Shown here one piece after another: positions 1 to 64,000 of a stretch of DNA of 64,000 nucleotides. Positions within the stretch are counted from its first letter, which is position 1; the number at the start of each line of letters is the position of its first letter. Source of the stretch: Halosaccharopolyspora lacisalsi (GTDB lineage: Bacteria > Actinomycetota > Actinomycetes > Mycobacteriales > Pseudonocardiaceae); contig NZ_JACGWZ010000001.1 in assembly GCF_014137975.1 (NCBI RefSeq), positions 682,001 through 746,000 of the forward strand, read 5' to 3'. Made by a program: the position numbers and the translations under genes. Under the pieces are notes generated by a model. The model did not search any database, had not been told where the DNA came from, and worked only from the letters and a program-made list of their open reading frames with translations.

Positions 1-268
1 CGTACGACATCGGGTCGCCGCTGGCCAGCACGCAGATCGATCGGTGACGGTGCGCGGCGAACAACCCGGGCAGGGCCGGCAACAGCGGCGAGGGCCAGGT
101 GATGCGCTCCCCGGCCGGATCCGGAACGAGATCCAGCTGGCGCGTGCTCCCCATGAGCACCTCGGCCGAGCGGATCACCTCCCTGGCGCGCGGGTTGAGG
201 CCGTCCCACCCGTCCGCGCCGACGCCCACGACGTCGACCACGTCCGGGAGTCCCTCGTGCGTCGTCAC
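1..268 (-). CDS. cobL: Precorrin-6Y C5,15-methyltransferase, CbiE-type N-terminus (partial)
   Basis: The visible 89 codons encode the N-terminus of a CbiE/CobL tetrapyrrole methyltransferase; the rest lies beyond the left window edge. CobL methylates precorrin-6Y at C5 and C15, with decarboxylation, in cobalamin synthesis. The seen motifs are the first SAM-site loop (VVGVGADGWDGL), the conserved stretch SAEVLMGSTRQLDL, and LASGDPM, which matches the family's GDP loop. I chose the GTG at 268-266, which lies just after the stop of the upstream PPOX gene, so the two are probably co-transcribed. Whether the C-terminal CbiT half is fused cannot be seen. The family assignment is secure; fused or single-domain form is open. 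Confidence 0.85.
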   Translation of the reverse strand, partial: MTTHEGLPDVVDVVGVGADGWDGLNPRAREVIRSAEVLMGSTRQLDLVPDPAGERITWPSPLLPALPGLFAAHRHRSICVLASGDPMSY

Positions 269-269
269 G

Positions 270-713
270 TCACCACCTGCCCAGCACCTTGCGCACCGAT
301 ATCTCGATGACGACGCGGCGCGGGTTCGGCCGGGGAGTCCGGTACCTGCGGGCGTAGCGCTCCTCCGCGTCGGCGACCTCCTCGGGATCGTCGCGGATCA
401 CGGCCCGGCCCTCCAGCGTCGACCAGCGGCGTCCGTCCACTTGGCACACCGCGACCGCGGCGCCCTCGGAACCGGCGGCGAGGACCTGGCGCACCTTGTG
501 CGAGGTGCGCGAGGAGATCACGCGGGCGGTGGCCGTCTCGACGTCCAGGGTCGCCCCGACCGGCGTCACGTGGGGAGTTCCGTCGGGACGCACCGTCGTC
601 AGGGTGCACAGGTGCCTTTCCCGCCAGAACTCCTCGAACTCCGCGTTCACGCCGCTCAGCGGCGCGCCGCCGGTTCGACCGTCCCGCGGAGAGTCCGCGG
701 CCGGCGGTGTCAT
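270..713 (-). CDS. PPOX/pyridoxamine 5'-phosphate oxidase-like flavin-binding protein
   Basis: This 147-residue protein has the split beta-barrel layout of the PPOX superfamily: LCTLTTVRPDGTPHVTPVGATLD near residues 36-57, followed by a short beta-rich body with a VDGRRWSTLEGRAVI strand pair. Actinobacterial members of this size often use F420 or FMN to reduce or oxidise small substrates, but the substrate cannot be read from sequence. Its ATG overlaps the stop of the DEAD helicase gene by four bases (ATGA), and the cobL start follows its own stop directly, so the three form a minus-strand operon. The link to cobalamin synthesis is positional only. Cofactor (F420, FMN or heme) is undecided. 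Confidence 0.75.
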   Translation of the reverse strand: MTPPAADSPRDGRTGGAPLSGVNAEFEEFWRERHLCTLTTVRPDGTPHVTPVGATLDVETATARVISSRTSHKVRQVLAAGSEGAAVAVCQVDGRRWSTLEGRAVIRDDPEEVADAEERYARRYRTPRPNPRRVVIEISVRKVLGRW

Positions 714-2230
714 GAGGTGCTCCCGCGCTGCTTGGTGCGGTCACCGGGACCACCACGCCTGCGACGATCGCCCTGCGGCTTGCCCCCCGGGGCGCCGTTC
801 GAGCTGCCACCGGGCTTGCCGCCGGGGGCGCCACCGGGCTTGCCGCCCGGCTTGCCGCCAGGGGCGCTGCTGGGTTTGCCGCCCGGCTTGCCGCCGGAAC
901 GCCGCGGAGTCGAGGGATTCGCCTTCGGTTCCGGCACGGCGACGCCGCTGGGTTCGCGCGCTCCCGTGACCCGGGCCAGCGCCTCACCGTGCGAGTTGAC
1001 CTTCGTGACGGTCGGTTCGACCCCGGCCTTGGTGGTCATCGTCCGGAACGCGGCGCGCTGGTCGTCGGTGACCAGGGTGACCACGGTCCCCGTGGCTCCG
1101 GCACGCGCCGTGCGGCCGGCGCGGTGCAGGTAGTCCTTGGGGTCGGCGGGCGGTTCGACGTGCACGACCAGGCTCACGTCGTCGACGTGGATACCGCGTG
1201 CGGCGATGTTGGTGGCCACCAGCGCCCGCGTGCTGCCCTCCCGGAACTCGTCGAGGATGCGCGTCCGCGCGTTCTGGGCCTTGCCGCCGTGCAGGGCACC
1301 GGCCCGCACTCCGACGGCGCGCAGCTTCTTGGTCAGCCGGTCGGCGTTGTGCTTGGTGCGCACGAACAGGATGGTGCGCCCGTCGCGGGCGGCGATCCGC
1401 GCGAGCACGTCGTGCTTGTCCTCGGCGCTCACGTTCAGCTGGTGGTGGTTCATCGTGTCCACGGTGGCCTCCGAGGGGGCCATGGAGTGCACGACGGGCT
1501 CGGACATGTACTCGCGGACGAGCCGGTCCACGTCGCGGTCCAGCGTCGCGGAGAACAGCAGTCGCTGACCGGCGGGGATCCGGTCGAGCAGCTCGCGGAT
1601 CTGCGGCAGGAAGCCCATGTCGGCCATCTGGTCGGCCTCGTCCAACGCGGTGCGCTCGATCTCGGAGAGCACGCAGGTTCCCTGCCGCGCGTGGTCGTTG
1701 AGACGGCCCGGCGTGGCCACCACGAGGTCGACACCGCGACGCAGCGTCTCGGCCTGCCGGGAGAACGACATGCCGCCGACGATCTCGCGCACGTGGAGGC
1801 CGAGCGCCTTGGCCATCGGCTTGAGGGAGTTCGTGACCTGGGTGGCGAGCTCGCGGGTCGGTACCATGACCAACCCGCGCGGGTGCTGCGGCTTGGAGCT
1901 GGAGCCGGACAGCGCGGTCAGCATCGGCAGCCCGAACGCGAGGGTCTTGCCCGATCCGGTTTGGGCGCGCCCCAGCACGTCGTGCCCGGACAGCGCGTCC
2001 GGGATCGTGGCGGCCTGGATCGGGAAGGCCTCCGTCAGGCCCTGGCCCGCGAGTTCGGTCACGATGCTCCGCGGAAGCCCCAACGTGTCGAACGGGGCCG
2101 GGTCGACGGCGGTGATACCGGCCTGGTCGAACAGGCTCGGCTTCGGTGGTGCCGCCTGCCGCTGCTGCGGCCGGCGTTTTCTGGCCTTGGGGGACGTGCC
2201 GGGGCGAGTGCTCGGTGAACCGGTCTGCAC
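710..2230 (-). CDS. DEAD-box ATP-dependent RNA helicase (RhlE/CsdA type)
   Basis: This 506-residue protein carries the full DEAD-box set: a Q motif (AFPIQAATIP), Walker A AQTGSGKT near residue 91, DEAD in TALDEADQMADMGF, SAT in LLFSATLD, and HRAGRTARAG for motif VI. The C-terminus (about residues 425-500) is a basic low-complexity tail with repeated GGKPGG units, probably an RNA-binding tail. Such enzymes unwind structured RNA in ribosome assembly, mRNA decay and cold adaptation. The GTG start has a good GGAGG 7-8 nt upstream. The gene has a leader of up to about 250 nt with strong predicted structure, so regulation at the RNA level is plausible. It heads a minus-strand operon with the PPOX protein and cobL. 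Confidence 0.92.
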   Translation of the reverse strand: MQTGSPSTRPGTSPKARKRRPQQRQAAPPKPSLFDQAGITAVDPAPFDTLGLPRSIVTELAGQGLTEAFPIQAATIPDALSGHDVLGRAQTGSGKTLAFGLPMLTALSGSSSKPQHPRGLVMVPTRELATQVTNSLKPMAKALGLHVREIVGGMSFSRQAETLRRGVDLVVATPGRLNDHARQGTCVLSEIERTALDEADQMADMGFLPQIRELLDRIPAGQRLLFSATLDRDVDRLVREYMSEPVVHSMAPSEATVDTMNHHQLNVSAEDKHDVLARIAARDGRTILFVRTKHNADRLTKKLRAVGVRAGALHGGKAQNARTRILDEFREGSTRALVATNIAARGIHVDDVSLVVHVEPPADPKDYLHRAGRTARAGATGTVVTLVTDDQRAAFRTMTTKAGVEPTVTKVNSHGEALARVTGAREPSGVAVPEPKANPSTPRRSGGKPGGKPSSAPGGKPGGKPGGAPGGKPGGSSNGAPGGKPQGDRRRRGGPGDRTKQRGSTS

Positions 2231-2290
2231 GAAAACCTCCGCGAAAGGGCACGTCAGGGCAGGCGGTGAGCAGTCGTGAGAAACGAGCCC

Positions 2291-2390
2291 GGCGCCGCCA
2301 AGGCGCCACTGGTCGGGTACTTAGAGCACCGGAGGAGGCGTCATCGCCTAGACGACGCGGACCCCTCAGCGGGTCCGCCGCAGCCGGTGC
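2291..2390 (-). promoter_or_regulatory. Structured 5' leader of the DEAD-box helicase gene
   Basis: Read on the minus strand, a 7-bp closing stem (GCACCGG at 2390-2384 with CCGGTGC at 2332-2326) encloses two hairpins: an 8-bp perfect stem GCGGACCC/GGGTCCGC (2378-2371 and 2364-2357) with a 6-nt loop, and a 4-bp stem GGCG/CGCC (2348-2345 and 2340-2337). This makes a three-way junction. Closer to the gene is a further GGCGCC/GGCGCC hairpin (2307-2302 and 2296-2291). The element ends about 60 nt before the start codon. I do not recognise it as a named RNA family. Autoregulation by the helicase or cold sensing is inference. Confidence 0.5.
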
Positions 2391-2549
2391 CCCCACGAGT
2401 TTAACGAAGAACTCACTTATACCGACGAAGGGATGCGAAAACTTTTGAGGTGTTCACGGGTCGGTCTGCCTGGCTGGTCGGTGTGGTAGCTCCCGGAGTG
2501 CGACTTCTCTCCCCGCGCCGCTCAGCGAACCAACCCGCGCACCCTCCTC

Positions 2550-3293
2550 TCAGGCGGGGACGATGACGCAGAGCTGGCGATCGGCCTCGCGCTCCACGCG
2601 CAGGTCGGCTTCCTTGGCCACGGTCAGCACGTCTTCCACGGTGCGTGGTTCCTCCGGGGCGCGCCCCAGCGCACGGGCGAGTTTGCCCTTGTGGGACTTG
2701 TTGTGGTGACTCACGACCTTGCGCTTGCCCGTGGAGTCCTCGGAGAGCACCCGCACCTCGACCGCGCCGGGAACCTTGGCCAACGCCGCGTAAGCCCCCG
2801 AACGCAGGTCCACCACGAAGTCGTCGACTTCGGCCAGCACGGGTTCCAGCACCGGGCGCCACACACCGCGCAGCGTGCCGACGCGCGGCAGGTTGCCGGA
2901 CGCCGACAGCCGGTAAGCCGGGATCGCATCGGTGCCGCGCACGAGGCCGAACAGCGCCGATACCACCGCCAGTCGCCGCTCCGCCCGAGCACGTTCCCGC
3001 TCGGGCAGCGAGCCGATGTCGAGCGCGTCGTAGAGCACTCCGGTGTAGCGTCGCAGCGCCGGTGCGGTCGGGGACTCCCGCAGTTCGGCGTTGCGCTGAA
3101 CCTCCTCCGCCTGTCGCTCGGACAGCCCCAGTGCCTCCAGGCTGCTCGGTACGTCGTCGGCGAGGTCGGTCAGGGCTTCGATCAGCCGGTGCCGAGTCGG
3201 AGTGAGTTCGGGGGTCGACAAGGCGTCGAGATCCAGCGGAGGACCTTCGCCACCTGCGGCTTTCGTTTCCGAAGGAGGAAGCAGAACCAGCAC
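2550..3293 (-). CDS. yaaA: YaaA family (DUF328) peroxide-stress protein
   Basis: The protein matches the YaaA/UPF0246 family, which in E. coli lowers free iron and protects DNA during peroxide stress. The diagnostic N-terminus VLVLLPPSETK is followed by the conserved block YTGVLYDALDIGSLP, then LSASGNLPRVGTLRGVWRPVL, and the C-terminal VVSHHNKSHKGKLAR basic motif. I chose the GTG at 3293 because family members begin MLVLLPPSETK; an in-frame ATG at 3386 would add 31 residues without similarity. Length (247 residues) is typical. It stands alone between the helicase leader and the divergent proS gene. No peroxide-responsive operator was seen. Confidence 0.85.
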   Translation of the reverse strand: MLVLLPPSETKAAGGEGPPLDLDALSTPELTPTRHRLIEALTDLADDVPSSLEALGLSERQAEEVQRNAELRESPTAPALRRYTGVLYDALDIGSLPERERARAERRLAVVSALFGLVRGTDAIPAYRLSASGNLPRVGTLRGVWRPVLEPVLAEVDDFVVDLRSGAYAALAKVPGAVEVRVLSEDSTGKRKVVSHHNKSHKGKLARALGRAPEEPRTVEDVLTVAKEADLRVEREADRQLCVIVPA

Positions 3294-3563
3294 GGTGGCC
3301 AGGCTAAGGGGTTCGGTCACGACCGTGCTCGGCGGCCACCTGCAGTTCGGACGGGCCGTGGACGACCGAGCGGGGAGAACGTCCACAGCCGGTCACGAGC
3401 ACGACCCCGAAGACGAGAAAACCTCATTTTCGTGTCCTGCGCGAGGTCCCCGCCGTCGCGGAACAGCCGGGTCACCGAAAGAATCACGGGCAGTGACGGA
3501 GCTCCGGTGGGCGGTCGCTAAGCTGCTCGGTAACCCTTACCACACGACGAGGAGCGAGCAGCC

Positions 3564-5309
3564 GTGATCACGAGGATGTCGACGTTGTTCCTGCGTACCC
3601 TGCGTGAGGATCCGGCCGACGCCGAGGTGCCGAGTCACCGGCTGCTCGTGCGCGCCGGATACGTGCGCCGCGTCGCCCCCGGCATCTACTCGTGGCTGCC
3701 ACTGGGGCTGCGGGTGCTGCACAACGTCGAGCGGATCGTGCGCGAGGAGATGGACGCCATCGGTGCGCAGGAGATCCACCTGCCCGCGCTGCTGCCCAAG
3801 GAACCCTACGAGCAGACCAACCGCTGGACCGAGTACGGCCCGAACATGTTCCGCCTCAGGGATCGCAAGGGCGGCGACTACCTGCTCGGGCCGACGCACG
3901 AGGAGCTGTTCGCCCAGACCGTCAAGGGCGAGTACAACTCCTACCGGGACTTTCCGGTTTACCTCTACCAGATCCAGACCAAGTACCGCGACGAGGAGCG
4001 TCCCCGCGCGGGAATCCTGCGCGGGCGCGAGTTCGTCATGAAGGACTCCTACTCCTTCGACCTCGACGACGACGGACTGCGGTCCTCCTACGAGCGGCAC
4101 CGCGGTGCCTACATCCGCCTCTTCGACCGGGTCGGATTGCGCTACGTGATCGTGGCGGCAACCTCGGGGGCGATGGGCGGATCGGCTTCCGAGGAGTTCC
4201 TCGCGGAGAGCATCACCGGTGAGGACACCTTCGTGCGCAGCACGGAATCGGGTTTCGCGGCCAACGTCGAGGCCGTGACCACTCCCGCGCCCGCCGCCGG
4301 GTCGGTCGAGGGCAAGCCCGCCGCCGAGGTGCACCACACTCCCGACACGCCGACCATCGAGACGCTGGTCGACTTCCTCGACTCCTCCGGCGAGCGCGGG
4401 TTCACCGCCGCGGACACGCTGAAGAACGTGCTGGTCAAGACCCGGCAGCCGGGTACCCGGGAGTGGGAGCTGCTGGCCGTGGGAGTGCCCGGTGACCGCG
4501 AGGTGGACATGAAGCGGTTGGAGGCGGCGCTGGAACCGGCCGAGGTGGAGCTGCTGGAGGACGCCGACTTCGCCGCGAACCCGTTCCTGGTCAAGGGCTA
4601 CGTCGGTCCGAAGGCGGTGCAGGACAACGGCGTGCGCTACCTGGTCGATCCCCGGATCGTCACCGGCACGGCCTGGGTCACCGGTGCCGACAAGGCCGAC
4701 CACCACGTCGTCGACCTCGTGTGCGGGCGCGACTTCACCCCGGACGGCACCGTCGAGGCCGCCGACGTGCGCGAGGGGGACCCGTCGCCGGACGGCAACG
4801 GCACCCTGGAGGCGGCCCGGGGCATCGAGATCGGCCACATCTTCCAGCTCGGCCGCAAGTACACCGACGCGATCTCGCTGGACGCGCTGGGTCAGGACGG
4901 CAAGCCCAAGCGGGTCACGATGGGCTCCTACGGAGTCGGCGTGTCGCGGATGATCGCCGCGATCGCCGAGCAGCACCACGACTCGTCGGGGCTGGTGTGG
5001 CCGCGCGAGGTCGCCCCCGCCGACGTGCACGTGGTCGTGGCGGGCAAGGACGACACCGTCCGCGAGGGCGCCGAGCGGATCTCCGCCGAGCTGGACGAGG
5101 CGGGCGTGCGCGTGATCCTCGACGACCGTGGGGTCTCTCCCGGGGTCAAGTTCGCCGACGCCGAGCTGGTGGGCGTTCCGACGATCGTGGTGGTCGGCAA
5201 GGGGTTGACCAAGGGCGTGGTCGAGGTCAAGGACCGCGCCACGGGTGAGGGCACCGAGGTCTCCGCCGACTCCGTCGTCGGGCATCTCGTCGGTCTCGTG
5301 CGGAGCTGA
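3564..5309 (+). CDS. proS: Prolyl-tRNA synthetase (bacterial type, with editing domain)
   Basis: This 581-residue class II synthetase charges tRNA-Pro in the cytoplasm. Motif 1 lies in the region [16 protein letters not shown], motif 2 is [18 protein letters not shown] (about residues 137-154), and motif 3 is [17 protein letters not shown] (about residues 454-470). Between motifs 2 and 3 is the roughly 180-residue YbaK-like INS editing domain, which marks the bacterial form. The C-terminal anticodon-binding domain includes [21 protein letters not shown]. The GTG start is preceded by GAGGAG at a normal distance. It is a single-gene unit in this window. Confidence 0.97.
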
Positions 5310-5447
5310 GCGCGAGCGCTGTGCCGTGCCGTCGTCGGATGTCCGGTTCGAATCCGGGCGAGAAAGACCGCTCGACCGTGTTCCCAGCGGAGCGGCGGAG
5401 TTTCATACTCGGGGAGTAGTCCTGTTGAGCGCGTGCAGGGGGCCGTC

Positions 5448-6107
5448 ATGACTACTTCCACAGTCCAGAAGTGGCACCTCAAGGGAGACTGGTTCGACGC
5501 CTGCAAGTGCGCGATCCCGTGTCCCTGCTCGTTCGCCCAGCCGCCGACCTACGGTGACTGCGAGGGCATCCTGCTGTGGCACGTCCGCGAGGGTCGCTAC
5601 GGGGACACTCGGCTGGATGGTCTCAACGTCGTCATGCTCGCTTCGTTCACCGGCAACGTGTGGAGCGGTGAGCACACCGACCCCTACGCCGCCGTCTTCG
5701 TCGACGAGCACGCCGACGACGACCAGCGCGGGGCTCTGCGAGCCGTCTTCAGTGGCGACGCGGGGGGCTGGCCGGCCCGGTTCGGCGAGATGTTTCGACC
5801 CGAGATGCGGGGGATGGAGTTCGCGCCGATCGAAGCAACGATCGATGACGAGCTCGCGACGTGGAGCGTGCGTGTGCCCGACAGGGCCGAGGCCACGGTC
5901 GAGGCATTGACCGGTCCCACCACGGCGGAGGGCGAACGCGTCCAGGTGCACAACCTGCCGGGTGCCGAGGTGGGGCCCGGGCAGGGGCCGTCGACCTGGG
6001 GCAAGGCCGTCACCAACCGGGCCGACGCCTTCGGTTTCCGCTGGGACCGCTCCGGCTACTCCAGTAAGCTCATCCCGTTCGAGTGGTCCGGTCCGGACGG
6101 GACGTGA
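5448..6107 (+). CDS. DUF1326 protein with Cys-rich N-terminal motif
   Basis: This 219-residue soluble protein belongs to the DUF1326 family. Residues 9-35 contain WFDACKCAIPCPCSF, four closely spaced cysteines that look like a metal or iron-sulphur site, followed by a further Cys in GDCEG. The rest is beta-rich with several Trp and no signal peptide. I prefer the ATG at 5448 over the upstream in-frame start at 5433 because family members begin shortly before WxLxGDWFDACKC. Its stop overlaps the GTG of the DUF2182 membrane protein by four bases, so the two are translationally coupled. DUF1326 and DUF2182 genes commonly travel together; a joint metal-handling role is inference. Confidence 0.8.
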   Translation: MTTSTVQKWHLKGDWFDACKCAIPCPCSFAQPPTYGDCEGILLWHVREGRYGDTRLDGLNVVMLASFTGNVWSGEHTDPYAAVFVDEHADDDQRGALRAVFSGDAGGWPARFGEMFRPEMRGMEFAPIEATIDDELATWSVRVPDRAEATVEALTGPTTAEGERVQVHNLPGAEVGPGQGPSTWGKAVTNRADAFGFRWDRSGYSSKLIPFEWSGPDGT

Positions 6108-6913
6108 CTCGTCAGGCGCAGGGGCGCGGCATTCCCTCGTTGCGCACCTGGTCGAGAGCGGAGTTGCTGCTGGCCGGGGTCCTGCTCGTGCTGGCGGCAG
6201 GGGCCTGGCTGCTCACCAGCGGTTTGGCCGTGCCCGACATGCGGATGGGGATCCTCACCGGGATGCCGCCGACGGAACCGCGGACGCGGTCGTTGCCGAT
6301 CGCCTTCGTCCTGTTCCTGATCACCTGGGTGGTGATGATGGCGGCGATGATGCTGCCGAGCATCGCCCCGTTCACGGTGGGTGTCGGCCGGCTCCTCGGG
6401 ACGCGTGCCGGCCCCGGCGCCCTGACCGCGCTGACGGTCGGCTACCTGCTCGTGTGGAGCGCGTCCGGGGTGTTCGGCTACTCCGTCGTACGCGGGTTCG
6501 AGGCTCTCGCCACGGGCGGCAGCGCGATCGCCGTGCGTGCGGGAGCAGTCGTGCTGCTGCTCGCGGGCGCTTATCAGTTCACACCGTTCAAGCAGTGGTG
6601 CCTGGTGCGCTGCCGGTCGCCGCTGGCATTGGTGATCCGGTACGCGGACTTGGCGAGCCGAAGCAGAAGGGGAGCGCTCCGGGTCGGCCTCTACCACGGT
6701 GGCTACTGCTTGGGTTGCTGCTGGGCTCTGATGGCGGTCCTGCTGGCAGCAGGAGCGATGAGTCTCGTGTGGATGGCCGTTGTCGCCGCAGCGATCGCGG
6801 TGGAGAAGGTTCTCCCCCGTGGCGAGATGTTCGGCTATGCGGTCGGCGTGCTGCTGGTCGCCCCGGGAATCGCCCTGCTGGTCGCTCCTCGCCTGGTGAC
6901 CGTGGTGGCGTAG
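6104..6913 (+). CDS. DUF2182 predicted metal-binding integral membrane protein
   Basis: This 269-residue protein has about seven hydrophobic spans (for example AELLLAGVLLVLAAGAWLL, FVLFLITWVVMMAAMMLPS and AVGVLLVAPGIALLV). Candidate metal ligands are in conserved places: MMAAMMLPS at the end of the second span, FKQWCLVRCRSP in a loop, and YHGGYCLGCCWALM at the start of the fifth. This is the DUF2182 pattern. The GTG at 6104 overlaps the DUF1326 stop (GTGA), so an upstream in-frame start at 6083 is unlikely. The pair probably forms a small metal uptake or sequestration unit, perhaps for copper, but neither metal nor direction can be read from sequence. Confidence 0.8.
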   Translation: MTRQAQGRGIPSLRTWSRAELLLAGVLLVLAAGAWLLTSGLAVPDMRMGILTGMPPTEPRTRSLPIAFVLFLITWVVMMAAMMLPSIAPFTVGVGRLLGTRAGPGALTALTVGYLLVWSASGVFGYSVVRGFEALATGGSAIAVRAGAVVLLLAGAYQFTPFKQWCLVRCRSPLALVIRYADLASRSRRGALRVGLYHGGYCLGCCWALMAVLLAAGAMSLVWMAVVAAAIAVEKVLPRGEMFGYAVGVLLVAPGIALLVAPRLVTVVA

Positions 6914-7406
6914 AACTCCGGCGCGGGAGGCGGGAACCGGCTCCACCCCGACTCGCCGGTGAGCGCTCGTCGACCGTCGCCGCCTGCTGAGCGCCGTGGA
7001 CTGTTGGGTTTACTCGGCCGTGAGATCGGGCGAGGAGCGGACCCGGTGGTGATCGCGGTCAGGCGGGGTGGGGCGAATCGGGCGCCGCCGGTTGTCGTGC
7101 AGCTCGTGGAAGACCTCGGCCGTGCCGCAGGACCCGTGTCGGGGTGGCTACCACCGGCGACCCCTCGGGAAAGTCGTGCCACCTCGTGTGCGTTTCGTCC
7201 TGCGTGGACCGTGTGCGTGTCGGCAGGATCGTCCTCGGCGTCGGTGCGGTTCACCCGCGTCCGTCGCTGCGGTGGTTATCTGGTTTGGCGCGAACCCCGT
7301 CGGAATGCGATCCGGGCGGCGAAGGAAACCGGGACCGGCCGGCGATCGGTCGGGGACCAGCGCGTCGACACGAAGCGGAGCGCTGCTCGAGGCTTGGAGG
7401 CCGCCC
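6914..7406. other. Gene-poor stretch between convergent genes
   Basis: About 490 bases separate the DUF2182 gene from the end of the minus-strand protein at 7407. Open frames exist on both strands, as expected at this G+C, but none has a ribosome-binding site, family motif or clear codon bias. No strong hairpin, repeat or RNA gene was recognised. It may be the debris of a lost gene. Confidence 0.4.
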
Positions 7407-8288
7407 TCACCTCACCGGGCGGACGGTGTCGATGACGCGGGAGACGGCCGTGGCGCCTTCGGCGGACGGCCGCGCGGCGGGGCGGGCTTTCTCCCCCGCC
7501 GCCACGACGACCACGTAGCTGTTCTCGCCCCTGAGGGCGATCACGCCGAGTTTCGACTCGGTGGGCGCGCACGGCTTTCCGGACGGCATGGTGACCGTGG
7601 CTTCCGTCCGGACCGCGTCGACACCATCGACCGTCACCGCCCGCGGCTGCTTCACGCGCACCTGCGGGCGTGCCTGCTCGTACAGCGTGCGTCCCATGGT
7701 GCGCGCGAACTCCACGGCCGTGGTCTCCAGCGTCTTCGTCGGTTTCACGGCGGTACTGCCCACCGTGCCGATCACGCGGTCGCGACCGTCGCAGGTGTAT
7801 CCGGGGCCGTTGGCCAGTCCCCGGAACGCGACATCGCCCAGCGCGGGCACGTCGAAGGTCTCCTCCGGAGGGAACACCCGCCAGTCGGCGGGCACGTCGT
7901 AGGCGATCCGGGAACGTGAGTTGTACGCGACCGCCCAGCCGGGGACCCGGGACGGCGGGCCCGATGACGGTCTCCGCGGTTGGTCGGTCGGCGACGCCGA
8001 TTGCGCCTTCGGTTCGGAACCGCGGTTGCCCAGCAGCACACCGGCGGTGACCGCGCCCGCGAGCACCAGCACCAGCGTCGCGGCGAACGCGATCGCGAGG
8101 TACCGGCGTCGCTTCGGGGGCCTGCCGTCGGGCGGCAGCGGATCCTCGAACATGCCGGTCCCGTCGTGAGGAGGCCGTCCCCGCGCGGAGTGCGGCCCCG
8201 GGTAACCGCCATAGCCGCCCGGAGGTGGCTGGTTCCGGGGTCCGGCCTGGCTCCAATCGCCGTGCTGCCCACCATTCGGCCACGTCAC
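7407..8288 (-). CDS. Membrane-anchored protein of unknown function
   Basis: This protein of about 293 residues has a Gly/Pro/Tyr-rich cytoplasmic N-terminus (residues 1-60), a basic stretch PPKRRRYLAI, one transmembrane helix (AIAFAATLVLVLAGAVTAGVLLG) and an outside domain of about 190 residues with two Cys (in YTCDGRD and GKPCAPTE) that could form a disulphide. The outside part reads like a compact lipoprotein-type domain (GWAVAYNSRSRIAYDVPADWRV) seen in many pseudonocardial surface proteins; its function is not known to me. I chose the GTG at 8288 because a TACGGT box lies 8 nt upstream (8297-8302), which fits a leaderless start better than the GTG at 8297 that would overlap it. Confidence 0.65.
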   Translation of the reverse strand: MTWPNGGQHGDWSQAGPRNQPPPGGYGGYPGPHSARGRPPHDGTGMFEDPLPPDGRPPKRRRYLAIAFAATLVLVLAGAVTAGVLLGNRGSEPKAQSASPTDQPRRPSSGPPSRVPGWAVAYNSRSRIAYDVPADWRVFPPEETFDVPALGDVAFRGLANGPGYTCDGRDRVIGTVGSTAVKPTKTLETTAVEFARTMGRTLYEQARPQVRVKQPRAVTVDGVDAVRTEATVTMPSGKPCAPTESKLGVIALRGENSYVVVVAAGEKARPAARPSAEGATAVSRVIDTVRPVR

Positions 8289-8328
8289 GTCACGCACCGT
8301 ACCGCGTGGTCCCGTGGCCGGGGAACGA

Positions 8329-8739
8329 TCAGCCCGCCAGGAAGCTCAGCCGCACGTGGCGGCTCGGGTTGTCGGTGTTGGTGTCCACCAGGCACACCGA
8401 CTGCCAGGTCCCCAGCGTCATCCTGCCCCCGAGCACCGGGATCGAGGCGTAGGGCGGGACGACGGCGGGCAGGACGTGGTCGCGACCGTGACCGGGTGAG
8501 CCGTGGCGGTGCCGCCACCGGTTGTCCGCGGGCAGCAGGTCACGCAACGCGGTGAGCAGGTCGTCGTCGCTGCCCGCTCCGGTCTCGATGATCGCCAGTC
8601 CCGCGGTGGCGTGCGGTACCCACACGTGGAGCAGACCGTCGCTACCCCCGACACCGTCGAGGAAGCGCTCGCACTCGGCGTTGAGTTCGTGGACGACCTC
8701 GGTCGAACCGGTCCGGATCTCGATTTCCTCACTGTGCAT
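8329..8739 (-). CDS. yjbQ: YjbQ/UPF0047 family protein
   Basis: This 136-residue protein belongs to the YjbQ (UPF0047) family, some members of which show weak thiamine-phosphate synthase activity; the physiological role is unsettled. The signature is WVPHATAGLAIIETG with the conserved His, and a second conserved region GSPGHGRDHVLPAVVPPY followed by LGTWQSVCLVDTN near the C-terminus. I chose the ATG at 8739 (MHSEEIEIRT) because the family begins here; a longer frame from 8790 would run into the divergent promoter. It is divergent to the aminotransferase gene, with the two promoter boxes nearly touching. Confidence 0.85.
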   Translation of the reverse strand: MHSEEIEIRTGSTEVVHELNAECERFLDGVGGSDGLLHVWVPHATAGLAIIETGAGSDDDLLTALRDLLPADNRWRHRHGSPGHGRDHVLPAVVPPYASIPVLGGRMTLGTWQSVCLVDTNTDNPSRHVRLSFLAG

Positions 8740-8746
8740 GCCTTCC

Positions 8747-8752
8747 ACGCTA
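8747..8752 (-). promoter_or_regulatory. Putative -10 box of yjbQ (leaderless)
   Basis: TAGCGT on the minus strand ends 7 nt before the ATG of yjbQ, the distance expected for a leaderless actinobacterial transcript. Confidence 0.45.
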
Positions 8753-8765
8753 ATGACGACACGGA

Positions 8766-8771
8766 TAGATT
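8766..8771 (+). promoter_or_regulatory. Putative -10 box of the class V aminotransferase gene (leaderless)
   Basis: TAGATT ends 6 nt before the GTG at 8778 and no Shine-Dalgarno sequence is present. It is only 13 bp from the opposing yjbQ box, so the two polymerases would compete for overlapping DNA. Confidence 0.5.
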
Positions 8772-8777
8772 GACCCG

Positions 8778-9809
8778 GTGCGTGAGGCATTCGGGGAAAC
8801 CTTCGACGTCGAGCCGGGATACCTCAACACCGCGAGCATCGGCGTCCCTCCCGCTTCGGCGGCCGTGGCGGTCGCCGAAGCGGTGAGCCGGTGGAGCCGG
8901 GGTCTGGACACCGCGGCGGACTTCGACGCCTCCGTGGCCTCGGCCCGAGCGGCCTTCGCCGATCTCGTCGGTGTTCCGAGCGAGCGGATCGCCTCCGGCG
9001 CGACGGTATCGCAGCTCGTCGGCTTGGTGGCGGCGGGAGTTCCGGACGGTTCCCGCGTCCTCGTCGCCGAGAACGAGTTCACCAGCGTCACCTTCCCGTT
9101 CGCCGCCCAGGCCGATCGGGGAGTGCGGGTCGCCGAGGCGGAGCTGACCGAGCTCGCCGAACGCGCGGGTGAGTACGACGTGGTCGCGGTCAGCGCCGTG
9201 CAGTCCGGTGACGGACGCGTGGTCGACCTCGACGGCCTGCGTCGCGCCGCTCGGACCCACGGGACGCGGGTGCTGCTCGACGTCAGTCAGGCGGCGGGAT
9301 GGATGCCGTTACGCCTCGACTGGGCGGACTGGGTGGTGGGAGCGGCGTACAAGTGGCTGCTCTCCCCGCGCGGTGCGGCTTGGTTGGCGGTGCACCCCGA
9401 CACGGCGGAGCTTCGGCCGAACAGCGCGAACTGGTACGCGGGGGAACACCCCTGGGACAGCATCTACGGATTGCCGCTGCGCCTGGCCGGCAACGCACGT
9501 GCCCTCGACCTCTCACCCGTGTGGTTCGCCCAGGTCGGTGCGTCCGTGGCGATGAGTCGGCTCGCCGGCCTCGACATGACCGAGGTGCACGGGCACTGCG
9601 TCGGTCTCGCCGACGCGTTCCGCGCCGCGCTCGGCATGCCCGCGGCGGGGTCCGCGATCGTGGCGGTGGACGCCCCGGACGCGGTCTCGCGGCTGGCCGA
9701 GGCCGGCGTGCGGTGCTCGGCGAGGGCGGGCAGGGCGCGGCTCGCGTTCCACCTCCACAACACTGCCGATGACGTGGACACGGCGGTACGAGCAGTGCGA
9801 ACAGCGTGA
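8778..9809 (+). CDS. Aminotransferase class V-fold PLP-dependent enzyme
   Basis: This 343-residue enzyme has the class V aminotransferase/cysteine desulfurase fold: N-terminal YLNTASIGVPP, the cofactor-binding loop GATVSQLVGLVAAGV, LLDVSQAAGWMPL holding the PLP-contacting Asp, and VVGAAYKWLLSPRG, where Lys of YKWL is the likely Schiff-base residue. The C-terminal domain has GRARLAFHLHNTADDVD. Relatives include EgtE-like C-S lyases and selenocysteine-lyase-like proteins, but no egt genes are nearby, so the substrate is unknown. The GTG start sits 6 nt after a TAGATT box, pointing to leaderless translation. It is transcribed alone. Confidence 0.8.
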   Translation: MREAFGETFDVEPGYLNTASIGVPPASAAVAVAEAVSRWSRGLDTAADFDASVASARAAFADLVGVPSERIASGATVSQLVGLVAAGVPDGSRVLVAENEFTSVTFPFAAQADRGVRVAEAELTELAERAGEYDVVAVSAVQSGDGRVVDLDGLRRAARTHGTRVLLDVSQAAGWMPLRLDWADWVVGAAYKWLLSPRGAAWLAVHPDTAELRPNSANWYAGEHPWDSIYGLPLRLAGNARALDLSPVWFAQVGASVAMSRLAGLDMTEVHGHCVGLADAFRAALGMPAAGSAIVAVDAPDAVSRLAEAGVRCSARAGRARLAFHLHNTADDVDTAVRAVRTA

Positions 9810-9856
9810 ACATCGCGGTTGGCGCATGTGGTGTTCTGCTGCGCCTCGATACCCGC

Positions 9857-9862
9857 TACGGT
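9857..9862 (+). promoter_or_regulatory. Putative -10 box, leaderless start at 9871
   Basis: TACGGT ends 8 nt before the GTG at 9871. A competing in-frame GTG at 9865 would be too close to the box, so this element helps fix the start. Confidence 0.45.
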
Positions 9863-9870
9863 AGGTGCCC

Positions 9871-10947
9871 GTGTCGGAGGACCACGGTGCACCCGAACAG
9901 GGGACGGAAACGCAGGCTGACTTCCAGCGCGGTGACACCGCGCCCATGAAGGCGGTCGGGTCCCCCGCCGGGGGTGGCCACGATCGGGAGCAGCTTCCGT
10001 CCGAGCCCGCGGTCCCGCCCGGTTCGCAGGACCGGACCCGCCCCTCCTTTCCGCCACCGGCTCCCCCCCAACCTTCGACGACGGGTGGGCGACAGCCCGC
10101 ACAACCGGCACAGCCCGCACAGCCGGCACAGCCTCATGTCGCCTGGCCTTCGAACCCTCCGCAGCCCCCGAGCAGTCCCCCCACGGCTCAGCACCCCGGT
10201 GGTCAACCCACCGGAAATCCACCACCCGGCCACAGCCCGGGCAGTCCCCCCGCGGCGCGGCCGGATTCCGTGCCGGGCGGAGCACCGCCACCTCCGGCCG
10301 AGTCGGTCCCGCCCACAGGGCGAAGATCGACCGAGTCGCGGAGTCCTTCCGGCATCACCCCCGTCGGTTGGCTCCTGCGGGGACTGGCGCTGTGTGCCGT
10401 GTCCGTGCTCTCGGGAGTGCTGTGGCTGACGCTCGGGCCCGACTCCCCGAACCAGGACCAGCAGCCGAACCCCCGGACCGAAACCCAGCAGGGGAAGTAC
10501 CGGTTCGAGCTCGTCCGGCGGGAGGAGGGCTCCCGCAACTGCCAGAGCATCTCGACGTCCAAGATCGCGGAGTACTTCGCCCAGCACTCGTGCGCCCACT
10601 TCACCCGTGCGCTCTACACCACGACGCTGCCGGGGGGAGAACAGGTGTTGACCTCCGTGGTCACCGCCAAGATGGGGGGTTCCGGGGTCGCCGCGCAGTT
10701 GGAGCAGCTGACCACGCGCAACGCCACCGGAAACATCCAGGACCTCGTCTCTGCCGGTCGGTCGGTGCCGGACGACTTTCCCGGCCTCAGCCACGACTAC
10801 GGCTACGCCTCCCAGCAACAGGGACAGCTCGTGGTGATCGGGGAGTCGGCCTACTTCGAGCGTCCCGACCACGAGGACGCCCGGTTGAAGAAGGTGACGG
10901 TGGACGCGCTGCGCCTGGGATGGCCCCAGGACAAGGCCCCCGACTGA
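9871..10947 (+). CDS. Proline-rich single-pass membrane protein of unknown function
   Basis: This protein of about 358 residues has a 160-residue N-terminal region very rich in Pro, Gln and Ser, including the repeat QPAQPAQPAQPAQP. It is followed by one transmembrane helix (GLALCAVSVLSGVLWLTLG) and an extracytoplasmic domain of roughly 170 residues with two Cys (NCQSIS and HSCAHF). The layout is that of a mycobacterial/pseudonocardial cell-envelope protein with a disordered cytoplasmic tail. I do not recognise the outer domain. No partner gene is evident: upstream is the aminotransferase and downstream is a convergent lipoprotein operon 15 bp away. Confidence 0.7.
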   Translation: MSEDHGAPEQGTETQADFQRGDTAPMKAVGSPAGGGHDREQLPSEPAVPPGSQDRTRPSFPPPAPPQPSTTGGRQPAQPAQPAQPAQPHVAWPSNPPQPPSSPPTAQHPGGQPTGNPPPGHSPGSPPAARPDSVPGGAPPPPAESVPPTGRRSTESRSPSGITPVGWLLRGLALCAVSVLSGVLWLTLGPDSPNQDQQPNPRTETQQGKYRFELVRREEGSRNCQSISTSKIAEYFAQHSCAHFTRALYTTTLPGGEQVLTSVVTAKMGGSGVAAQLEQLTTRNATGNIQDLVSAGRSVPDDFPGLSHDYGYASQQQGQLVVIGESAYFERPDHEDARLKKVTVDALRLGWPQDKAPD

Positions 10948-10962
10948 CCCCGCGGAAAAGCC

Positions 10963-11412
10963 TCAGGGCTTGCCGGGAAAGGCCTGGGCGGCCGGCTGCT
11001 TGTCGATGGTGATGCGCCAGCGCGTGGCTCGGGTGGCCGCGTTGGTGAGCCCATCGAGAGCGGTGCGGCGTAGTTGCGCCCCCTCCGAGGTCTCCAACAC
11101 CGAGCGCCAGCCGATCGCGCAGTCCTCCTCGGAGGTGATGAGCAGCTGGACGGCCGTCCGTTGGTCTTCGACCTCGGACGGGAGTTGGTAGGCCGGTGCG
11201 GCGGGAGCGGGGGTGACTCCCGCGTCGCGCAGCAGCCGCTCGGCGGCGTCGCGGTGCGCGCGGTGACCGTCGGCCGCCTCGGTGATGGCCGAAGCGACTC
11301 GCTGCTCGGAGGCGTAGGCCCTGGTCAGTCCCGCCAGCCAGATCGCGGCCTGCTCGGCCCGGAGTACGCTGCGCAGGGCGTCCTCGGTCTTCGTCGACAG
11401 CTGAGCACTCAT
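10963..11412 (-). CDS. DUF4439 ferritin-like domain protein
   Basis: This 149-residue all-helical protein fits the DUF4439 ferritin-like group. Helices visible include LRSVLRAEQAAIWLAGLTRAY, ASAITEAADGHRAHRDAAERLL and EVEDQRTAVQLLITSEEDCAIGWRSVL; conserved Glu and His (AEQAAIW, DGHRAHRD) match the four-helix metal-site pattern, though metal binding is unproven. The ATG at 11412 has GGAGGT 7 nt upstream and overlaps the stop of the upstream Tat lipoprotein gene (ATGA), so the two are translationally coupled. There is no signal peptide; it may act as cytoplasmic partner or paralogue of the exported protein. Confidence 0.7.
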   Translation of the reverse strand: MSAQLSTKTEDALRSVLRAEQAAIWLAGLTRAYASEQRVASAITEAADGHRAHRDAAERLLRDAGVTPAPAAPAYQLPSEVEDQRTAVQLLITSEEDCAIGWRSVLETSEGAQLRRTALDGLTNAATRATRWRITIDKQPAAQAFPGKP

Positions 11413-11900
11413 CTCAGTACCTCCAGTAGGCTCGCGCAACCGGCCGAGACCGATCCGGCCAGTCCCGCCCGGTTGGACGGCGCCCAGGAGACCAGGTCGG
11501 CGGCCTGTTTCCGCGCGGCACGCAATGCCTCGCGCAGCGCCTTCTCCGCGGCATCGGACGAGGCTGGGGTGGAGGGTGCGGGAGGCGATTTCGAGGAGTT
11601 CTTCTCCCCCCCGGGAGGATTTACCCGATCGATTTCCCGTTGCAGGGCGCTCGCGTGTTCGTCACGGACCGAGCCGATCATGGTGGCGCTTTGCGAGAGG
11701 CCGGGATAGGCCTTGGCCACGGCTCGGGCCAACGCCGCGTCCGACCGCGCGCGAGTGACCAGCGCCTTCAGCGGATCGGGCCCCTCGGCCCCCGAACCCG
11801 CTGCGCAGCCGGCGGTGAATGCGGCGGCTACCGGTACCAGTGCCGCCATGCGCAGCATGTCTCTGCGGCCGAAAGGACCGGACTGCGAGGATGGTTCCAC
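11409..11900 (-). CDS. Tat-exported lipoprotein paired with the DUF4439 protein
   Basis: The N-terminus shows a Tat-type lipoprotein signal: FGRRDMLRM twin arginines, a hydrophobic AALVPVAAAFTAG, then the lipobox AGC. The mature part is about 125 residues, Ala/Ser/Lys-rich and helical (DPLKALVTRARSDAALARAVAKAYPGL), with a Pro/Ser linker near the middle. The helical pattern resembles its downstream DUF4439 neighbour, so both may be ferritin-like. I chose the GTG at 11900 with AGGA upstream because a longer frame to 12155 adds low-complexity residues that hide the signal peptide. The start is not certain. Confidence 0.65.
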   Translation of the reverse strand: MEPSSQSGPFGRRDMLRMAALVPVAAAFTAGCAAGSGAEGPDPLKALVTRARSDAALARAVAKAYPGLSQSATMIGSVRDEHASALQREIDRVNPPGGEKNSSKSPPAPSTPASSDAAEKALREALRAARKQAADLVSWAPSNRAGLAGSVSAGCASLLEVLR

Positions 11901-12181
11901 GGGTTTCCATCCTGCCAGGCCGGTTCGCACGGGCTCGGCGGGATGTCGTGTGATCGGCACCACCGGAATGTTTGGGCCGTTTCGGTGATTGACCGAGCAC
12001 GTTGCCGAATGGTCCGCGCCGCGCCGAGCCGTGGGCGGACGCGATACGCTGGAGGACCGCGACCGGTGCGAGGCGCTGGTCGCGGGAGTTTCGCTGTCCG
12101 ACGTCGTCGTGACGGCGAGATGCCGGATGCTCGCTGCACCGTGAACGTCACCCACCTTCGATCGAGCTTGGAGTGCCCATC

Positions 12182-12739
12182 GTGTCCAACCCGCCGCGCG
12201 ACGAGATCGTCGCGCGTCTGGAACCCGCCGTAGCCGAGGCCGTGGCGGCCGTGGGCTTCGACCTCGAAGAACTCGACATCCAGCTGGCCGGGCGGCGCCG
12301 GCTGGTCAAGGTGGTCATCGACGCCGACGCGGGCGTCGGACTCGACGACATCACCACCGTCAGCCGCGAGCTCTCGAAGCTGCTGGACGAGCACGAGCAC
12401 GTCTTGGCGGGGTCCTACAACCTCGAGGTGACCTCACCGGGTGTGGATCGTCCCCTGACCAAGCCGCGGCACTGGAAGCGCGCACTTCACCGCCTGGTCA
12501 GGATCCGTCTCGCCGACGGTGGTGACCTGCTGGCCCGTGCTGGTGCCGCCGAGGATGGCAGTGTGGTGGTTCTGGCCGCCGGGGAGATCCGGCGGCTGAC
12601 CTATCGCGAGATCGAACACGCGGTGGTTGAGGTGGAGTTTCAGCAACCACCGGCACAAGACCTGGTCAAGCTCGATCGGGCTGCGGGCGTCGTCGCCTCC
12701 CGCGGTGACGACGGGGAGAACACGGAGGAGTCGAGGTGA
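12182..12739 (+). CDS. rimP: Ribosome maturation factor RimP
   Basis: RimP is needed for late 30S subunit maturation. The 185-residue protein shows the RimP core: [49 protein letters not shown], and [22 protein letters not shown], which is the most conserved stretch, followed by the C-terminal SH3-like domain. GGAG at 12170-12173 places the start at the GTG at 12182 rather than at 12173. It is the first gene of the rimP-nusA-ylxR-infB cluster, and its stop overlaps nusA by four bases. Confidence 0.93.
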
Positions 12740-13815
12740 ACGTCGACATCGCCGCGCTGCGGGCGATCGAACGCGACAAGGACATTCCATTCGAAACAGT
12801 CCTACAGGCGATCGAGTCCGCACTGCTGACGGCTTACCGGCACACCGAGGGGCACCAGCCGCATGCTCGGGTGGAGGTCGATCGCAAGACCGGCAGCGTG
12901 CGTGTTATTGCTCACAGCCTGGCCCCGGACGGGAGCGTGGAAGAGGAATGGGAGGACACGCCGGAGGGCTTCGGCCGCATCGCGGCGACCACGGCCAGGC
13001 AGGTGATCCTGCAGCGGCTGCGGGACGCTGAGCACGAGAAGACCTACGGGGAGTTCCAGACCAAGGAAGGCGAGATCCTCGGCGGGGTCATCCAGCGCGA
13101 CGCCAAGGCGAACTCGCGCGGGATGGTCGTGGTCGAGATCGGTGACAACGAGGGCGTGATTCCGGCCGCCGAGCAGGTTCCGGGCGAGCGGTACGACCAC
13201 GGGAGCCGGATCAAGTGCTACGTCGTCGGGGTTTCGCGCAGCGTCCGGGGGCCGCAGGTCACGCTCTCGCGTACGCACCCCAACCTGGTGCGGCGGCTGT
13301 TCGCCCTGGAGGTTCCCGAGATCGCCGACGGCACGGTGGAGCTGCCCGCCGTGGCCAGGGAGGCCGGACACCGCTCCAAGATCGCGGTGCAGTGCACGGT
13401 CAGTGGCGTCAACGCCAAGGGTGCCTGCATCGGGCCGATGGGCGCGCGAGTGCGCAACGTGATGAGCGAGCTGGGCGGGGAGAAGATCGACATCATCGAC
13501 TTCTCCGAGGACCCGGCGACGTTCGTGGGTAACGCGCTCTCTCCGGCCAAGGTAGTATCGGTGGAGGTGGTCGACGAGCGGGCCAAGGCCGCTCGTGTGA
13601 TCGTGCCGGACTTCCAGCTGTCACTGGCGATCGGCAAGGAGGGCCAGAACGCCCGACTGGCCGCTCGGCTGACCGGATGGCGCATCGATATCCGCAGTGA
13701 CGCCGATCCGAGCTCGCCGACGACGTCGGCCGGACATCCCGGAGCGCAGCGACCCGACGAGCCGTCGATCGAAGCCGCCGTGGACGATCTGCCGACCGTG
13801 GGTTCGGCTGAGTGA
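12736..13815 (+). CDS. nusA: Transcription termination/antitermination factor NusA
   Basis: NusA binds RNA polymerase and nascent RNA and modulates pausing, termination and antitermination. This 359-residue form has the N-terminal polymerase-binding domain, an S1 domain beginning near [32 protein letters not shown], and two KH domains; the second holds [19 protein letters not shown]. As in other actinobacteria it lacks the C-terminal acidic repeats of the E. coli protein. The GTG start overlaps the rimP stop (GTGA), so the genes are coupled. Confidence 0.96.
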
Positions 13816-13837
13816 GGAAGACGGGTTAGAATCACAG

Positions 13838-14152
13838 GTGGCTCGACGCGAGGGAGCGAGAATCCGACCACGATCCACCGGTGTCCGTGTTGACAACCAC
13901 GGGCCGGTTCGTACGTGCGTGGGGTGCCGGACCCGAACTCGGGCCTGCGAGCTGCTCCGAGTGGTGGCCGAGGACGGTGGTGCCCATCGCGTCGCCGTCC
14001 CCGATCCCCATCGCGGACAACCGGGCAGGGGTGCTTGGTTGCATCCCGATCCAGAGTGTCTGCGGTTGGCCGAACGACGTCGTGCCTTCCCGCGGGCGCT
14101 CCGCGTGCGGGGGAGTATCGACCTTTCGGCGGTACGGGCGCACCTGGAGTGA
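13838..14152 (+). CDS. ylxR: YlxR family (DUF448) RNA-binding protein
   Basis: This small basic protein (about 104 residues) has the YlxR signature: RTCVGCRTR near residue 30, followed by ELLRVV, then GRGAWLHPDPECLRLAERRRAFPRALR. YlxR proteins sit between nusA and infB in most Gram-positive genomes and bind RNA or RNase P in the few studied cases. The GTG at 13838 is the only plausible start in the frame; its Shine-Dalgarno is weak, so translation may depend on coupling from nusA, which ends 22 bp upstream. The two Cys (CVGC) could bind zinc. Confidence 0.88.
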   Translation: MARREGARIRPRSTGVRVDNHGPVRTCVGCRTRTRACELLRVVAEDGGAHRVAVPDPHRGQPGRGAWLHPDPECLRLAERRRAFPRALRVRGSIDLSAVRAHLE

Positions 14153-14318
14153 GTGGTTCGCGAAAATGACCGGCACGGGAAGCTCCCGTGCTTGGCAGTT
14201 GAAGGAAGCAGGTCGACCCGTCATGAATCAGCCGTGAAGCTGAAGCCATGAACGCGCACCGGCGATAGGACGAGGTCGAGCGGGACTGCCGCCCGGCCTC
14301 ACCCAGATGAGGAGAGCA

Positions 14319-17300
14319 GTGGCAGGCAAGGCCCGCGTGCATGAGCTCGCCAAAGAGCTCGGCGTAACAAGCAAGGACGTACTCAACAAACTCGCCTCGC
14401 AGGGCGAGTACGTGAAGTCCGCGTCGTCAACGGTGGAGGCACCCGTGGCGCGCAGGCTTCGCGACGCGTTCCCGAAGGGGGGCGCGTCCAACAAGGGAGA
14501 CAAGGGCGGCGCCAACGGCAAGACCGGTGACGGCGCTCAGCCGTCCTCCGGCGACCAGGCGCCTGCGGCCGACAGCGATGCCACCGCGCCGAAGCCCGGC
14601 CCGCGGCCGTCGTCGACCGAGGCACCCAAGCCCGGTCCGAAACCCGGCCCCAAACCGGGCCCCAAGCCCGGTCCGCGGCCGGAGTCGAAGCCGCAGGCAC
14701 CGACTCCCGAAACCCAACCATTCGAACAGGCCCCCACGGCGCAGTCCGGTCAGTCCGCTCCGGCGGAGGCCGCGCAGTCCGACCAGGGGGGCGCGCAGTC
14801 CGACCAGGGGGGCGCGCAGTCCGGTCAGGCTTCCGGCGAGCAAGCCGGTGGTGGCCAGGCCGCACCGCGGTCCGAGCGTCAGGCGGGACCGAAGCCGGGT
14901 CCCAAGCCCGGGCCGAAACCCGGCCCGAAGCCGGGCCCCAAGCAGGGCGCGCAGTCCGAGGGCGACGGCTCCGTCGTGCCGCCGAAGCCGCAGTCACCCA
15001 AGCCCGGCCCGCGTTCGCCGCGCGCCGGCAACAACCCGTTCGGCGTTGGCAGCGGCGCGCCGCAGCAGCGCCCCAAGGACGGTAAGCAGGGTGGCCAGGG
15101 CGGCCCCGGTAAGCAGGGTGGCCCCGGCGGACAGGGCAAGCAGGGCGGTCCCAAGCCGGGCGGCCAGCCCAACCAGGGCGGCAAGCCGGGCGGTCAGCGT
15201 CCGGACCGTCAGGGCCAGTCCCAGCAGGGGCAGGGCCAGGGCGGCCAGGGTGCCGGTGCGGCGCCTGCCGCCGGTTCCGGCGGTGACGGCGGCGGTGGCA
15301 ACCGTCCGAACCCCGGCATGATGCCCCCGCGTCCGAACCCCGGCATGATGCCGTCGCGTCCGGCACGTCCCGGTGGCGGCTCCGGTGGTCCCGGCAAGCA
15401 GGGCGGCCCCGGTAAGCAGGGTGGTCCCGGCGGTGGTCCCGGCGGTGGTCGCGGCGGCGGTACTGGTGCTCCCAGCGGTCCCGGCGGCGGTCGCGGCGGT
15501 GGCGGTGGTCGTCCCGGCGGCGGTGCCGGTGGCGGCGGTGCCCCCGGCGGCGGTGCGCCCCCGGGCGGTGGCTTCCGCGGTCGTCCCGGCGGCGGTGGTC
15601 GTCCCGGCGGTGGCCGTGGCGGTACGGCCGGTGCCTTCGGTCGTCCCGGTGGTCCGGCGCGCCGTGGTCGCAAGTCCAAGCGGCAGAAGCGCCAGGAGTA
15701 CATGGACAACATGCAGGCGCCGTCGGTGGGCGGTGTTCGCCTGCCGCGCGGTAACGGCGAGCCTCTTCGCCTGCGCCGTGGCGCCTCGCTGACCGACTTC
15801 GCCGAGAAGATCAACGCCAACCCGGCTTCGCTGGTACAGGCGATGTTCCATCTCGGCGAGATGGTCACCGCGACCCAGTCCGTCTCCGACGAGGTCCTGG
15901 AACTGCTGGGCCAGGAGATGAACTACAAGATCGAGATGGTCAGCCCGGAGGACGAGGACCGGGAGCTCCTGGAGTCCTTCAGCCTCAGCCTCGGGGATCA
16001 GGGCAGTTCCGAGGAGCAGCTCGTTTCCCGGCCTCCGGTGGTCACGGTCATGGGTCACGTCGACCACGGCAAGACCCGGCTGCTGGACACCATCCGCAAG
16101 GCCAACGTCCAGGAGGGCGAGGCCGGCGGTATCACCCAGCACATCGGTGCCTACCAGGTCGAAACCGAGCTGGAGGGCAAGCAGCGTCCGGTCACCTTCA
16201 TCGACACCCCCGGTCACGAGGCGTTCACCGCCATGCGTGCCCGCGGTGCGAAGTCGACCGACATCGCGGTGCTGGTCGTGGCCGCCGACGACGGCGTCAT
16301 GCCCCAGACGGTGGAGGCGATCAATCACGCCCAGGCCGCTGGTGTGCCGATCGTGGTCGCGATCAACAAGATCGACGTCGAGGGGGCCAACCCGGACAAG
16401 ATCCGCCAGCAGCTCACCGAGTACAGCCTGGTCGCCGAGGAGTTCGGCGGCGAAACGATGTTCGTCGAGATCTCTGCCCGCCAGAGCGTGAACATCGAGG
16501 GTCTGCTGGAGGCGATCCTGCTGACGGCCGACGCCTCCCTGGATCTGCGGGCGAACCCGCAGATGGAGGCCCAGGGCGTGGCCATCGAGGCGCACTTGGA
16601 CAAGGGCCGCGGGCCGGTGGCGACAGTGCTGGTTCAGCGCGGGTCGCTGCGGGTCGGGGACTCGGTGGTCGCCGGTGGCGCTCACGGCCGGGTGCGTCGG
16701 ATGATCAACGAGCACGACAAGGACGTCACCGCGGCACTGCCCTCGCGTCCGGTGCAGGTCATCGGTTTCACCTCGATTCCGGGCGCCGGGGACACCTTCC
16801 TGGTGGTCAACGAGGACCGCACCGCGCGGCAGATCGCCGATCGGCGTTCGGCCCGCATCCGCGAGGCCCAGAACGCGGCCAAGCGCAAGCGCGTCAGCCT
16901 CGAGGACCTGGACAAGGTGCTCAAGGAGACCAGGCAGCTCAACCTGATCATCAAGGGTGACAACTCGGGTACCGTCGAGGCGCTCGAGGAATCCCTGAAC
17001 AAGATCGACGTGGGCGAAGAGGTCGAGCTCCGCGTCATCCACCGCGGTGTCGGTGGGATCAACGAGAGCGACGTGAACCTCGCCACCGCCGAGAACACCA
17101 TCGTGCTGGGCTTCAACGTCCGGCCCGAGGGCAAGGCGGCCGAGACCGCCACTCGTGCGGGCGTGGAGATCCGGTACTACTCGGTGATCTACCGGGCGAT
17201 CGAGGACATCGAGCAGGCCCTCAAGGGCATGCTCAAGCCCGAGTACGAGGAGGTCGACCTCGGCAGGGCGGAGGTCCGAGAGGTCTACAAGTCCTCGAAG

Positions 17301-17546
17301 GTCGGTACCATCGCCGGTTGCATGGTCACCGAGGGCATCATGCGCCGCAACGCCAAGGCGCGGTTGCTCCGTGACAGCGTCGTGGTCGCCAACAACCTCA
17401 GCGTGAACTCGCTGAAGCGGTTCAAGGACGACTCGACCGAGGTCCGTGACGGTTTCGAGTGTGGTCTGACCCTGGGGTCGTTCTCCGACATCCGCGAGGG
17501 CGACTTCGTCGAGACCTACGAGATGCGGGAGAAGCCGCGTACCTGA
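14319..17546 (+). CDS. infB: Translation initiation factor IF-2 with very long low-complexity linker
   Basis: IF-2 delivers initiator fMet-tRNA to the 30S subunit and promotes subunit joining. The 1075-residue protein has an N-terminal IF2_N module ([19 protein letters not shown]), then about 400 residues of repeats (KPGPKPGP units, a twice-repeated SDQGGAQ, and long Gly/Arg-rich runs), a second IF2_N, the G domain (GHVDHGKT near residue 580, [12 protein letters not shown]) and domains II-IV. I chose the GTG at 14319 because GAGGAG sits just before it; the ATG at 14307 overlaps that site. The linker is unusually long even for an actinomycete. A strong hairpin follows the stop. Confidence 0.97.
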
Positions 17547-17557
17547 CGTCGCCCGTT

Positions 17558-17590
17558 CCGGGGCCCGGGCCACAGTGGTCCGGGCCCCGG
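17558..17590 (+). terminator. Hairpin terminator after infB
   Basis: An 11-bp perfect stem (CCGGGGCCCGG with CCGGGCCCCGG) continues inward with CCA/TGG around a short loop. There is no T tract, as is common in actinobacteria. It lies 11 nt after the infB stop and may reduce read-through into the DUF503 gene. Confidence 0.6.
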
Positions 17591-17621
17591 TCGGTTCGGG
17601 ACCGCAAAACGAGGTGACGTG

Positions 17622-17915
17622 ATGTACGTCGGTGCGTTGGAACTGGACGTGTTGCTCGGTGACGTCCACTCCCTGAAGCAGAAGCGGGGGCTGGTACGGC
17701 CGGTGGTCGCCGAGCTGCGACGCCGTTTCGAGGTCGCCGCGGCCGAGGTCGGTGAGCAGGACGTCTACCGACGAGCCCTGATCGGGGCTTCCGCGGTTTC
17801 CGGGGATGCTTCGCACGTGCGGGAGGTGCTCGACTCGTGTGAGCGAGCGGTCGCCGATCGCCCCGAGCTGGAGCTGCTCTCGTCGAGGCAACGAATGCTG
17901 GGACCAGAAGACTAG
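17622..17915 (+). CDS. DUF503 (YlxP-like) protein
   Basis: This 97-residue protein matches DUF503: the diagnostic start MYVGALELDVLLGDVHSLKQKRGLVRPVVAEL is followed by EVGEQDVYRRALIGASAVSGDASHVREVLDSC. The family is found between infB and rbfA in Gram-positive genomes; its function is unknown, with a ferredoxin-like fold reported for relatives. The ATG at 17622 is preferred to the GTG at 17619 on family alignment. It reads toward rbfA with a 48-bp gap. Confidence 0.85.
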   Translation: MYVGALELDVLLGDVHSLKQKRGLVRPVVAELRRRFEVAAAEVGEQDVYRRALIGASAVSGDASHVREVLDSCERAVADRPELELLSSRQRMLGPED

Positions 17916-17963
17916 GGGCGACCCGGGAGCCGGGCCGCCGAGGACGTACGGAGGAGGTGCGCC

Positions 17964-18458
17964 GTGGCTGATACGGCGCGCGCCCGGAGGCTCGCCAAAC
18001 GGATCGCCCGGATCGTGGCCTCGGGGCTGGAGCACGAGGTCAAGGACCATCGATTGGCGATGGTGACGATCACCGACGCCCGCCTGACGGCGGATCTGCG
18101 GGACGCGACCGTGTACTACACGGTCCTTGGTGACGATGTCGACCACAGCTCCACGGCCGTGGCACTGGACAGCGCCACGGGCGTGCTGCGCTCGCGGGTG
18201 GGACGGCAGTTGGGCGTGCGGTTCACGCCGACCCTGGCCTTCGTCGCCGATACGATTCCGAACGACGTGCGCAGGCTGGACGAGGTGCTGGCCGAGGCCA
18301 GGGAAGCGGATGCCGAGGTCGCCCGGCTGGCTTCGACCGCCGAACCGGCGGGCGAGGCGGACCCGTACCGCGATTCGGACGTCGAGCCCGATGATCGGGA
18401 CGGGGGCGACGAAGCGACCGGCAGCGACGAGGATCGCTCCGGGCATGGAGACGGTTGA
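17964..18458 (+). CDS. rbfA: Ribosome-binding factor A
   Basis: RbfA assists late 16S rRNA processing and cold adaptation. The 164-residue protein has the KH-like RbfA core: [51 protein letters not shown], then [24 protein letters not shown]. The last 45 residues are an acidic Asp/Glu/Gly-rich tail absent from shorter homologues. A GGAGGTG precedes the GTG start at normal spacing. The next gene starts 56 bp downstream. Confidence 0.93.
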
Positions 18459-18514
18459 GTGCCGGTGGGCGGACCTCGGCCGAGACACCGGACAGGTGGT
18501 GCGGAGGTGACCGA

Positions 18515-19540
18515 GTGAGCGGGCAGTCCGAAACCGCGGGAGACACCGATGTGGCCGCCGCGCTGTCCGGAGTCGCCCGGCTGCTGGAAACGGCACGGGA
18601 CGTGACGCTGTTCGCCCACGTTCACCCGGACGCGGATGCGCTCGGCAGCGCGCTCGCGCTCGCCACGGTGCTGCGGCGGCGTGGCACCACCGTTCGGGTC
18701 TCCTTCGGCACTCCCGACGAGCCGCCGCCGTCGCTGCGTGTGCTGGACGGGCAGGAGTTCGTGGTTTCCGCCGACGAAGTACCCGCTGCCGTGCCACTGC
18801 TGGTGGTGCTGGACACCGGTAGCCTTCAGCGGCTCGGAAAGCTCGCCGACCGCGTCGAGGGCGCGATCGCGGCCGGTGGCGAGGTCGTCGTGATCGACCA
18901 CCACGTCGCCAACACCCGCTTCGGCACTCGTCACGTGATCGACGACCGCGCCGAGGCGACGGCCCTGCTCGTGCTCCGACTGATGGACGAGATGGGCGCG
19001 ACCGTGGACCTGGAACCGGCCCGCTGCCTCTACGCCGGGCTCGTCACCGATACGCGCTCGTTCCGCAACGCCGGACCAGGAGCGCACCGGGTGGCGGCCC
19101 GCCTGATCGAGGCCGGTGTCGAGCCGGAGTCGGTCACTCGCTGCCTGATGGACACGCACCCGTTCGGCTGGCTGGAGATGCTGGCGAGCGTGCTGGGGAA
19201 GGCGCAGCTGGAGTCGTCCGCGGCGCGCGGTCTCGGTTTCGTGCACGCGACGGTCGGGCTCGCGGAGTCCGACGGCCTGCGTGGCGAGGAGCTCGACAGC
19301 GTCATCGACGTGGTGCGAACGACCGCCGAAGCCGAGGTCGCCGCCGTGCTCAAGGAGATGACCCCGGGGCACTGGTCGGTGTCGCTGCGGGCGGACAGCC
19401 GCGTCGACGTCGGCTGGGTCGCCGCGGAATGCGGAGGTGGCGGCCACCGGCTCGCCTCCGGGTTCACCGCCGATGATTCGGCCGCGGACATTCTCGCCGC
19501 GCTGCGCGCGGCTCTGAGCCGCGCTCCGCTGCTCGACTGA
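18515..19540 (+). CDS. DHH/DHHA1 phosphoesterase, NrnA-like (oligoribonuclease/pAp phosphatase)
   Basis: The 341-residue protein has the DHH core: FAHVHPDADALGSALAL with the metal-binding His and Asp residues, VLDTGSLQRLG, VVIDHHVANTRFG for the DHH motif, and the C-terminal DHHA1 motif GGGGHRLASGFTA. NrnA-type enzymes degrade nanoRNAs and dephosphorylate 3'-phosphoadenosine 5'-phosphate; mycobacterial relatives also act on cyclic dinucleotides. I chose the GTG at 18515, which has GGAGGTG 8 nt upstream, over the GTG at 18455 that overlaps rbfA. It continues the RNA-metabolism operon and precedes the MATE gene. Confidence 0.88.
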   Translation: MSGQSETAGDTDVAAALSGVARLLETARDVTLFAHVHPDADALGSALALATVLRRRGTTVRVSFGTPDEPPPSLRVLDGQEFVVSADEVPAAVPLLVVLDTGSLQRLGKLADRVEGAIAAGGEVVVIDHHVANTRFGTRHVIDDRAEATALLVLRLMDEMGATVDLEPARCLYAGLVTDTRSFRNAGPGAHRVAARLIEAGVEPESVTRCLMDTHPFGWLEMLASVLGKAQLESSAARGLGFVHATVGLAESDGLRGEELDSVIDVVRTTAEAEVAAVLKEMTPGHWSVSLRADSRVDVGWVAAECGGGGHRLASGFTADDSAADILAALRAALSRAPLLD

Positions 19541-19726
19541 CCCCACCCCGGTGGGGTGGCCGATTTCGGTGAAACTCGCTACACGCTGCGCACTGTGCCC
19601 GAGATCGTGAACCACGGTCGCTACGATGCTCCCGGCCGCGCCGGCGGCGAGCACGAGCAACCGTAGCCCGTCGTGTCAGCGGCCTTATCGAGAGTCCGGA
19701 CGGGTCCGGGGCGACAGGGAGAGAGT

Positions 19727-21052
19727 GTGTCCGACACGGGGGAGCGAGTGCCGCTGCGGCGCTTGCTGGCATTGGCGGTACCCGCGCTGGGGGTGCTGGC
19801 GGCCGAACCGCTGTACGTACTGGTCGACACGGCCGTCGTCGGACACCTGGGGGCGGTTCCGCTGGCCGGGTTGGCGCTGGGCGGAACGCTGTTCACGGTC
19901 GTGTCCAGCCAGCTCACCTTCCTGTCCTACGGCACCACCGCCCGCACGGCCCGGCTGCACGGAGCGGGCCGCAGGCGGGACGCCGTGGCCGAGGGCGCGC
20001 AGGCCACCTGGCTGGGGGTGGGCGTCGGTGTGGTTCTGATGCTGCTCGCCCAGCTGCTGGCCGTACCGGTGGCCGAGCTGCTGGCCGGACCCGGCCCCAT
20101 CGCCGACGCGGCGGCGAGCTGGCTGCGCATCGCGCTGCTCGGCGCTCCGCTGGTGCTGGTGACCCTCGCCGGGCACGGCTGGATGCGGGGCGTCCAGGAC
20201 ACCAGACGCCCCCTGTACTTCGTGCTCACCGGCAACGCCGTGTCGGCGGTGCTCTGTCCGGTGTTGGTGTATCCGCTGGGCTGGGGGCTGGAAGGCTCGG
20301 CGGTGGCCAACCTCGTCGGTCAGACCATCGTCGCGGCGCTGTTCCTGCGCGCCCTCGTGGTGGAGCGCGTGCCGATGAGGCCGGAGTTCGCCAAGATGCG
20401 TGCCCAGCTCGGGCTCGGCCGTGACCTGGTGCTGCGCACCCTGGCGTTCCAGGCCTGCTTCCTGTCCGCGACCTCGGTCGCGGCCCGCTTCGGTGCGGAG
20501 ACCGCCGCCGCCCACCAGGTGGTCTGGCAGCTGTGGTCGTTCCTGGCCCTGGTGCACGACTCCATCGCGATCGCGGCGCAGTCGTTGGTCGGCGCGGCGC
20601 TGGGGCGCGAGTCCGCTCGGCACGCCAAGGGGATCGCCCGGCAGGTCACCTGGTACGGGCTGGGCTTCGGATTCCTGCTCGGCCTGGTGTTCGCGGGCCT
20701 GTACGGGATCCTGCCGACCCTGTTCACCACCGACCCCGCGGTGCTGGCCGAGATCCCCCAGGTCTGGTGGTTCTTCGTCGGACTGCAGCCGATCGCCGGT
20801 GTCGTGTTCGCGCTGGACGGGGTCTTCCTCGGCGCGGGGGACGCCGCGTACCTGCGCACGGCGACGATGCTCAGCGCGGCGATCGGTTACCTGCCGCTGA
20901 TCTGGCTCTCGCTGGCTTTCGGCTGGGGCCTGGTGGGCATCTGGACCGGCCTGAGCCTGTTCATGCTCGGCAGGTTGTTGACCCTCCTGCTTCGGGCGCG
21001 CTCCGGGCGTTGGGCGGTAACCGGCCTCACGACCGCCGACACGGCCGCGTGA
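19727..21052 (+). CDS. dinF: MATE family efflux transporter (DinF lineage)
   Basis: This 441-residue membrane protein has about twelve hydrophobic spans in two halves, with the MATE signature LADTAVVGH-like stretch VLVDTAVVGHLGAVPLAGLALGG near the N-terminus and a second-half equivalent AAHQVVWQLWSFLALVHDSIAIAAQSLVG. MATE proteins export cationic compounds in exchange for Na+ or H+. Gene order after rbfA and the DHH phosphoesterase is shared with mycobacteria, where this gene is called dinF. The GTG at 19727 follows GGGAGAG. It converges on def with a strong hairpin between. Confidence 0.88.
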   Translation: MSDTGERVPLRRLLALAVPALGVLAAEPLYVLVDTAVVGHLGAVPLAGLALGGTLFTVVSSQLTFLSYGTTARTARLHGAGRRRDAVAEGAQATWLGVGVGVVLMLLAQLLAVPVAELLAGPGPIADAAASWLRIALLGAPLVLVTLAGHGWMRGVQDTRRPLYFVLTGNAVSAVLCPVLVYPLGWGLEGSAVANLVGQTIVAALFLRALVVERVPMRPEFAKMRAQLGLGRDLVLRTLAFQACFLSATSVAARFGAETAAAHQVVWQLWSFLALVHDSIAIAAQSLVGAALGRESARHAKGIARQVTWYGLGFGFLLGLVFAGLYGILPTLFTTDPAVLAEIPQVWWFFVGLQPIAGVVFALDGVFLGAGDAAYLRTATMLSAAIGYLPLIWLSLAFGWGLVGIWTGLSLFMLGRLLTLLLRARSGRWAVTGLTTADTAA

Positions 21053-21060
21053 CCGGTGAA

Positions 21061-21098
21061 CGCGTCGTCGTGGCACTTTCCACCGCCACGACGACGCG
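21061..21098. terminator. Bidirectional hairpin between dinF and def
   Basis: A perfect 14-bp stem (CGCGTCGTCGTGGC with GCCACGACGACGCG) encloses a 10-nt loop, and the pairing resumes outside it (TGAA with TTCA). It lies 8 bp after the dinF stop and 3 bp before the def stop, so it serves convergent transcripts. Confidence 0.7.
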
Positions 21099-21101
21099 CG
21101 T

Positions 21102-21599
21102 TCAATCCTGCCAGAACCAGTCGGTGCCGCGGATCTGCTTGAGCGCTTCGCGCCGGGCCTCGGGATCGAGCCGCTGCACGTAGACCATGCCGTCCAGGTG
21201 GTCGACCTCGTGCTGCAGGCACCGGGCCATGAGCCCGGAACCGGACACGGTCACCGGCTCGTCGTTCAGGTCCACGCCGCGGACCACGGCGTAATCGCCA
21301 CGACGGGTGGGAAAGCTCAGGCCCGGCACGGACAGGCACCCCTCCTCGTCCTCCTGCTCCCCGGAGACCTCCACGAGTTCCGGATTGAGCACGTAGCCGA
21401 TCTCGCCCTCGACGTTGTAGCTGAACGCGCGTAGGCTCACGCCGATCTGCGGTGCCGCCACCCCTGCGTGCCCCGGAGCGTCGACGGTGTCCAGCAGGTC
21501 GGTCACCACCGCCCGCGTCCTGTCGTCGAACGTCGTCACCGGGTCGGCCACCGTTCGTAGCACCGGGTCGCCGAAGCGCCGGATCGGTCTGAAAGTCAC
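21102..21599 (-). CDS. def: Peptide deformylase
   Basis: This 165-residue enzyme removes the formyl group from nascent proteins. All three catalytic motifs are present: [16 protein letters not shown] (metal-binding Cys) and HEVDH (two metal-binding His and the catalytic Glu). Length is typical of type I/III actinobacterial forms. The GTG start at 21599 has GAGGAGGACGAG upstream. It is convergent with dinF and divergent from truB, 90 bp away. An unrelated second def elsewhere in the genome would be normal. Confidence 0.95.
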
Positions 21600-21689
21600 T
21601 GCTCGTCCTCCTCGGTCGCTCGAAACCCTAACCGCCGCGGTCGTGCCCCCGTGACGGGAGGTACTGCGAATGGGGGATGATGAAGCGCC

Positions 21690-22598
21690 GTGTCACAACG
21701 GTCCCGTAGCTCGCGTGCCCCCGTCCCGCCCGGCCTGCTGGTGGTGGACAAACCCGCAGGCATGACCTCGCACGACGTCGTCGCGCGGGTGCGCCGCATC
21801 ATGGGGACGCGCAAGGTCGGCCACGCGGGCACGCTCGACCCGATGGCCACCGGGGTCCTGGTGCTGGGGCTGGAGCGGGCCACGAAGCTGCTGGGGCACC
21901 TGGCGCTGGACACCAAGGCCTACCTGTCGACCATCAGCCTCGGTGCGGCCACGACCACCGACGACGCCGAGGGCGAGCAGCTGTCCGAGACCGACGCCTC
22001 CGGCGTGGACGAGGAGGCGATCCACTCGGCCATCGCGGCCCTGACCGGCGAGATCCAGCAGGTTCCGAGCTCGGTCAGCGCGGTCAAGGTCAACGGCAAG
22101 CGCGCCTACGAGCTCGCTCGGCAGGGCGAGTCGGTGGAACTGGAGTCGCGCCCGGTGACCGTCTCGCGTTTCGACCTGCTCGCGCTGCGGCGCACCGAGA
22201 CGACCACGGAGCTGGACGTGCTGGTGGAGTGCTCCTCGGGCACGTACGTGCGTGCGCTGGCCCGCGATCTCGGTGAGCAGCTCGGTGTCGGCGGTCACCT
22301 GGGGCAGTTGCGCCGCACGAGGGTCGGTCCGTTCGGGTTGGCCACGGTGCGCACGCTGGAGCAGCTCGAGGCCGAGCCGGAGCTGTCGATGGATCTGGAC
22401 GGCGCGGTGGCCACGGCGTTCCCGCGCATCGACGTCACCGCCGCCACGGCTCGGTCGCTGACCTACGGCCAAGCGGTCACGGGTGCGGGCGTGACCGGTA
22501 CCTACGGCATGTTCGACCCACAGGGGCGGGCCGTGGCCCTGGTCCGCGACGAGGGGCGAACCGCCAAGCCCGCGCTCGTGCTCACCCCGGCGGGCTGA
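21690..22598 (+). CDS. truB: tRNA pseudouridine-55 synthase
   Basis: TruB makes pseudouridine 55 in the T loop of tRNAs. The 302-residue protein has the catalytic motif [14 protein letters not shown] (Asp is the nucleophile), preceded by [15 protein letters not shown] and followed by the conserved [15 protein letters not shown] and [16 protein letters not shown]-terminal PUA-like extension is present ([21 protein letters not shown]). The GTG start fits the family. The gene ends at a strong hairpin, after which sequence quality changes: the next 2 kb is a decayed locus. Confidence 0.96.
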
Positions 22599-22645
22599 GC
22601 TCCGTCCGGGCGGGTGGCACCTGTGGTGCGTTCGATCCTCAAGGG

Positions 22646-22684
22646 GGTGCTCGCCCTCCGGTTCGCGACCGGGGGCGAGCCACC
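22646..22684 (+). terminator. Hairpin terminator after truB
   Basis: A stem of about 16 bp with one bulge on each side pairs GGTGCTCGCCCTCCGGT with ACCGGGGGCGAGCCACC around a TCGCG loop, about 50 nt after the stop. No T tract follows. Confidence 0.55.
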
Positions 22685-22863
22685 GATGCTGTCATTTCGT
22701 CCCGCTGTTTGTGACGCTGTGCTCCCGAGTGCGCACATCGCGACCGGGCAACAATAAGCGTCGAAACTGGATCTTTTCGTGTTCGCGGGCAGCTCTCTCG
22801 TGCGGCGTCAGGGGCCGTCCGTTTCGCGTCGAAGAATTCGAGGGGAACCGATCGAGTGGTGCC

Positions 22864-23430
22864 GTGCACATCGACGACGTCGATTGTCGCTGTGGTCGCG
22901 ATCTCGCGCTGCGTAGTGTGAACGCGGAGATTTCGGTTGGCGTGACGGCGCTGCTCGGGCCGGACGGGGCGGGGAAGAGCACGCTGCTGGGGTTGCTCTC
23001 GACGGCTCGGACAGCGTGCGCAACGCAGAAAAGCACCGGAATTCCATCGGGTCTCTGCCGCAGCGGTTCGCGGCACCGAATCACCTGACCGTCTCCGGGT
23101 TCCTGACCCTGTCGGCGTGGTGGCGCAGAGTTCCCGGCAGGCAACGGAAGAGCGCCGTCGAGCAGGCGCTGCGGATGACATCGCTGCAGGACCGCGCCGG
23201 GAGCAAGGTCGGCCACCTGTCCGGAGGAATGCTGTGCCGCCTGGGATCGCCCAGCTCGTGGTGAACTCGCCGACGATGCTGCTGCTCGATGAACCGACCG
23301 TGGGGCTCGATCCGCGCCAACGCGGTGAGCTGCGCGAAGTGATCACCGACATCGGCGAGACGCGGAGGTCCTGGTCGGCACGCACCTCCCCGAGGACGTC
23401 GTGGCCGTGGCCGCGCTGGATCGGGGAGAG
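22864..23430 (+). pseudogene. Decayed ABC transporter ATP-binding protein
   Basis: An ABC ATPase can be read only by changing frame three times. Frame one has LLGPDGAGKSTLLGLL (Walker A). The next has SIGSLPQRFAAPNHLTVSGFL (Q-loop region) and HLSGGM (signature). The third has IAQLVVNSPTMLLLDEPTVGLD (Walker B). The fourth has VLVGTHLPEDV (H-loop). Part of the region after Walker A is also missing. The break near 23245 would be repaired by one extra G in a GGG run. The layout matches actinobacterial exporters of the SIGYLPQ/LSGGM type, whose permease should follow, and does. The possible start is GTG 22864. The right edge is approximate. Confidence 0.8.
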
Positions 23431-23495
23431 CGGTCGACGACTGGGCCGCCGCTTCCGGGCACATCCAGCAGTCGGGCATTCGGCCGCTCGCTCTG

Positions 23496-24405
23496 GTGGC
23501 CACCGTGGCGGCCTGGGACACCTCGCGAATACGGCGTATCGGTGCCGATGGACTGGAGCGCACGTACCCGCGTTCCGCATTGGCGCACCTGCTCCTGAGT
23601 GGTGTTCCCGCTCTGGTCGTCGGCTTACTTTCGTACGGGGCCATTTTCCTGACCGTGACGCTTTCCGTGAACGGAGGCGGATCGCCGTACTGGTACTACC
23701 TCGGTGTCGGTGCGATGATGTTCGTCGCCGCGGTGGCCATCGGAGTGGCAGGTGGACACTGGTTGCCGCCGTGCCCGGCCGCGCCCTCCGTGGGCATCGC
23801 TCTCCGGCTGCGCTTGGCCTGCGGATCGATCAGCGGTGGTGGCCGGTACCGCGCTCGTGGATTCACGCAGTTTCCAACTCCTGACGGAAACGGCAACCAC
23901 AGCCGGTGTGCCGTGAGGATTGGGGCGTGACGGTCTGCATGTGGCCCGCGCGCAGTCGGGACATCGATCGCTGGCCGTCGGCGGCGCAACGGTACCGATC
24001 CGCTTTCGCCGAACTGGGGCCGCGACCTCGTCGCTTCGTCGAACACGGGCTGGACTGGTCGAGTCCTTCGGGGGAAAGCTCGGCTCGATCGACGGGGGAG
24101 CCCCGGATTTCGAACTGACCGAACCCTTGGCCCTGCCTCGTGTTTACGGTCGACCGCCCGAATGTGCCAAGACAGGCCCCAACAGCTACGGCTACTACGC
24201 GGGAGTCGAGGCGCGTGAAGTGTTGGCCGGCTGGTTCAGGCGCGAGATTCGCCCACAACTGTCACCCGAGACGCTGGTGAACCCGACCCGGGTCGGTGGC
24301 ATGCGTGCCCTGCTGGCCGTTCCGGAAGCCGAGCGGGTCGCCTGGATTCATGAAGTGGTGGCGGCCAAGAACGACTGCGTGACACCGATGCCGGAGCTGC
24401 CGTGA
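23496..24405 (+). pseudogene. Decayed ABC transporter permease with extracytoplasmic domain
   Basis: The first part (frame at 23496) has two clear membrane spans (LLLSGVPALVVGLLSYGAIFL and LGVGAMMFVAAVAIGVAG). The reading then has to move to another frame for CREDWGVTVCMWPARSRDID and to a third for SYGYYAGVEAREVLAGWFRREI, which runs to the stop at 24405. The Cys/Trp motif GVTVCMWP is the kind found in the outer C-terminal domain of permeases paired with this ATPase type. The N-terminal membrane half is missing. Its end overlaps the next frame by four bases (GTGA), a relic of an intact operon. The exact breakpoints are uncertain. Confidence 0.65.
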
Positions 24406-24727
24406 ACATCGCCTGGTTGCTGTTGCGCGCGTACCGCTGGCCCGCCTTCGTCGTGCTGTGCGCGGTGCTGGCCGTCCTGCACGCGATGGCGGGTGACAGC
24501 GTGATCCCCGTTCCGGTACCGAACGATTTCGTGAACCTCGACGTGCCACTCGGGATTTTCAGCCCCCGCTGCTGGCCTGCCTGATCGGGCTCTACCTGCG
24601 ACCGCCCACCAGGCTGTGGGACACCAGTCCGCAGCGGCAGCGGGCGGTCCGCGCGGCGCTGGTGGCGGCCCTGTTCGTCGCCGGATTCCTCGCCTACGTC
24701 CTGCGCGGCCCACGCCCCGAGCAGTAG
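24402..24727 (+). pseudogene. Frameshifted small membrane protein, third gene of the decayed ABC operon
   Basis: The first 50 codons encode one span (WPAFVVLCAVLAVLHAMAG). The frame then closes at 24582, but the -1 frame continues smoothly from about 24566 as PLLACLIGLYLRPPTRLWD and on to a second span (ALVAALFVAGFLAYVL), ending at TAG 24727. The break falls in a CCCCC run; a sixth C would restore a protein of about 108 residues. It begins with a GTG that overlaps the previous stop. It was probably the accessory membrane subunit of the exporter. No intact version exists in the window. Confidence 0.7.
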
Positions 24728-24756
24728 CGGCGGTCCGGTCTCGCCGCCGGGTGGGC

Positions 24757-24776
24757 GTTACCGGTGGTCCGGTAAC
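24757..24776. promoter_or_regulatory. Perfect inverted repeat upstream of the PAS-ANTAR gene
   Basis: GTTACCGG-TGGT-CCGGTAAC, 8-bp arms with a 4-nt spacer, lies 167 bp before the ATG of the PAS-ANTAR gene and 30 bp after the decayed operon. It could be an operator for a dimeric regulator or a terminator hairpin without a T tract. Confidence 0.4.
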
Positions 24777-24942
24777 ATGTACGTGGTTGTGTAGCCAGCC
24801 ATGGATTCGCAAGCATCCTGTCGACGAGATGCCCCGCGGTCCGGTCAGCCCGGCAGAAGTGTCTCGCCTTGCGGCGCCTCGCTTAAGTCGGGTTGTCGGT
24901 GCTGGCTTCCTTCTCTCGGCAGGACAACCGGGAGAAGACCTG

Positions 24943-25680
24943 ATGATCATTCGCGAGCCGTCCTCATCCGAGGAGACGGCGGGTACCGAGAACACGCGGC
25001 CGAGTGGTTCCGTCAGGCCGTCCGCGTTGACGAGTGGCCTGTTGATAGGGGAACAGGTCGATCAGGTGGGTCTTTATCACCACGATCTGATCGCCGACCG
25101 CTGGACGTGGTCCCCCGAGCTGTACCGCATCCACGGATTCGATCCGGACGGCACCGAGCCGACCACCGAGCTGCTGCTGGCCCACAAGCACCCGGACGAT
25201 CGGCAGTACTTCGCCGACATCATCGCCGACGCCCGCGCGACCGGGGCCTCGTTCAGCTGCCGGCACCGCATCGTCACCACCGAGCAGCAGCACCGGCTCG
25301 CCATCATGATCGGCGAGGTGGAGTGCGGCGACGACGGTACCGCCACCGCGATGCACGGATACTTCGTCGACCTCGGTGCCGAGTCCGACGCGCAGCAGTC
25401 CGAGAACAGCGAGGTCCAGCACCTGCGCTACGCGCTGGCCTCCCGGGTCCCCATCGAGCAGGCGAAGGGCATGATCATGCATGCCTACGGCTGCACGGCC
25501 ACGGCCGCCTTCCGGATTCTCATCACCGTGTCCCAGAGCGCCAACCGCAAGCTTCGCCTCATCGCCGAGGAACTGACCGAGGCCCTGACCACCGGCAGCG
25601 CCCTGCCCGAGATGTGTCGCCAGGCCCTGGAGGACCAGCTGCACCAGTTGAGCACGCCGGACGGCGGCCGCCGGCGGTGA
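24943..25680 (+). CDS. PAS and ANTAR domain RNA-binding regulator
   Basis: This 245-residue protein joins an N-terminal PAS fold (about residues 45-150: VGLYHHDLIADRWTWSPELYRIHGFDP, HPDDRQYF, FSCRHRIVTTEQQ) with a C-terminal ANTAR domain (about residues 165-220: ALASRVPIEQAKGMIMHAYGCTATAAFRIL). ANTAR domains bind paired hairpins in mRNA leaders and prevent termination; PAS supplies a signal. Mycobacterial relatives act in this way. The ATG at 24943 has GGGAG upstream; a longer frame from 24616 overlaps the pseudogene. No paired hexaloop target was recognised in its own leader, so its targets probably lie elsewhere. Confidence 0.85.
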   Translation: MIIREPSSSEETAGTENTRPSGSVRPSALTSGLLIGEQVDQVGLYHHDLIADRWTWSPELYRIHGFDPDGTEPTTELLLAHKHPDDRQYFADIIADARATGASFSCRHRIVTTEQQHRLAIMIGEVECGDDGTATAMHGYFVDLGAESDAQQSENSEVQHLRYALASRVPIEQAKGMIMHAYGCTATAAFRILITVSQSANRKLRLIAEELTEALTTGSALPEMCRQALEDQLHQLSTPDGGRRR

Positions 25681-25733
25681 CGCGGACGACGAACTCTGGT
25701 GGCAGTCCTGCGGACAGCGTCGGCGTGGGCCGA

Positions 25734-25739
25734 TAGGGT
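25734..25739 (+). promoter_or_regulatory. Putative -10 box of ribF (leaderless)
   Basis: TAGGGT ends 8 nt before the GTG of ribF. No Shine-Dalgarno sequence is present between them. Confidence 0.45.
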
Positions 25740-25747
25740 TATCGACC

Positions 25748-26728
25748 GTGCAGCGTTGGCGTGGTTTGGAACGGATCCCCGGTGGTTGGGGCCGGTGCGT
25801 GGTCACCATCGGGGTCTTCGACGGAGTGCATCGCGGGCATCAGGCGCTGATCGGTCAGGCCGTGCGACGGGCGCGTCAGCGGGGACTGCCCTGCGTGATG
25901 ATGACCTTTGATCCGCATCCCGCCGAGGTCGTGCGTCCCGGGAGTCACCCGGCGCAGCTGACCACTCTGGAGCGGCGCGCGGAGCTGGCCGAACAGCTCG
26001 GGGTGGACGTCTTCTGCGTGCTGCCGTTCACCGCGGAGGTCTCGCGGATGCCGCCCGACGAGTTCGTGCACGAGATCCTCGTGGAACGGTTGCACGCGGC
26101 CGTGGTCGTCGTCGGTGAGAACTTCACCTTCGGCCACAAGGCCGCCGGGGACATCGAGCTGCTCAAGACGCTGGGGCAGCGGTTCGGGTTCGACACCGAG
26201 CCCGCCGACCTGCTCGCCGGACCCACCGACGGTTCCGGCGCGGACTCCTCGGTGACCTTCTCCTCGACCTACATCCGCGCCTGCATCGACGCCGGTGACG
26301 TCGAGGCCGCCGCCGCCGCGCTGGGGCGTCACCACCAGCTCGAGGGCATCGTGGTGCGCGGTGCGGGGCGCGGTGGCCGCGAGCTCGGTTACCCGACGGC
26401 GAACCTGTCGCTGCCGGAGTACGCCGCGATCCCCGCCGACGGTGTTTACGCGTGCTGGTTCACCCACCGGCGCCGCGGCTCGGCCGAGCCGGGACGCACG
26501 CTTCCCGCCGCGGTCTCGGTGGGCAGCAATCCGACCTTCTCCGGTACCGAGCGCACGGTCGAGGCGTTCGTCCTCGACGTCGACGCCGACTTCTACGGCG
26601 AGTACGCGGAACTGGACTTCGTGCACCGGCTGCGGGGGATGGTGCGCTTCGACTCCGCCGAGGAACTGGTCGAGCAGATGAACCGGGACGTGATCGACAC
26701 ACGTGCCCGGCTGGGGGCGAGCGGGTGA
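25748..26728 (+). CDS. ribF: Bifunctional riboflavin kinase/FMN adenylyltransferase
   Basis: RibF turns riboflavin into FMN and then FAD. The 326-residue protein has the adenylyltransferase half with TIGVFDGVHRGHQALI (HxGH-type site), MTFDPHPAEVV and VVGENFTFGHKAAG, then SSTYIRACIDAGD, and the kinase half with GRGGRELGYPTANLSLPE and SVGSNPTFSGTERTVEAFVLD. FAD made here is the cofactor of ThyX, encoded 15 kb downstream. The start is supported by a -10 box placed for leaderless transcription. There is no FMN riboswitch in the short upstream gap. Confidence 0.96.
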   Translation: MQRWRGLERIPGGWGRCVVTIGVFDGVHRGHQALIGQAVRRARQRGLPCVMMTFDPHPAEVVRPGSHPAQLTTLERRAELAEQLGVDVFCVLPFTAEVSRMPPDEFVHEILVERLHAAVVVVGENFTFGHKAAGDIELLKTLGQRFGFDTEPADLLAGPTDGSGADSSVTFSSTYIRACIDAGDVEAAAAALGRHHQLEGIVVRGAGRGGRELGYPTANLSLPEYAAIPADGVYACWFTHRRRGSAEPGRTLPAAVSVGSNPTFSGTERTVEAFVLDVDADFYGEYAELDFVHRLRGMVRFDSAEELVEQMNRDVIDTRARLGASG

Positions 26729-26883
26729 ATTCCGCTCCCGCGTGACACGGACGGCCCGCGGGACCACCCGGAAGGCCCGCCGTCACCGGAGTATTTTTCG
26801 GATTCGGGCACTACGGGTGCCTCCGAGCTGGCAGGATGCGGTTTCGAGGTAGCGCCGAGAAGGCCCGCACCGGGGGAGCGAAG

Positions 26884-27372
26884 GTGGAAGAGCAGCAGAG
26901 CGTCCAGCGGAACCTGGCGCTGCAGCGGCAGTGGTACGGGGAACCGCTGGGCGACCGGGTGCGCCGCCTGATCGTGGCGTTTCGGACCTCGCAGGCCCAC
27001 ATCGCCGAGGTGCTGGGCATCAGCGGCCCGATGTTGAGTCAGGTGATGAGCGGGCGGCGGGCCAAGATCGGCAATCCCTCGGTGCTGGCGCGGCTGGTCA
27101 TGCTGGAACGCAAGGTGCTCATGCCCGGTGTGGCGGCGGGGGAGTCCGAGGCCGTGGCGCAGGCGCTGGAGGACGTGCGTTGCTCGCGCCCCTCGCTGGC
27201 CCGGGAGAACAATCCGCCGGTGCAGCGCGCCAACGGGGAGGAGTCGGCCTGGCCGGTGCTGCGCGAGGTGGCCCGGCCCAGTGAGCTGGAACTGGTCGCG
27301 GAACTGATCGACGGTGACTACCCGGCGCTGGCCGAACTGCTACGCAGGGCCGCTGCCGGGGACTCCGCCTGA
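26884..27372 (+). CDS. Small helix-turn-helix DNA-binding protein
   Basis: The 162-residue protein has an XRE-like helix-turn-helix at about residues 25-60: RVRRLIVAFRTSQAHIAEVLGISGPMLSQVMSGRRAKIGNPSVLARLVMLE. The second half is acidic and carries a Leu-rich helix near the end (ELELVAELIDGDYPALAELLRRA). It resembles conserved actinobacterial HTH proteins encoded near ribF and rpsO, whose targets are unknown. The GTG at 26884, preceded by GGGGGAG, is preferred; an ATG at 26836 is possible. An intergenic palindrome element begins 24 bp after the stop. Confidence 0.75.
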   Translation: MEEQQSVQRNLALQRQWYGEPLGDRVRRLIVAFRTSQAHIAEVLGISGPMLSQVMSGRRAKIGNPSVLARLVMLERKVLMPGVAAGESEAVAQALEDVRCSRPSLARENNPPVQRANGEESAWPVLREVARPSELELVAELIDGDYPALAELLRRAAAGDSA

Positions 27373-27396
27373 GGAGCGCTCGTCCCGGGGCGAAAT

Positions 27397-27425
27397 CCGG
27401 TTCCGCGCGAGACCGGGTAACTACC
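27397..27425. repeat. Degenerate copy of the GGTTTCGCGCGAAACC intergenic palindrome element
   Basis: CCGGTTCCGCGCGAGACCGG differs from the perfect form at two positions and is followed by GGTAACTACC, the same flank seen at 51798-51807. The shared flank shows a common origin rather than chance. Confidence 0.65.
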
Positions 27426-27518
27426 GCAAGCGGAAAAGACGGTTGCGCAGCTTCGGTTTCGGAGGAGCGGGACCCGCGTTTTCCGGTCAAATCGACCCCA
27501 CGCCGCCGATCACCGTAC

Positions 27519-27524
27519 TAGACT
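27519..27524 (+). promoter_or_regulatory. Putative -10 box of thpR (leaderless)
   Basis: TAGACT ends 9 nt before the ATG of thpR, with no Shine-Dalgarno sequence. Confidence 0.4.
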
Positions 27525-27533
27525 GCGGTCGAC

Positions 27534-28118
27534 ATGCGTTTGTTCACCGCGCTCTGGCCCTCCACCGAAGCGATCCGTCACCTGGACGAGGCCGTGCGTG
27601 CCGCGCAGGGACAGTCGGCCGACTGGAAGCGGTCCATCGCCAGGGCCCGGGGGTTCCGGATCGTTTCGACCAGGCGCTGGCACCTGACGCTGTGCTTTCA
27701 CGGTGACGAGGCCGATCCGGACCTGTTGAGCCGACGGCTCACGGAGGGGCTCGCCCGACTGCCCACCGCGCATCCGCGGTTCGCCCCGCCCCGGCTGCGG
27801 CTGGCCGGGGCGGGCATGTTTCGCAGCGTGATGTGGATCGGCGTCGAACCGGCCACCGAGGACGACATGACCCACCTGCACGCGCTGGTCGAGGCGGCCG
27901 GAGGTGATCCGAGCACCTTCCGGGCCCACCTGACGGTGGCCCGATGGGCCAAGGGCCGCCCGAACCGGGAGTCGTTGACGGAGCTGTTCGGCTCCTACCG
28001 GGGGCCGTACTGGAGCGCGAACGAAGTGGAGCTGGTGCACACCGACCGCGAGTCGGGGACGTATCGGACCGTGCACCGCGTCGACGTGGTGCACGGTGGC
28101 CCGTACCACCAGGCTTGA
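27534..28118 (+). CDS. thpR: RNA 2',3'-cyclic phosphodiesterase (2H family)
   Basis: ThpR-type 2H phosphoesterases open 2',3'-cyclic phosphates at RNA ends and were first described as 2'-5' RNA ligases. Both HxTx motifs are present: HLTLCFHG near residue 50 and [11 protein letters not shown] near residue 137. The N-terminus [13 protein letters not shown] is typical, as is the length of 194 residues. The gene sits just ahead of the rpsO leader but has its own putative -10 box. Confidence 0.9.
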
Positions 28119-28183
28119 GGCGGGGTCCTGGTATCCTGGTGGCGGGTCCGGCTGCAGTCCGTGGCGGCCGTGAACGAGGACTC

Positions 28184-28257
28184 ACACAACTTTCGGGGCT
28201 GACGACCCCGGGGATTCGAACATCCCCGGCACGGTCGTCGTGCGTCGCTGGTTGTGT
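28184..28257 (+). promoter_or_regulatory. Structured rpsO leader, candidate S15 autoregulatory element
   Basis: Nested perfect stems are visible: ACACAAC (28184-28190) pairs with GTTGTGT (28251-28257). Inside, GACGACC (28201-28207) pairs with GGTCGTC (28233-28239). Stacked directly on that, CCGGGGAT (28208-28215) pairs with ATCCCCGG (28222-28229) around TCGAAC, with a 3-nt bulge CAC on one side. S15 represses its own mRNA through unrelated leader structures in several phyla, including actinobacteria, so this is a good candidate. That this is the S15-binding form is inference. Confidence 0.6.
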
Positions 28258-28351
28258 ACCCGGCTGTGTGGTCCGGTTGTGCAGCCCGATCGTGGCATTG
28301 CACGCCGTGCGTGGCGGGGTTTCCACGGGACACGTAACAAGGAGTCAACAC

Positions 28352-28621
28352 GTGGCACTGTCCACTGATCAGAAGAAGCAAATCCTGTCCGACTACGGGG
28401 TGCACGAGACCGACACCGGCTCGGCGGAGGCCCAGGTGGCCCTGCTGACCCACCGGATCTCGGGCTTGACGGAGCACCTCAAGATGCACAAGCACGACCA
28501 CCACTCGCGTCGTGGTCTGCTGCTGATGGTCGGGCGTCGGCGCCGGATGCTCAATTACCTGACCAAGGTGGACATCGGACGCTACCGTTCGCTGATCCAG
28601 CGACTCGGCCTGCGCCGTTGA
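28352..28621 (+). CDS. rpsO: 30S ribosomal protein S15
   Basis: The 89-residue protein is a canonical S15: [61 protein letters not shown] and [13 protein letters not shown]15 binds the central domain of 16S rRNA early in 30S assembly. The GTG start has AAGGAG about 8 nt upstream. A long structured leader precedes it and a strong hairpin follows it. pnp lies downstream, the usual arrangement in bacteria. Confidence 0.98.
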
Positions 28622-28627
28622 CGACTT

Positions 28628-28660
28628 CCGAGGGGAGTGGCCGCGTGCCACTCCCCTCGG
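28628..28660 (+). terminator. Hairpin terminator after rpsO
   Basis: A perfect 14-bp stem (CCGAGGGGAGTGGC with GCCACTCCCCTCGG) around a 5-nt loop starts 6 nt after the rpsO stop. No T tract follows. In the rpsO-pnp arrangement such a hairpin can also be an RNase processing site. Confidence 0.7.
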
Positions 28661-28901
28661 TGCATCGGGCCGGATGACTCCGGCGCTCCGGTGCGAGCAC
28701 GAAAACAAGAGATGAACGGTCACGCTCCGCTGCGGGAGGCGTCCGCCGGTCCTCGGTAGTGGCTGCCGGAACAACGATCCGATCGATCGTCCGGGAGCTT
28801 CGATCGATGACCGGCCTCGTCGGACCACGCCACGGGCGGCGGTAGGTGACCTGCTACCGGGCCGACCCGCACGGGTCGGCCTCCACGATGAGGAGTTTCA
28901 C
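28661..28901 (+). promoter_or_regulatory. pnp leader with two hairpins
   Basis: Between the rpsO hairpin and pnp are ATCGATCG/CGATCGAT (8-bp arms, 11-nt loop, near 28780-28808) and GGCCGACCC/GGGTCGGCC (9-bp arms, 4-nt loop, 28860-28881), the second ending about 20 nt before the start codon. In E. coli, PNPase controls its own leader after RNase III cleavage; a similar role here is inference. Confidence 0.4.
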
Positions 28902-31214
28902 TTGACTGAACCGCAGTCCTACGACGAGGGCGTGTACGAAAGCACGGCCGTACTGGACAACGGCGAGTTCGGCACCCGAACGGTGCGTTTCGAGACGGGT
29001 CGGCTGGCCAGGCAGGCCGCCGGCAGTGTCGCGGCCTACCTGGACGACGACACCATGCTGCTGTCGGCCACCACGGCCTCCAAGCAGCCCAAGGAGAACC
29101 TCGACTTCTTCCCGCTGACGGTCGACGTCGAGGAGCGCATGTACGCGGCGGGCCGCATCCCCGGCTCGTTCTTCCGCCGGGAGGGCCGCCCCTCCACCGA
29201 CGCCATCCTGACCTGCCGGCTCATCGACCGGCCGCTGCGGCCGACGTTCGTCGAGGGGCTGCGCAACGAGGTGCAGGTCGTGGTCACGGTCATGAGCGTG
29301 GACCCGCAGGACCCCTACGACGTGCTGGCGATCAACGGCGCCTCGGCGTCGACGCAGCTGTCCGGCCTGCCGTTCTCCGGCCCGGTCGGAAGCACCAGGA
29401 TGGCCCTGATCGACGGGCAGTGGGTCGCGTTCCCCACCCACGAGCAGCTGAAGCGCGCCGTGTTCAACATGGTCGTGGCCGGGCGCGTCGTCGGTGACGA
29501 CGTCGCCGTCATGATGGTCGAGGCCGAGGCCACCGAGCAGACCCTGGAGCTGGTCGACGCGGGTGCGCAGGCCCCGACCGAGGAGGTCGTGGCCGCCGGT
29601 CTGGAGGCTTCCAAGCCGTTCATCCGGACCCTGTGCGATGCCCAGAAGCAGCTTTCCGACGCCGCGGCCAAGGAGACGGCCGACTACCCGGTCTACCTGG
29701 CCTACGAGGACGACGCCTACGCGGCCGTCGAGCAGGCGGTCTCCGGCGAGCTGGCCGAGGCGCTGGCCATCGCGGGCAAGCAGGAGCGCGAGGACCGTCT
29801 CGACGAGCTCAAGCAGGCCACCCTGGAACGCGTCGGCATCGAGGAGGGGCAGTCCTTCGCCGGGCGGGACAAGGAGGTCGGTGCCGCGTTCAAGGCGCTG
29901 ACCAAGAAGCTGGTGCGCCAGCGCATCATCCGCGATCAGGTCCGCATCGACGGGCGTGGTCTCAGCGACATCCGCAACCTCTCCGCCGAGGTCGGCGTCG
30001 TCCCCCGCGCGCACGGTTCGGCCCTGTTCGAGCGCGGTGAGACCCAGATCCTGGGTGTGTCCACGCTGAACATGCTGCGTCTGGAGCAGACGATCGACTC
30101 GTTGTCTCCGGAGACGAGCAAGCGCTACATGCACCACTACAACTTCCCGCCGTACTCCACCGGGGAGACCGGCCGCGTCGGCAGCCCGAAGCGGCGCGAG
30201 ATCGGCCACGGTGCGCTGGCCGAGCGTGCGCTGGTGCCGGTGCTGCCCGGCAGGGAGGAGTTCCCGTACGCGCTGCGGCAGGTGTCCGAGGCGCTGGGCT
30301 CGAACGGGTCGACCTCGATGGGCTCGGTCTGCGCCTCGACGCTGTCGCTGCTCAACGCGGGCGTGCCGCTGAAGCACCCGGTGGCCGGGATCGCGATGGG
30401 TCTGGTCTCCGACGTGGTCGACGAGAAGACCCAGTACGTGGCGCTGACGGACATCCTCGGTGCCGAGGACGCCTACGGCGACATGGACTTCAAGGTCGCG
30501 GGCACCAAGGACTTCGTGACCGCCCTGCAACTGGACACCAAGCTCGACGGCATCCCCTCCGAGGTGCTGGGGCAGGCGCTGGGACAGGCCAGGGACGCGC
30601 GGCTGACCATCCTCGACGTGATGGCCGAGGCCATCGGCACGCCGGACGAGATGAGCCCGTACGCCCCGCGCGTGACCTCGATCAGCGTGCCGGTGGACAA
30701 GATCGGCGAGGTCATCGGCCCCAAGGGCAAGATGATCAACACGATCACCGAGGAGACCGGCGCGGAGATCACGATCGAGGACGACGGCACGATCTACGTC
30801 GGTGCCTCCGACGGCCCGTCCGCCGACGCCGCGATCGACAAGATCAACGCGATCGCCAACCCGCAGCTGCCCAAGGTGGGCGAGCGCTTCCTGGGCACGG
30901 TCGTCAAGACGGCCGCCTTCGGTGCCTTCGTCTCGCTGATGCCGGGCAAGGACGGCCTGGTGCACATCTCGAAGCTGGGCAACGGCAAGCGCATCGGCAA
31001 GGTCGAGGACGTGGTCAACGTCGGCGACAAGCTGCGCGTGGAGATCGCCGACATCGACAGCCGCGGCAAGATCAGCCTGGTGCCGGTCGACGACGACAGC
31101 GAGTCCGGACAGGTTTCCGAGTCCGAGCAGGCTTCCGAGTCCGAGCAGGCTTCCGAGCCCGAGCAGGACTCCGAGTCCGAGCAGGCTTCCGAGTCCGCGG
31201 AGACCTCCGCCTGA
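28902..31214 (+). CDS. pnp: Polynucleotide phosphorylase
   Basis: This 770-residue enzyme degrades RNA from the 3' end using phosphate and can also add tails. It has two RNase PH domains (first: [24 protein letters not shown] and RRREGRPS-like [14 protein letters not shown]; second: SSEVG-type [23 protein letters not shown]), a KH domain ([15 protein letters not shown]) and an S1 domain ([19 protein letters not shown]). The last 35 residues are a tandem Ser-Glu-Gln-Ala repeat. The start is TTG with GAGGAG upstream. It is followed 8 bp later by the M16 peptidase gene, a common actinobacterial pairing. Confidence 0.97.
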
Positions 31215-31222
31215 CGGTTCGA

Positions 31223-32569
31223 ATGAGTGATGAGGAGCAGTCTCCCGGGCACCTGCAGCAGCCCGGGACGACGATGGCGCTGGGCCACGGCACCGGCGAG
31301 GAGACCGTCCGGCGGACCGTCCTACCGGGCGGTCTCCGGGTGGTCACCGAGTCCGTGCCCGGCGTCCGCTCCGCCTCGGTGGGGTGCTGGGTCGACGTGG
31401 GTTCCCGCGACGAGAACCGCGCTCAAGCGGGTGCGGCCCACTTCCTCGAACACCTGCTGTTCAAGGGCACCTCCCGACGCAGCGCCGCACGAATCGCCGA
31501 GGAGATCGACGCGGTCGGAGGCGAGCTCAACGCCTTCACCTCTCCCGAGCACACCTGCTACTACGCGCACGTGCTCGACACGGATCTCTCCCTGGCCGTG
31601 GACCTGCTCTGCGACGTGGTCTTCGACGCGGTCAACTCCTCCCACGACGTCGACGTCGAACGCGGCGTGGTGCTGGAGGAGATCGCCATCCGCGACGACG
31701 ACCCGCAGGACATGGCCCACGAGCTGTTCACCTCGACGGTGCTCGGCGACCACCCGCTGGGGCGTTCCGTGCTCGGCACCGAGGAGTCCGTACGTGCCAT
31801 GAGCCGTGCCCGGGTGCACGGGTTCTACCGCCACCGCTACGCACCGCCGCGGATGGTCGTGTCGGTGGCGGGCAACATCTCCCACGAGCACGTGCTGGAG
31901 TTGCTGCACAAGGCGCTCGGTGAGCGGATCGCGGGCTCGGCCAGGCCGGAACCGCCCCGCACCGGCGCCGCCCGGCTGCCCCGCCAGCAGCGGTTGTCGC
32001 TGCGCAGCGACGACAGCGAGCAGGCACACCTGCTGTTGGGCTGCCGCACCTTCGACCGTCACGACGAGCGCCGCCACGCCCTCGGTGTGCTCAACGCCGC
32101 GCTCGGCGGCGGCATGAGTTCGCGGCTGTTCCAACGGGTGCGGGAACAGCGCGGGTTGGCCTACACGGTGTACTCCGACATCACCTCCTACGCCGAGACG
32201 GGAACGTTCGCGGTCTACGCGGGATGCCAGCCCGACCGGTTGGAGGAGGTCAACGGGGTGATCCGCGAGGTGCTGGCCGAGGTCGCCGACGAGGGGCTGA
32301 CCGATGCCGAGGTGGCTCGGGGACGCGGGCAGCTTCGCGGCGGCCTGGTGCTGGCCCTGGAGGACACCGCTTCGCGAATGAGCCGGCTGGGCCGCCACGA
32401 GCTCGACTACGGGCAGTACCTCGGCGTGGAGCGGACGCTGCGCCGCATCGACGCCGTGACCGGTCAGGACGTCGCCGAACTGGCCGCCGACCTGTTGCGG
32501 CGCCCGCTGAGCACGGCCGTCGTCGGACCGTACGCCGACAGTGACGAGTTACCGGGGACGCTCCGGTGA
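31223..32569 (+). CDS. M16 family zinc metallopeptidase
   Basis: The 448-residue protein is an insulinase/MPP-like M16 peptidase. The inverted zinc motif HxxEH is present as AAHFLEHLLFKGTS near residue 74, with the distal Glu expected in the VLEEIAIRDDDPQD region. The inactive-like second half contains GGGMSSRLFQRVREQRGLAYTVYSD, the family's conserved RxxxY-type motif. It lacks a signal peptide. Location right after pnp and before dapB is conserved in actinobacteria, where it is often named pepR. The substrate is not known. Confidence 0.9.
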   Translation: MSDEEQSPGHLQQPGTTMALGHGTGEETVRRTVLPGGLRVVTESVPGVRSASVGCWVDVGSRDENRAQAGAAHFLEHLLFKGTSRRSAARIAEEIDAVGGELNAFTSPEHTCYYAHVLDTDLSLAVDLLCDVVFDAVNSSHDVDVERGVVLEEIAIRDDDPQDMAHELFTSTVLGDHPLGRSVLGTEESVRAMSRARVHGFYRHRYAPPRMVVSVAGNISHEHVLELLHKALGERIAGSARPEPPRTGAARLPRQQRLSLRSDDSEQAHLLLGCRTFDRHDERRHALGVLNAALGGGMSSRLFQRVREQRGLAYTVYSDITSYAETGTFAVYAGCQPDRLEEVNGVIREVLAEVADEGLTDAEVARGRGQLRGGLVLALEDTASRMSRLGRHELDYGQYLGVERTLRRIDAVTGQDVAELAADLLRRPLSTAVVGPYADSDELPGTLR

Positions 32570-32584
32570 GGGAGGAGACCAGCA

Positions 32585-33343
32585 GTGAACGACCACTCGC
32601 CGATCGGGGTCGCCGTCCTGGGGGCCAGGGGCCGGATGGGTTCGGAGGCGGTTCACGCCGTGAACCAGGCGCCGGACACCGAGCTGGCCGCCGAGATCAA
32701 CCGGGGTGACTCGCTGGAGGAGCTCACCCGGTCCGGAGCTCGCGTGGCGGTGGACCTGACGCACCCGGACTCGGTGCTGGAGCACGTCACCTTCTGCGTG
32801 GACAACGGCATCCACGCCGTCGTGGGCACCAGCGGCCTCGGCGAGGCCGAGCTCGACACCGTGCGCTCCCGGCTGGGCGAGGATCCGGACACCGGCGTGC
32901 TGGTGGTGCCGAACTTCGCCGTCGGCGCGGTGCTGTCCATGCGCTTCGCCGAGATCGCGGCGAAGTTCTTCGAGTCCGCCGAGATCGTCGAGCAGCACCA
33001 TCCGCGCAAGGCCGACGCGCCCTCGGGCACGGCCGCACGCACGGCCCACGTCGTCTCCCGAGCACGCGACGAGGCCGGTCTGGGGAGCGCCCCCGACGCG
33101 ACCACCAAGGAACTCGACGGCGCGCGCGGAGCCGAGATCAACGGGGTCCACGTGCACTCGGTACGGATGTCGGGACTGGTCGCCCACCAGGAGGTGCTTT
33201 TCGGGACCGAGGGCGAGACGCTGACGATCCGTCACGACTCCTACGATCGCCGGTCGTTCATGCCGGGCATGTTGATGGCGGTGCGCGAGGTCGGCTCGCG
33301 GCCGGGCGTGACCGTCGGCCTGGACGCGGTACTGGGGTTGTGA
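32585..33343 (+). CDS. dapB: 4-hydroxy-tetrahydrodipicolinate reductase
   Basis: DapB catalyses the second committed step of lysine and meso-diaminopimelate synthesis using NAD(P)H. The 252-residue protein shows the nucleotide-binding start IGVAVLGARGRMGSEAV and the substrate site EQHHPRKADAPSGTA with catalytic His and Lys. The GTG start has GGAGGAGACC upstream. Its stop overlaps the start of the next gene (GTGA). DapA, which makes its substrate, is encoded 10 kb downstream, as in other actinomycetes. Confidence 0.95.
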   Translation: MNDHSPIGVAVLGARGRMGSEAVHAVNQAPDTELAAEINRGDSLEELTRSGARVAVDLTHPDSVLEHVTFCVDNGIHAVVGTSGLGEAELDTVRSRLGEDPDTGVLVVPNFAVGAVLSMRFAEIAAKFFESAEIVEQHHPRKADAPSGTAARTAHVVSRARDEAGLGSAPDATTKELDGARGAEINGVHVHSVRMSGLVAHQEVLFGTEGETLTIRHDSYDRRSFMPGMLMAVREVGSRPGVTVGLDAVLGL

Positions 33344-33825
33344 TGGCCCAGCGCAGCACAGCCCGACGACTGCTGGGCCCGCGCGCGGCGGCGATCCTGC
33401 TGGCCGTCGTGCTGGTGGGCTACCTGGTGCTGATGGGGAGCCGCTCGTTCACCATGATCCTCAGTGGACAGCCGGTGTTCGTCGCCCTCGGTGTGGCCGT
33501 TCTCGTGCTGCCCGTGCTCGGTGTCCTGCTCGTGACCGACCAGATCCGCTTCGGGGCGCGGACCGAACACCTGGCGCGTCGCCTCGACGACGAGGACGCG
33601 CTGCCGGACGTGTCCCACCTGCCGCTGCGTCCCTCCGGCCGGGTCCGGCGGGACGCGGCCGACGTCTGGTTCGACGAGAAACAGGCCGAGTTGGAGTCCG
33701 ATCCCGAGGACTGGCGCGCGTGGTTCGCGCTCGCGCAGGCCTACGATCTCGCCGGTGACCGCAACCGGGGGCGCAAGGCCATGCGCAAGGCGATCGAAAT
33801 GGAGCGTGCGGAGACCACCGGGTGA
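33340..33825 (+). CDS. Membrane protein with C-terminal TPR-like segment
   Basis: The 161-residue protein has two membrane spans (AAAILLAVVLVGYLVLMG and VFVALGVAVLVLPVLGVLLV) and a cytoplasmic tail with a single TPR-like helix pair (DPEDWRAWFALAQAYDLAGDRNRGRKAMRKAIEME). Such proteins follow dapB in many actinobacteria; no function is assigned. The GTG at 33340 overlaps the dapB stop; the ATG at 33343 is an equal alternative. Its own stop overlaps a possible upstream start of the SNF2 helicase gene. Confidence 0.75.
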   Translation: MMAQRSTARRLLGPRAAAILLAVVLVGYLVLMGSRSFTMILSGQPVFVALGVAVLVLPVLGVLLVTDQIRFGARTEHLARRLDDEDALPDVSHLPLRPSGRVRRDAADVWFDEKQAELESDPEDWRAWFALAQAYDLAGDRNRGRKAMRKAIEMERAETTG

Positions 33826-33884
33826 GTAACCGACCGGCGGCGCTGAGTAGTCTTGGAGCGCTCCACCGGGAAGGGAACTGTTCG

Positions 33885-36800
33885 GTGATCGTGATTCACG
33901 GCCTCTGGTCGATCGAGGTGGGATTGTGCCTGTGGGCGGAAAGTTCCGCCCTGCCCGAACGTGCCTCCGGGCACAGGACGTCGAAAGCGCCCGGGGCCCG
34001 GACGCATCCGTTCGCGCTCGACACCGCCGAGCTGGTCGCCGTGCTGGCTTCGTCCGCCGTCGGTGCGACGGTGCACAAGGCCGTCGACGGAGAGGCGGAG
34101 TTGCTGCTGCCCTCCGGTGCGCGCGGCCCGTTGGACTCTCCGGATCTGGTGCGCGAGGCGAACACCGACCGCGACGTGGCCACCCCCGGACTGCTGCCCT
34201 GGCGGGTGCCGGCCGCGATCGTCGACGCCTCCGACGGCGCCGCCGTGCTGCGCGACCTCGACGTGGACGAGTTGGAAACCGATCCCGAGCAGGGGCCGTC
34301 GGTTCGCATCCCGGTCGGTGCGTCGGTGCGGTTCCTCGCAGCGGGGGTCGCGCTGGTGGACGGGTTCGTCGAACGCGGTCACGTGCTGCCCGCCGTGGCC
34401 GAGGAGCGGGAAGCGACCAATGCTCGCTGGCGTCCCGTGGCGCTGGGATCCGATCGGCGAGCGCTGTGGTCGTGGTGTGCGTCCATGCCGCCCGCCTGTC
34501 GGGCGCAGCGTCTGGGTGACGCCGCGGAAGGTCCCTCCGCGGCGGCCGTGGCGGCCGACATGCTGGAGAGCCTCACCGACGCCGAGGTTCGTGCGGCCCT
34601 GGATGACGGTCCGGGGCTGCTGCCGGCGAACAAGCGCAAGCCGGCTGCCGATGAGCGCGCCGCCGAGTCCTGGCTGCGGGCGCTGACGGGATCCGATCCC
34701 GGTGTTCGTGCCGAGTCGGACGACACCGAGCGGCTTCGCGCGGTGCTGACCGCCTGGCACCGGTCGGGGACCGTGGCCGCCGAGGCGGTGCGGGCCTGTT
34801 TCCGGCTGGTCGCTCCCGAGGACACCGACCGCTGGCGCGTGGACCTGTTGTTGCAGGACCGCGAGGAGCCGAGCTCGGTCGTGAGCGCCGAGGAGGTCCG
34901 GGCCGGGGCGGACTCGGAGGTGTCGCGGCGGGTGGACGATCCGACCGGGACGCTGTCGGTGCACCTCGAACGGGCCGGCAGGCTGTGGCCACGGCTGCGG
35001 GAGGCGTTGCGCGCCCGGCGTCCGGACGCGGTGGAACTGGACACCGCCGAGGCGCACGAGTTCCTGCGCGCGGTCGCTCCGTTGCTCTCCGACGCCGGGT
35101 TCGGCGTGCTGCTGCCGTCGTGGTGGTCGGCTCCGGAGGGCAAGCTCGGCGTGCGGCTGTCGAGCACCGGTACCCCGGCGGCCGCCGGGGTGGCCCAGCT
35201 GGGCGCGATGTCGGCTCTGGACGCCATCGTCAACTACCAGTGGCGGTTGGCGCTGGACGGCGACGAGCTCACCGACGAGGAGCTGGACGAGCTCGCCCGC
35301 GTGACGACGCCGCTGGTGCGAATGCGGGGCCGGTGGGTGGAACTGGACCGCGACAAGGTCGCCGCGGGACTGAAGCTCATGAGCTCCGGTGGCGCGTCCA
35401 TGACCACGGCCCGCGACGTGCTGGCCATCGGCATCGGACTCCAGGAGGCTCCCGGAGAGCTGCCGGTGGTGGGGGTGGAGGCCGAGGACTGGCTCGGCGA
35501 CCTGATCGCGGGCAGCACCGACCGGAGCCTGACACCGATCGAAGCACCACCGGGTTTCACGGCCACGTTGCGGCCGTACCAGCAGCGCGGGCTGAGCTGG
35601 TTGGCGCTCTTCGGCGAGCTGGGACTGGGGGCGATCCTGGCCGACGACATGGGGCTGGGCAAGACGATCCAGCTGCTGGCCCTGGAGGCCCACGACCGCC
35701 GTGAGATTCCGCGCGGCCCCACGCTGCTGGTGTGTCCGACCTCGCTGGTGGGCAACTGGCGACGGGAGGCGCAGCGGTTCGCGCCCGGCCTGACCGTGCA
35801 CGTGCACCACGGTGCTGATCGGGTGCGCGGTCCCAACTTCGTGAAGTCGACCGACGGCGCCGACCTCGTGGTGACGACCTACGGTCTGGCCGCCAAGGAC
35901 GCCGAGATGCTGCGGGGCGTGCACTGGCGTCGCGTGGTGCTCGACGAGGCTCAGCAGGTCAAGAACAGCGCGTCCAAGCAGGCGGTGGCGGTGCGTAGCC
36001 TCGGCGCCGATCAGCGGGTGGCCCTGACCGGTACCCCGGTGGAGAACCGGCTGGCCGAGCTGTGGTCGGTCGTGGACTTCACCAACCCGGGCATCCTGGG
36101 CACGCTGGCGGACTTCCGGAGCCGCTTCGCGGTACCGATCGAGCGGCACGGTTGCGAACGGGCCGCCGCGACCGTCCAACGGGTGACCGGTTCGTTCGTG
36201 CTGCGGCGACTCAAGACCGATCCGGCGATCGTCCCGGAGCTGCCGACCAAGAACGAGATGACCACCCACTGCACCCTCACGCGGGAACAGGCGGCGCTGT
36301 ACCGGGACGTGGTCGACGACATGCTGACCCGGATCGAGAGCAGCGACGGGATGGAGCGCAAGGGTCTGGTGCTGGCCACGATGTCCAAGCTCAAGCAGGT
36401 CTGCAACCACCCGGCGCACCTGCTCAAGGACGGCTCCCCCGTGGCGGGGCGTTCCGGCAAGCTGGCCCGGCTGGAGGAAACCCTCGACGAGGCGCTGGCC
36501 GACGGTGACCGGGTGCTGTGCTTCACCCAGTTCACCGAGTTCGCCGAGATGCTGCGCGGACACCTGGTCGACCGCTTCGGCCGTGAGGTGCTGTACCTGC
36601 ACGGCGGTGTCGCCCAGCCCGCCCGCGACGAGATGGTGCGGCGCTTCCAGTCCGGGGACGGGCCGTCGATCTTCCTGCTGTCGCTGCGGGCGGGTGGTAC
36701 CGGGCTGAACCTCACGGCCGCCAGCCACGTCATCCACGTCGACCGGTGGTGGAACCCCGCTGTGGAGGATCAGGCCACCGACCGCGCGTTCCGGATCGGC

Positions 36801-36992
36801 CAGGACAAGAACGTGCAGGTGCGCAAGTTCGTCTGCGTGGGCACGCTGGAGGAGCGGATCGATGCCATGATCGAGGAGAAGAAAGCGCTGGCGCGGATGG
36901 CCGTGGAGTCCGGGGAGAACTGGGTCACCGAGCTGTCCACCTCCCAGCTGCGCGAGGTGCTCACCCTGTCCGACGACGCGGTGGCGGAGTAG
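33885..36992 (+). CDS. SNF2/RapA-type DEAD/DEAH helicase
   Basis: The 1035-residue protein has an N-terminal domain typical of bacterial SNF2 enzymes (IHGLWSIEVGLCLWAESSALP onward) and a C-terminal SF2 motor: ADDMGLGKTIQLL (Walker A, near residue 590), LVCPTSLVGNWRREAQRF, VVLDEAQQVKN (DEAQ), ALTGTPVENRLAELWS, LFCFTQ-like VLCFTQFTEF, and DRAFRIGQDKNVQVRKF (motif VI). These are thought to remodel nucleoprotein, as RapA does with stalled polymerase. I chose the GTG at 33885 (AAGGGAA upstream) on family alignment; GTG 33822 is the alternative. In many actinobacteria a SWIM zinc-finger protein follows; here only a short frame does. Confidence 0.9.
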   Translation: MIVIHGLWSIEVGLCLWAESSALPERASGHRTSKAPGARTHPFALDTAELVAVLASSAVGATVHKAVDGEAELLLPSGARGPLDSPDLVREANTDRDVATPGLLPWRVPAAIVDASDGAAVLRDLDVDELETDPEQGPSVRIPVGASVRFLAAGVALVDGFVERGHVLPAVAEEREATNARWRPVALGSDRRALWSWCASMPPACRAQRLGDAAEGPSAAAVAADMLESLTDAEVRAALDDGPGLLPANKRKPAADERAAESWLRALTGSDPGVRAESDDTERLRAVLTAWHRSGTVAAEAVRACFRLVAPEDTDRWRVDLLLQDREEPSSVVSAEEVRAGADSEVSRRVDDPTGTLSVHLERAGRLWPRLREALRARRPDAVELDTAEAHEFLRAVAPLLSDAGFGVLLPSWWSAPEGKLGVRLSSTGTPAAAGVAQLGAMSALDAIVNYQWRLALDGDELTDEELDELARVTTPLVRMRGRWVELDRDKVAAGLKLMSSGGASMTTARDVLAIGIGLQEAPGELPVVGVEAEDWLGDLIAGSTDRSLTPIEAPPGFTATLRPYQQRGLSWLALFGELGLGAILADDMGLGKTIQLLALEAHDRREIPRGPTLLVCPTSLVGNWRREAQRFAPGLTVHVHHGADRVRGPNFVKSTDGADLVVTTYGLAAKDAEMLRGVHWRRVVLDEAQQVKNSASKQAVAVRSLGADQRVALTGTPVENRLAELWSVVDFTNPGILGTLADFRSRFAVPIERHGCERAAATVQRVTGSFVLRRLKTDPAIVPELPTKNEMTTHCTLTREQAALYRDVVDDMLTRIESSDGMERKGLVLATMSKLKQVCNHPAHLLKDGSPVAGRSGKLARLEETLDEALADGDRVLCFTQFTEFAEMLRGHLVDRFGREVLYLHGGVAQPARDEMVRRFQSGDGPSIFLLSLRAGGTGLNLTAASHVIHVDRWWNPAVEDQATDRAFRIGQDKNVQVRKFVCVGTLEERIDAMIEEKKALARMAVESGENWVTELSTSQLREVLTLSDDAVAE

Positions 36993-36996
36993 GACG

Positions 36997-37281
36997 ATGA
37001 CCGACGAGCGGGAGTTCCGCGCAGACGAGAACGGCGAACGTGATCTCGCCGAGGTGCGTGCGGTGTTGCCCGAGCACGACGCACCGCTGGCCGAGTGCCT
37101 GGAGGACTTCTGGACCCGTCCGGCCGGCAGTCGCGATGACCGGCCTGCGGAGCGCGGCACCGAGCGCGCTCCCGGGGACGGCTTGCTGCGGCAGCTCGAC
37201 GACCCCGGTGCCCGGGTTCGCGGCCACGACCTGCACGAGCTGCTGCGACCCGCCTACGTGCACATGACCCGGCCGCGCTGA
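36997..37281 (+). CDS. Short acidic protein, possible C-terminal remnant of a SWIM zinc-finger protein
   Basis: The 94-residue frame begins 5 bp after the helicase stop. It is acidic and ends LLRQLDDPGARVRGHDLHELLRPAYVHM, which resembles the extreme C-terminus of the SWIM zinc-finger proteins usually encoded after this helicase type. The CxCx(n)CxH zinc finger itself is absent. It may be a small partner protein or the leftover of a deleted SWIM gene. Codon use looks normal for the genome. Confidence 0.5.
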   Translation: MTDEREFRADENGERDLAEVRAVLPEHDAPLAECLEDFWTRPAGSRDDRPAERGTERAPGDGLLRQLDDPGARVRGHDLHELLRPAYVHMTRPR

Positions 37282-37287
37282 CTCCGG

Positions 37288-37776
37288 CTACACCCAGGCG
37301 GCGAGGACGCCGGGGGCCAGGATGAGCGCGGTGAAGCGCGTGAACCGGCCGACGAAACCGGTGATCAGGAAGGTGTACAGCGGGATTCTCGCCCATCCCG
37401 CCGCCACGGTCAGCGCCAGGAACGGAGGAACGCTCGCCGCCGCGCTGACGAGCAGGACGCCACCGGTCCACACCGGACGCCGGTGGCAACTGCTCCGGAA
37501 CCGCTCCAGCCAGCCGCGCCAGCGTCCCGACCGGTTCGTCCCGTTCCTGCCCCGGAGAAAAGCCGGTAGCCGAATGACGTCCCGCGCCGCGTAGTAGTGC
37601 AGGAGTTTGCCGCCGATCTGGCCGACGGTGATGACCACGGCCAGCAGCCACCAGGGCAGGTGCGGACCCTTCATGACCAGGCCGACCACGAAGATCTCCA
37701 CACTGACGAGTGGAAACACGGCGGAAAGCACCGATACCCCGAACGCCGCTGAGGTCAGACCGATTGCCGGCAGCAC
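37288..37776 (-). CDS. Small DedA/VTT-like membrane protein
   Basis: The 162-residue protein has about four spans: ASVLSAVFPLVSVEIFVVGLV-like N-terminus, LPWWLLAVVITVGQIGGKLLHYYAAR, GGVLLVSAAASVPPFLALTVAAG and TFLITGFVGRFTRFTALIL. The order and motifs (SVEIFVVGL, GQIGGKLLHYYAAR, GRFTRF) resemble the YqaA/DedA branch of VTT proteins, several of which move phospholipids or undecaprenyl phosphate. This assignment is by pattern only. The GTG start at 37776 is the first in frame. Confidence 0.6.
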   Translation of the reverse strand: MLPAIGLTSAAFGVSVLSAVFPLVSVEIFVVGLVMKGPHLPWWLLAVVITVGQIGGKLLHYYAARDVIRLPAFLRGRNGTNRSGRWRGWLERFRSSCHRRPVWTGGVLLVSAAASVPPFLALTVAAGWARIPLYTFLITGFVGRFTRFTALILAPGVLAAWV

Positions 37777-37854
37777 GTTGCCTCCGTGAGGTCGGGAGTA
37801 TCACAGCACAGATTAACAACGATGTGCCAACGATCCGTGGAGCAGTGCGATGTG

Positions 37855-38421
37855 TCATCGCTCCTGCTCGAACCGTAGATCCAGTCCGCCGGACAGTCGC
37901 AGCTCCCGAAGCGGGCGTCCGCTCGCGTCGAGGGTGCGCACCGTGCCGTCTGGGTCCCAGCCCAGGCCGCGGAAGAACGACATCGTGGCCTCGTCGGCCT
38001 CGGGGACCCAGGTGACGCCCCGGGTCCATCCGCCTTCGGTGAGTCGCCGGGCCATCATGCCCAGCAGGCGTCCGCCGTGTCCCCGGCGTCCCCAGCGCGG
38101 TTCCACCAGCAGGGTGCTGATCAGCGCGGTCGTCGCCGCGTCCGAGGGCACCGTGCCGTCGGCGGCGGCGACCTCGGACTCGGGTGCGGCTCCGGCGGCG
38201 CAGAAGCCCACCACCCATTCGCCCTCGGTGGCCACCACCACCGTGGCGGGCCCTTCGGTCACGGCCTGCCGCCACTGCCGTTCGTTCGTGGTGGCGTCCA
38301 GGTCGTCGAGGACCTCGGTGGGGAGCAGGTCGCTGTAGGCGCTGCGCCAGGTCGTCACCTGGATGCGCGTGATCTCGGTCGCGTCGGACGGGGTGGCGGC
38401 GCGCACGTCGGCATCGGCCAT
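37855..38421 (-). CDS. GNAT family N-acetyltransferase
   Basis: The 188-residue protein has the GNAT core: ADVRAATPSDATEITRIQVTTWRSAYSDLL at the start, LISTLLVEPRWGRRGHGGRLLGMMA (acetyl-CoA-binding R/QxxGxG/A motif), and FFRGLGWDPDG near the end. The substrate is unknown. The ATG at 38421 is preferred because AACCTA (TAGGTT on the minus strand) at 38429-38434 lies 7 nt upstream, as for a leaderless transcript; a TTG at 38430 would overlap that box. Confidence 0.85.
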   Translation of the reverse strand: MADADVRAATPSDATEITRIQVTTWRSAYSDLLPTEVLDDLDATTNERQWRQAVTEGPATVVVATEGEWVVGFCAAGAAPESEVAAADGTVPSDAATTALISTLLVEPRWGRRGHGGRLLGMMARRLTEGGWTRGVTWVPEADEATMSFFRGLGWDPDGTVRTLDASGRPLRELRLSGGLDLRFEQER

Positions 38422-38503
38422 GTGCGACAACCTAACGTGTCCGGGTTTCCACGGTCAGCCGCCGTCGACGGGGCGCGGTCGGGAACTGTCGGAGCGTGCT
38501 GGC

Positions 38504-39736
38504 ATGATCCCGGCCGTGCAGACGATGAGTGTTGCCGCGGCCCGGCGCACGGCCTTGGCCGCTCAGGGGTTCGCGGACGGTCGGCCCGGCGGTGGGATCG
38601 ACCGCAGGCACCTGCGGCGGTTCCTGGAGCGGACGAAACTGGTGCAACTGGACTCCGTCAACGTCGCGGTCCGCGCCCACTACATGCCGCTTTACAGCCG
38701 CATCGGCTGCTATCCGCGCGAGCTGATCGACAAGGCCGCGTGGTCGCATCGCGCTCGGCAACCCCGGCTGCTGGTCGAGTACTGGGCGCACGAGGCCTCG
38801 CTGATCCCGGTCGAGGACTGGCCGTTGTTGCGGTGGCGGATGCGTCGCCACGGTGGCTCCTGGCGCACGAAGTCGCGGGAGCTGCTGGAGCGGGCTCCCG
38901 GACTGGTCGACGACGTGCTGGCGGCGGTCAAGGAGAGCGGTCCCGTCGGGGCGGGAGCGCTGGAGACCGAGCTCGGCGGTGGACGCAAGCGGGGTAGCGG
39001 TCCCTGGTGGAACCGCACGGACACCAAGCAGGCCTGCGAGCTGCTGTTCGCCACCGGTGAGCTGACCACCGGCGCGCGCCGTGGTTTCGAGCGGCTCTAC
39101 GACCTGCCCGAGCGGGTACTGCCCGCCGAGGTGCTGGCGCGGGATCCGGAGGAGGACGACGCGGTGCGCGCGCTGGTCGAGCGTTCCGCGCACGCTCTCG
39201 GCGTGGCGACCGAGTCCGATCTCCGCGACTACTATCGGCTCGGCGCCGCGCAGTGCGGACAGGCCACCGCGGAACTGGTCGAGGAGGGCGTCCTGGAGCC
39301 CGTCGCGGTGCACGGCTGGAGCAAGCGGGCTTATCGGCACAAGGCGGCGCGGACGCCGCGCGCCGTGACCGGACGTGCCCTGCTGTGCCCGTTCGACCCG
39401 CTGATCTGGCAACGCGAACGCGCCGAGCGACTGTTCGGATTCCGCTACCGCATCGAGATCTACGTGCCCGAGCCGCGGCGGGTCTACGGGTACTACGTCT
39501 TCCCGTTCCTGCTCGACGGTGAACTCGTGGCCCGCGTGGACCTCAAGGCCGACCGGACAGCGGGTCTGTTGCGGGTGCGCGGCGCGTTCGCCGAGGCCGA
39601 CGGCGACGTCGGCAGGATCGTCCCCGAGCTCGCGGACGCCCTCGGGGACATGGCCCGGTGGCTGGGACTGGCCGGTGTCGCCGTCGAGGAGCGCGGAGAC
39701 CTCGCGAGACCGCTCCGCCTCAAACGGCCGAGGTGA
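38504..39736 (+). CDS. YcaQ-type winged-helix DNA glycosylase
   Basis: The 410-residue protein belongs to the HTH_42/YcaQ (AlkX, AlkZ-like) family: LRRFLERTKLVQLDSVNVAVRAHYMPLYSRIGCY at the start, LLVEYWAHEASLIPVEDWPLLRWRM, and near the C-terminus LLCPFDPLIWQRERAERLFGFRYRIEIYVP with KRVYGYYVFPFLL-like residues. The QLD motif (VQLDSV) holds the catalytic residues used in unhooking interstrand crosslinks. Starts at 38504 (ATG), 38516 (GTG) and 38525 (ATG) are all possible. The 3' end overlaps the convergent DUF4097 gene by 17 bp. Confidence 0.85.
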   Translation: MIPAVQTMSVAAARRTALAAQGFADGRPGGGIDRRHLRRFLERTKLVQLDSVNVAVRAHYMPLYSRIGCYPRELIDKAAWSHRARQPRLLVEYWAHEASLIPVEDWPLLRWRMRRHGGSWRTKSRELLERAPGLVDDVLAAVKESGPVGAGALETELGGGRKRGSGPWWNRTDTKQACELLFATGELTTGARRGFERLYDLPERVLPAEVLARDPEEDDAVRALVERSAHALGVATESDLRDYYRLGAAQCGQATAELVEEGVLEPVAVHGWSKRAYRHKAARTPRAVTGRALLCPFDPLIWQRERAERLFGFRYRIEIYVPEPRRVYGYYVFPFLLDGELVARVDLKADRTAGLLRVRGAFAEADGDVGRIVPELADALGDMARWLGLAGVAVEERGDLARPLRLKRPR

Positions 39737-40643
39737 TCAGCGCCTCGCCGCTGCCGGTACGTCCGAAGATCCGCAGTGCCGGTTCCTGCGGTGGTGGTTC
39801 CTCGGAGACGACCAGTTCGCTGCGGGCCGTTCCCGTCGACGAGGTCAGGTCCACGTCGGCGAGCGTCCCGTGCCGCACGGCCACGTGCAACCCGCCGGAA
39901 CCGGTGATCAGCTCGGTCTTCCCGGACGCCGCGTCGGCCACGCTGAGGGTGCCGCTGCCGGAGCGCACCAGCACGTCACCGCCGACCGTGCCCAGCCACA
40001 CGTCACCGTTGCCGGTGACCACCGAGGACGCCTCCTCCAGCGCGGCGATCTCGATCTCGCCGCTGCCGCTGCGGGCGTGCACCCCGGCGGGCATCGCGCC
40101 GAGTCGGAGCTGCCCGGAGCCGGTGCGGACGGTGGCGCTGCCGGTGACCCGCTGCGTGGTCACGTCCCCGGAGCCGGTCTGAATCCGGGCCTTGCCGGCC
40201 TCGCCGGTGATCGTCACGGTCCCCGATCCGGTGCGCACCCCGACCTGCGATCCGGTGGGGGCCTGGACCTTCACCGCCAGCGGCACGGTGCGCAGCGGCG
40301 GGGTGCCCGGCGGGTGCACCGCGAGTCGGTTGCCGGTCATGTCGATGCGGGTCTGCCGTAACGCTTCGGCGGTGGAGTCCTCGACGGTTCCGCCGCCGTT
40401 TTTCGCGACGTTGTCGCCGATCTGCTCGCTGACCCAGCTCAGCAGCCCGCTGAGCCCGCTGCGCCAGTCCGGGCTGCCGGACTCGGGATCGTGCCTGATC
40501 TCCACGTGCGTCAGCGCGGTCTCGGTCAGTTCGACGGTGACCGGGCCGATGTGATTGCTGATGTCCAGCTCGATCGCGCGTTCGGTGTCGAAGTCGTTGG
40601 TACGGACGAGCTCGTGGGGTCCGTCCTCGAAGTCCTGACTCAC
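39720..40643 (-). CDS. DUF4097 beta-strand repeat protein
   Basis: The 307-residue protein has an N-terminal part of unknown fold and then a regular series of short repeats built around RTGSGxV (VRTGSGTVTITG, IQTGSGDVTTQ, VRTGSGQLRL, ARSGSGEIEI, VTGNGDVWL, VRSGSGTLSV, ITGSGGLHV). This is the DUF4097 right-handed beta-helix pattern. It has no signal peptide, so it is probably cytoplasmic, unlike many adhesin-like members. It lies 18 bp after the ribbon-helix-helix gene and is probably co-transcribed with it. Confidence 0.85.
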   Translation of the reverse strand: MSQDFEDGPHELVRTNDFDTERAIELDISNHIGPVTVELTETALTHVEIRHDPESGSPDWRSGLSGLLSWVSEQIGDNVAKNGGGTVEDSTAEALRQTRIDMTGNRLAVHPPGTPPLRTVPLAVKVQAPTGSQVGVRTGSGTVTITGEAGKARIQTGSGDVTTQRVTGSATVRTGSGQLRLGAMPAGVHARSGSGEIEIAALEEASSVVTGNGDVWLGTVGGDVLVRSGSGTLSVADAASGKTELITGSGGLHVAVRHGTLADVDLTSSTGTARSELVVSEEPPPQEPALRIFGRTGSGEALITSAV

Positions 40644-40661
40644 TTTTTCGTCTCGCTTCCT

Positions 40662-41207
40662 TCAGCCTCGGACCCAACCGCGCACCTGCGAGCCGCCGGA
40701 GCTCTCACGTCCCCACCGGCCCCGGCCGCTGAAGGAGCGATCACCCTGCCGCTGTTCCCACGGCCCGCGCGGGCTCCCGCCGTGCAGAGCGCCCTGCACG
40801 GCCTGGGCCACCCACGTGTTCAGCGAGACGCCCTGGGTGGAGGCGGCCTGCTCGGCCTGCCCCTTGATCTCGTCGAGCAACCGCAGCGTGATCCGACTGA
40901 TGTCACCGCTGTCCCCGGGCGGCGGCGGTGTCGGTTCCTCGGCGACGGAGGGGCCCGGTTCGGGGGCTTCTCCACTGACCATGACCCGCAGGTCCCGCCC
41001 GTCCAGCCGGACGTCGACGACCTGCCCGTCCAGCTGCGTGGTCACCTCGGCGGCGAGGTCGGACAGGGCGTTCATGAGCGCCAGCCTGGTCGCGGGCTCG
41101 ACGGTGGCGGCCAGCACGGCGGCCGTCTGCCGGGTCTGCTCGTCCCCGGCCGAGGCCGCCGCGGTGAGGTCCTCGCGGAGTTGGTTGACGTAGGGGCTCA
41201 AATCCAT
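40662..41207 (-). CDS. Protein with ribbon-helix-helix domain (HicB/Arc-like)
   Basis: The 181-residue protein carries a ribbon-helix-helix at about residues 104-142: ISRITLRLLDEIKGQAEQAASTQGVSLNTWVAQAVQGAL. The N-terminal 70 residues are helical and may be a dimer or sensor domain; the C-terminal 35 residues are Gly/Arg-rich. Toxin-antitoxin antidotes of the HicB class have this layout, but no toxin gene is adjacent; the next gene is DUF4097. Nested palindromes just upstream of the ATG may be its own operator. It is divergent from thyX. Confidence 0.8.
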   Translation of the reverse strand: MDLSPYVNQLREDLTAAASAGDEQTRQTAAVLAATVEPATRLALMNALSDLAAEVTTQLDGQVVDVRLDGRDLRVMVSGEAPEPGPSVAEEPTPPPPGDSGDISRITLRLLDEIKGQAEQAASTQGVSLNTWVAQAVQGALHGGSPRGPWEQRQGDRSFSGRGRWGRESSGGSQVRGWVRG

Positions 41208-41236
41208 GACACCACAATGACGTCACCTTCGGTGTC
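41208..41236. promoter_or_regulatory. Nested palindrome at the RHH/thyX divergent region
   Basis: TGACGTCA (41218-41225) is framed by GACACC (41208-41213) and GGTGTC (41231-41236). It starts at the base next to the RHH start codon. A symmetric double site like this suits a ribbon-helix-helix dimer of dimers. Confidence 0.35.
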
Positions 41237-41379
41237 GCGCAAGTGCTGTGTGATGTCAGTGCGCGTCACGCCGTCGTCCGACGGCGGGGCGGAGGTGTCG
41301 GCGGGGCCCGTTAGGCTGGGTGTGGCCAGCAGAGACGTCGCCGGCGTGGCGGCGTACTAGAGGAAGGGGTTCGCCCGCC

Positions 41380-42132
41380 GTGACCGAGATCGTCCCGCCG
41401 AAGGTGCAACTGATCGGCAAGACCGAGTTCTTCCCGCCGGACGACGTGGACTGGTCGACCGACGCCGACGGTGGCCAGGCCCTGGCGGAGTTCGCCGGGC
41501 GGGCCTGCTACCAGTCCTGGAGCAAACCGAACCCGGCCACGGCGACCAACGCGGGCTACCTGGGTCACATCATGGAGGTCGGGCACCTGTCGGTGCTCGA
41601 ACACGGTTCGGTCACCTTCTACCTGACCGGGATGTCGCGGTCCCTGACCCACGAGCTGATCCGCCACCGGCACTTCTCGTTCTCCCAGCTGTCCCAGCGC
41701 TACGTCCCCGAGAAGGACGCGGCCGTGGTCGAGCCGGAGATCATCGCCGAGGACCCCGAGCTGCACGAGAAGTTCCGGGCGGCCACCGCGGCGAGCATCG
41801 AGGCCTACACCGAGCTGCAGCAGGCGCTGCAGGAGAAGTTCGCCGACGAGCCGAAGGCCACGCTGCGCCGCAAGCAGGCCCGGCAGGCCGCGCGCTCGGT
41901 GCTGCCCAACGCGGTGGAGACCCGCATCGTCGTCACGGGCAACTACCGCGCGTGGCGACACTTCATCGCGATGCGCGCCAGCGAGCACGCGGACGTGGAG
42001 ATCCGCGGCCTGGCCGTGGAGTGCTTGCGCCAGTTGCAGAAGGTCGCGGCCAACGTGTTCGGCGACTTCGAGATCACCGCCCTGCGCGACGGCACCGAGG
42101 TCGCTTCCAGCCCCTACGTCACCGAGGGGTAG
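41380..42132 (+). CDS. thyX: FAD-dependent thymidylate synthase
   Basis: ThyX methylates dUMP to dTMP using FAD, NADPH and methylene-tetrahydrofolate. The 250-residue protein has the ThyX motif [14 protein letters not shown] (RHRxxS) near residue 95, [17 protein letters not shown] before it, and the C-terminal [23 protein letters not shown]. The GTG at 41380 is preceded by AGGAAGG. The gene is divergent from the RHH gene and about 120 bp ahead of the next gene. Its cofactor pathway gene ribF lies in this window. Confidence 0.96.
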
Positions 42133-42242
42133 GTGCGCACGGGGGTTGCGGTTCCACACGAAACCGTAGCCCCCGATCGGGTTACGAGGGTTACGGCGCC
42201 GATTCGTGACGCCACCCACCGGCGTGGTCGGCAAGATCCGGA

Positions 42243-42248
42243 TAGAGT
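42243..42248 (+). promoter_or_regulatory. Putative -10 box of the TIGR03085 gene (leaderless)
   Basis: TAGAGT ends 6 nt before the ATG at 42255, with no Shine-Dalgarno sequence. Confidence 0.45.
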
Positions 42249-42254
42249 GGCCGC

Positions 42255-42881
42255 ATGGGTGTGGCCAGTGATGAACGCCAGCAGTTGTGTGACCTGCTCT
42301 CCAGGGTCGGCCCGGACGCGCCGACCCTGTGCGGGGAATGGCGGACCAGGGACCTCGCCGTGCACCTGGTCGTGCGTGAGCGACGGCCGGACGCGCTGGC
42401 GGGCAGGTTCGTCAAGTCCCTGTCCGGTCGCAGTGACAAGATCGAGGGCGAGCTGCGGGAGCTGCCGTTCTCGGACCTGATAGACCGCATTCGCCAGGGG
42501 CCGCCGAAGTGGAACCCGCTGGGGATCGGCGCCGTGGACGAGACGGTCAACAGCGCGGAGTTCTACGTCCACCACGAGGACGTACGACGCGCCCAGCCGG
42601 ACTGGCAGCCGCGGCCCACCGACGACGCCCGCGAGGAGGCCCTGTGGAAGGCGCTGTCCAAGAGCGCCAAGGTCTTCTACGGGCGCAGCCCGGTGGGGGT
42701 GACCCTGCGGCGACCGGACGGCAGTGAGATCGCGGCCAAGCAGGGACCGCGCACGGTGCGCATCCTGGGCGAGCCCAGCGAACTGATCCTGCACGCGTTC
42801 AGCCGCAACGTGGCGCGCGTCTCCTTCGAGGGCAACGACGCCGACGTGCTCGCGGTCGAGGATCTGCGGCGCAGCTTCTGA
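42255..42881 (+). CDS. TIGR03085 family metal-binding protein (DinB/MDMPI-like)
   Basis: The 208-residue protein matches the TIGR03085 group of the mycothiol-dependent maleylpyruvate isomerase superfamily. Diagnostic pieces are DERQQLCDLLSRVGPDAPTLCGEWRTRDLAVHLVVRERRPDAL, where the His of AVHL is a likely metal ligand, and VNSAEFYVHHEDVRRAQPDW with a further HH pair. Such proteins probably bind a divalent metal and may use mycothiol; the reaction is unknown. It lies between thyX and dapA, each with its own promoter. Confidence 0.82.
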   Translation: MGVASDERQQLCDLLSRVGPDAPTLCGEWRTRDLAVHLVVRERRPDALAGRFVKSLSGRSDKIEGELRELPFSDLIDRIRQGPPKWNPLGIGAVDETVNSAEFYVHHEDVRRAQPDWQPRPTDDAREEALWKALSKSAKVFYGRSPVGVTLRRPDGSEIAAKQGPRTVRILGEPSELILHAFSRNVARVSFEGNDADVLAVEDLRRSF

Positions 42882-43049
42882 ACGCGAGCTCTCTTCGGGA
42901 ACGGAAATTCGTGCGTGCCTGCCCGGCAGCACCGGAACAAACGCACCGTCCGGGCCTCCGTGGCGGTGGGTTTCCGCGCTGCCGGGATCGCGCCGGTTCT
43001 CGGGCGAAACGATTCCGGTGTGGGCGCGTCGAACAGCGCTCCCACGAGG

Positions 43050-43055
43050 TAGCGT
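43050..43055 (+). promoter_or_regulatory. Putative -10 box of dapA (leaderless)
   Basis: TAGCGT ends 7 nt before the ATG of dapA. Confidence 0.45.
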
Positions 43056-43062
43056 CAGGGTT

Positions 43063-44007
43063 ATGACCGTCTGTCCCACCGCCACCGAAGGCCGCCCGTT
43101 CGGCCGGAACCTGACCGCCATGGTGACCCCGTTCGACTCCACGGGGAAACTGGATCTGAACCTGGCCCAGGAGCTGGCCGCCTATCTGGTCGACCACATC
43201 GGCAACGACGGCCTGGTCATCAACGGCACGACCGGGGAGAGCCCCACGACCACCGACGAGGAGAAGGAAAGCCTGATCCGCGCGGTCGTCGAAGCGGTCG
43301 GGGACCGCGCCACGGTCGTCTCCGGGGCGGGCACCAACGACACCGCGCACTCGGTGGAGCTGGCCCGCGGCGCCGAGAAGGCGGGCGCGCACGGGCTGCT
43401 GGTCGTGACGCCGTACTACTCGCGCCCGCCGCAGGAGGGCCTCTACGGGCACTTCACGACGGTGGCCGACGCGACCGAACTGCCGGTGATGCTCTACGAC
43501 ATCCCGCCTCGCTCGGTCGTGCCGATCCAGACCGACACCCTCAAGCGGCTGGCCGAGCACCCCAGGATCAAGGCGGTCAAGGACTCCAAGCACGACCTGC
43601 TGTCCGGCATCGACGTGCTGGCCAACACCGACCTGGCCTACTACTCCGGGGAGGACCCGCTGAACCTGCCGTGGCTGTCCGTCGGAGCGGTGGGCTTCGT
43701 CAGCGTGATCGGCCACGTCGTCGGCGACCGGCTGCGCCAGATGCTCGACGCCCACGAGTCGGGCGACATCGCCGGTGCCCGCGAGATCCACCACGGGTTG
43801 CTGCCGGTGTATCGCTCGATGAATTTCGTGGGAGGCGTCATCTTCTCCAAGACCGCCCTGCGGCTGTGCGGCTACGAGACCGGCCAGCCGCGGCTGCCGC
43901 TGCCTGCGGCCACCGACGAGCAGCTGCGCGTCATCACCAGTGATCTGTGGGATGCTGGACTGGTCCTGGTCAATCCCGATGCCGCAGCAGAGGTGAGCCC
44001 GCGTTGA
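43063..44007 (+). CDS. dapA: 4-hydroxy-tetrahydrodipicolinate synthase
   Basis: DapA condenses pyruvate with aspartate semialdehyde, the first committed step of lysine and diaminopimelate synthesis. The 314-residue TIM barrel has INGTTGESPTTTDEEK, VTPYYSRPPQEGLYGHF, MLYDIPPRS (catalytic Tyr nearby) and IKAVKDSKHDL with the Schiff-base Lys. The ATG at 43063 follows a leaderless-type -10 box. Its stop overlaps the TTG of rnj by four bases, so dapA-rnj form an operon, as in many actinomycetes. Confidence 0.96.
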   Translation: MTVCPTATEGRPFGRNLTAMVTPFDSTGKLDLNLAQELAAYLVDHIGNDGLVINGTTGESPTTTDEEKESLIRAVVEAVGDRATVVSGAGTNDTAHSVELARGAEKAGAHGLLVVTPYYSRPPQEGLYGHFTTVADATELPVMLYDIPPRSVVPIQTDTLKRLAEHPRIKAVKDSKHDLLSGIDVLANTDLAYYSGEDPLNLPWLSVGAVGFVSVIGHVVGDRLRQMLDAHESGDIAGAREIHHGLLPVYRSMNFVGGVIFSKTALRLCGYETGQPRLPLPAATDEQLRVITSDLWDAGLVLVNPDAAAEVSPR

Positions 44008-45728
44008 GCGCCCGCTCCACATCCACCGAGAACCACCCCGTCACACCGACTTCCTCCGCGCCTCCGCCACCCCTGGCCGAAGGCGCTCTCCGGGTGATGG
44101 CACTGGGCGGCATCGGCGAGGTCGGCCGGAACATGACCGTGTTCGAGTACGGGGGCAGGCTGCTCATCGTCGACTGCGGGGTGCTGTTCCCGCAGGACGA
44201 CGCCCCCGGGGTCGACCTGATCCTGCCCGACTTCGCTCCCATCGAGGAGCGGCTCGACGAGGTCGAGGCCCTGGTGGTCACCCACGGGCACGAGGACCAC
44301 ATCGGCGCCATCCCGTTCCTGCTGCGGCTGCGTCCGGAGCTGCCGGTGGTCGGTTCGCGGTTCACCCTGGGCCTGTTGGCGGCCAAGTGCAAGGAGCACC
44401 GCCTCAGTCCGACGCTGATCGAGGTGGCCGAGGGGCAGCGCAGCAAGCACGGCGTTTTCGACCTGGAGTTCTTCGCGGTCAACCACTCCATCCCGGACGC
44501 GTTGGCCGTGGCCGTCCGGACCCCGGCCGGCACGGCCCTGCACACCGGGGACGTCAAGCTCGACCAGCTGCCGCTGGACGGGCGGTTGACCGACCTGGCC
44601 GGCTTCTCGCGGCTGGGTGACGAGGGTGTGGACCTGTTCCTGGCCGACTCCACCAACGCCGAGGTGCCGGGATTCGTCACCCCGGAGCGCGAGATCGGCC
44701 CCGTCCTGGACTCGGTGGTCGCTCAGGCCACTCAGCGGCTGATCGTGGCGTGCTTCGCCAGTCACGTGCACCGGGTGCAGCAGGCTCTCGACGTCGCCGA
44801 GAAGCACGGGCGCAAGGTGTGCTTCGTCGGCCGCTCGATGGTGCGCAACATGGGCATCGCCGCCGAGCAGGGCATTCTGCGCGTGCCGGCGGGACTGCTG
44901 GTGGACTTGGACGAGGCGCTGGAGATGCCCCCGCACCTGGTGGTGTTCGTCTCGACCGGTTCCCAGGGAGAACCGCTGTCCGCGCTGTCGCGGATGGCCC
45001 GCGGCGAGCACCGGCAGATCAGCATCCGGCCCGGGGACACGGTGGCGCTGGCCAGCTCGCTGATCCCCGGTAACGAAACGGCGATCTTCGGTGTCATCAA
45101 CGGGCTGGTTCGCCTGGGGGCCGAGGTGGTGCACCAGGGCAGTTCGAAGGTGCACGTCTCGGGTCACGCCTCGGCGGGAGAGCTGCTGTACCTGTACAAC
45201 GCGGTCCGGCCGAGCAACGTCATGCCGCTGCACGGCGAGTGGCGGCACCTGCGCGCCAACGCCGAGCTGGCCGAGCTCACGGGAGTCCCGCCGGATCGCG
45301 TGCTCATCGCCGAGGACGGGGTCACGGTGGATCTCGTGGACGGGATCGCCGCTTTTTCCGGGCGCCGCGAGGTCGGCCACGTCTACGTCGACGGACTCTC
45401 CGTCGGCGATGTCGGCGAGTCCACGCTGTCGGACCGGCTGGTCCTGGGCGAGGGCGGATTCCTGTCGATCACGGTGGCCGTCGACGCGGCCACCGGGCGC
45501 GCGGTGTCACCGCCGACGGTCTCCGGGCGCGGGTTCTCCGATGACCCCAAGGCCCTCGACGACGTGGTCCCGCTGGTGGAGATGGAGTTGTCCCGCACCG
45601 AGTCCGAGGGCATCGTCGACACCCACCGCATCGCCCAGTCGGTGCGTCGCACGGTCGGGAAGTGGGTGGCCGACACTTACCGGCGGCGCCCGATGATCGT
45701 GCCGAACGTGCTGCCGGTCAGCTCCTGA
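44004..45728 (+). CDS. rnj: Ribonuclease J
   Basis: RNase J is a metallo-beta-lactamase/beta-CASP nuclease with 5'-3' exonuclease and endonuclease activity in RNA turnover. The 574-residue protein has VTHGHEDHIGAIPFLL (zinc motif), LHTGDVKLD, FLADSTNAEVPG, the beta-CASP domain (VIVAC-like LIVACFASHVHRVQQ) and VSGHASAGELLYLYNAV, with MPLHGEWRHLRANAELA as the last metal-site region. The TTG at 44004 overlaps the dapA stop (TTGA); no better start is in frame. A hairpin follows the stop. Confidence 0.93.
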   Translation: MSARSTSTENHPVTPTSSAPPPPLAEGALRVMALGGIGEVGRNMTVFEYGGRLLIVDCGVLFPQDDAPGVDLILPDFAPIEERLDEVEALVVTHGHEDHIGAIPFLLRLRPELPVVGSRFTLGLLAAKCKEHRLSPTLIEVAEGQRSKHGVFDLEFFAVNHSIPDALAVAVRTPAGTALHTGDVKLDQLPLDGRLTDLAGFSRLGDEGVDLFLADSTNAEVPGFVTPEREIGPVLDSVVAQATQRLIVACFASHVHRVQQALDVAEKHGRKVCFVGRSMVRNMGIAAEQGILRVPAGLLVDLDEALEMPPHLVVFVSTGSQGEPLSALSRMARGEHRQISIRPGDTVALASSLIPGNETAIFGVINGLVRLGAEVVHQGSSKVHVSGHASAGELLYLYNAVRPSNVMPLHGEWRHLRANAELAELTGVPPDRVLIAEDGVTVDLVDGIAAFSGRREVGHVYVDGLSVGDVGESTLSDRLVLGEGGFLSITVAVDAATGRAVSPPTVSGRGFSDDPKALDDVVPLVEMELSRTESEGIVDTHRIAQSVRRTVGKWVADTYRRRPMIVPNVLPVSS

Positions 45729-45754
45729 ATTCTTTTCGCTGAATCTCGATCGCT

Positions 45755-45786
45755 CGGCGGGCCGGTCATTTGGTCCGGTCCCGCCG
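45755..45786 (+). terminator. Hairpin terminator after rnj
   Basis: CGGCGGG pairs with CCCGCCG, and CCGG pairs with CCGG inside it, around a short AT-containing loop, about 26 nt after the rnj stop. Confidence 0.5.
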
Positions 45787-45967
45787 GAGTCGGTGAACAC
45801 GTGGTGCCCGCTCTCCGAATGCGGTGATCGTCCTGATCTCCTGTGGGGATCGAGATGCCGGATCGGCGTCGGGATGTCAGTGTTGAGACATCGGCCGGTA
45901 AGGGGTCGCGAACCGCGTGTTCGGATCTTGCGGGGGGTCGATAAATGCGTCGAGATAGGAGCGTTAT

Positions 45968-46259
45968 ATGCGTGCATCTGTCCGTCTCCTGGGTACCGCG
46001 TTCGCGACCGCCGGTCTGCTGGCTATGGGGTCGCCGGCCTTCGCCGCCGGTGGGCCTCCGGAGGTCGACGTCGAGGACGTTCAGGCTCAGCTCGCCGAGA
46101 ACGAGGGCGGTGACGGCGGTAACGGCGGCGACGGCGGCCTCGGTGTGAACGCCTGCGGCCTCATCCCGGTCTCGGTGCTGGGTGAGAACTCCGTGGAGTG
46201 CTCCGCCGGCAACGGCGGCGCCGGCGGCGACGGCGGCGACGCGGGCTCGACCCAGAAGT
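45968..46259 (+). repeat. 292-bp direct repeat, copy 1
   Basis: Positions 45968-46259 match 46555-46846 with a single difference (G to A at the seventh base). The left edge is the ATG itself and the right edge is the first T after the last shared AAG codon. Flanks on both sides are unrelated apart from the ribosome-binding site. Confidence 0.95.
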
Positions 46260-46261
46260 AA
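45968..46261 (+). CDS. Secreted Gly/Asp-rich small protein, short copy
   Basis: The 97-residue protein has a Sec signal peptide (VRLLGTAFATAGLLAMGSPAFA, cleavage after AFA). The mature part of about 70 residues has an acidic lead (PPEVDVEDVQAQLAENE), Gly-Asp-Asn runs (GGDGGNGGDGG) and a two-Cys hydrophobic core NACGLIPVSVLGENSVECSAG. The Cys pair around a hydrophobic stretch recalls chaplin-like surface proteins of actinomycetes, but the sequence is not a standard chaplin. AGGAG lies 7 nt before the ATG. The coding sequence is nearly identical to the next gene but stops at the end of the shared block, so it lacks the Lys-rich tail. Confidence 0.8.
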   Translation: MRASVRLLGTAFATAGLLAMGSPAFAAGGPPEVDVEDVQAQLAENEGGDGGNGGDGGLGVNACGLIPVSVLGENSVECSAGNGGAGGDGGDAGSTQK

Positions 46262-46270
46262 CCGCGCGAT

Positions 46271-46295
46271 TGGCGTCGTGGTCGAATCGACGCCA
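46271..46295 (+). terminator. Hairpin after the short secreted-protein gene
   Basis: TGGCGTCG pairs perfectly with CGACGCCA around a 9-nt loop, 10 nt after the stop codon and ahead of the stronger hairpin at 46317. Confidence 0.5.
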
Positions 46296-46316
46296 TCATG
46301 GGCGGTTTTTCACGTG

Positions 46317-46351
46317 GTGTGCCGATCTCGAAGGAGGTCGGCACACTTTTT
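46317..46351 (+). terminator. Rho-independent terminator with T tract
   Basis: A 13-bp stem with one G-T pair (46317-46329 with 46334-46346) closes on a GAAG tetraloop and runs straight into TTTTT. It is the only hairpin noted in the window that has a T tract. Confidence 0.85.
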
Positions 46352-46554
46352 CGTGTTCGATTGCGTCCGTGCGGAAGATGATGTTATCTCTCTGTGATTA
46401 AGCGGGTTCGAAGGACTCTTTCGTGTTACTGGGCGTGCTGGAGTCGGGATTCGGTGTCAGAGTGATTTCTGCGGGTCGGTGATCCGGTTTTCCTGTGATG
46501 TGGGTTGTGAATCGGTTCCGGTCCGAGAGAGATTCATCTAGATGGGAGTTTTGC

Positions 46555-46846
46555 ATGCGTACATCTGTCCGTCTCCTGGGTACCGCGTTCGCGACCGCCG
46601 GTCTGCTGGCTATGGGGTCGCCGGCCTTCGCCGCCGGTGGGCCTCCGGAGGTCGACGTCGAGGACGTTCAGGCTCAGCTCGCCGAGAACGAGGGCGGTGA
46701 CGGCGGTAACGGCGGCGACGGCGGCCTCGGTGTGAACGCCTGCGGCCTCATCCCGGTCTCGGTGCTGGGTGAGAACTCCGTGGAGTGCTCCGCCGGCAAC
46801 GGCGGCGCCGGCGGCGACGGCGGCGACGCGGGCTCGACCCAGAAGT
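46555..46846 (+). repeat. 292-bp direct repeat, copy 2
   Basis: Second copy of the repeat that begins at 45968, offset by 587 bp. It lies wholly inside the longer secreted-protein gene. Confidence 0.95.
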
Positions 46847-46947
46847 TCGGCAAGGACGACGGCAAGGGCAAGAACCACGGGAGCTACAAGTACAGCAAGG
46901 GCCAGGACGGCGAGGACGGCCAGAACGGCAAGACCACGATGTCCTGA
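46555..46947 (+). CDS. Secreted Gly/Asp-rich small protein, long copy
   Basis: The 130-residue protein has the same signal peptide and two-Cys core as the gene at 45968, differing only by Ala3 to Thr within the shared 97 residues. It then adds a polar tail FGKDDGKGKNHGSYKYSKG and on to GEDGQNGKTTMS. The tail is rich in Lys, Asp and Gly and could bind wall polymers. GGGAG precedes the ATG. The two genes probably encode surface structural proteins of different length. The gene ends at a long perfect hairpin. Confidence 0.8.
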   Translation: MRTSVRLLGTAFATAGLLAMGSPAFAAGGPPEVDVEDVQAQLAENEGGDGGNGGDGGLGVNACGLIPVSVLGENSVECSAGNGGAGGDGGDAGSTQKFGKDDGKGKNHGSYKYSKGQDGEDGQNGKTTMS

Positions 46948-46971
46948 CGCGCTGAGCGCTCCTCTCGGTGA

Positions 46972-47015
46972 ACGCGAATGTGCCGGCCTTCCCCGGAAGG
47001 CCGGCACATTCGCGT
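46972..47015 (+). terminator. Long perfect hairpin after the long secreted-protein gene
   Basis: Two perfectly complementary 21-bp arms (46972-46992 and 46995-47015) are separated by only two bases, 24 nt after the stop codon. No T tract follows. It should block polymerase and protect the 3' end. Confidence 0.8.
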
Positions 47016-47118
47016 GTCACGGCTCGGGTGATCTCTTCGCTCGTCACCGATGGCTGATCATCGGACGGGGCATCCTGTGGATCAATGCGCACGGTTTGCG
47101 ACCAAATAGGTGTCCGGG

Positions 47119-48117
47119 GTGATCACTCCGAGTGTCTCCTTGCGGACACGCCACGTCACCGAGGGAGTCCCGTGCTCGGGTGCCGCACGTTCTTCGAGGT
47201 CGAACGGGGACGCGAGGACGTCCTGAATCTCGTTTGGCAACAACAGCACTCCTGGCTGCGTCGCAAGGGCCGCGATCCCGACGCGATCCGCTTCGACCGG
47301 ACGACCGAGCTCGCCTCGCACGTCGAGGCGATCGCACTGGCACGTACCGATCGGGACGGTTCACGGGCTGTTCGCAGCCGCATCGAGGAACACAACCGGA
47401 ACGGGACCTGGACCACGCAGCTGACCGTGCTGACACCGGGTTCGAACGCGGTCGTTCTGGTGTGGTTGGACATCCTCGATCCGGAGGCCGACGGCACCGA
47501 CGGTGAGCAACGGTTCCGACGCACCCAGTGGACGGCGGTCCCGTGGCTGGCCTGCAACGCGCTGGAGGTTCTCTCCGCCCACGACGGCACGGCCCGGCTG
47601 GACACGCGGCCCCGAACGGAGCGGTCTCGCTCGACGTCGAGGCCGAGCGTGCTCGGGAGATCGTGCGAGTGTCGAAGGAGGAGTCGGGCACCGGTGATCC
47701 CGGCCCCGTTGTGCGGCTCGACGAACACGAGAACCCGGGGGTCTGGTCCGGTAAGGCATGGTCCGCGTTGCTCGCGCTGGAGGGCTGCGGTCGTGCGACG
47801 AGCGAGGGAAGACGCTCCCGTGACGTCGACGGATACCTCGAGAACCTGCCGGGCGGGTGCCGGGGATACCCGGCCAACCGGCACGCTCGTGACGAGAGCG
47901 ACGACGTCCGGAGCACCACGAGGTTCTACCGCGCGCGGTGGTTCTCCGTGCCCGTCGAGGTGAGCCGGGACGGGCACGCGTACACGGGGCGCACTTCAAG
48001 ATCGCGCAGGCGGGCGTGATCAGCCCGCGGCTGCACCGCCTGGACGACACGGCCAGGAGCGGCACGGTCTACGTCGGCTGCATCGGACCACATCTCCCGA
48101 CCGAGCAGAGCGATTAG
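47119..48117 (+). pseudogene. Multiply frameshifted gene of unknown function
   Basis: A continuous protein of about 330 residues is recovered only by shifting frame three times, each time in the -1 direction. The pieces are VITPSVSLRTRHVTEGVP, then VLGCRTFFEVERGREDVLNL and on through TTQLTVLTPGSNAVVLVWLDI, then GAVSLDVEAERAREIVRVSK onward, and finally AHFKIAQAGVISPRLHRLDD to the TAG at 48117. The breaks near 47172, 47605 and 47988 are all at C or G runs where one more base would restore the frame. Conserved hypothetical actinobacterial proteins end in a similar ISPR..YLDDTA..G..YVGYIG pattern. The stop overlaps the end of plsC by four bases. Confidence 0.7.
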
Positions 48118-48962
48118 CGCCAGGGGCTGCGCTTGCCGCTGACCGGACGGGTCGGGTCGCGGTGGTGCGGCCCGTCCGGTTCGGTGGCCCGCAACGGTGC
48201 CAGCCCGGCGGAGATGGCCCGCATGATGCGATCGCGGGCTCGGGTGGCGTCACCGGGACGGTCGGCGGACAGGTCGGTGAGGTCGACCGGCGTACCGAAG
48301 TGCACCTTGAGGGTGGGGCGCCGTCGCACGGCACGGAGCCAGGAAGCGATCATGGGGAGGACGTTGAGCGCGTTGTCCGCCAGCGGCTTGCCGTAGCACA
48401 TCAGCTCGTGGGCACCCCACTGGCTGACGGGGACCACCGGCACGTCGGCGGCCAGGGCCATCCGCGCCACTCCCGTTTTGCCGCGCTCGGGCCAGATCCC
48501 GGCCTCCAGGCAGACTCGGCCCTCCGGATACACCAGAACGGGCCGCTGGTCGTCGCCGAGGGCGTCGACGACGTGACGCAGCGCCGCGGTCGCGCTCTTC
48601 GTGTGCCGGTCCGCCCGGATGCTTCCGCTCTGGCGCAATATCCGCCCCAGTACCGGAATGTCGAACAGTCCTCCCGTGGCCAGGAACCGAACCGCGATCC
48701 CGCGCCTCTGACAAGCGGCCAGCAGCACCAGCACGTCGACGTTGCCGATGTGATTGGCCGCCAGCAGCAACGGTTTGTCGCGGAGTTCGGCGGACAGGTC
48801 CCCGGTGATCTCCAGCCGGGCCGTGGCGGCCACGACGGCACGGTCCACTCGCATCAGTGCCCGCCACAGTCGAGGGGCCCGGCGAAACGACGCCTCGCGG
48901 TTCGTCTGGCGTGCCGGCTCGTGCGAGGGCGGTTCGTGCGGTAGGGGAGAGGGAGCAACCAT
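48114..48962 (-). CDS. 1-acyl-sn-glycerol-3-phosphate acyltransferase family
   Basis: The 282-residue protein has the PlsC motifs: [14 protein letters not shown] (HX4D, near residue 70), [20 protein letters not shown] (motif II), [29 protein letters not shown] (motif III, PEGR) and [12 protein letters not shown] (motif IV). Such enzymes add the second acyl chain in phospholipid synthesis; this one could also acylate a glycolipid. The N-terminal 30 residues are Pro/Arg-rich and disordered. It is convergent with the pseudogene and divergent from ftsK. Confidence 0.88.
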
Positions 48963-49082
48963 GACGAACGAGCATGGCACGAACTCCGGCCCTGCATGAG
49001 GGCCCTCGTCTCCGACATTCGTCACACGGCGCGCTGCGAGTGGAGTGACGCGACAGGCGGGACAGGCGATAGCGTGTGGAAC

Positions 49083-51722
49083 ATGGCCAGCGGTACGACG
49101 AGTCACGGACGCAACTCGACACGCGCCAAGAGCACGTCGAGCGGGCGCGGATCGCCGTCGAAGTCCGGATCGGCGAAGAACTCCTCGACCTCCGGGAACA
49201 CCTCGGGCAGGAGCGGAGCCGCCAGGGGCGGCTCCGCGTCCAAGGGGGGAACCAAGCGAACGAGCTCGGGCGGTTCGACGGCGCGGAAGGGTTCTTCCGG
49301 CACCGCGTCGAGAAGTTCCCGCTCGGCATCGTCGAGTTCGGACGTGGGCGGTTCCCTGGCCCGTGGTCTCGGCGGCGCGATCCGTGCGGTGAAAAGGAGC
49401 AGGGGGCTCGACGCCGCGCACCGTCGCGACGGCCTCGCGCTGATCATCCTGGCGGTCGCGGTGGTCACCGCCGCCGGTGTGTGGTGGCACGCGGGCGGGC
49501 CGGTGGGAACCTGGCTGGACTGGGCGCTGCGCCTCGTCATCGGCTCGGCCGCGCTGCTGCTGCCGGTGGTGCTGCTCGGGATCGCCGCGCTGGTGATGAG
49601 TACGGACAACAATCCCGAGGCGCGCCCCAGGATGGTGTTCGGTACGGCGCTGATGCTGCTGGCCGCCCTCGGCGTCCTGCACATCCTCGCCGGGGCGCCC
49701 GCCACGAGTGCCGGGTGGCCACGAGCCGGTGGCGTCCTCGGCTTCGTGGCGGGCGGACCGCTGTCGCGGGGTATCTCCGGTGGTGTCGCGATCGCCGTGC
49801 TGGTGTTGGTCGCACTGTTCGCGCTCGGTCTGCTCACGGGTACGCCCGTGCGCGAGCTCCCCGCGCGGCTCCGCGCGCTGGCGCAGGATCCGGAAGCCGA
49901 CACGGGGGGATCCGCAACGGGGACCGCGGACGCTCTCGAACCCTCGGATGCTTCCGTCGCCAAGACACGGCGTCCCGCGAGGCGGCGGCAGGCGGCCATG
50001 AGCGAGCAGGACCAGCTCTCGCTCGACGGCGTCGAGGACGAGAGCGCGTCGAAGAACCGCCTGCCCGCCAAGCAGGACGCGGGCAAGCAGGAGCCTGCCA
50101 AGCAGGAGTCGGGCAAGCAGGGCAAGTCTCCCGCTGCCGCCGAGTCGAAGCAGGCGAAGGCGAAGACGACCGAGGCCGCCGACGTCGCGACCGAGTCCTC
50201 CGGCGAGACGATCCGGATCAGCCGCACCGTCGAGGGGGACTACGATCTTCCGCCGCTGGACGCGCTCACCCCCGGCGATCCGCCCGTGGCGCGCAGCAAG
50301 GCCAACGACGCGATGATCGAGGCCATTACCGGCGTGCTGGAGCAGTTCAAGATCGACGCCGAGGTCACCGGATTCGTGCGCGGTCCGACGGTGACCCGCT
50401 ACGAGGTCGAGCTGGGGCCCGGCGTCAAGGTCGAGAAGATCACCGCGCTGACCAAGAACATCGCCTACGCGGTGGCCAACGACAACGTCCGGCTGCTGGC
50501 ACCGATCCCCGGCAAGTCCGCCGTGGGCATCGAGGTGCCCAACAGTGACCGAGAGATGGTGCGCCTCGGCGACGTGCTGCGCTCGACCACGGCGGCCGAG
50601 GACACGCATCCGCTGGTCATGGGGCTGGGCAAGGACATCGAGGGCCACATGGTCACCGCGAACCTGTCCAAGATGCCGCACCTGTTGTGCGCGGGCTCGA
50701 CCGGTTCCGGCAAGTCCAGCTTCGTCAACTCGTTGCTGGCCTCGCTGCTGGCCAGGGCCACCCCGCAGGAGGTCAGGATGATCCTGATCGACCCGAAGAT
50801 GGTGGAGCTGACCCCGTACGAGGGCATCCCGCACCTGATCACTCCGATCATCACCCAGCCCAAGAAGGCCGCCTCCGCACTGGGCTGGTTGGTCGAGGAG
50901 ATGGAGCAGCGCTACCAGGACATGCAGGCCAGCCGGGTGCGCCACATCGACGACTTCAACGCCAAGGTGAGCTCCGGAGAGATCACCGCGCCACCGGGCA
51001 GTGAGCGCGAGTACCGGCCCTACCCCTACATCCTGGCGATCGTCGACGAGCTCGCGGACCTGATGATGACCGCGCCCCGCGACGTCGAGGATGCCGTCGT
51101 GCGCATCACGCAGAAGGCGCGTGCCGCGGGGATCCATCTCGTGCTGGCCACCCAGCGCCCCTCGGTGGACGTGGTCACCGGCCTGATCAAGACCAATGTT
51201 CCCTCCCGGCTGGCCTTCGCCACCTCCTCGCTGACCGACTCGCGGGTGATCCTCGACCAGCAGGGAGCCGAGAAGCTCATCGGCATGGGCGATGCGCTGT
51301 ACCTGCCGATGGGAGGTTCGCGGCCCTCCCGCGTGCAGGGCTCGTTCGTCAGCGACGAGGAGATCCACCGGCTCGTCGCCCACACCAAGCAGCAGGCCGA
51401 GCCCGACTATGACGAGGGGGTCACCGCCACCAAGGCCGGTGAGAAGAAGGAAGTCGACTCCGACATCGGTGAGGACCTGGACGTGCTTTTGCAGGCCACC
51501 GAACTGGTGGTGACCAGCCAGTTCGGCTCGACCTCGATGTTGCAGCGCAAGCTGCGGGTCGGTTTCGCCAAGGCGGGTCGGCTGATGGACCTGCTGGAGT
51601 CGCGCGGAGTGGTCGCGGCCTCGGAGGGGTCGAAGGCCCGTGAGGTGCTGGTCAAACCCGACGAGCTGGAGAACGCGCTGTACTCGATCCGCGGCGGGCC
51701 ACCTCCGGAGGAGTCCGAGTAG
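49083..51722 (+). CDS. ftsK: DNA translocase FtsK/SpoIIIE
   Basis: FtsK pumps chromosome ends across the closing septum. The 879-residue protein has a Ser/Gly-rich N-terminus, four spans (residues about 118-265: [70 protein letters not shown]), a Lys/Glu linker, then the motor with [14 protein letters not shown] (Walker A, about residue 536) and [14 protein letters not shown] (Walker B, about 648). The C-terminal gamma domain ([33 protein letters not shown]) reads KOPS-type DNA signals. The ATG at 49083 fits family length. Two palindrome elements lie just after it. Confidence 0.96.
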
Positions 51723-51753
51723 CGGCCGCGCTCGCGCGGTCGGGGCGAGGTTC

Positions 51754-51771
51754 CGGTTTCGCGCGAAACCG
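51754..51771. repeat. GGTTTCGCGCGAAACC palindrome element
   Basis: CGGTTTCGCGCGAAACCG is a perfect 18-bp palindrome 32 bp after the ftsK stop, between convergent genes. Confidence 0.75.
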
Positions 51772-51779
51772 CATTCCGG

Positions 51780-51807
51780 CGGTTTCGCGCGAAACCGGGT
51801 AACTACC
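51780..51807. repeat. GGTTTCGCGCGAAACC palindrome element with GGTAACTACC flank
   Basis: A second perfect 18-bp copy follows 8 bp after the first and carries the GGTAACTACC flank also seen at 27416-27425. Confidence 0.75.
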
Positions 51808-51841
51808 CAAGGTGCGGAGGCAGTTGGCCGGGTCGTTCGCC

Positions 51842-53056
51842 TTACCGGCGCAGGGTCGCGTGACTGCTGTCCAGCTCCTCGGTGGAGGAGACGCCGAGCA
51901 GCCGCATCGTGCGCACGATCTCGGTGCGCAGGATGTCCACGGCTCGCTGGACCCCGCGTTCGCCACCGGCCATCAACCCGTACAGGTAGGCCCGTCCGAC
52001 CAGGCAGGAGTCGGCGCCTCGTGCGAGCGCGGCGACGATGTCGCCCCCGTTGAGAATGCCGGTGTCGAGCAGGATCTGCGCGCGGTCACCGATGGCCTCC
52101 CGCACGCGGGGAAGCAGTTCCAGCATCGTCGGGGCGCGGTCGAGCTGGCGTCCGCCGTGATTGGACAGGATGACCGCGTCGGCGCCGAGCTCGACGACGT
52201 GGCGGGCGTCCGCCGCGTTCTGCACCCCCTTGATGATCAGCGGCCCGTCCCAGAGCTCACGCAGCCACTCCACGTCGGCGAAGCTCAACGTCGGGTCGAA
52301 CATCTCGTCGATCAGTTCGGCGACCGTGCCCTCCCAGCGCTTGAAGGAGGCGAACGTCAGGGGCTCGGTGGTGAGCAGGTTGAACCACCAGGACGGGTGC
52401 ATCGCGCCGTCGGCGATCGTCTTCAGGCTCAGCGACGGCGGGATCGTCAGTCCGTTGCGCACGTCGCGCATCCGGGCTCCGCCCACGGGGGTGTCCACGG
52501 TCAGGACCAGGCTCTCGTAACCGGCGTCCTTGGCGCGCTGGACCAGCTCCTTGCCCGCCGAGCGGTCCCGCCACACGTAGAGCTGGAACCACTTGCGCGC
52601 GTCGGGGCCGGCCGCGGCCGTGTCCTCGATCGAGGTCGTGCCCATGGTGGACAGTGCGTACGGGATGTCCGCACGCTCCGCCGCTCGCACCACCGCCTGC
52701 TCGCCCTCGTGGTTCATCATGCGGGTGAACCCGGTCGGAGCCAGCGTGAACGGCAGTGCGGAGCGTTTGCCCAGGATGTCGCGACTGGTGTCCACTTCGG
52801 AGACGTCGCGCAGGATGCCGGGGTGGAACTCGACGTCGTTGAAGGCCCGTCGCGCCCGCCGCAGACTCGTCTCCCCCTCGGCCGCGCCGTCGGTGTAGTC
52901 GAAGACGGTGCGTGGAGTTCGGCTGCGGGCGATGGAACGCAGATCACCGATCGTGTGCGCGTGCGAGAGCCGCCTTTCGGTGGGGTTGAGCTGCGGCGGG
53001 TTGACGCGCAGCAGTGGGCGTAGCTCGGACCAGCGGGGCAGCTGTCGCCGTACCAT
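51842..53056 (-). CDS. lldD: FMN-dependent alpha-hydroxy-acid oxidase, L-lactate dehydrogenase type
   Basis: The 404-residue protein belongs to the FMN-dependent alpha-hydroxy acid dehydrogenase family. It has the N-terminal FDYTDGAAEGETSLRRAR, LAPTGFTRMMNHEGEQAV, FQLYVWRDRS (substrate-side Tyr), LTVDTPVGGARMRDVRNG, and the active-site SNHGGRQLDRAP with catalytic His and substrate-binding Arg. It is most like actinobacterial LldD2 proteins that oxidise L-lactate to pyruvate with a respiratory acceptor, though mandelate or glycolate oxidase cannot be excluded. No lactate permease is adjacent. Confidence 0.85.
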   Translation of the reverse strand: MVRRQLPRWSELRPLLRVNPPQLNPTERRLSHAHTIGDLRSIARSRTPRTVFDYTDGAAEGETSLRRARRAFNDVEFHPGILRDVSEVDTSRDILGKRSALPFTLAPTGFTRMMNHEGEQAVVRAAERADIPYALSTMGTTSIEDTAAAGPDARKWFQLYVWRDRSAGKELVQRAKDAGYESLVLTVDTPVGGARMRDVRNGLTIPPSLSLKTIADGAMHPSWWFNLLTTEPLTFASFKRWEGTVAELIDEMFDPTLSFADVEWLRELWDGPLIIKGVQNAADARHVVELGADAVILSNHGGRQLDRAPTMLELLPRVREAIGDRAQILLDTGILNGGDIVAALARGADSCLVGRAYLYGLMAGGERGVQRAVDILRTEIVRTMRLLGVSSTEELDSSHATLRR

Positions 53057-53153
53057 GTGTGGACCGTCCCTTCCGTTCCCGCGACGGTTGCCTTGTATCT
53101 ATGCGACGTACCGTACCCCTCGCGTCCTGCCACGCCCACCGTTCGAGTGATTT

Positions 53154-53726
53154 TCAGCCTGCGGCGGGGAACTCCGCGGTCGTGCCGTCCCGGCCGACGG
53201 CGGTCCAGGCCGTCACCTGCCCCGACGGGTCGGTCCTGGCGGTGACCCGGGCCTTCTCCAGTGCGTCGGTCGTGCTCACGCCGCTGCCGCCGAACTCGCG
53301 CACCGCGAAGTAGTACAGGTCGGCCACGTTCCGGCAGGTCGAGTTGCCGTCGCAGGTGGAGTACATGTCGGCCCTGAAGTTGTCGTCGATGCGCGACCGG
53401 TTCGACTCGGTGAACCGGTCCTGGTCCTGGTAGTTGCGGTAACCGAAGTCGTGTCGGTAGCAGCTGGATGTGAACTCGTAACCCAGCGGTTCGTCCGGTG
53501 ACCAGGAACAGGCGTCGGCCGACCAGTCCAGCTGGTCGTCGTGGGGCCTGTCGGCCCGTACGTCGACGAAACGCGGCAGCGAGACCTCGAACAGGTATCT
53601 GTCGGTGACCTCCCGCAGCCGGCTCTCGTCGAGATCGGCGGCGCCCGCCGTGAACAGCAGGGTGGACGCGGCGGCGGTGGCGGTCAGCAGACTACGGACG
53701 CGGCGGCGGGTGGGAGTGGCGCTCAC
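53154..53726 (-). CDS. Secreted prokaryotic phospholipase A2
   Basis: The 190-residue protein has a signal peptide (RRRVRSLLTATAAASTLLFTAGAA) and a mature domain with the prokaryotic PLA2 active-site motif CYRHDFGYRNY, the His-Asp pair used with calcium to cut the sn-2 acyl chain. Further Cys residues (DACSW, STCDGNSTC) fit the two disulphides of Streptomyces enzymes. The GTG at 53726 has GAGGAG upstream; a longer frame to 54194 overlaps the argA gene. It is probably exported for lipid scavenging. Confidence 0.88.
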   Translation of the reverse strand: MSATPTRRRVRSLLTATAAASTLLFTAGAADLDESRLREVTDRYLFEVSLPRFVDVRADRPHDDQLDWSADACSWSPDEPLGYEFTSSCYRHDFGYRNYQDQDRFTESNRSRIDDNFRADMYSTCDGNSTCRNVADLYYFAVREFGGSGVSTTDALEKARVTARTDPSGQVTAWTAVGRDGTTAEFPAAG

Positions 53727-53854
53727 GGTGTGACTCCTCGGATCGACGTTGACACTCCCTGTGATATATCCGCCGCGCAGGGTCGCTGTCGTGCAATGTG
53801 ATCCGAGCGTTTCGTGAACGTTGTGTGCTGTTCGGGTTCGCCGCCCCGGAGTCC

Positions 53855-54388
53855 TTAGTCGTTCAGCTCGAGGAGCATGCGGGTGTTGCCGAGTGTGTTG
53901 GGCTTGACGTAGGGGAGGTCGAGGAACTCGGCCACCCCTACGTCGGCGGAGCGGCGCATCTCGTCGTAGACCTCGCTGCTGACCGGCGCCCCGGAGATCG
54001 GTTGGAAGTCGTGGCGGGCGAAGAACTCGGTCTCGAAGGTGAGCACGAACAGTCGCAGCAGGCCCAGTTCGCGGGCGAGATCGATGAGCTGGCGTACCAG
54101 GCGGTGTCCCACGCCGAGTCCGCGCACGACGGGGTCGACGGCCACGGTGCGGATCTCGGCCAGGTCCTCCCACAGCACGTGCAGCGCGCCGCAACCGACG
54201 ATCCGGCGCCCGGACTCCCCGTCGTCGAGCTCGGCGACCCAGAACTCCTGGATGCTCTCGTAGAGCGTCACCAGGTCCTTGGCCAGCAGCACTCTGCCCG
54301 CGTAGGTGTCGACCAGCGTCTTGATGGTCCGGACATCACCGATCCGGGCGCGACGAATCAGTATGGCGCTGGTCGCATAATCATTCAT
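53855..54388 (-). CDS. argA: Amino-acid N-acetyltransferase
   Basis: This 177-residue GNAT-only protein resembles the mycobacterial ArgA (Rv2747), which acetylates glutamate or glutamine at the start of arginine synthesis. Motifs are IRRARIGDVRTIKTLVDTYAGRVLLAKDLVTLYESIQEFWV, EIRTVAVDPVVRGLGVGHRLVRQLIDLA (acetyl-CoA site), and FVLTFETEFFARHDFQPI. Its place next to ftsK and pgsA is the same as in mycobacteria. The ATG lies 6 nt after a TAGGGT box, indicating a leaderless transcript. Confidence 0.88.
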   Translation of the reverse strand: MNDYATSAILIRRARIGDVRTIKTLVDTYAGRVLLAKDLVTLYESIQEFWVAELDDGESGRRIVGCGALHVLWEDLAEIRTVAVDPVVRGLGVGHRLVRQLIDLARELGLLRLFVLTFETEFFARHDFQPISGAPVSSEVYDEMRRSADVGVAEFLDLPYVKPNTLGNTRMLLELND

Positions 54389-54871
54389 ACGGCAACCCTA
54401 TCCGAACTGTCCAGCGACTCCGGCTTTCGGACGTGGCGCGTAAGCGGAGGGTGGTATGATCACTCCTCACCGTAGTCGTGGTTCGAAGGTGCGCTAGCAT
54501 CGTGGGGAGGGTCGAGGAAGGGCTCGAGGCGGAGGCCGGGAAGGGGAGCACCACCACGATGTCCGACAGGGCGGGTGGAGGTGGATAGCGGCCTGTCCGG
54601 GGGCGCGAGTGTGGCCGAGGCCCGCGTCACCCGTGTCGTCACTCTTCGTCGTGACCCTCGGCGGTGGCGTCACGAGGGTGAGTGAGTCGATCACCGGATC
54701 GTGGACGCTACGCTACCCGCGGCGGCTGAGCACCGGTACTTCGTGCCGGAGGCTGAGTGCGCTCCACACCGACCCGACGGAGGGTCGGAAACACCACGAC
54801 CACCACGATTGTTCGACCGGACGAGCCCGTCCGGTCCGTTCGCTCGCGCAGGATCTGTCCGGGGAGAGGCC
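54389..54871. other. Divergent intergenic region between argA and pgsA
   Basis: About 480 bases hold the minus-strand argA -10 box TAGGGT (54395-54400) and a plus-strand TATGAT (54455-54460) without a clear -35. Open frames in this stretch have no start signal or family motif. The pgsA frame could extend upstream to 54701, but that segment reads as low-complexity and is unlikely to be coding. No RNA gene was recognised. Confidence 0.4.
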
Positions 54872-55501
54872 ATGGCGGCGGAAAGTGCGGTTCCGGGACC
54901 TCCGGGGGGCCACGAGTCCAGGGGTGGGCCCGGCCCGGTACCGGTGCTCAACATCGCCAATGTGCTCACGGCCTCACGGTTGGTGCTGGTGCCGGTCTTT
55001 CTGGCCACCCTGTTCTGGGCCGGTGGCCACGAACCCCTCTGGCGTTACGTCGCCACCGCCGTGTTCGCGCTGGCCTCGGTGACCGACCGCATCGACGGTG
55101 ACCTGGCCCGGCGGCGCGGGCTGGTCACCGATTTCGGCAAGGTGGCCGACCCGATCGCCGACAAGGCGCTGACCGGGGCCGCACTCGTCGGTCTCAGCCT
55201 TCTCGGCGACCTGATGTGGTGGGTGACGCTGGTCATCGTGGGCCGTGAGCTGCTCGTGACGCTGCTGCGGTTCTGGGTGATCCGACACGGGGTCATCCCG
55301 GCCAGTCGTGGCGGCAAGCTCAAGACGATGCTCCAGGCGGTGGCCATCGGCCTGTACCTGCTGCCGCTGGGTGGCTTCGGTCTGCCGTTGCAGTGGGCGG
55401 TCATGGGCTTGGCCGTGTTGGCGACCGTGGTCACGGGGTTGGACTACGGAGTGCGCGCGCTGCGGTTGCGCTCGACGGGTGAGGGCGGGAACACGGAGTG
55501 A
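54872..55501 (+). CDS. pgsA: CDP-diacylglycerol-glycerol-3-phosphate 3-phosphatidyltransferase
   Basis: This 209-residue membrane enzyme makes phosphatidylglycerol phosphate or a related phospholipid. The CDP-alcohol phosphotransferase motif is complete: TDRIDGDLARRRGLVTDFGK followed by VADPIADK. The start NIANVLTASRLVLVPVF is typical, and about five further spans follow. The ATG at 54872 has GGGGAGAGG just upstream. Its stop overlaps the cinA GTG (GTGA). Position corresponds to pgsA3 of mycobacteria. Confidence 0.93.
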   Translation: MAAESAVPGPPGGHESRGGPGPVPVLNIANVLTASRLVLVPVFLATLFWAGGHEPLWRYVATAVFALASVTDRIDGDLARRRGLVTDFGKVADPIADKALTGAALVGLSLLGDLMWWVTLVIVGRELLVTLLRFWVIRHGVIPASRGGKLKTMLQAVAIGLYLLPLGGFGLPLQWAVMGLAVLATVVTGLDYGVRALRLRSTGEGGNTE

Positions 55502-55986
55502 TCGAGGCGCTCGGCCTGCCGCGGGAGCGGGTGAGTTCGGTGCTGGACGCGCTGCGCGCCCGCGGTTGGACCGTGGCCACGGCCGAGTCGTTGACGGCCG
55601 GGCTCGTCAGCGCCGCGCTGACCGAGGTGTCCGGGTCCAGCGAGGTGGTCGCGGGCGGCCTGGTCGTGTACTCGACCGAGCTGAAGTCCCGGCTGGCCGG
55701 GGTCGACGCGGAACTGCTGGCCGAGCGCGGTGCCGTTCACCCCGAGGTGGCCGAGGCGCTGGCCGTCGGTGCGCGGTGGCGTTGCGGAGCGGACTGGGGG
55801 GTGGGGCTCACCGGAGTGGCCGGCCCGGACCCGCAGGACGGCGTGGCTCCGGGGACGGTGCACCTGGGTTTCGCGGGTCCGACGACGGTGGCCGTGCGCT
55901 CGGTGCGGCTCTCCGGTGATCGCCACGCTGTCCGCGCCGGCGCGGTACGAGCCGCTATGGAACATTTCCGGCACCTCCTGCGTTGA
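55498..55986 (+). CDS. CinA C-terminal domain protein (nicotinamide-nucleotide amidase, PncC-like)
   Basis: The 162-residue protein is the stand-alone CinA C-terminal domain: GWTVATAESLTAGLVSAALTEVSGSS, VVYSTELKSRLAGVD, AVHPEVAEALAVGAR and GLTGVAGPDPQDGVAPGTVHLGF. PncC enzymes deamidate nicotinamide mononucleotide in NAD recycling. The N-terminal MoCF-like domain of full CinA is absent, as in other actinobacteria. Start overlaps the pgsA stop, so the genes are coupled. clgR follows 300 bp later with its own promoter region. Confidence 0.88.
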   Translation: MIEALGLPRERVSSVLDALRARGWTVATAESLTAGLVSAALTEVSGSSEVVAGGLVVYSTELKSRLAGVDAELLAERGAVHPEVAEALAVGARWRCGADWGVGLTGVAGPDPQDGVAPGTVHLGFAGPTTVAVRSVRLSGDRHAVRAGAVRAAMEHFRHLLR

Positions 55987-56046
55987 CTTTACTGTCGGAC
56001 CACCCGGTATCGTCGAAGGCAGTGAGACGACGTCCAGTGAGACAGC

Positions 56047-56082
56047 GGTCGGTGGGCCGGTCGGTGGGCCGGTCGGTGGGCC
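56047..56082 (+). repeat. 12-bp tandem repeat, three copies
   Basis: GGTCGGTGGGCC occurs three times in direct succession upstream of clgR. The last unit is followed by a partial, diverged copy. Confidence 0.8.
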
Positions 56083-56171
56083 GGCGGTCGACGAAACAGG
56101 ACCGGCCTCCCGGATATGGACCGGGGCCGACGATCGATCGATTTCCTCATGCCTCCATGCGAGTGAGTCTC

Positions 56172-56188
56172 GTTCGCTTTCGGCGGAC
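56172..56188 (+). promoter_or_regulatory. Candidate ClgR box
   Basis: GTTCGCTTTCGGCGGAC matches the actinobacterial ClgR operator core CGC-N5-GCG inside the wider GTTCGC...GCGGAC pattern. It lies about 100 bp before the clgR start, which suits autoactivation. Binding is inferred. Confidence 0.55.
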
Positions 56189-56286
56189 GTGTCCCCGTTC
56201 GGCACAGCCGGGTGGTTCGCTGTGAGTAACGTGGGGATCGTTGACGCGTATCGCAGGATGTAGGCGACGAAGAAGGGAGGCGCGCG

Positions 56287-56793
56287 ATGACCGTGTTGTT
56301 GCGGGAGGCAGTCGGTGAACGACTGCGTCGCGCCCGAGCGGGTCAGTCTCGCACGCTGCGAGAGGTCTCGCGCGCGGCTCGGGTCAGTCTCGGTTACCTC
56401 TCCGAAGTGGAACGCGGCCGCAAGGAAGCCTCCAGCGAGCTGCTCGGCTCGATCTGCGAGGCGCTGGATCTGCCGCTGCCCGAGCTGTTGGTCACTGTGG
56501 CCGGCGACATCGACGGTTCCGGCGCCTTCGTCGCCCCCTCCGTGGTCGAGCAGGCTTCGCCGGCCGACATCGGGGGTGACCGGTTGATGCCGGAGCTGCT
56601 CGGTAACGAGTTCTCCGAGGTCGAGCAGACCGACGGCGAACCGGCCCCGGCGCAGGCACAGGCGCACTCCGCGGGTGACTCCTCCGGGACCCGAGTCGCG
56701 GACGAGGAACAGGAGCGGCGACTGCAGCCGATGCTCAGCCAGCGCATCAGTGCTCCGACGAGAACTTCCGGTGGAGTGGTCATCGCGGCCTAG
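56287..56793 (+). CDS. clgR: ClgR transcriptional regulator (XRE family)
   Basis: The 168-residue protein has a Cro/CI-type helix-turn-helix at about residues 10-65: [59 protein letters not shown]. ClgR activates clp protease genes and the psp system in actinobacteria and is itself controlled by proteolysis. The C-terminal half is acidic and disordered and ends in VVIAA, a hydrophobic Ala-rich end like those recognised by ClpXP. The following pspA and pspM genes give the same order as Rv2745c-Rv2744c-Rv2743c. GGGAGG precedes the ATG. Confidence 0.93.
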
Positions 56794-56969
56794 CTCGTAC
56801 GGCTTCGACACGGGCTGTTCCCGAGGGGCTGTCAGGGTTTTTCCGTAGATCTGCCGGGTTTGGTGGAAGCCGCCGCGTCGAGCTGACACGATGGGGTTGA
56901 CACGCGGTGGCACGGCGGGTGCCGGCCGGTGTCGTCGGCAGCCCAGCACGTAGAAAGCAGGCGGAGGAG

Positions 56970-57812
56970 ATGGCCAACCCGTTCGTGAAGTTCTGGAAGT
57001 ATCTTATGGCGGCTTTCTCGTCGAAGGTGGACGAGCACGCCGACCCGAAGGTGCAGATCCAGCAGGCCATCGAGGAAGCGCAGCGGCAGCACCAGACGCT
57101 GTCCCAGCAGGCCGCCTCGGTCATCGGCAACCAACGCCAGCTGGAGATGAAGCTCAATCGGCAGTTGGGGGAGGTCGAGAAGCTGCAGTCCTCGGCTCGC
57201 CAGGCTGTGACGATGGCCGACCAGTCCCGCGCCGAGGGCGATGAGAGCAAGGCCCAGCAGTACGAGGACACGGCCCAGCAGCTCGCCAGCCAGTTGGTCA
57301 CCGCCGAGCAGGAGGTCGAGAACATCAAGAATCTCCACGAGCAGGCCGCTCAGGCCGCCGACCAGGCCAAGCAGGCCGTCGAGCGCAACGCTCAGGTCCT
57401 CCAGGAGAAGACCGCCGAGCGCACCAAGCTGCTCAGCCAGCTCGAGCAGGCCAAGATGCAGGAGCAGGTTTCCAGTTCGCTCAAGCAGATGACCTCGGAG
57501 TCCAGCACCGACAACACGCCGTCGCTGAACGAGGTCCGCGACAAGATCGAGAAGCGCTACACCACGGCGCTGGGCGAGGCCGACCTGGCCAAGAACAGCG
57601 TGCAGGGCCGCATGCAGGAAGTGCAGCAGGCGTCCCGGGAAGCCGCCGGTTCCGACCGGCTCAACCAGCTGCGGGCCTCGATGGGCAGCGGTGGGGAGCA
57701 GCAGCAGGTCACCAGCGGTGAGCAGCAGCAGGTCACCAGCGGTGAGCAGGAGGCGAGCCCGGCTCCGGCGCCCCAGCGTCAGCAGCAGAATCCGCAGTCC
57801 GGTCAAGCGTGA
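56970..57812 (+). CDS. pspA: PspA/IM30 family membrane-stress protein
   Basis: The 280-residue protein is a PspA homologue of the 35-kDa antigen type: [40 protein letters not shown] starts an almost wholly helical coiled coil to about residue 225. PspA coats stressed inner membranes. The tail after residue 230 is Gln/Ser/Gly-rich and holds a twice-repeated EQQQVTSG. The ATG at 56970 has GGAGGA upstream. It is 176 bp after clgR and three bases before pspM, forming the mycobacterial-type clgR-pspA-pspM unit. Confidence 0.93.
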
Positions 57813-57815
57813 CCC

Positions 57816-58703
57816 GTGGTGAGTGGACGTAAGCGCGGTGCGGAACTGACCCAGTGGGGTGAGTACGCGGCCGAACAGTTGCGCGGGCCGGTGCTGACCG
57901 GCTTGCGCAAGAGGCTCGCCGCGTTCCGGGATCCGCGAGCGCGGTTGGTACGTCGACGCAAGTGGGCCAAGCGGACCACCGTTGCCGGGGGCACCACCAC
58001 GGGGCTGCTCGGCGGCGGTGCTTTTTTCTCCTGGGGGCCGCAGTTCCTCGGGGTTCCCGCGATGGATACCGCGGTGGAAACGGCGCTGGACGCGGCCTCC
58101 TTCGGGATCGGGGGGCTGGCACTGGCCGCCGGCGTCGGAACGGTCGGTGCCTGGAGGAGGTACCGGAGTCTGAAACGAACGCCGCTGCCGGAACCGCCTC
58201 CGGAACCGGTGTCACTTCCCGCGCACGATTCGCAGGCCCGCGAGCCGATGCGACGGCTGCGCGAGGCGGAAAAGAGCCTGCACGACGCACTGACGCGCCT
58301 GTCGGAGGGTGCGAGTGTCGCCGGTGAGTCGGTGGCCGATGCTCGGGCCACCTCCGCCAGTGCCGCCACGGCGCTGCGCGAGGTCGCCGATCGCCTGGTC
58401 GCGGTCGAGGGGGCGCTGCCTCATGCCCCCGAGGCCGAGCGGGAGACGTTGCGCGCCGACGTGCGACGACTGCGGTCCGAGCTCGACGAGGGCGTCGAGA
58501 GCTACGGGCGTCTCGTCGCGGCGGCGGGGCGAGCCGTCGCCGCCAGTGGCGCCTCCGAGCAGAAGGACCTCATGCAGGACGCCACGGACCGGTTGGCGGG
58601 ACTGGCCACGGCCCTGCGGGAACTGTCCGGAAGCGGTTCCGGCTCGCCGATGTCGGGGGCGGATCCGGACCGGAGCGAGAAGCGCGACGACTCGCCAACC
58701 TGA
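57816..58703 (+). CDS. pspM: Psp-system membrane protein PspM
   Basis: The 295-residue protein has two spans (AKRTTVAGGTTTGLLGGGAFFSW and FGIGGLALAAGVGTVGAW) and a long helical cytoplasmic C-terminus (REPMRRLREAEKSLHDALTRL to DLMQDATDRLAGLATALREL). Size, topology and position after pspA match PspM (Rv2743c), which tethers PspA to the membrane in mycobacteria. PspN is absent. The GTG start follows the pspA stop by three bases. Confidence rests on context more than on motifs. Confidence 0.8.
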   Translation: MVSGRKRGAELTQWGEYAAEQLRGPVLTGLRKRLAAFRDPRARLVRRRKWAKRTTVAGGTTTGLLGGGAFFSWGPQFLGVPAMDTAVETALDAASFGIGGLALAAGVGTVGAWRRYRSLKRTPLPEPPPEPVSLPAHDSQAREPMRRLREAEKSLHDALTRLSEGASVAGESVADARATSASAATALREVADRLVAVEGALPHAPEAERETLRADVRRLRSELDEGVESYGRLVAAAGRAVAASGASEQKDLMQDATDRLAGLATALRELSGSGSGSPMSGADPDRSEKRDDSPT

Positions 58704-58816
58704 GGCTTTTTCGCGAAAGTGCTCCCCTGGGGCTGACGGGACGTTGTCGAATAGTAATCTCTGCATCGTTGCGCTGTGCCGTCTTGAAGCCCGTGCGGGG
58801 CCCGGGGAGGACTTAG

Positions 58817-60106
58817 GTGGCTTTGTGGACCGTGCACGGCAACGGTCGGAGGCTCGCTGACGATGCCGTCGTCGGCACCGGCGAGCGCCTGAGCTGGCCG
58901 GTGACCGTCGGGTTCGGCCTCCAGCACCTGGCGGCCATGTTCGGCGCGACCACTCTGGTGCCGTTGCTGACCGGCTTGCCCGTGAGCACGACACTGCTGC
59001 TGTCCGGCGTGGGCACGTTGCTGTTCCTGTTCGTCACCCGCAACCGGGTTCCGAGCTACCTGGGGGCCTCGCTGGCCTTCGTCGTGCCGTTGAACGCCGC
59101 CCAGCAGGGCGGAGCGGGGCCGGCGGCGCTGCTGGGCGGAATCCTCGTGGTCGGGCTCGTCGTCGTGGCGGTCGGGATCGCGGTCAAGGCACTGGGGGTG
59201 CGGCTGCTGGAGTCGGCGATGCCTCCCGTGGTCGCCGGTGCCGTGGTGATGATGATCGGGCTGAGCCTGGCTCCGCAGTCGATCTCGGCCTTCCATCGGC
59301 AGCCGGTCGCGGCGGCGATCACGCTCGGCACGGTGGTGCTGGTGACGGCGCTCGGCCGCGGCATGTTCTTCCGGATGTCGGTGCTGGCCGGGGTGCTGGC
59401 GGGTTGGGGATACGCCGTACTGACGGAGCGGGTGGCGCCGGAACGGTTGGAGGCGTTGCACGGCGCGCCCTGGTTCGGGACGCCCGAGCTGATCGTGCCG
59501 CATGTGCAGCTGTCGGTGGTTCCGTTCCTGCTGCCCCTGACGATCGTGCTGGTCGCCGAGCACGTGGGTCACGTCAAGGCGGTCGCGGCGTTGACCGGGC
59601 GCAACCTCGACAGCAGCGTGGGGGACGCGTTGATCGGTGGCGGGTTGGCCACGACGCTGGCGGGCTCGGCGGGGGGAGCCGCCACGGTCACGTACTCGGA
59701 GAACATCGGCGTGATGGCCGCGACCAGGGTGTACTCGACGGCGGCCTGCATGGTGGCCGCGGCGGGCGCGGTGCTGCTGTCCTTCTCGCCGAAGTTCACG
59801 GCCTTGATCAACACGGTGCCGGTGGGAGTGCTCGGTGGGGCCACGTTGGTGCTGTTCGGGATGCTGGCGCTGATCGGGATGCGGATCTGGACGGAGGCGG
59901 GGGTGGACCTGTCCGATCCGGTGAACCTGTCCGTGCTCGGTACCGCCCTGGTAGCCAGCGTGGGCGGACTGACCCTGTCCCTCGGCGACGTTCGCGTGAC
60001 GGGAGTGGTGTGGGGATCGGTCGGCATCGTGCTGGTCCATCCCGTGCTGCGCCGCATCGCCGATGCCCTCGGGCGATCACGCGGTGGTGAACGGCAAGCC
60101 CCCTGA
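58817..60106 (+). CDS. Uracil/xanthine permease (NCS2 family)
   Basis: The 429-residue protein is a nucleobase-cation symporter-2: VGFGLQHLAAMFGATTLVPLLTGLP in the first span, VPSYLGASLAFVVPL, VVIGLSL-type TM3 region, IVLVAEHVGHVKAVAALTGRNL (conserved substrate-site Glu), and TVTYSENIGVMAATRVYST (NCS2 signature). It probably imports uracil or xanthine with protons. The GTG start follows GGGGAGGA. It is monocistronic and ends at palindrome elements that separate it from the convergent parA gene. Confidence 0.9.
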   Translation: MALWTVHGNGRRLADDAVVGTGERLSWPVTVGFGLQHLAAMFGATTLVPLLTGLPVSTTLLLSGVGTLLFLFVTRNRVPSYLGASLAFVVPLNAAQQGGAGPAALLGGILVVGLVVVAVGIAVKALGVRLLESAMPPVVAGAVVMMIGLSLAPQSISAFHRQPVAAAITLGTVVLVTALGRGMFFRMSVLAGVLAGWGYAVLTERVAPERLEALHGAPWFGTPELIVPHVQLSVVPFLLPLTIVLVAEHVGHVKAVAALTGRNLDSSVGDALIGGGLATTLAGSAGGAATVTYSENIGVMAATRVYSTAACMVAAAGAVLLSFSPKFTALINTVPVGVLGGATLVLFGMLALIGMRIWTEAGVDLSDPVNLSVLGTALVASVGGLTLSLGDVRVTGVVWGSVGIVLVHPVLRRIADALGRSRGGERQAP

Positions 60107-60116
60107 CAACGGGGGA

Positions 60117-60144
60117 TTTCCCGGTTTCGCGCGAAACCGGGAAA
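60117..60144. repeat. Extended GGTTTCGCGCGAAACC palindrome element
   Basis: A perfect 28-bp palindrome whose core is CCGGTTTCGCGCGAAACCGG (60121-60140). Its flank GGGAAACC recalls the GGGTAACTACC flank of the other copies. A half-copy, CCGGTTTCGCGC, sits at 60169-60180. Confidence 0.75.
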
Positions 60145-60201
60145 CCGGGAAACCACCGTGGTTGTTCGCCGGTTTCGCGCGCGTCGCCTTCCAGGGGGAG
60201 A

Positions 60202-61053
60202 TCAGGCGTCCTGCTCGTCGAACTCCTCCGCGTCGTCCTCGCCCGAGTCGTCGAGTTCGACGCCGTGCCGGTTGCGCCCGGCGCGGAGTGCACGGGCCAG
60301 CAACAGGTTGAACGAAAGCGCGACCTCCCGCGCTCCCGGAGTGCCCCACTGGTGGATCGGCATGCACGCGCCCTGGGCCTGTTGCACCGCCAGCCGATCC
60401 GGCAGCGACACGGGCATCACCAGGGGCCCGAAGATGTCCCGCAGCTCCTCGATGCGGAACTGGTGCTCCTGGGACCGTTGCCGGATCCGGTTGACCACCA
60501 CCCCGAGCGGTTGCAACCGCGGGTTGTTCTCGGTGCGCTCGGACTGAACCGCTTCGAAAGCGCGTTGCACCCCGGAGACCGCGAAGATCGTCGGCTCCGT
60601 CACCAGCAGGGCCCGATCGGCCGCCACCAGCGCCGAGCGGGTGAGCCTGCCCAGCGACGGCGGGCAGTCCAGCAGCACCAGCTGGTACGGCGGTTCCCCT
60701 TCCTCGACCGGCAGTTCGGACAGCGCGTCGGTCAGCCGCGCCAACTGTCGATCGTGCCTGTCGTGACCGTTGTGGATCTCGGCGTCCTCGGAGCCGACGA
60801 GCACGTCGACCTCGTCACCCCACGCGCTGCGTCCGATCGCGTCGCGCAGCACGTCCGCCCGGGGGTGAGCGAGCACGTCGCTCAGTCCCCTGGCCGTTTC
60901 CTCCGGTTCCAGTGACGCCGTCGCGTTGCACTGTGGGTCCAGATCGACCACGAGCGTGCGCGCGCCGCGACGCATGGCCGCCGACGCGAGACCGAGCACC
61001 ACGGTCGTCTTGCCGACGCCGCCCTTGAGACTCAGTACTGCCACCGTATGCAC
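60202..61053 (-). CDS. Orphan ParA family ATPase
   Basis: The 283-residue protein has the deviant Walker A KGGVGKTT near residue 10, LVVDLDPQCNATASLE (Walker A' and DNA-binding region), and LVLLDCPPSLG (Walker B). ParA proteins dimerise with ATP on DNA and move plasmids, chromosomes or protein cargo. There is no adjacent parB, so this is an orphan like SojA of mycobacteria rather than the oriC-linked ParA. The last 35 residues are acidic. GTG is the start, 6 nt after a TAGGCT box. Two ParB-site-like palindromes lie just past its stop. Confidence 0.88.
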   Translation of the reverse strand: MHTVAVLSLKGGVGKTTVVLGLASAAMRRGARTLVVDLDPQCNATASLEPEETARGLSDVLAHPRADVLRDAIGRSAWGDEVDVLVGSEDAEIHNGHDRHDRQLARLTDALSELPVEEGEPPYQLVLLDCPPSLGRLTRSALVAADRALLVTEPTIFAVSGVQRAFEAVQSERTENNPRLQPLGVVVNRIRQRSQEHQFRIEELRDIFGPLVMPVSLPDRLAVQQAQGACMPIHQWGTPGAREVALSFNLLLARALRAGRNRHGVELDDSGEDDAEEFDEQDA

Positions 61054-61059
61054 GCCCGT

Positions 61060-61065
61060 AGCCTA
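61060..61065 (-). promoter_or_regulatory. Putative -10 box of the parA-like gene (leaderless)
   Basis: TAGGCT on the minus strand ends 6 nt before the GTG at 61053. Confidence 0.5.
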
Positions 61066-61144
61066 CGGAATCAATCACCGCCGGTGTGTGCTGCTTCTGT
61101 CTCACACCCGCCCAGCCGCGTGCCGGGAGCGTCTGACCCGCGAT

Positions 61145-61150
61145 TACGCT
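61145..61150 (+). promoter_or_regulatory. Putative -10 box of the methyltransferase gene (leaderless)
   Basis: TACGCT ends 8 nt before the ATG at 61159, and there is no ribosome-binding site. Confidence 0.45.
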
Positions 61151-61158
61151 TTTGTCCC

Positions 61159-61890
61159 ATGAGATCCGACGCCGTGCACCGCGTGCTGGAAACCGAACTC
61201 GCCGAGGCGCGCCGGCGGCGCGGTGGCGAGACCCCCCAAGTCCTCGACGTGGGTGGAGGAAGCGGGGTGTGGGCGGTACCGCTGGCCCGGCAGGGCTGTG
61301 TCGTGACCGTCGTCGACCCCAGCCCCAACGCGCTGGCCACCCTGCAACGCAGGGCCGCCGACGCGGGGGTCGCCGAGCGCGTCAAGGCACTCCAGGGCGA
61401 TACCGACGCGCTCCCGTCGCTGCGTCCGCGGGGCGGTGCCGACCTGGTGCTGGGCCACGGGCTGCTGGAGTACGTCGACGACGTCCCGTCGTCACTGCGC
61501 GCCCTGATGGAAGCCGCGTCGGCGGGCGGCGTGGTTTCGGTCCTGGTCGCCAACCGCTACGCGGCGGTGCTCGCGCGTGCGTTGGCCGGACGGACGCACG
61601 AGGCGCTGCGGCTGTTCCGGGACCCCGACGGCAGGTTGGAGGGCTCGGCCGACACGGTCCAGCGCCGGTTCGACAGCGAGACGCTGCGGCGGATGCTGGA
61701 GGAAGCCGGGTTGACCGTCGAAGCCGTGCAGGGTCAGAGTGTGCTCAGTGACATCGTCGCCGGCTCGGTGCTGGAATCCGGCGCCGGTGCCGCCGAGGCG
61801 CTCGACGAGCTGGAACTCGCCGCCGCCGACCGGCCACCGCTGCGGGACATCGCGACCCGGTTGCACGCTTTCGCCAGGACCCCGAGCTGA
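61159..61890 (+). CDS. Class I SAM-dependent methyltransferase
   Basis: The 243-residue protein has a Rossmann methyltransferase start VLDVGGGSGVWAVPLARQGCVVTVVDPSPNAL (motif I and the acidic end of beta-2), then GDTDALPSLRPRGGADLVLGHGLLEYVDD (motif II-like) and an all-helical C-terminus. It resembles CmoA/UbiE-type small-molecule methyltransferases; the substrate is unknown. The ATG at 61159 is preferred over the longer frame from 61048, which overlaps the parA promoter. Confidence 0.85.
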   Translation: MRSDAVHRVLETELAEARRRRGGETPQVLDVGGGSGVWAVPLARQGCVVTVVDPSPNALATLQRRAADAGVAERVKALQGDTDALPSLRPRGGADLVLGHGLLEYVDDVPSSLRALMEAASAGGVVSVLVANRYAAVLARALAGRTHEALRLFRDPDGRLEGSADTVQRRFDSETLRRMLEEAGLTVEAVQGQSVLSDIVAGSVLESGAGAAEALDELELAAADRPPLRDIATRLHAFARTPS

Positions 61891-62081
61891 GGCGCCGTGC
61901 TCACCGAGAGGATGATGTCGTCAACTTCATCGGCTTCTGTGGCGGGACCGGGTAGTCGTCTCGACGCTGGGGCCGTATCCTGAAGGGCGACGCCCCCAAG
62001 CGTTCGCCGGATCCGTACCCCGCCAGGCGGTAGCCTTGCGGTCTCCGGCGCCACCGAGACACCAGTGCCGGAGGAGGAACC

Positions 62082-62486
62082 ATGCCACTCTCCGAGCACG
62101 AGCAGCGAATGCTCGACCAGATCGAGCGCGCGCTCTACGCCGAGGATCCGAAGTTCGCCTCCAACGTGCGGGGAGGGCGGTTGAAAAGCCCTTCCCGGCG
62201 GCGGCGCCTGCAGGGGGCCGCTCTGTTCGTGTTGGGGCTGATCCTGCTGGTGGTCGGCGTGGTGATACCGGTGACACCAGCCGGTATCCCCGTGGTGAGC
62301 GTGGTCGGCTTTCTCGTGATGTTCGGCGGAGCAGTGATCATCCTGTTCGCGATGCGTAGTGGTGGGGACGACTCCGAGTCGCAGCAGGCCGGCGGCGGTT
62401 CTTCCGGTGAGAAGCGCAAGAACGCCGATCGCGGGTCTTTCGCACAGCGTATGGAAGAGCGTTTCCGCAAGCGTTTCGATCAGTGA
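62082..62486 (+). CDS. DUF3040 membrane protein
   Basis: The 134-residue protein matches DUF3040: MPLSEHEQRMLDQIERALYAEDPKFASNVR is the family's diagnostic start, followed by two spans (LFVLGLILLVVGVVIPVT and VSVVGFLVMFGGAVIILFAM) and a charged tail ending in RMEERFRKRFD. DUF3040 genes lie upstream of the division and cell-wall (dcw) cluster in actinobacteria and their function is unknown. GGAGGAACC precedes the ATG. The neighbour tgpA supports this position. Confidence 0.88.
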   Translation: MPLSEHEQRMLDQIERALYAEDPKFASNVRGGRLKSPSRRRRLQGAALFVLGLILLVVGVVIPVTPAGIPVVSVVGFLVMFGGAVIILFAMRSGGDDSESQQAGGGSSGEKRKNADRGSFAQRMEERFRKRFDQ

Positions 62487-62503
62487 TCGACCTGTGGCCA
62501 AGG

Positions 62504-62528
62504 TGCCCCCGGAACTCCACCGGGGGCA
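62504..62528. terminator. Bidirectional hairpin between the DUF3040 gene and tgpA
   Basis: TGCCCCCGG pairs with CCGGGGGCA around a 7-nt loop, 17 nt after the DUF3040 stop and 59 nt before the end of the convergent tgpA gene. Confidence 0.65.
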
Positions 62529-62587
62529 TCGTCACGTCGACTTCCGCATTCGACTGACCGCGGTACGGCGTCGCGACCCGCCGGTGC

Positions 62588-64000
62588 TCACCCTCGGTCG
62601 TCGAAGCGCAGCACCGACCGGGGCAGCAACCGGGCACGCCGGCTCAGTGGGGCGCTGCGATGCAGGCCGTCCACCACTTGCCGGAGCAGAGTCTCCAGAT
62701 TCGGATCCGTCTCCCGGCCCGCCGGGGCGTACCAGTCCCGCTCGACCGCCGTGACCAGTTCTCGGATCGCCCGAGTGCCGTCGGCGTCCAAGCCGTATCG
62801 CTCGGAGAGGTGCGCGGCGGTCTCGCGCACGGTTTCCGTCGCAGCCGGCCGTGTGCCGCGATCCCGGAATTCGTCGAGCACTTCGTCCCAGGCCGCGCTC
62901 GCCGCTCCGGCGGCGCTCCCGGTGACCAGGTTTCGGCGGCGTCGCCGCCGCAGCGACCGCACGGACACGGGAGCCATCAGCAGGCCCAGCGCCGCCACGA
63001 GCATCGCCAGCACCGTCCGGATATCTCCGTAGGCGGGCGTGGCGGGGTTTCGAACTGGGGTGATCGGTTCCTGGTCGTGTTCCTCGCCCCGGGGTTCGCT
63101 CGTCTCAGTCGAGGACGGGGTGGGTTCCGAGGTCTCCGCGGACGGATCCGGGAGCTGACTGTTCAGGTAGGACGGCAGCGAGCTCCGGTCGTCGTCGAGC
63201 GGTGTGGGATCGAACCTCGTCCATCCCACGCCGGGGAAGTGGACCTCCACCCAGGCGTGGGCGTCCCTGGTGGTGATGACCCGGTGGTCGCCCTCCTGAC
63301 GCCCGGAGGTGAAGCCGACCGCCACCCGCGAGGGGATCCCCACCGCCCGCAGCATCACCGCCATCGAGGACGCGAACTGCTCGCAGTAACCGCGCTTGCC
63401 GTGGAACAGGAAGTCGACCAGCGCACTGCTCGAGGTGCGAGGTGCGGTACTCAGGTCGTAGGTGAAGCCGTTGGAGGGGTCGGTGAAGAAGCGGTTGAGG
63501 GCCACGGCCCGGTCGAAGTCGGTCCGGGCGCCGGCCGTGACGCGCCGGGCCAGGTCGACGACGCGCGGTGGGACACCGTTGAGCTCCAGGTAGGCCGGCT
63601 CGACTCCGAGCGGTCCCCGCGCCCGGCGCAGCTGTGTCGGACTGGGGTCGGGGAACGCCGCGAGTTCGACGTAGGGCCGGGACGGTTGCTTGGTGCGGGT
63701 GTAGATGATCCCGGCCGCCGGGTCGTAGCGCCAGCTGGGCCCCATTCGACCGTCTCCCGGCCTCGACACGCGCAGCGGCTTCCCGAAAACGGGCAGCCAC
63801 GCGTCCCGATAGCCGACCGGGTCGATCTCGATCCTGGTCGGCGGGCCCTGCGGCGGCGGAGTTCCCGGTGGGCGGGGCAGCGGCTTGCCCGCGCTCGTTC
63901 CCCGGGTGAGCCCGGCGATCTTCCAGCCGCTGTTCGGATCGAACTCGCGCAGCGTCATGGCCCGCAGATAGGCGTCGCGCGGTAACCCCCGCACCCGGAA
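62588..64000 (-). CDS. tgpA: TgpA-type transglutaminase-like membrane protein (partial)
   Basis: The 470 visible residues are the C-terminal part of a TgpA/DUF3488-transglutaminase protein; the N-terminal membrane half lies past the right edge. The transglutaminase core holds the triad: RGYCEQFASSMAVMLRAVGIPSRVAVGFTSG (Cys), TRDAHAWVEVHFPGVGW (His) and TRFDPTPLDD (Asp). A single span (TVLAMLVAALGLLMAPVSV) and a cytoplasmic DUF4129-like tail follow (WDEVLDEFRDRGTRPAATETVRETAAHL). In actinobacteria it is part of the MoxR-DUF58-TgpA unit near mraZ. Confidence 0.9.
   Translation of the reverse strand, partial: FRVRGLPRDAYLRAMTLREFDPNSGWKIAGLTRGTSAGKPLPRPPGTPPPQGPPTRIEIDPVGYRDAWLPVFGKPLRVSRPGDGRMGPSWRYDPAAGIIYTRTKQPSRPYVELAAFPDPSPTQLRRARGPLGVEPAYLELNGVPPRVVDLARRVTAGARTDFDRAVALNRFFTDPSNGFTYDLSTAPRTSSSALVDFLFHGKRGYCEQFASSMAVMLRAVGIPSRVAVGFTSGRQEGDHRVITTRDAHAWVEVHFPGVGWTRFDPTPLDDDRSSLPSYLNSQLPDPSAETSEPTPSSTETSEPRGEEHDQEPITPVRNPATPAYGDIRTVLAMLVAALGLLMAPVSVRSLRRRRRRNLVTGSAAGAASAAWDEVLDEFRDRGTRPAATETVRETAAHLSERYGLDADGTRAIRELVTAVERDWYAPAGRETDPNLETLLRQVVDGLHRSAPLSRRARLLPRSVLRFDDRG

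Follow-up and report, generated by a model that had tools for sequence, protein, structure and literature searches.

Two adjacent genes for small, secreted-type proteins in Halosaccharopolyspora lacisalsi share an almost identical core, and from comparison with relatives we infer that this identity probably arose through interlocus gene conversion between old neighbouring genes, rather than through a recent duplication. The genes lie in a stretch of 64,000 nucleotides, here called the window (bases 682001-746000 of contig C1, from a draft genome of 5.37 Mb in 16 contigs). An identical core set between older, differing flanks is best fitted by gene conversion and not by a recent duplication. 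The cores follow the genome in which they are found, and the tail of the second gene and the spacer before it are of older ancestry, which supports the proposal of an earlier note on this DNA that conversion was confined to the coding sequence. Gene conversion of this kind is performed by RecA-type recombination. Such an exchange would have homogenised the two cores over whatever homology remained, its left limit near the start codon being set by leaders that had already diverged and its right limit, at the stop of the short gene, by a tail that has no counterpart in that gene. Comparable exchanges with other edges would have taken place in relatives.

The paired genes and their repeated block

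The pair is directly downstream of the gene for RNase J (43947-45728), which serves as the anchor of synteny; this gene, the two genes of the pair and their block copies, signal peptides, tail, spacer, leader and hairpins are all given on the forward strand. The first gene (45968-46261) encodes a short form of 97 amino acids, with a signal-peptide-like start and an acidic, Gly-rich core with two Cys, and stops where the repeat does. The second (46555-46947) encodes a long form of 130 amino acids, in which the same core is followed by a Lys/Gly/Asp/Asn tail of 33 residues. Read by eye, the putative signal peptide of the short form covers 27 amino acids (45968-46048, ending in GSPAFAA) and that of the long form spans 46555-46635. 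In both forms, the two Cys flank a hydrophobic loop within the acidic Gly-rich part, and the mature core is strongly acidic, with a net charge of -11. The C-terminal tail of the long form (46846-46944) lies outside the copied tract and resembles the tails of the last array family gene in two relatives, G235 and G236, that are described below. It had been called Lys-rich, and six of its 33 residues are indeed Lys, but five are acidic and the net charge is only +1. Near its end are four Gly-X-Y triplets, a run equalled in 115/3000 shuffles; the Gly-X-Y runs in the tails of G235 and G236 do not exceed what chance gives.

Most of what the earlier note had said about the block itself was borne out. 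Its two copies (45968-46259 and 46555-46846) agree at 291 of 292 bases, and the sole mismatch is base 7 of the block, a G in the upstream copy and an A in the downstream copy (Ala3 versus Thr3), after which the tract is perfect for 285 bases (45975-46259 and 46562-46846). The identity claimed for third codon positions is matched at silent sites, since the short and long cores agree at every one of the 68 four-fold sites that can be compared. The flanks are, as had been stated, unrelated save for the ribosome-binding site: upstream, ungapped identity between the copies is 18/30 nearest the start and 17/70 further up, the similarity being only of a ribosome-binding-site-like kind, and downstream the likeness ends at once. 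The upstream copy does end at the block edge, with TAA, and the downstream copy does extend beyond it, by 33 further codons.

The sequences around the two genes carry several elements of their own. The spacer between them (46262-46554) is closer to the inner spacers of the G235 array than to their G236 counterparts, and shortly before the long form contains a leader or ribosome-binding stretch, ATTCATCTAGATGGGAG (46532-46548), of a type found before the array genes of both relatives; no array leader matched the stretch 5' of the short form above z 4. Downstream of the short gene is a terminator-like hairpin (46316-46347) of 14 pairs followed by a T-rich stretch, which passes the terminator scan. 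It is a variant of the perfect 21-bp inverted repeat that follows the long gene (46972-47015), which has no T run and is hence absent from that scan. Similar hairpins, their arms like TGTGCCGG...CCGGCACA, are found downstream of the array genes, and of the chaplin-like gene, in three genomes (the window; loci L046 and L047). Further downstream, 47085-47963 and 47528-48019 are overlapping open frames, maybe parts of one frame-shifted gene, and neither has a Pfam match.

Cores that follow the genome, tails and spacers that follow the place

Our profile search covered 390 genomes of the taxonomic family, 338 of them of good quality, with the genus of the window represented by a single genome. Relatives of the protein family were matched in 45/390 genomes (44/338 of good quality; 11/46 genera), and 25 of the 45 positive genomes have at least two matches, some of the weaker ones spanning little beyond the signal peptide. 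A contig scan with the window protein as query found no relative; with the alignment as query it returned five loci, one of them from Halopolyspora algeriensis. The nearest genomes by RNase J are G235 and G236, which belong to one genus and show 89% protein identity to the window; G236 is Halopolyspora algeriensis, and its four collected locus genes are letter-identical in that record.

In both genomes an array is found at the same place as the window pair, behind DapA and RNase J, in the order short, short, long (with a Lys/Gly-rich tail) and then a chaplin-like gene. The order short-then-long therefore holds in 3/3 genomes with an array at the RNase J locus, two of these three being of one genus. 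Among 30 other RNase J neighbourhoods, a chaplin-like gene was seen in 18 and an array gene in none, by a rough filter and by eye that may miss genes. As we read these sequences, the array is an old tandem array of small secreted-type protein genes behind RNase J.

Within this locus, the cores group by genome and not by position in the array. Codon-aligned core identity reaches 0.997 in the window pair, and is 0.843-0.874 when the three genes of G235 are compared with one another and 0.818-0.923 for the three of G236; between genomes it falls to 0.674-0.707 (window and G235), 0.635-0.649 (window and G236) and 0.558-0.607 (G235 and G236). Tree support for same-genome copies is 98/98 for the window pair and, for the sets of the two relatives, 100/99 and 100/100. 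A constraint that unites the three long forms lowers the log-likelihood by 242 units and one that unites the three first shorts by 300; both arrangements are rejected (the tree was built without the chaplin-like genes, and the very small AU p-values are read as "rejected" only). An unlinked paralogue from another contig of the source genome joins the window pair at poor support (44/11). The earlier note had named orthologous copies evolving independently as the outcome that would speak against it; in the three array genomes this was absent, and same-genome copies are the more alike. At the RNase J locus of these genomes, paralogues are thus closer to each other than orthologues are, at silent sites too.

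These silent sites also bear on when the window cores became identical. The window core and the first array gene of G235 agree at 22/35 four-fold sites, and the first shorts of G235 and G236 at 9/27. For RNase J, the agreement is 217/337 between the window and G235, 226/333 between the window and G236, and 296/360 between G235 and G236. At the four-fold divergence of this last pair, the odds of zero differences in 68 sites are about 2e-6. If silent rates are similar, as this yardstick presumes, the window cores became identical after the split of G235 and G236.

The tail and the spacer have another history. The score of the window tail against that of G235 was reached by 0/3000 codon shuffles in the DNA comparison and by 17/3000 in the protein comparison; against the tail of G236, by 0/3000 (protein) and 10/3000 (DNA). 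The sum of the three tail protein comparisons was equalled by 0/3000 shuffles, and the G235 and G236 tails taken alone are weakly alike (225/3000 shuffles as good for protein, 96/3000 for DNA). Earlier settings gave weaker results (66/2000 as good for window and G235, 2/2000 for window and G236, 403/2000 for G235 and G236), the outcome of this test varying with its set-up and the tail boundaries having been placed by hand. A low-complexity habit common to tails of few letters could raise these scores. The inter-gene spacer of the window scores z 11.4 and 13.8 against the inner spacers of G235, z 5.7 and 4.4 against those of G236, and, mildly, z 6.2 and 7.5 against the RNase J-to-first-gene spacers of the relatives; the leader and hairpin elements that these spacers have in common probably carry part of the score. 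The spacer between RNase J and the short gene of the window is weakly alike to its counterparts (z 3.5 and 5.2). Since sequences related to the window tail and spacer occupy the corresponding position in other genomes, the second gene predates the homogenisation. The duplication is accordingly older than the homogenisation in this comparison of three genomes, in which the likeness of the G235 and G236 tails is weak alone.

The edges of the shared tract are informative as well. The block had been described as starting exactly at the ATG, as if at a special breakpoint, and this part of the earlier description does not hold. The first bases are common in the family: after the first base, TGCGT is found in 36/79 collected family copies and TGCGC in 30/79, and over the first 13 bases the long gene of the window is the same as the first array gene of G235. 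Because gene starts are so widely shared, the left limit of the copied tract could lie at any point between a position shortly 5' of the ATG and base 8. The second short gene of G235 is near-identical to the long gene of that genome over the upstream flank (122/124 aligned bases) and the signal peptide, with less likeness further on. The two shorts of G236 are near-identical on either side of a divergent two-Cys loop; their likeness takes in the 25-30 bases that precede the start, and it continues past the stop into the 3' flank. Sharp tract edges are thus found inside longer diverged copies, and as those of G235 and G236 lie elsewhere than in the window, the start codon is no fixed edge.

Other ways to obtain identical cores

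The alternative that survives best is birth-and-death evolution, in which arrays expand in each lineage by unequal crossing-over so that the copies are alike through being young, a process compatible with conversion in the relatives and one that we consider rather unlikely. Both relatives give it some weight, as the likeness of their copies takes in flanks as well as cores: the upstream flank in the second short and long genes of G235, and the sequence just before the start and 3' of the gene in the shorts of G236. In addition, the array cores of G235 and G236 are so far apart although their chaplin-like neighbour is 0.865 identical (four-fold sites 30/41), RNase J being at 0.92. Lineage-specific re-duplication can explain part of this pattern, and unequal crossing-over and fresh duplication may also be at work in G235 and G236. 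Against such an account for the window, the flanks there differ whereas the core is identical. Furthermore, between G235 and G236 the spacer before the first array gene aligns well, with z 22 versus z 10 for the first array gene itself. Identity over aligned bases is 0.79 for this spacer and for the first array gene alike, a value from free gapped alignment (0.75-0.79 for the array genes of the two genomes) that is not comparable with the codon-aligned range given above.

Paired copies in other genera also argue against young copies as the whole explanation, because an excess of within-genome likeness is seen there in convergent pairs, and inverted copies are not known to be homogenised by unequal crossing-over. 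Convergent A/B pairs of the family occur in 14/14 loci used (L013, and L054-L066 without the neighbours of L061), 12 from genus g25 and two from genus g12, and sequence motifs decided which copy counted as A and which as B; L014, in which the copies are not convergent, and the other secreted genes of each locus were omitted. Extra small secreted genes are often found beside or between the genes of a convergent pair. Core identity in these pairs is 0.810 within and 0.768 between genomes (p 5e-5), with 0.703 versus 0.632 at third positions. The signal part shows a within-genome excess too (p 0.0008), and the tail shows none (p 0.40; 14 loci). Shared composition may add to the excess. The own partner is the best core match in only 3/14 loci (4/14 at third positions), so that exchange there would be mostly older than the species.

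Direct pairs were compared in another genus, g57, using the four genomes with two copies and omitting the single-copy loci L052 and L053. Here the likeness of the signal part within genomes (0.964) exceeds that between them (0.922), the best of 24 permutations. Across these four genomes there is no within-genome excess in the mature part (0.838 versus 0.847; 20 of 24 permutations) or in the whole gene (paralogues 0.879, orthologues 0.881 and 0.877). Taken with the convergent pairs, this indicates that the concerted pattern is strong at the window locus and partial elsewhere.

A recent duplication, in which a coding-sized segment landed beside its source and no sequence passed from one old gene to another, is an unlikely origin of the window pair. 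Insertion of only the coding part could yield near-identity with no likeness of the flanks, but a tandem event would have repeated the full unit of 587 bases, and the match ends after 292. It would also have to be reconciled with a second gene that was already present, as the same-place relatives of the window tail and spacer indicate, and with the short-then-long order kept wherever the array stands at this locus.

It is more improbable still that the identity is an artefact of assembly, with the consensus of one copy collapsed onto the other. The block is of a size at which short reads may run into trouble and the genome is a draft; nevertheless, by our reasoning the three distinct flanks permit one order only and the mismatch adjoins a unique flank, and comparable arrays are present in other assemblies. 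Finally, purifying selection or codon constraint acting alone can be set aside with near certainty: the family as a whole does conserve the signal peptide and the two-Cys core, but the window core shares 29/50 four-fold sites with the unlinked paralogue of the same genome against the full agreement within the pair, which makes constraint at the protein level insufficient by itself. Interlocus gene conversion between neighbouring genes that were already distinct is therefore the explanation that we retain.

Family identity, known systems and possible function

The two window proteins have no significant match in Pfam or NCBIfam. Their only Pfam match up to E 1 is that of the short form to the phage coat family PF05356 (E 0.068, below the cut-off), which we took as chance, as we did the weak matches in PHROGs (best E 0.09) and among solved structures (best E 0.057) and a match to the Rfam P34 sRNA (22.9 bits versus a gathering score of 44). 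An AlphaFold2 prediction had a mean pLDDT of 40.8 and was uninformative on the fold. Among the matches listed in searches of the chaplin, Halopolyspora and Saccharopolyspora literature, no paper title on the array protein family was found.

Membership of the chaplins was considered in view of the two-Cys layout and the chaplin-like neighbour. Chaplins carry two Cys and assemble at air-water interfaces, and their long form is sortase-anchored. They are described as small secreted actinomycete proteins with short and long forms that coat hyphae (PMC4255298). The array proteins are similar in being small secreted-type actinomycete proteins with short and long forms, and a chaplin-like gene adjoins the arrays of G235 and G236. 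Array genes and chaplin-like genes also have a similar signal peptide, M/V-R-T-S-x-R-L...GSPAFA (L046, L047, L069 and RNase J neighbourhoods of other genera). The array proteins differ from chaplins in Pfam match, in the profile of the mature part and in the tail, and we rejected membership on the strength of Pfam and profile-profile tests. No match to PF03777 up to E 1 was obtained for the two window proteins and five other family members; the comparison of mature array proteins with the chaplin-like neighbours gave a probability of 0.06%, at a score reached by 11/40 column-shuffled controls; and no sortase motif was seen by eye in the tail of the window long form. The chaplin-like genes beside the G235 and G236 arrays themselves score 13.9 and 11.0 bits versus a PF03777 cut-off of 21. 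The source genome has four unlinked chaplin-like matches, of which L136 (G000:C8:115296-115538) just passes this cut-off (21.9 versus 21).

Two described cases of conversion come closer in process. PE_PGRS proteins are Gly-rich and surface-associated. For PE_PGRS17 and PE_PGRS18 of Mycobacterium tuberculosis, conversion that shifts a defined 12/40 polymorphism has been followed through many strains (PMC1762029). Like the window pair, these are adjacent direct actinomycete paralogues; conversion acts inside the coding region, as we propose here, and their intergenic markers keep their own pattern (PMC1762029). The window pair differs in that the identity takes in almost all of the short gene, the start is signal-peptide-like and the genus is represented by one genome; the PE domain is absent from the Pfam matches up to E 1 of both proteins. 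The second case is the long-lasting concerted evolution of prokaryotic genes (for example tuf, amo, hao and fla); the study in question counts 26 such genes, of which 22 encode members of stable complexes, and proposes a balance of dosage or subunits, or avoided interference between the subunits of one complex (PMC6053082). As there described, in those genes paralogues are closer than orthologues, also at silent sites, and synteny excludes a fresh duplication, as we observe here; the homogenisation considered there is that of the full gene, unlike the window pair, in which homogenisation is restricted to the core of a small secreted-type protein. The window pair is in this sense a further instance of an established process, and its protein family gave no significant match in the libraries searched.

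The signal-peptide-like starts suggest that both forms are exported. More tentatively, and by analogy with known systems, the two products might meet at the cell surface as two co-assembling forms of one subunit. An unchanged core would let the short and long forms co-assemble, and the tail would give the long form an extra contact, for wall binding, cross-linking or capping. A further idea, speculative and rather improbable, is that of a constant core with a variable end, in which exchange would match the cores within a lineage while they drift fast between species, every lineage thereby having a mutually fitting set of co-assembling surface proteins of its own, and the tailed member would set the place or manner in which the assembly ends. 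The suggestion of the earlier note, that such a pair may serve to preserve one surface core and diversify its terminus, fits the order short-then-long seen in all three array genomes. The divergence of the G235 and G236 array cores (0.56-0.61), compared with that of the chaplin-like gene and of RNase J, is as expected of such a fast lineage mark; replacement by a different paralogue would give the same divergence.

In conclusion, our results add a clear core-only case of homogenised paralogues for small secreted-type proteins of actinomycetes. The direct pairs, the convergent pairs and the short and long forms of this family provide natural replicates. If it is true that the homogenised cores co-assemble, the pair would offer an uncomplicated setting in which to ask why the cores of paralogues are kept identical in bacteria.
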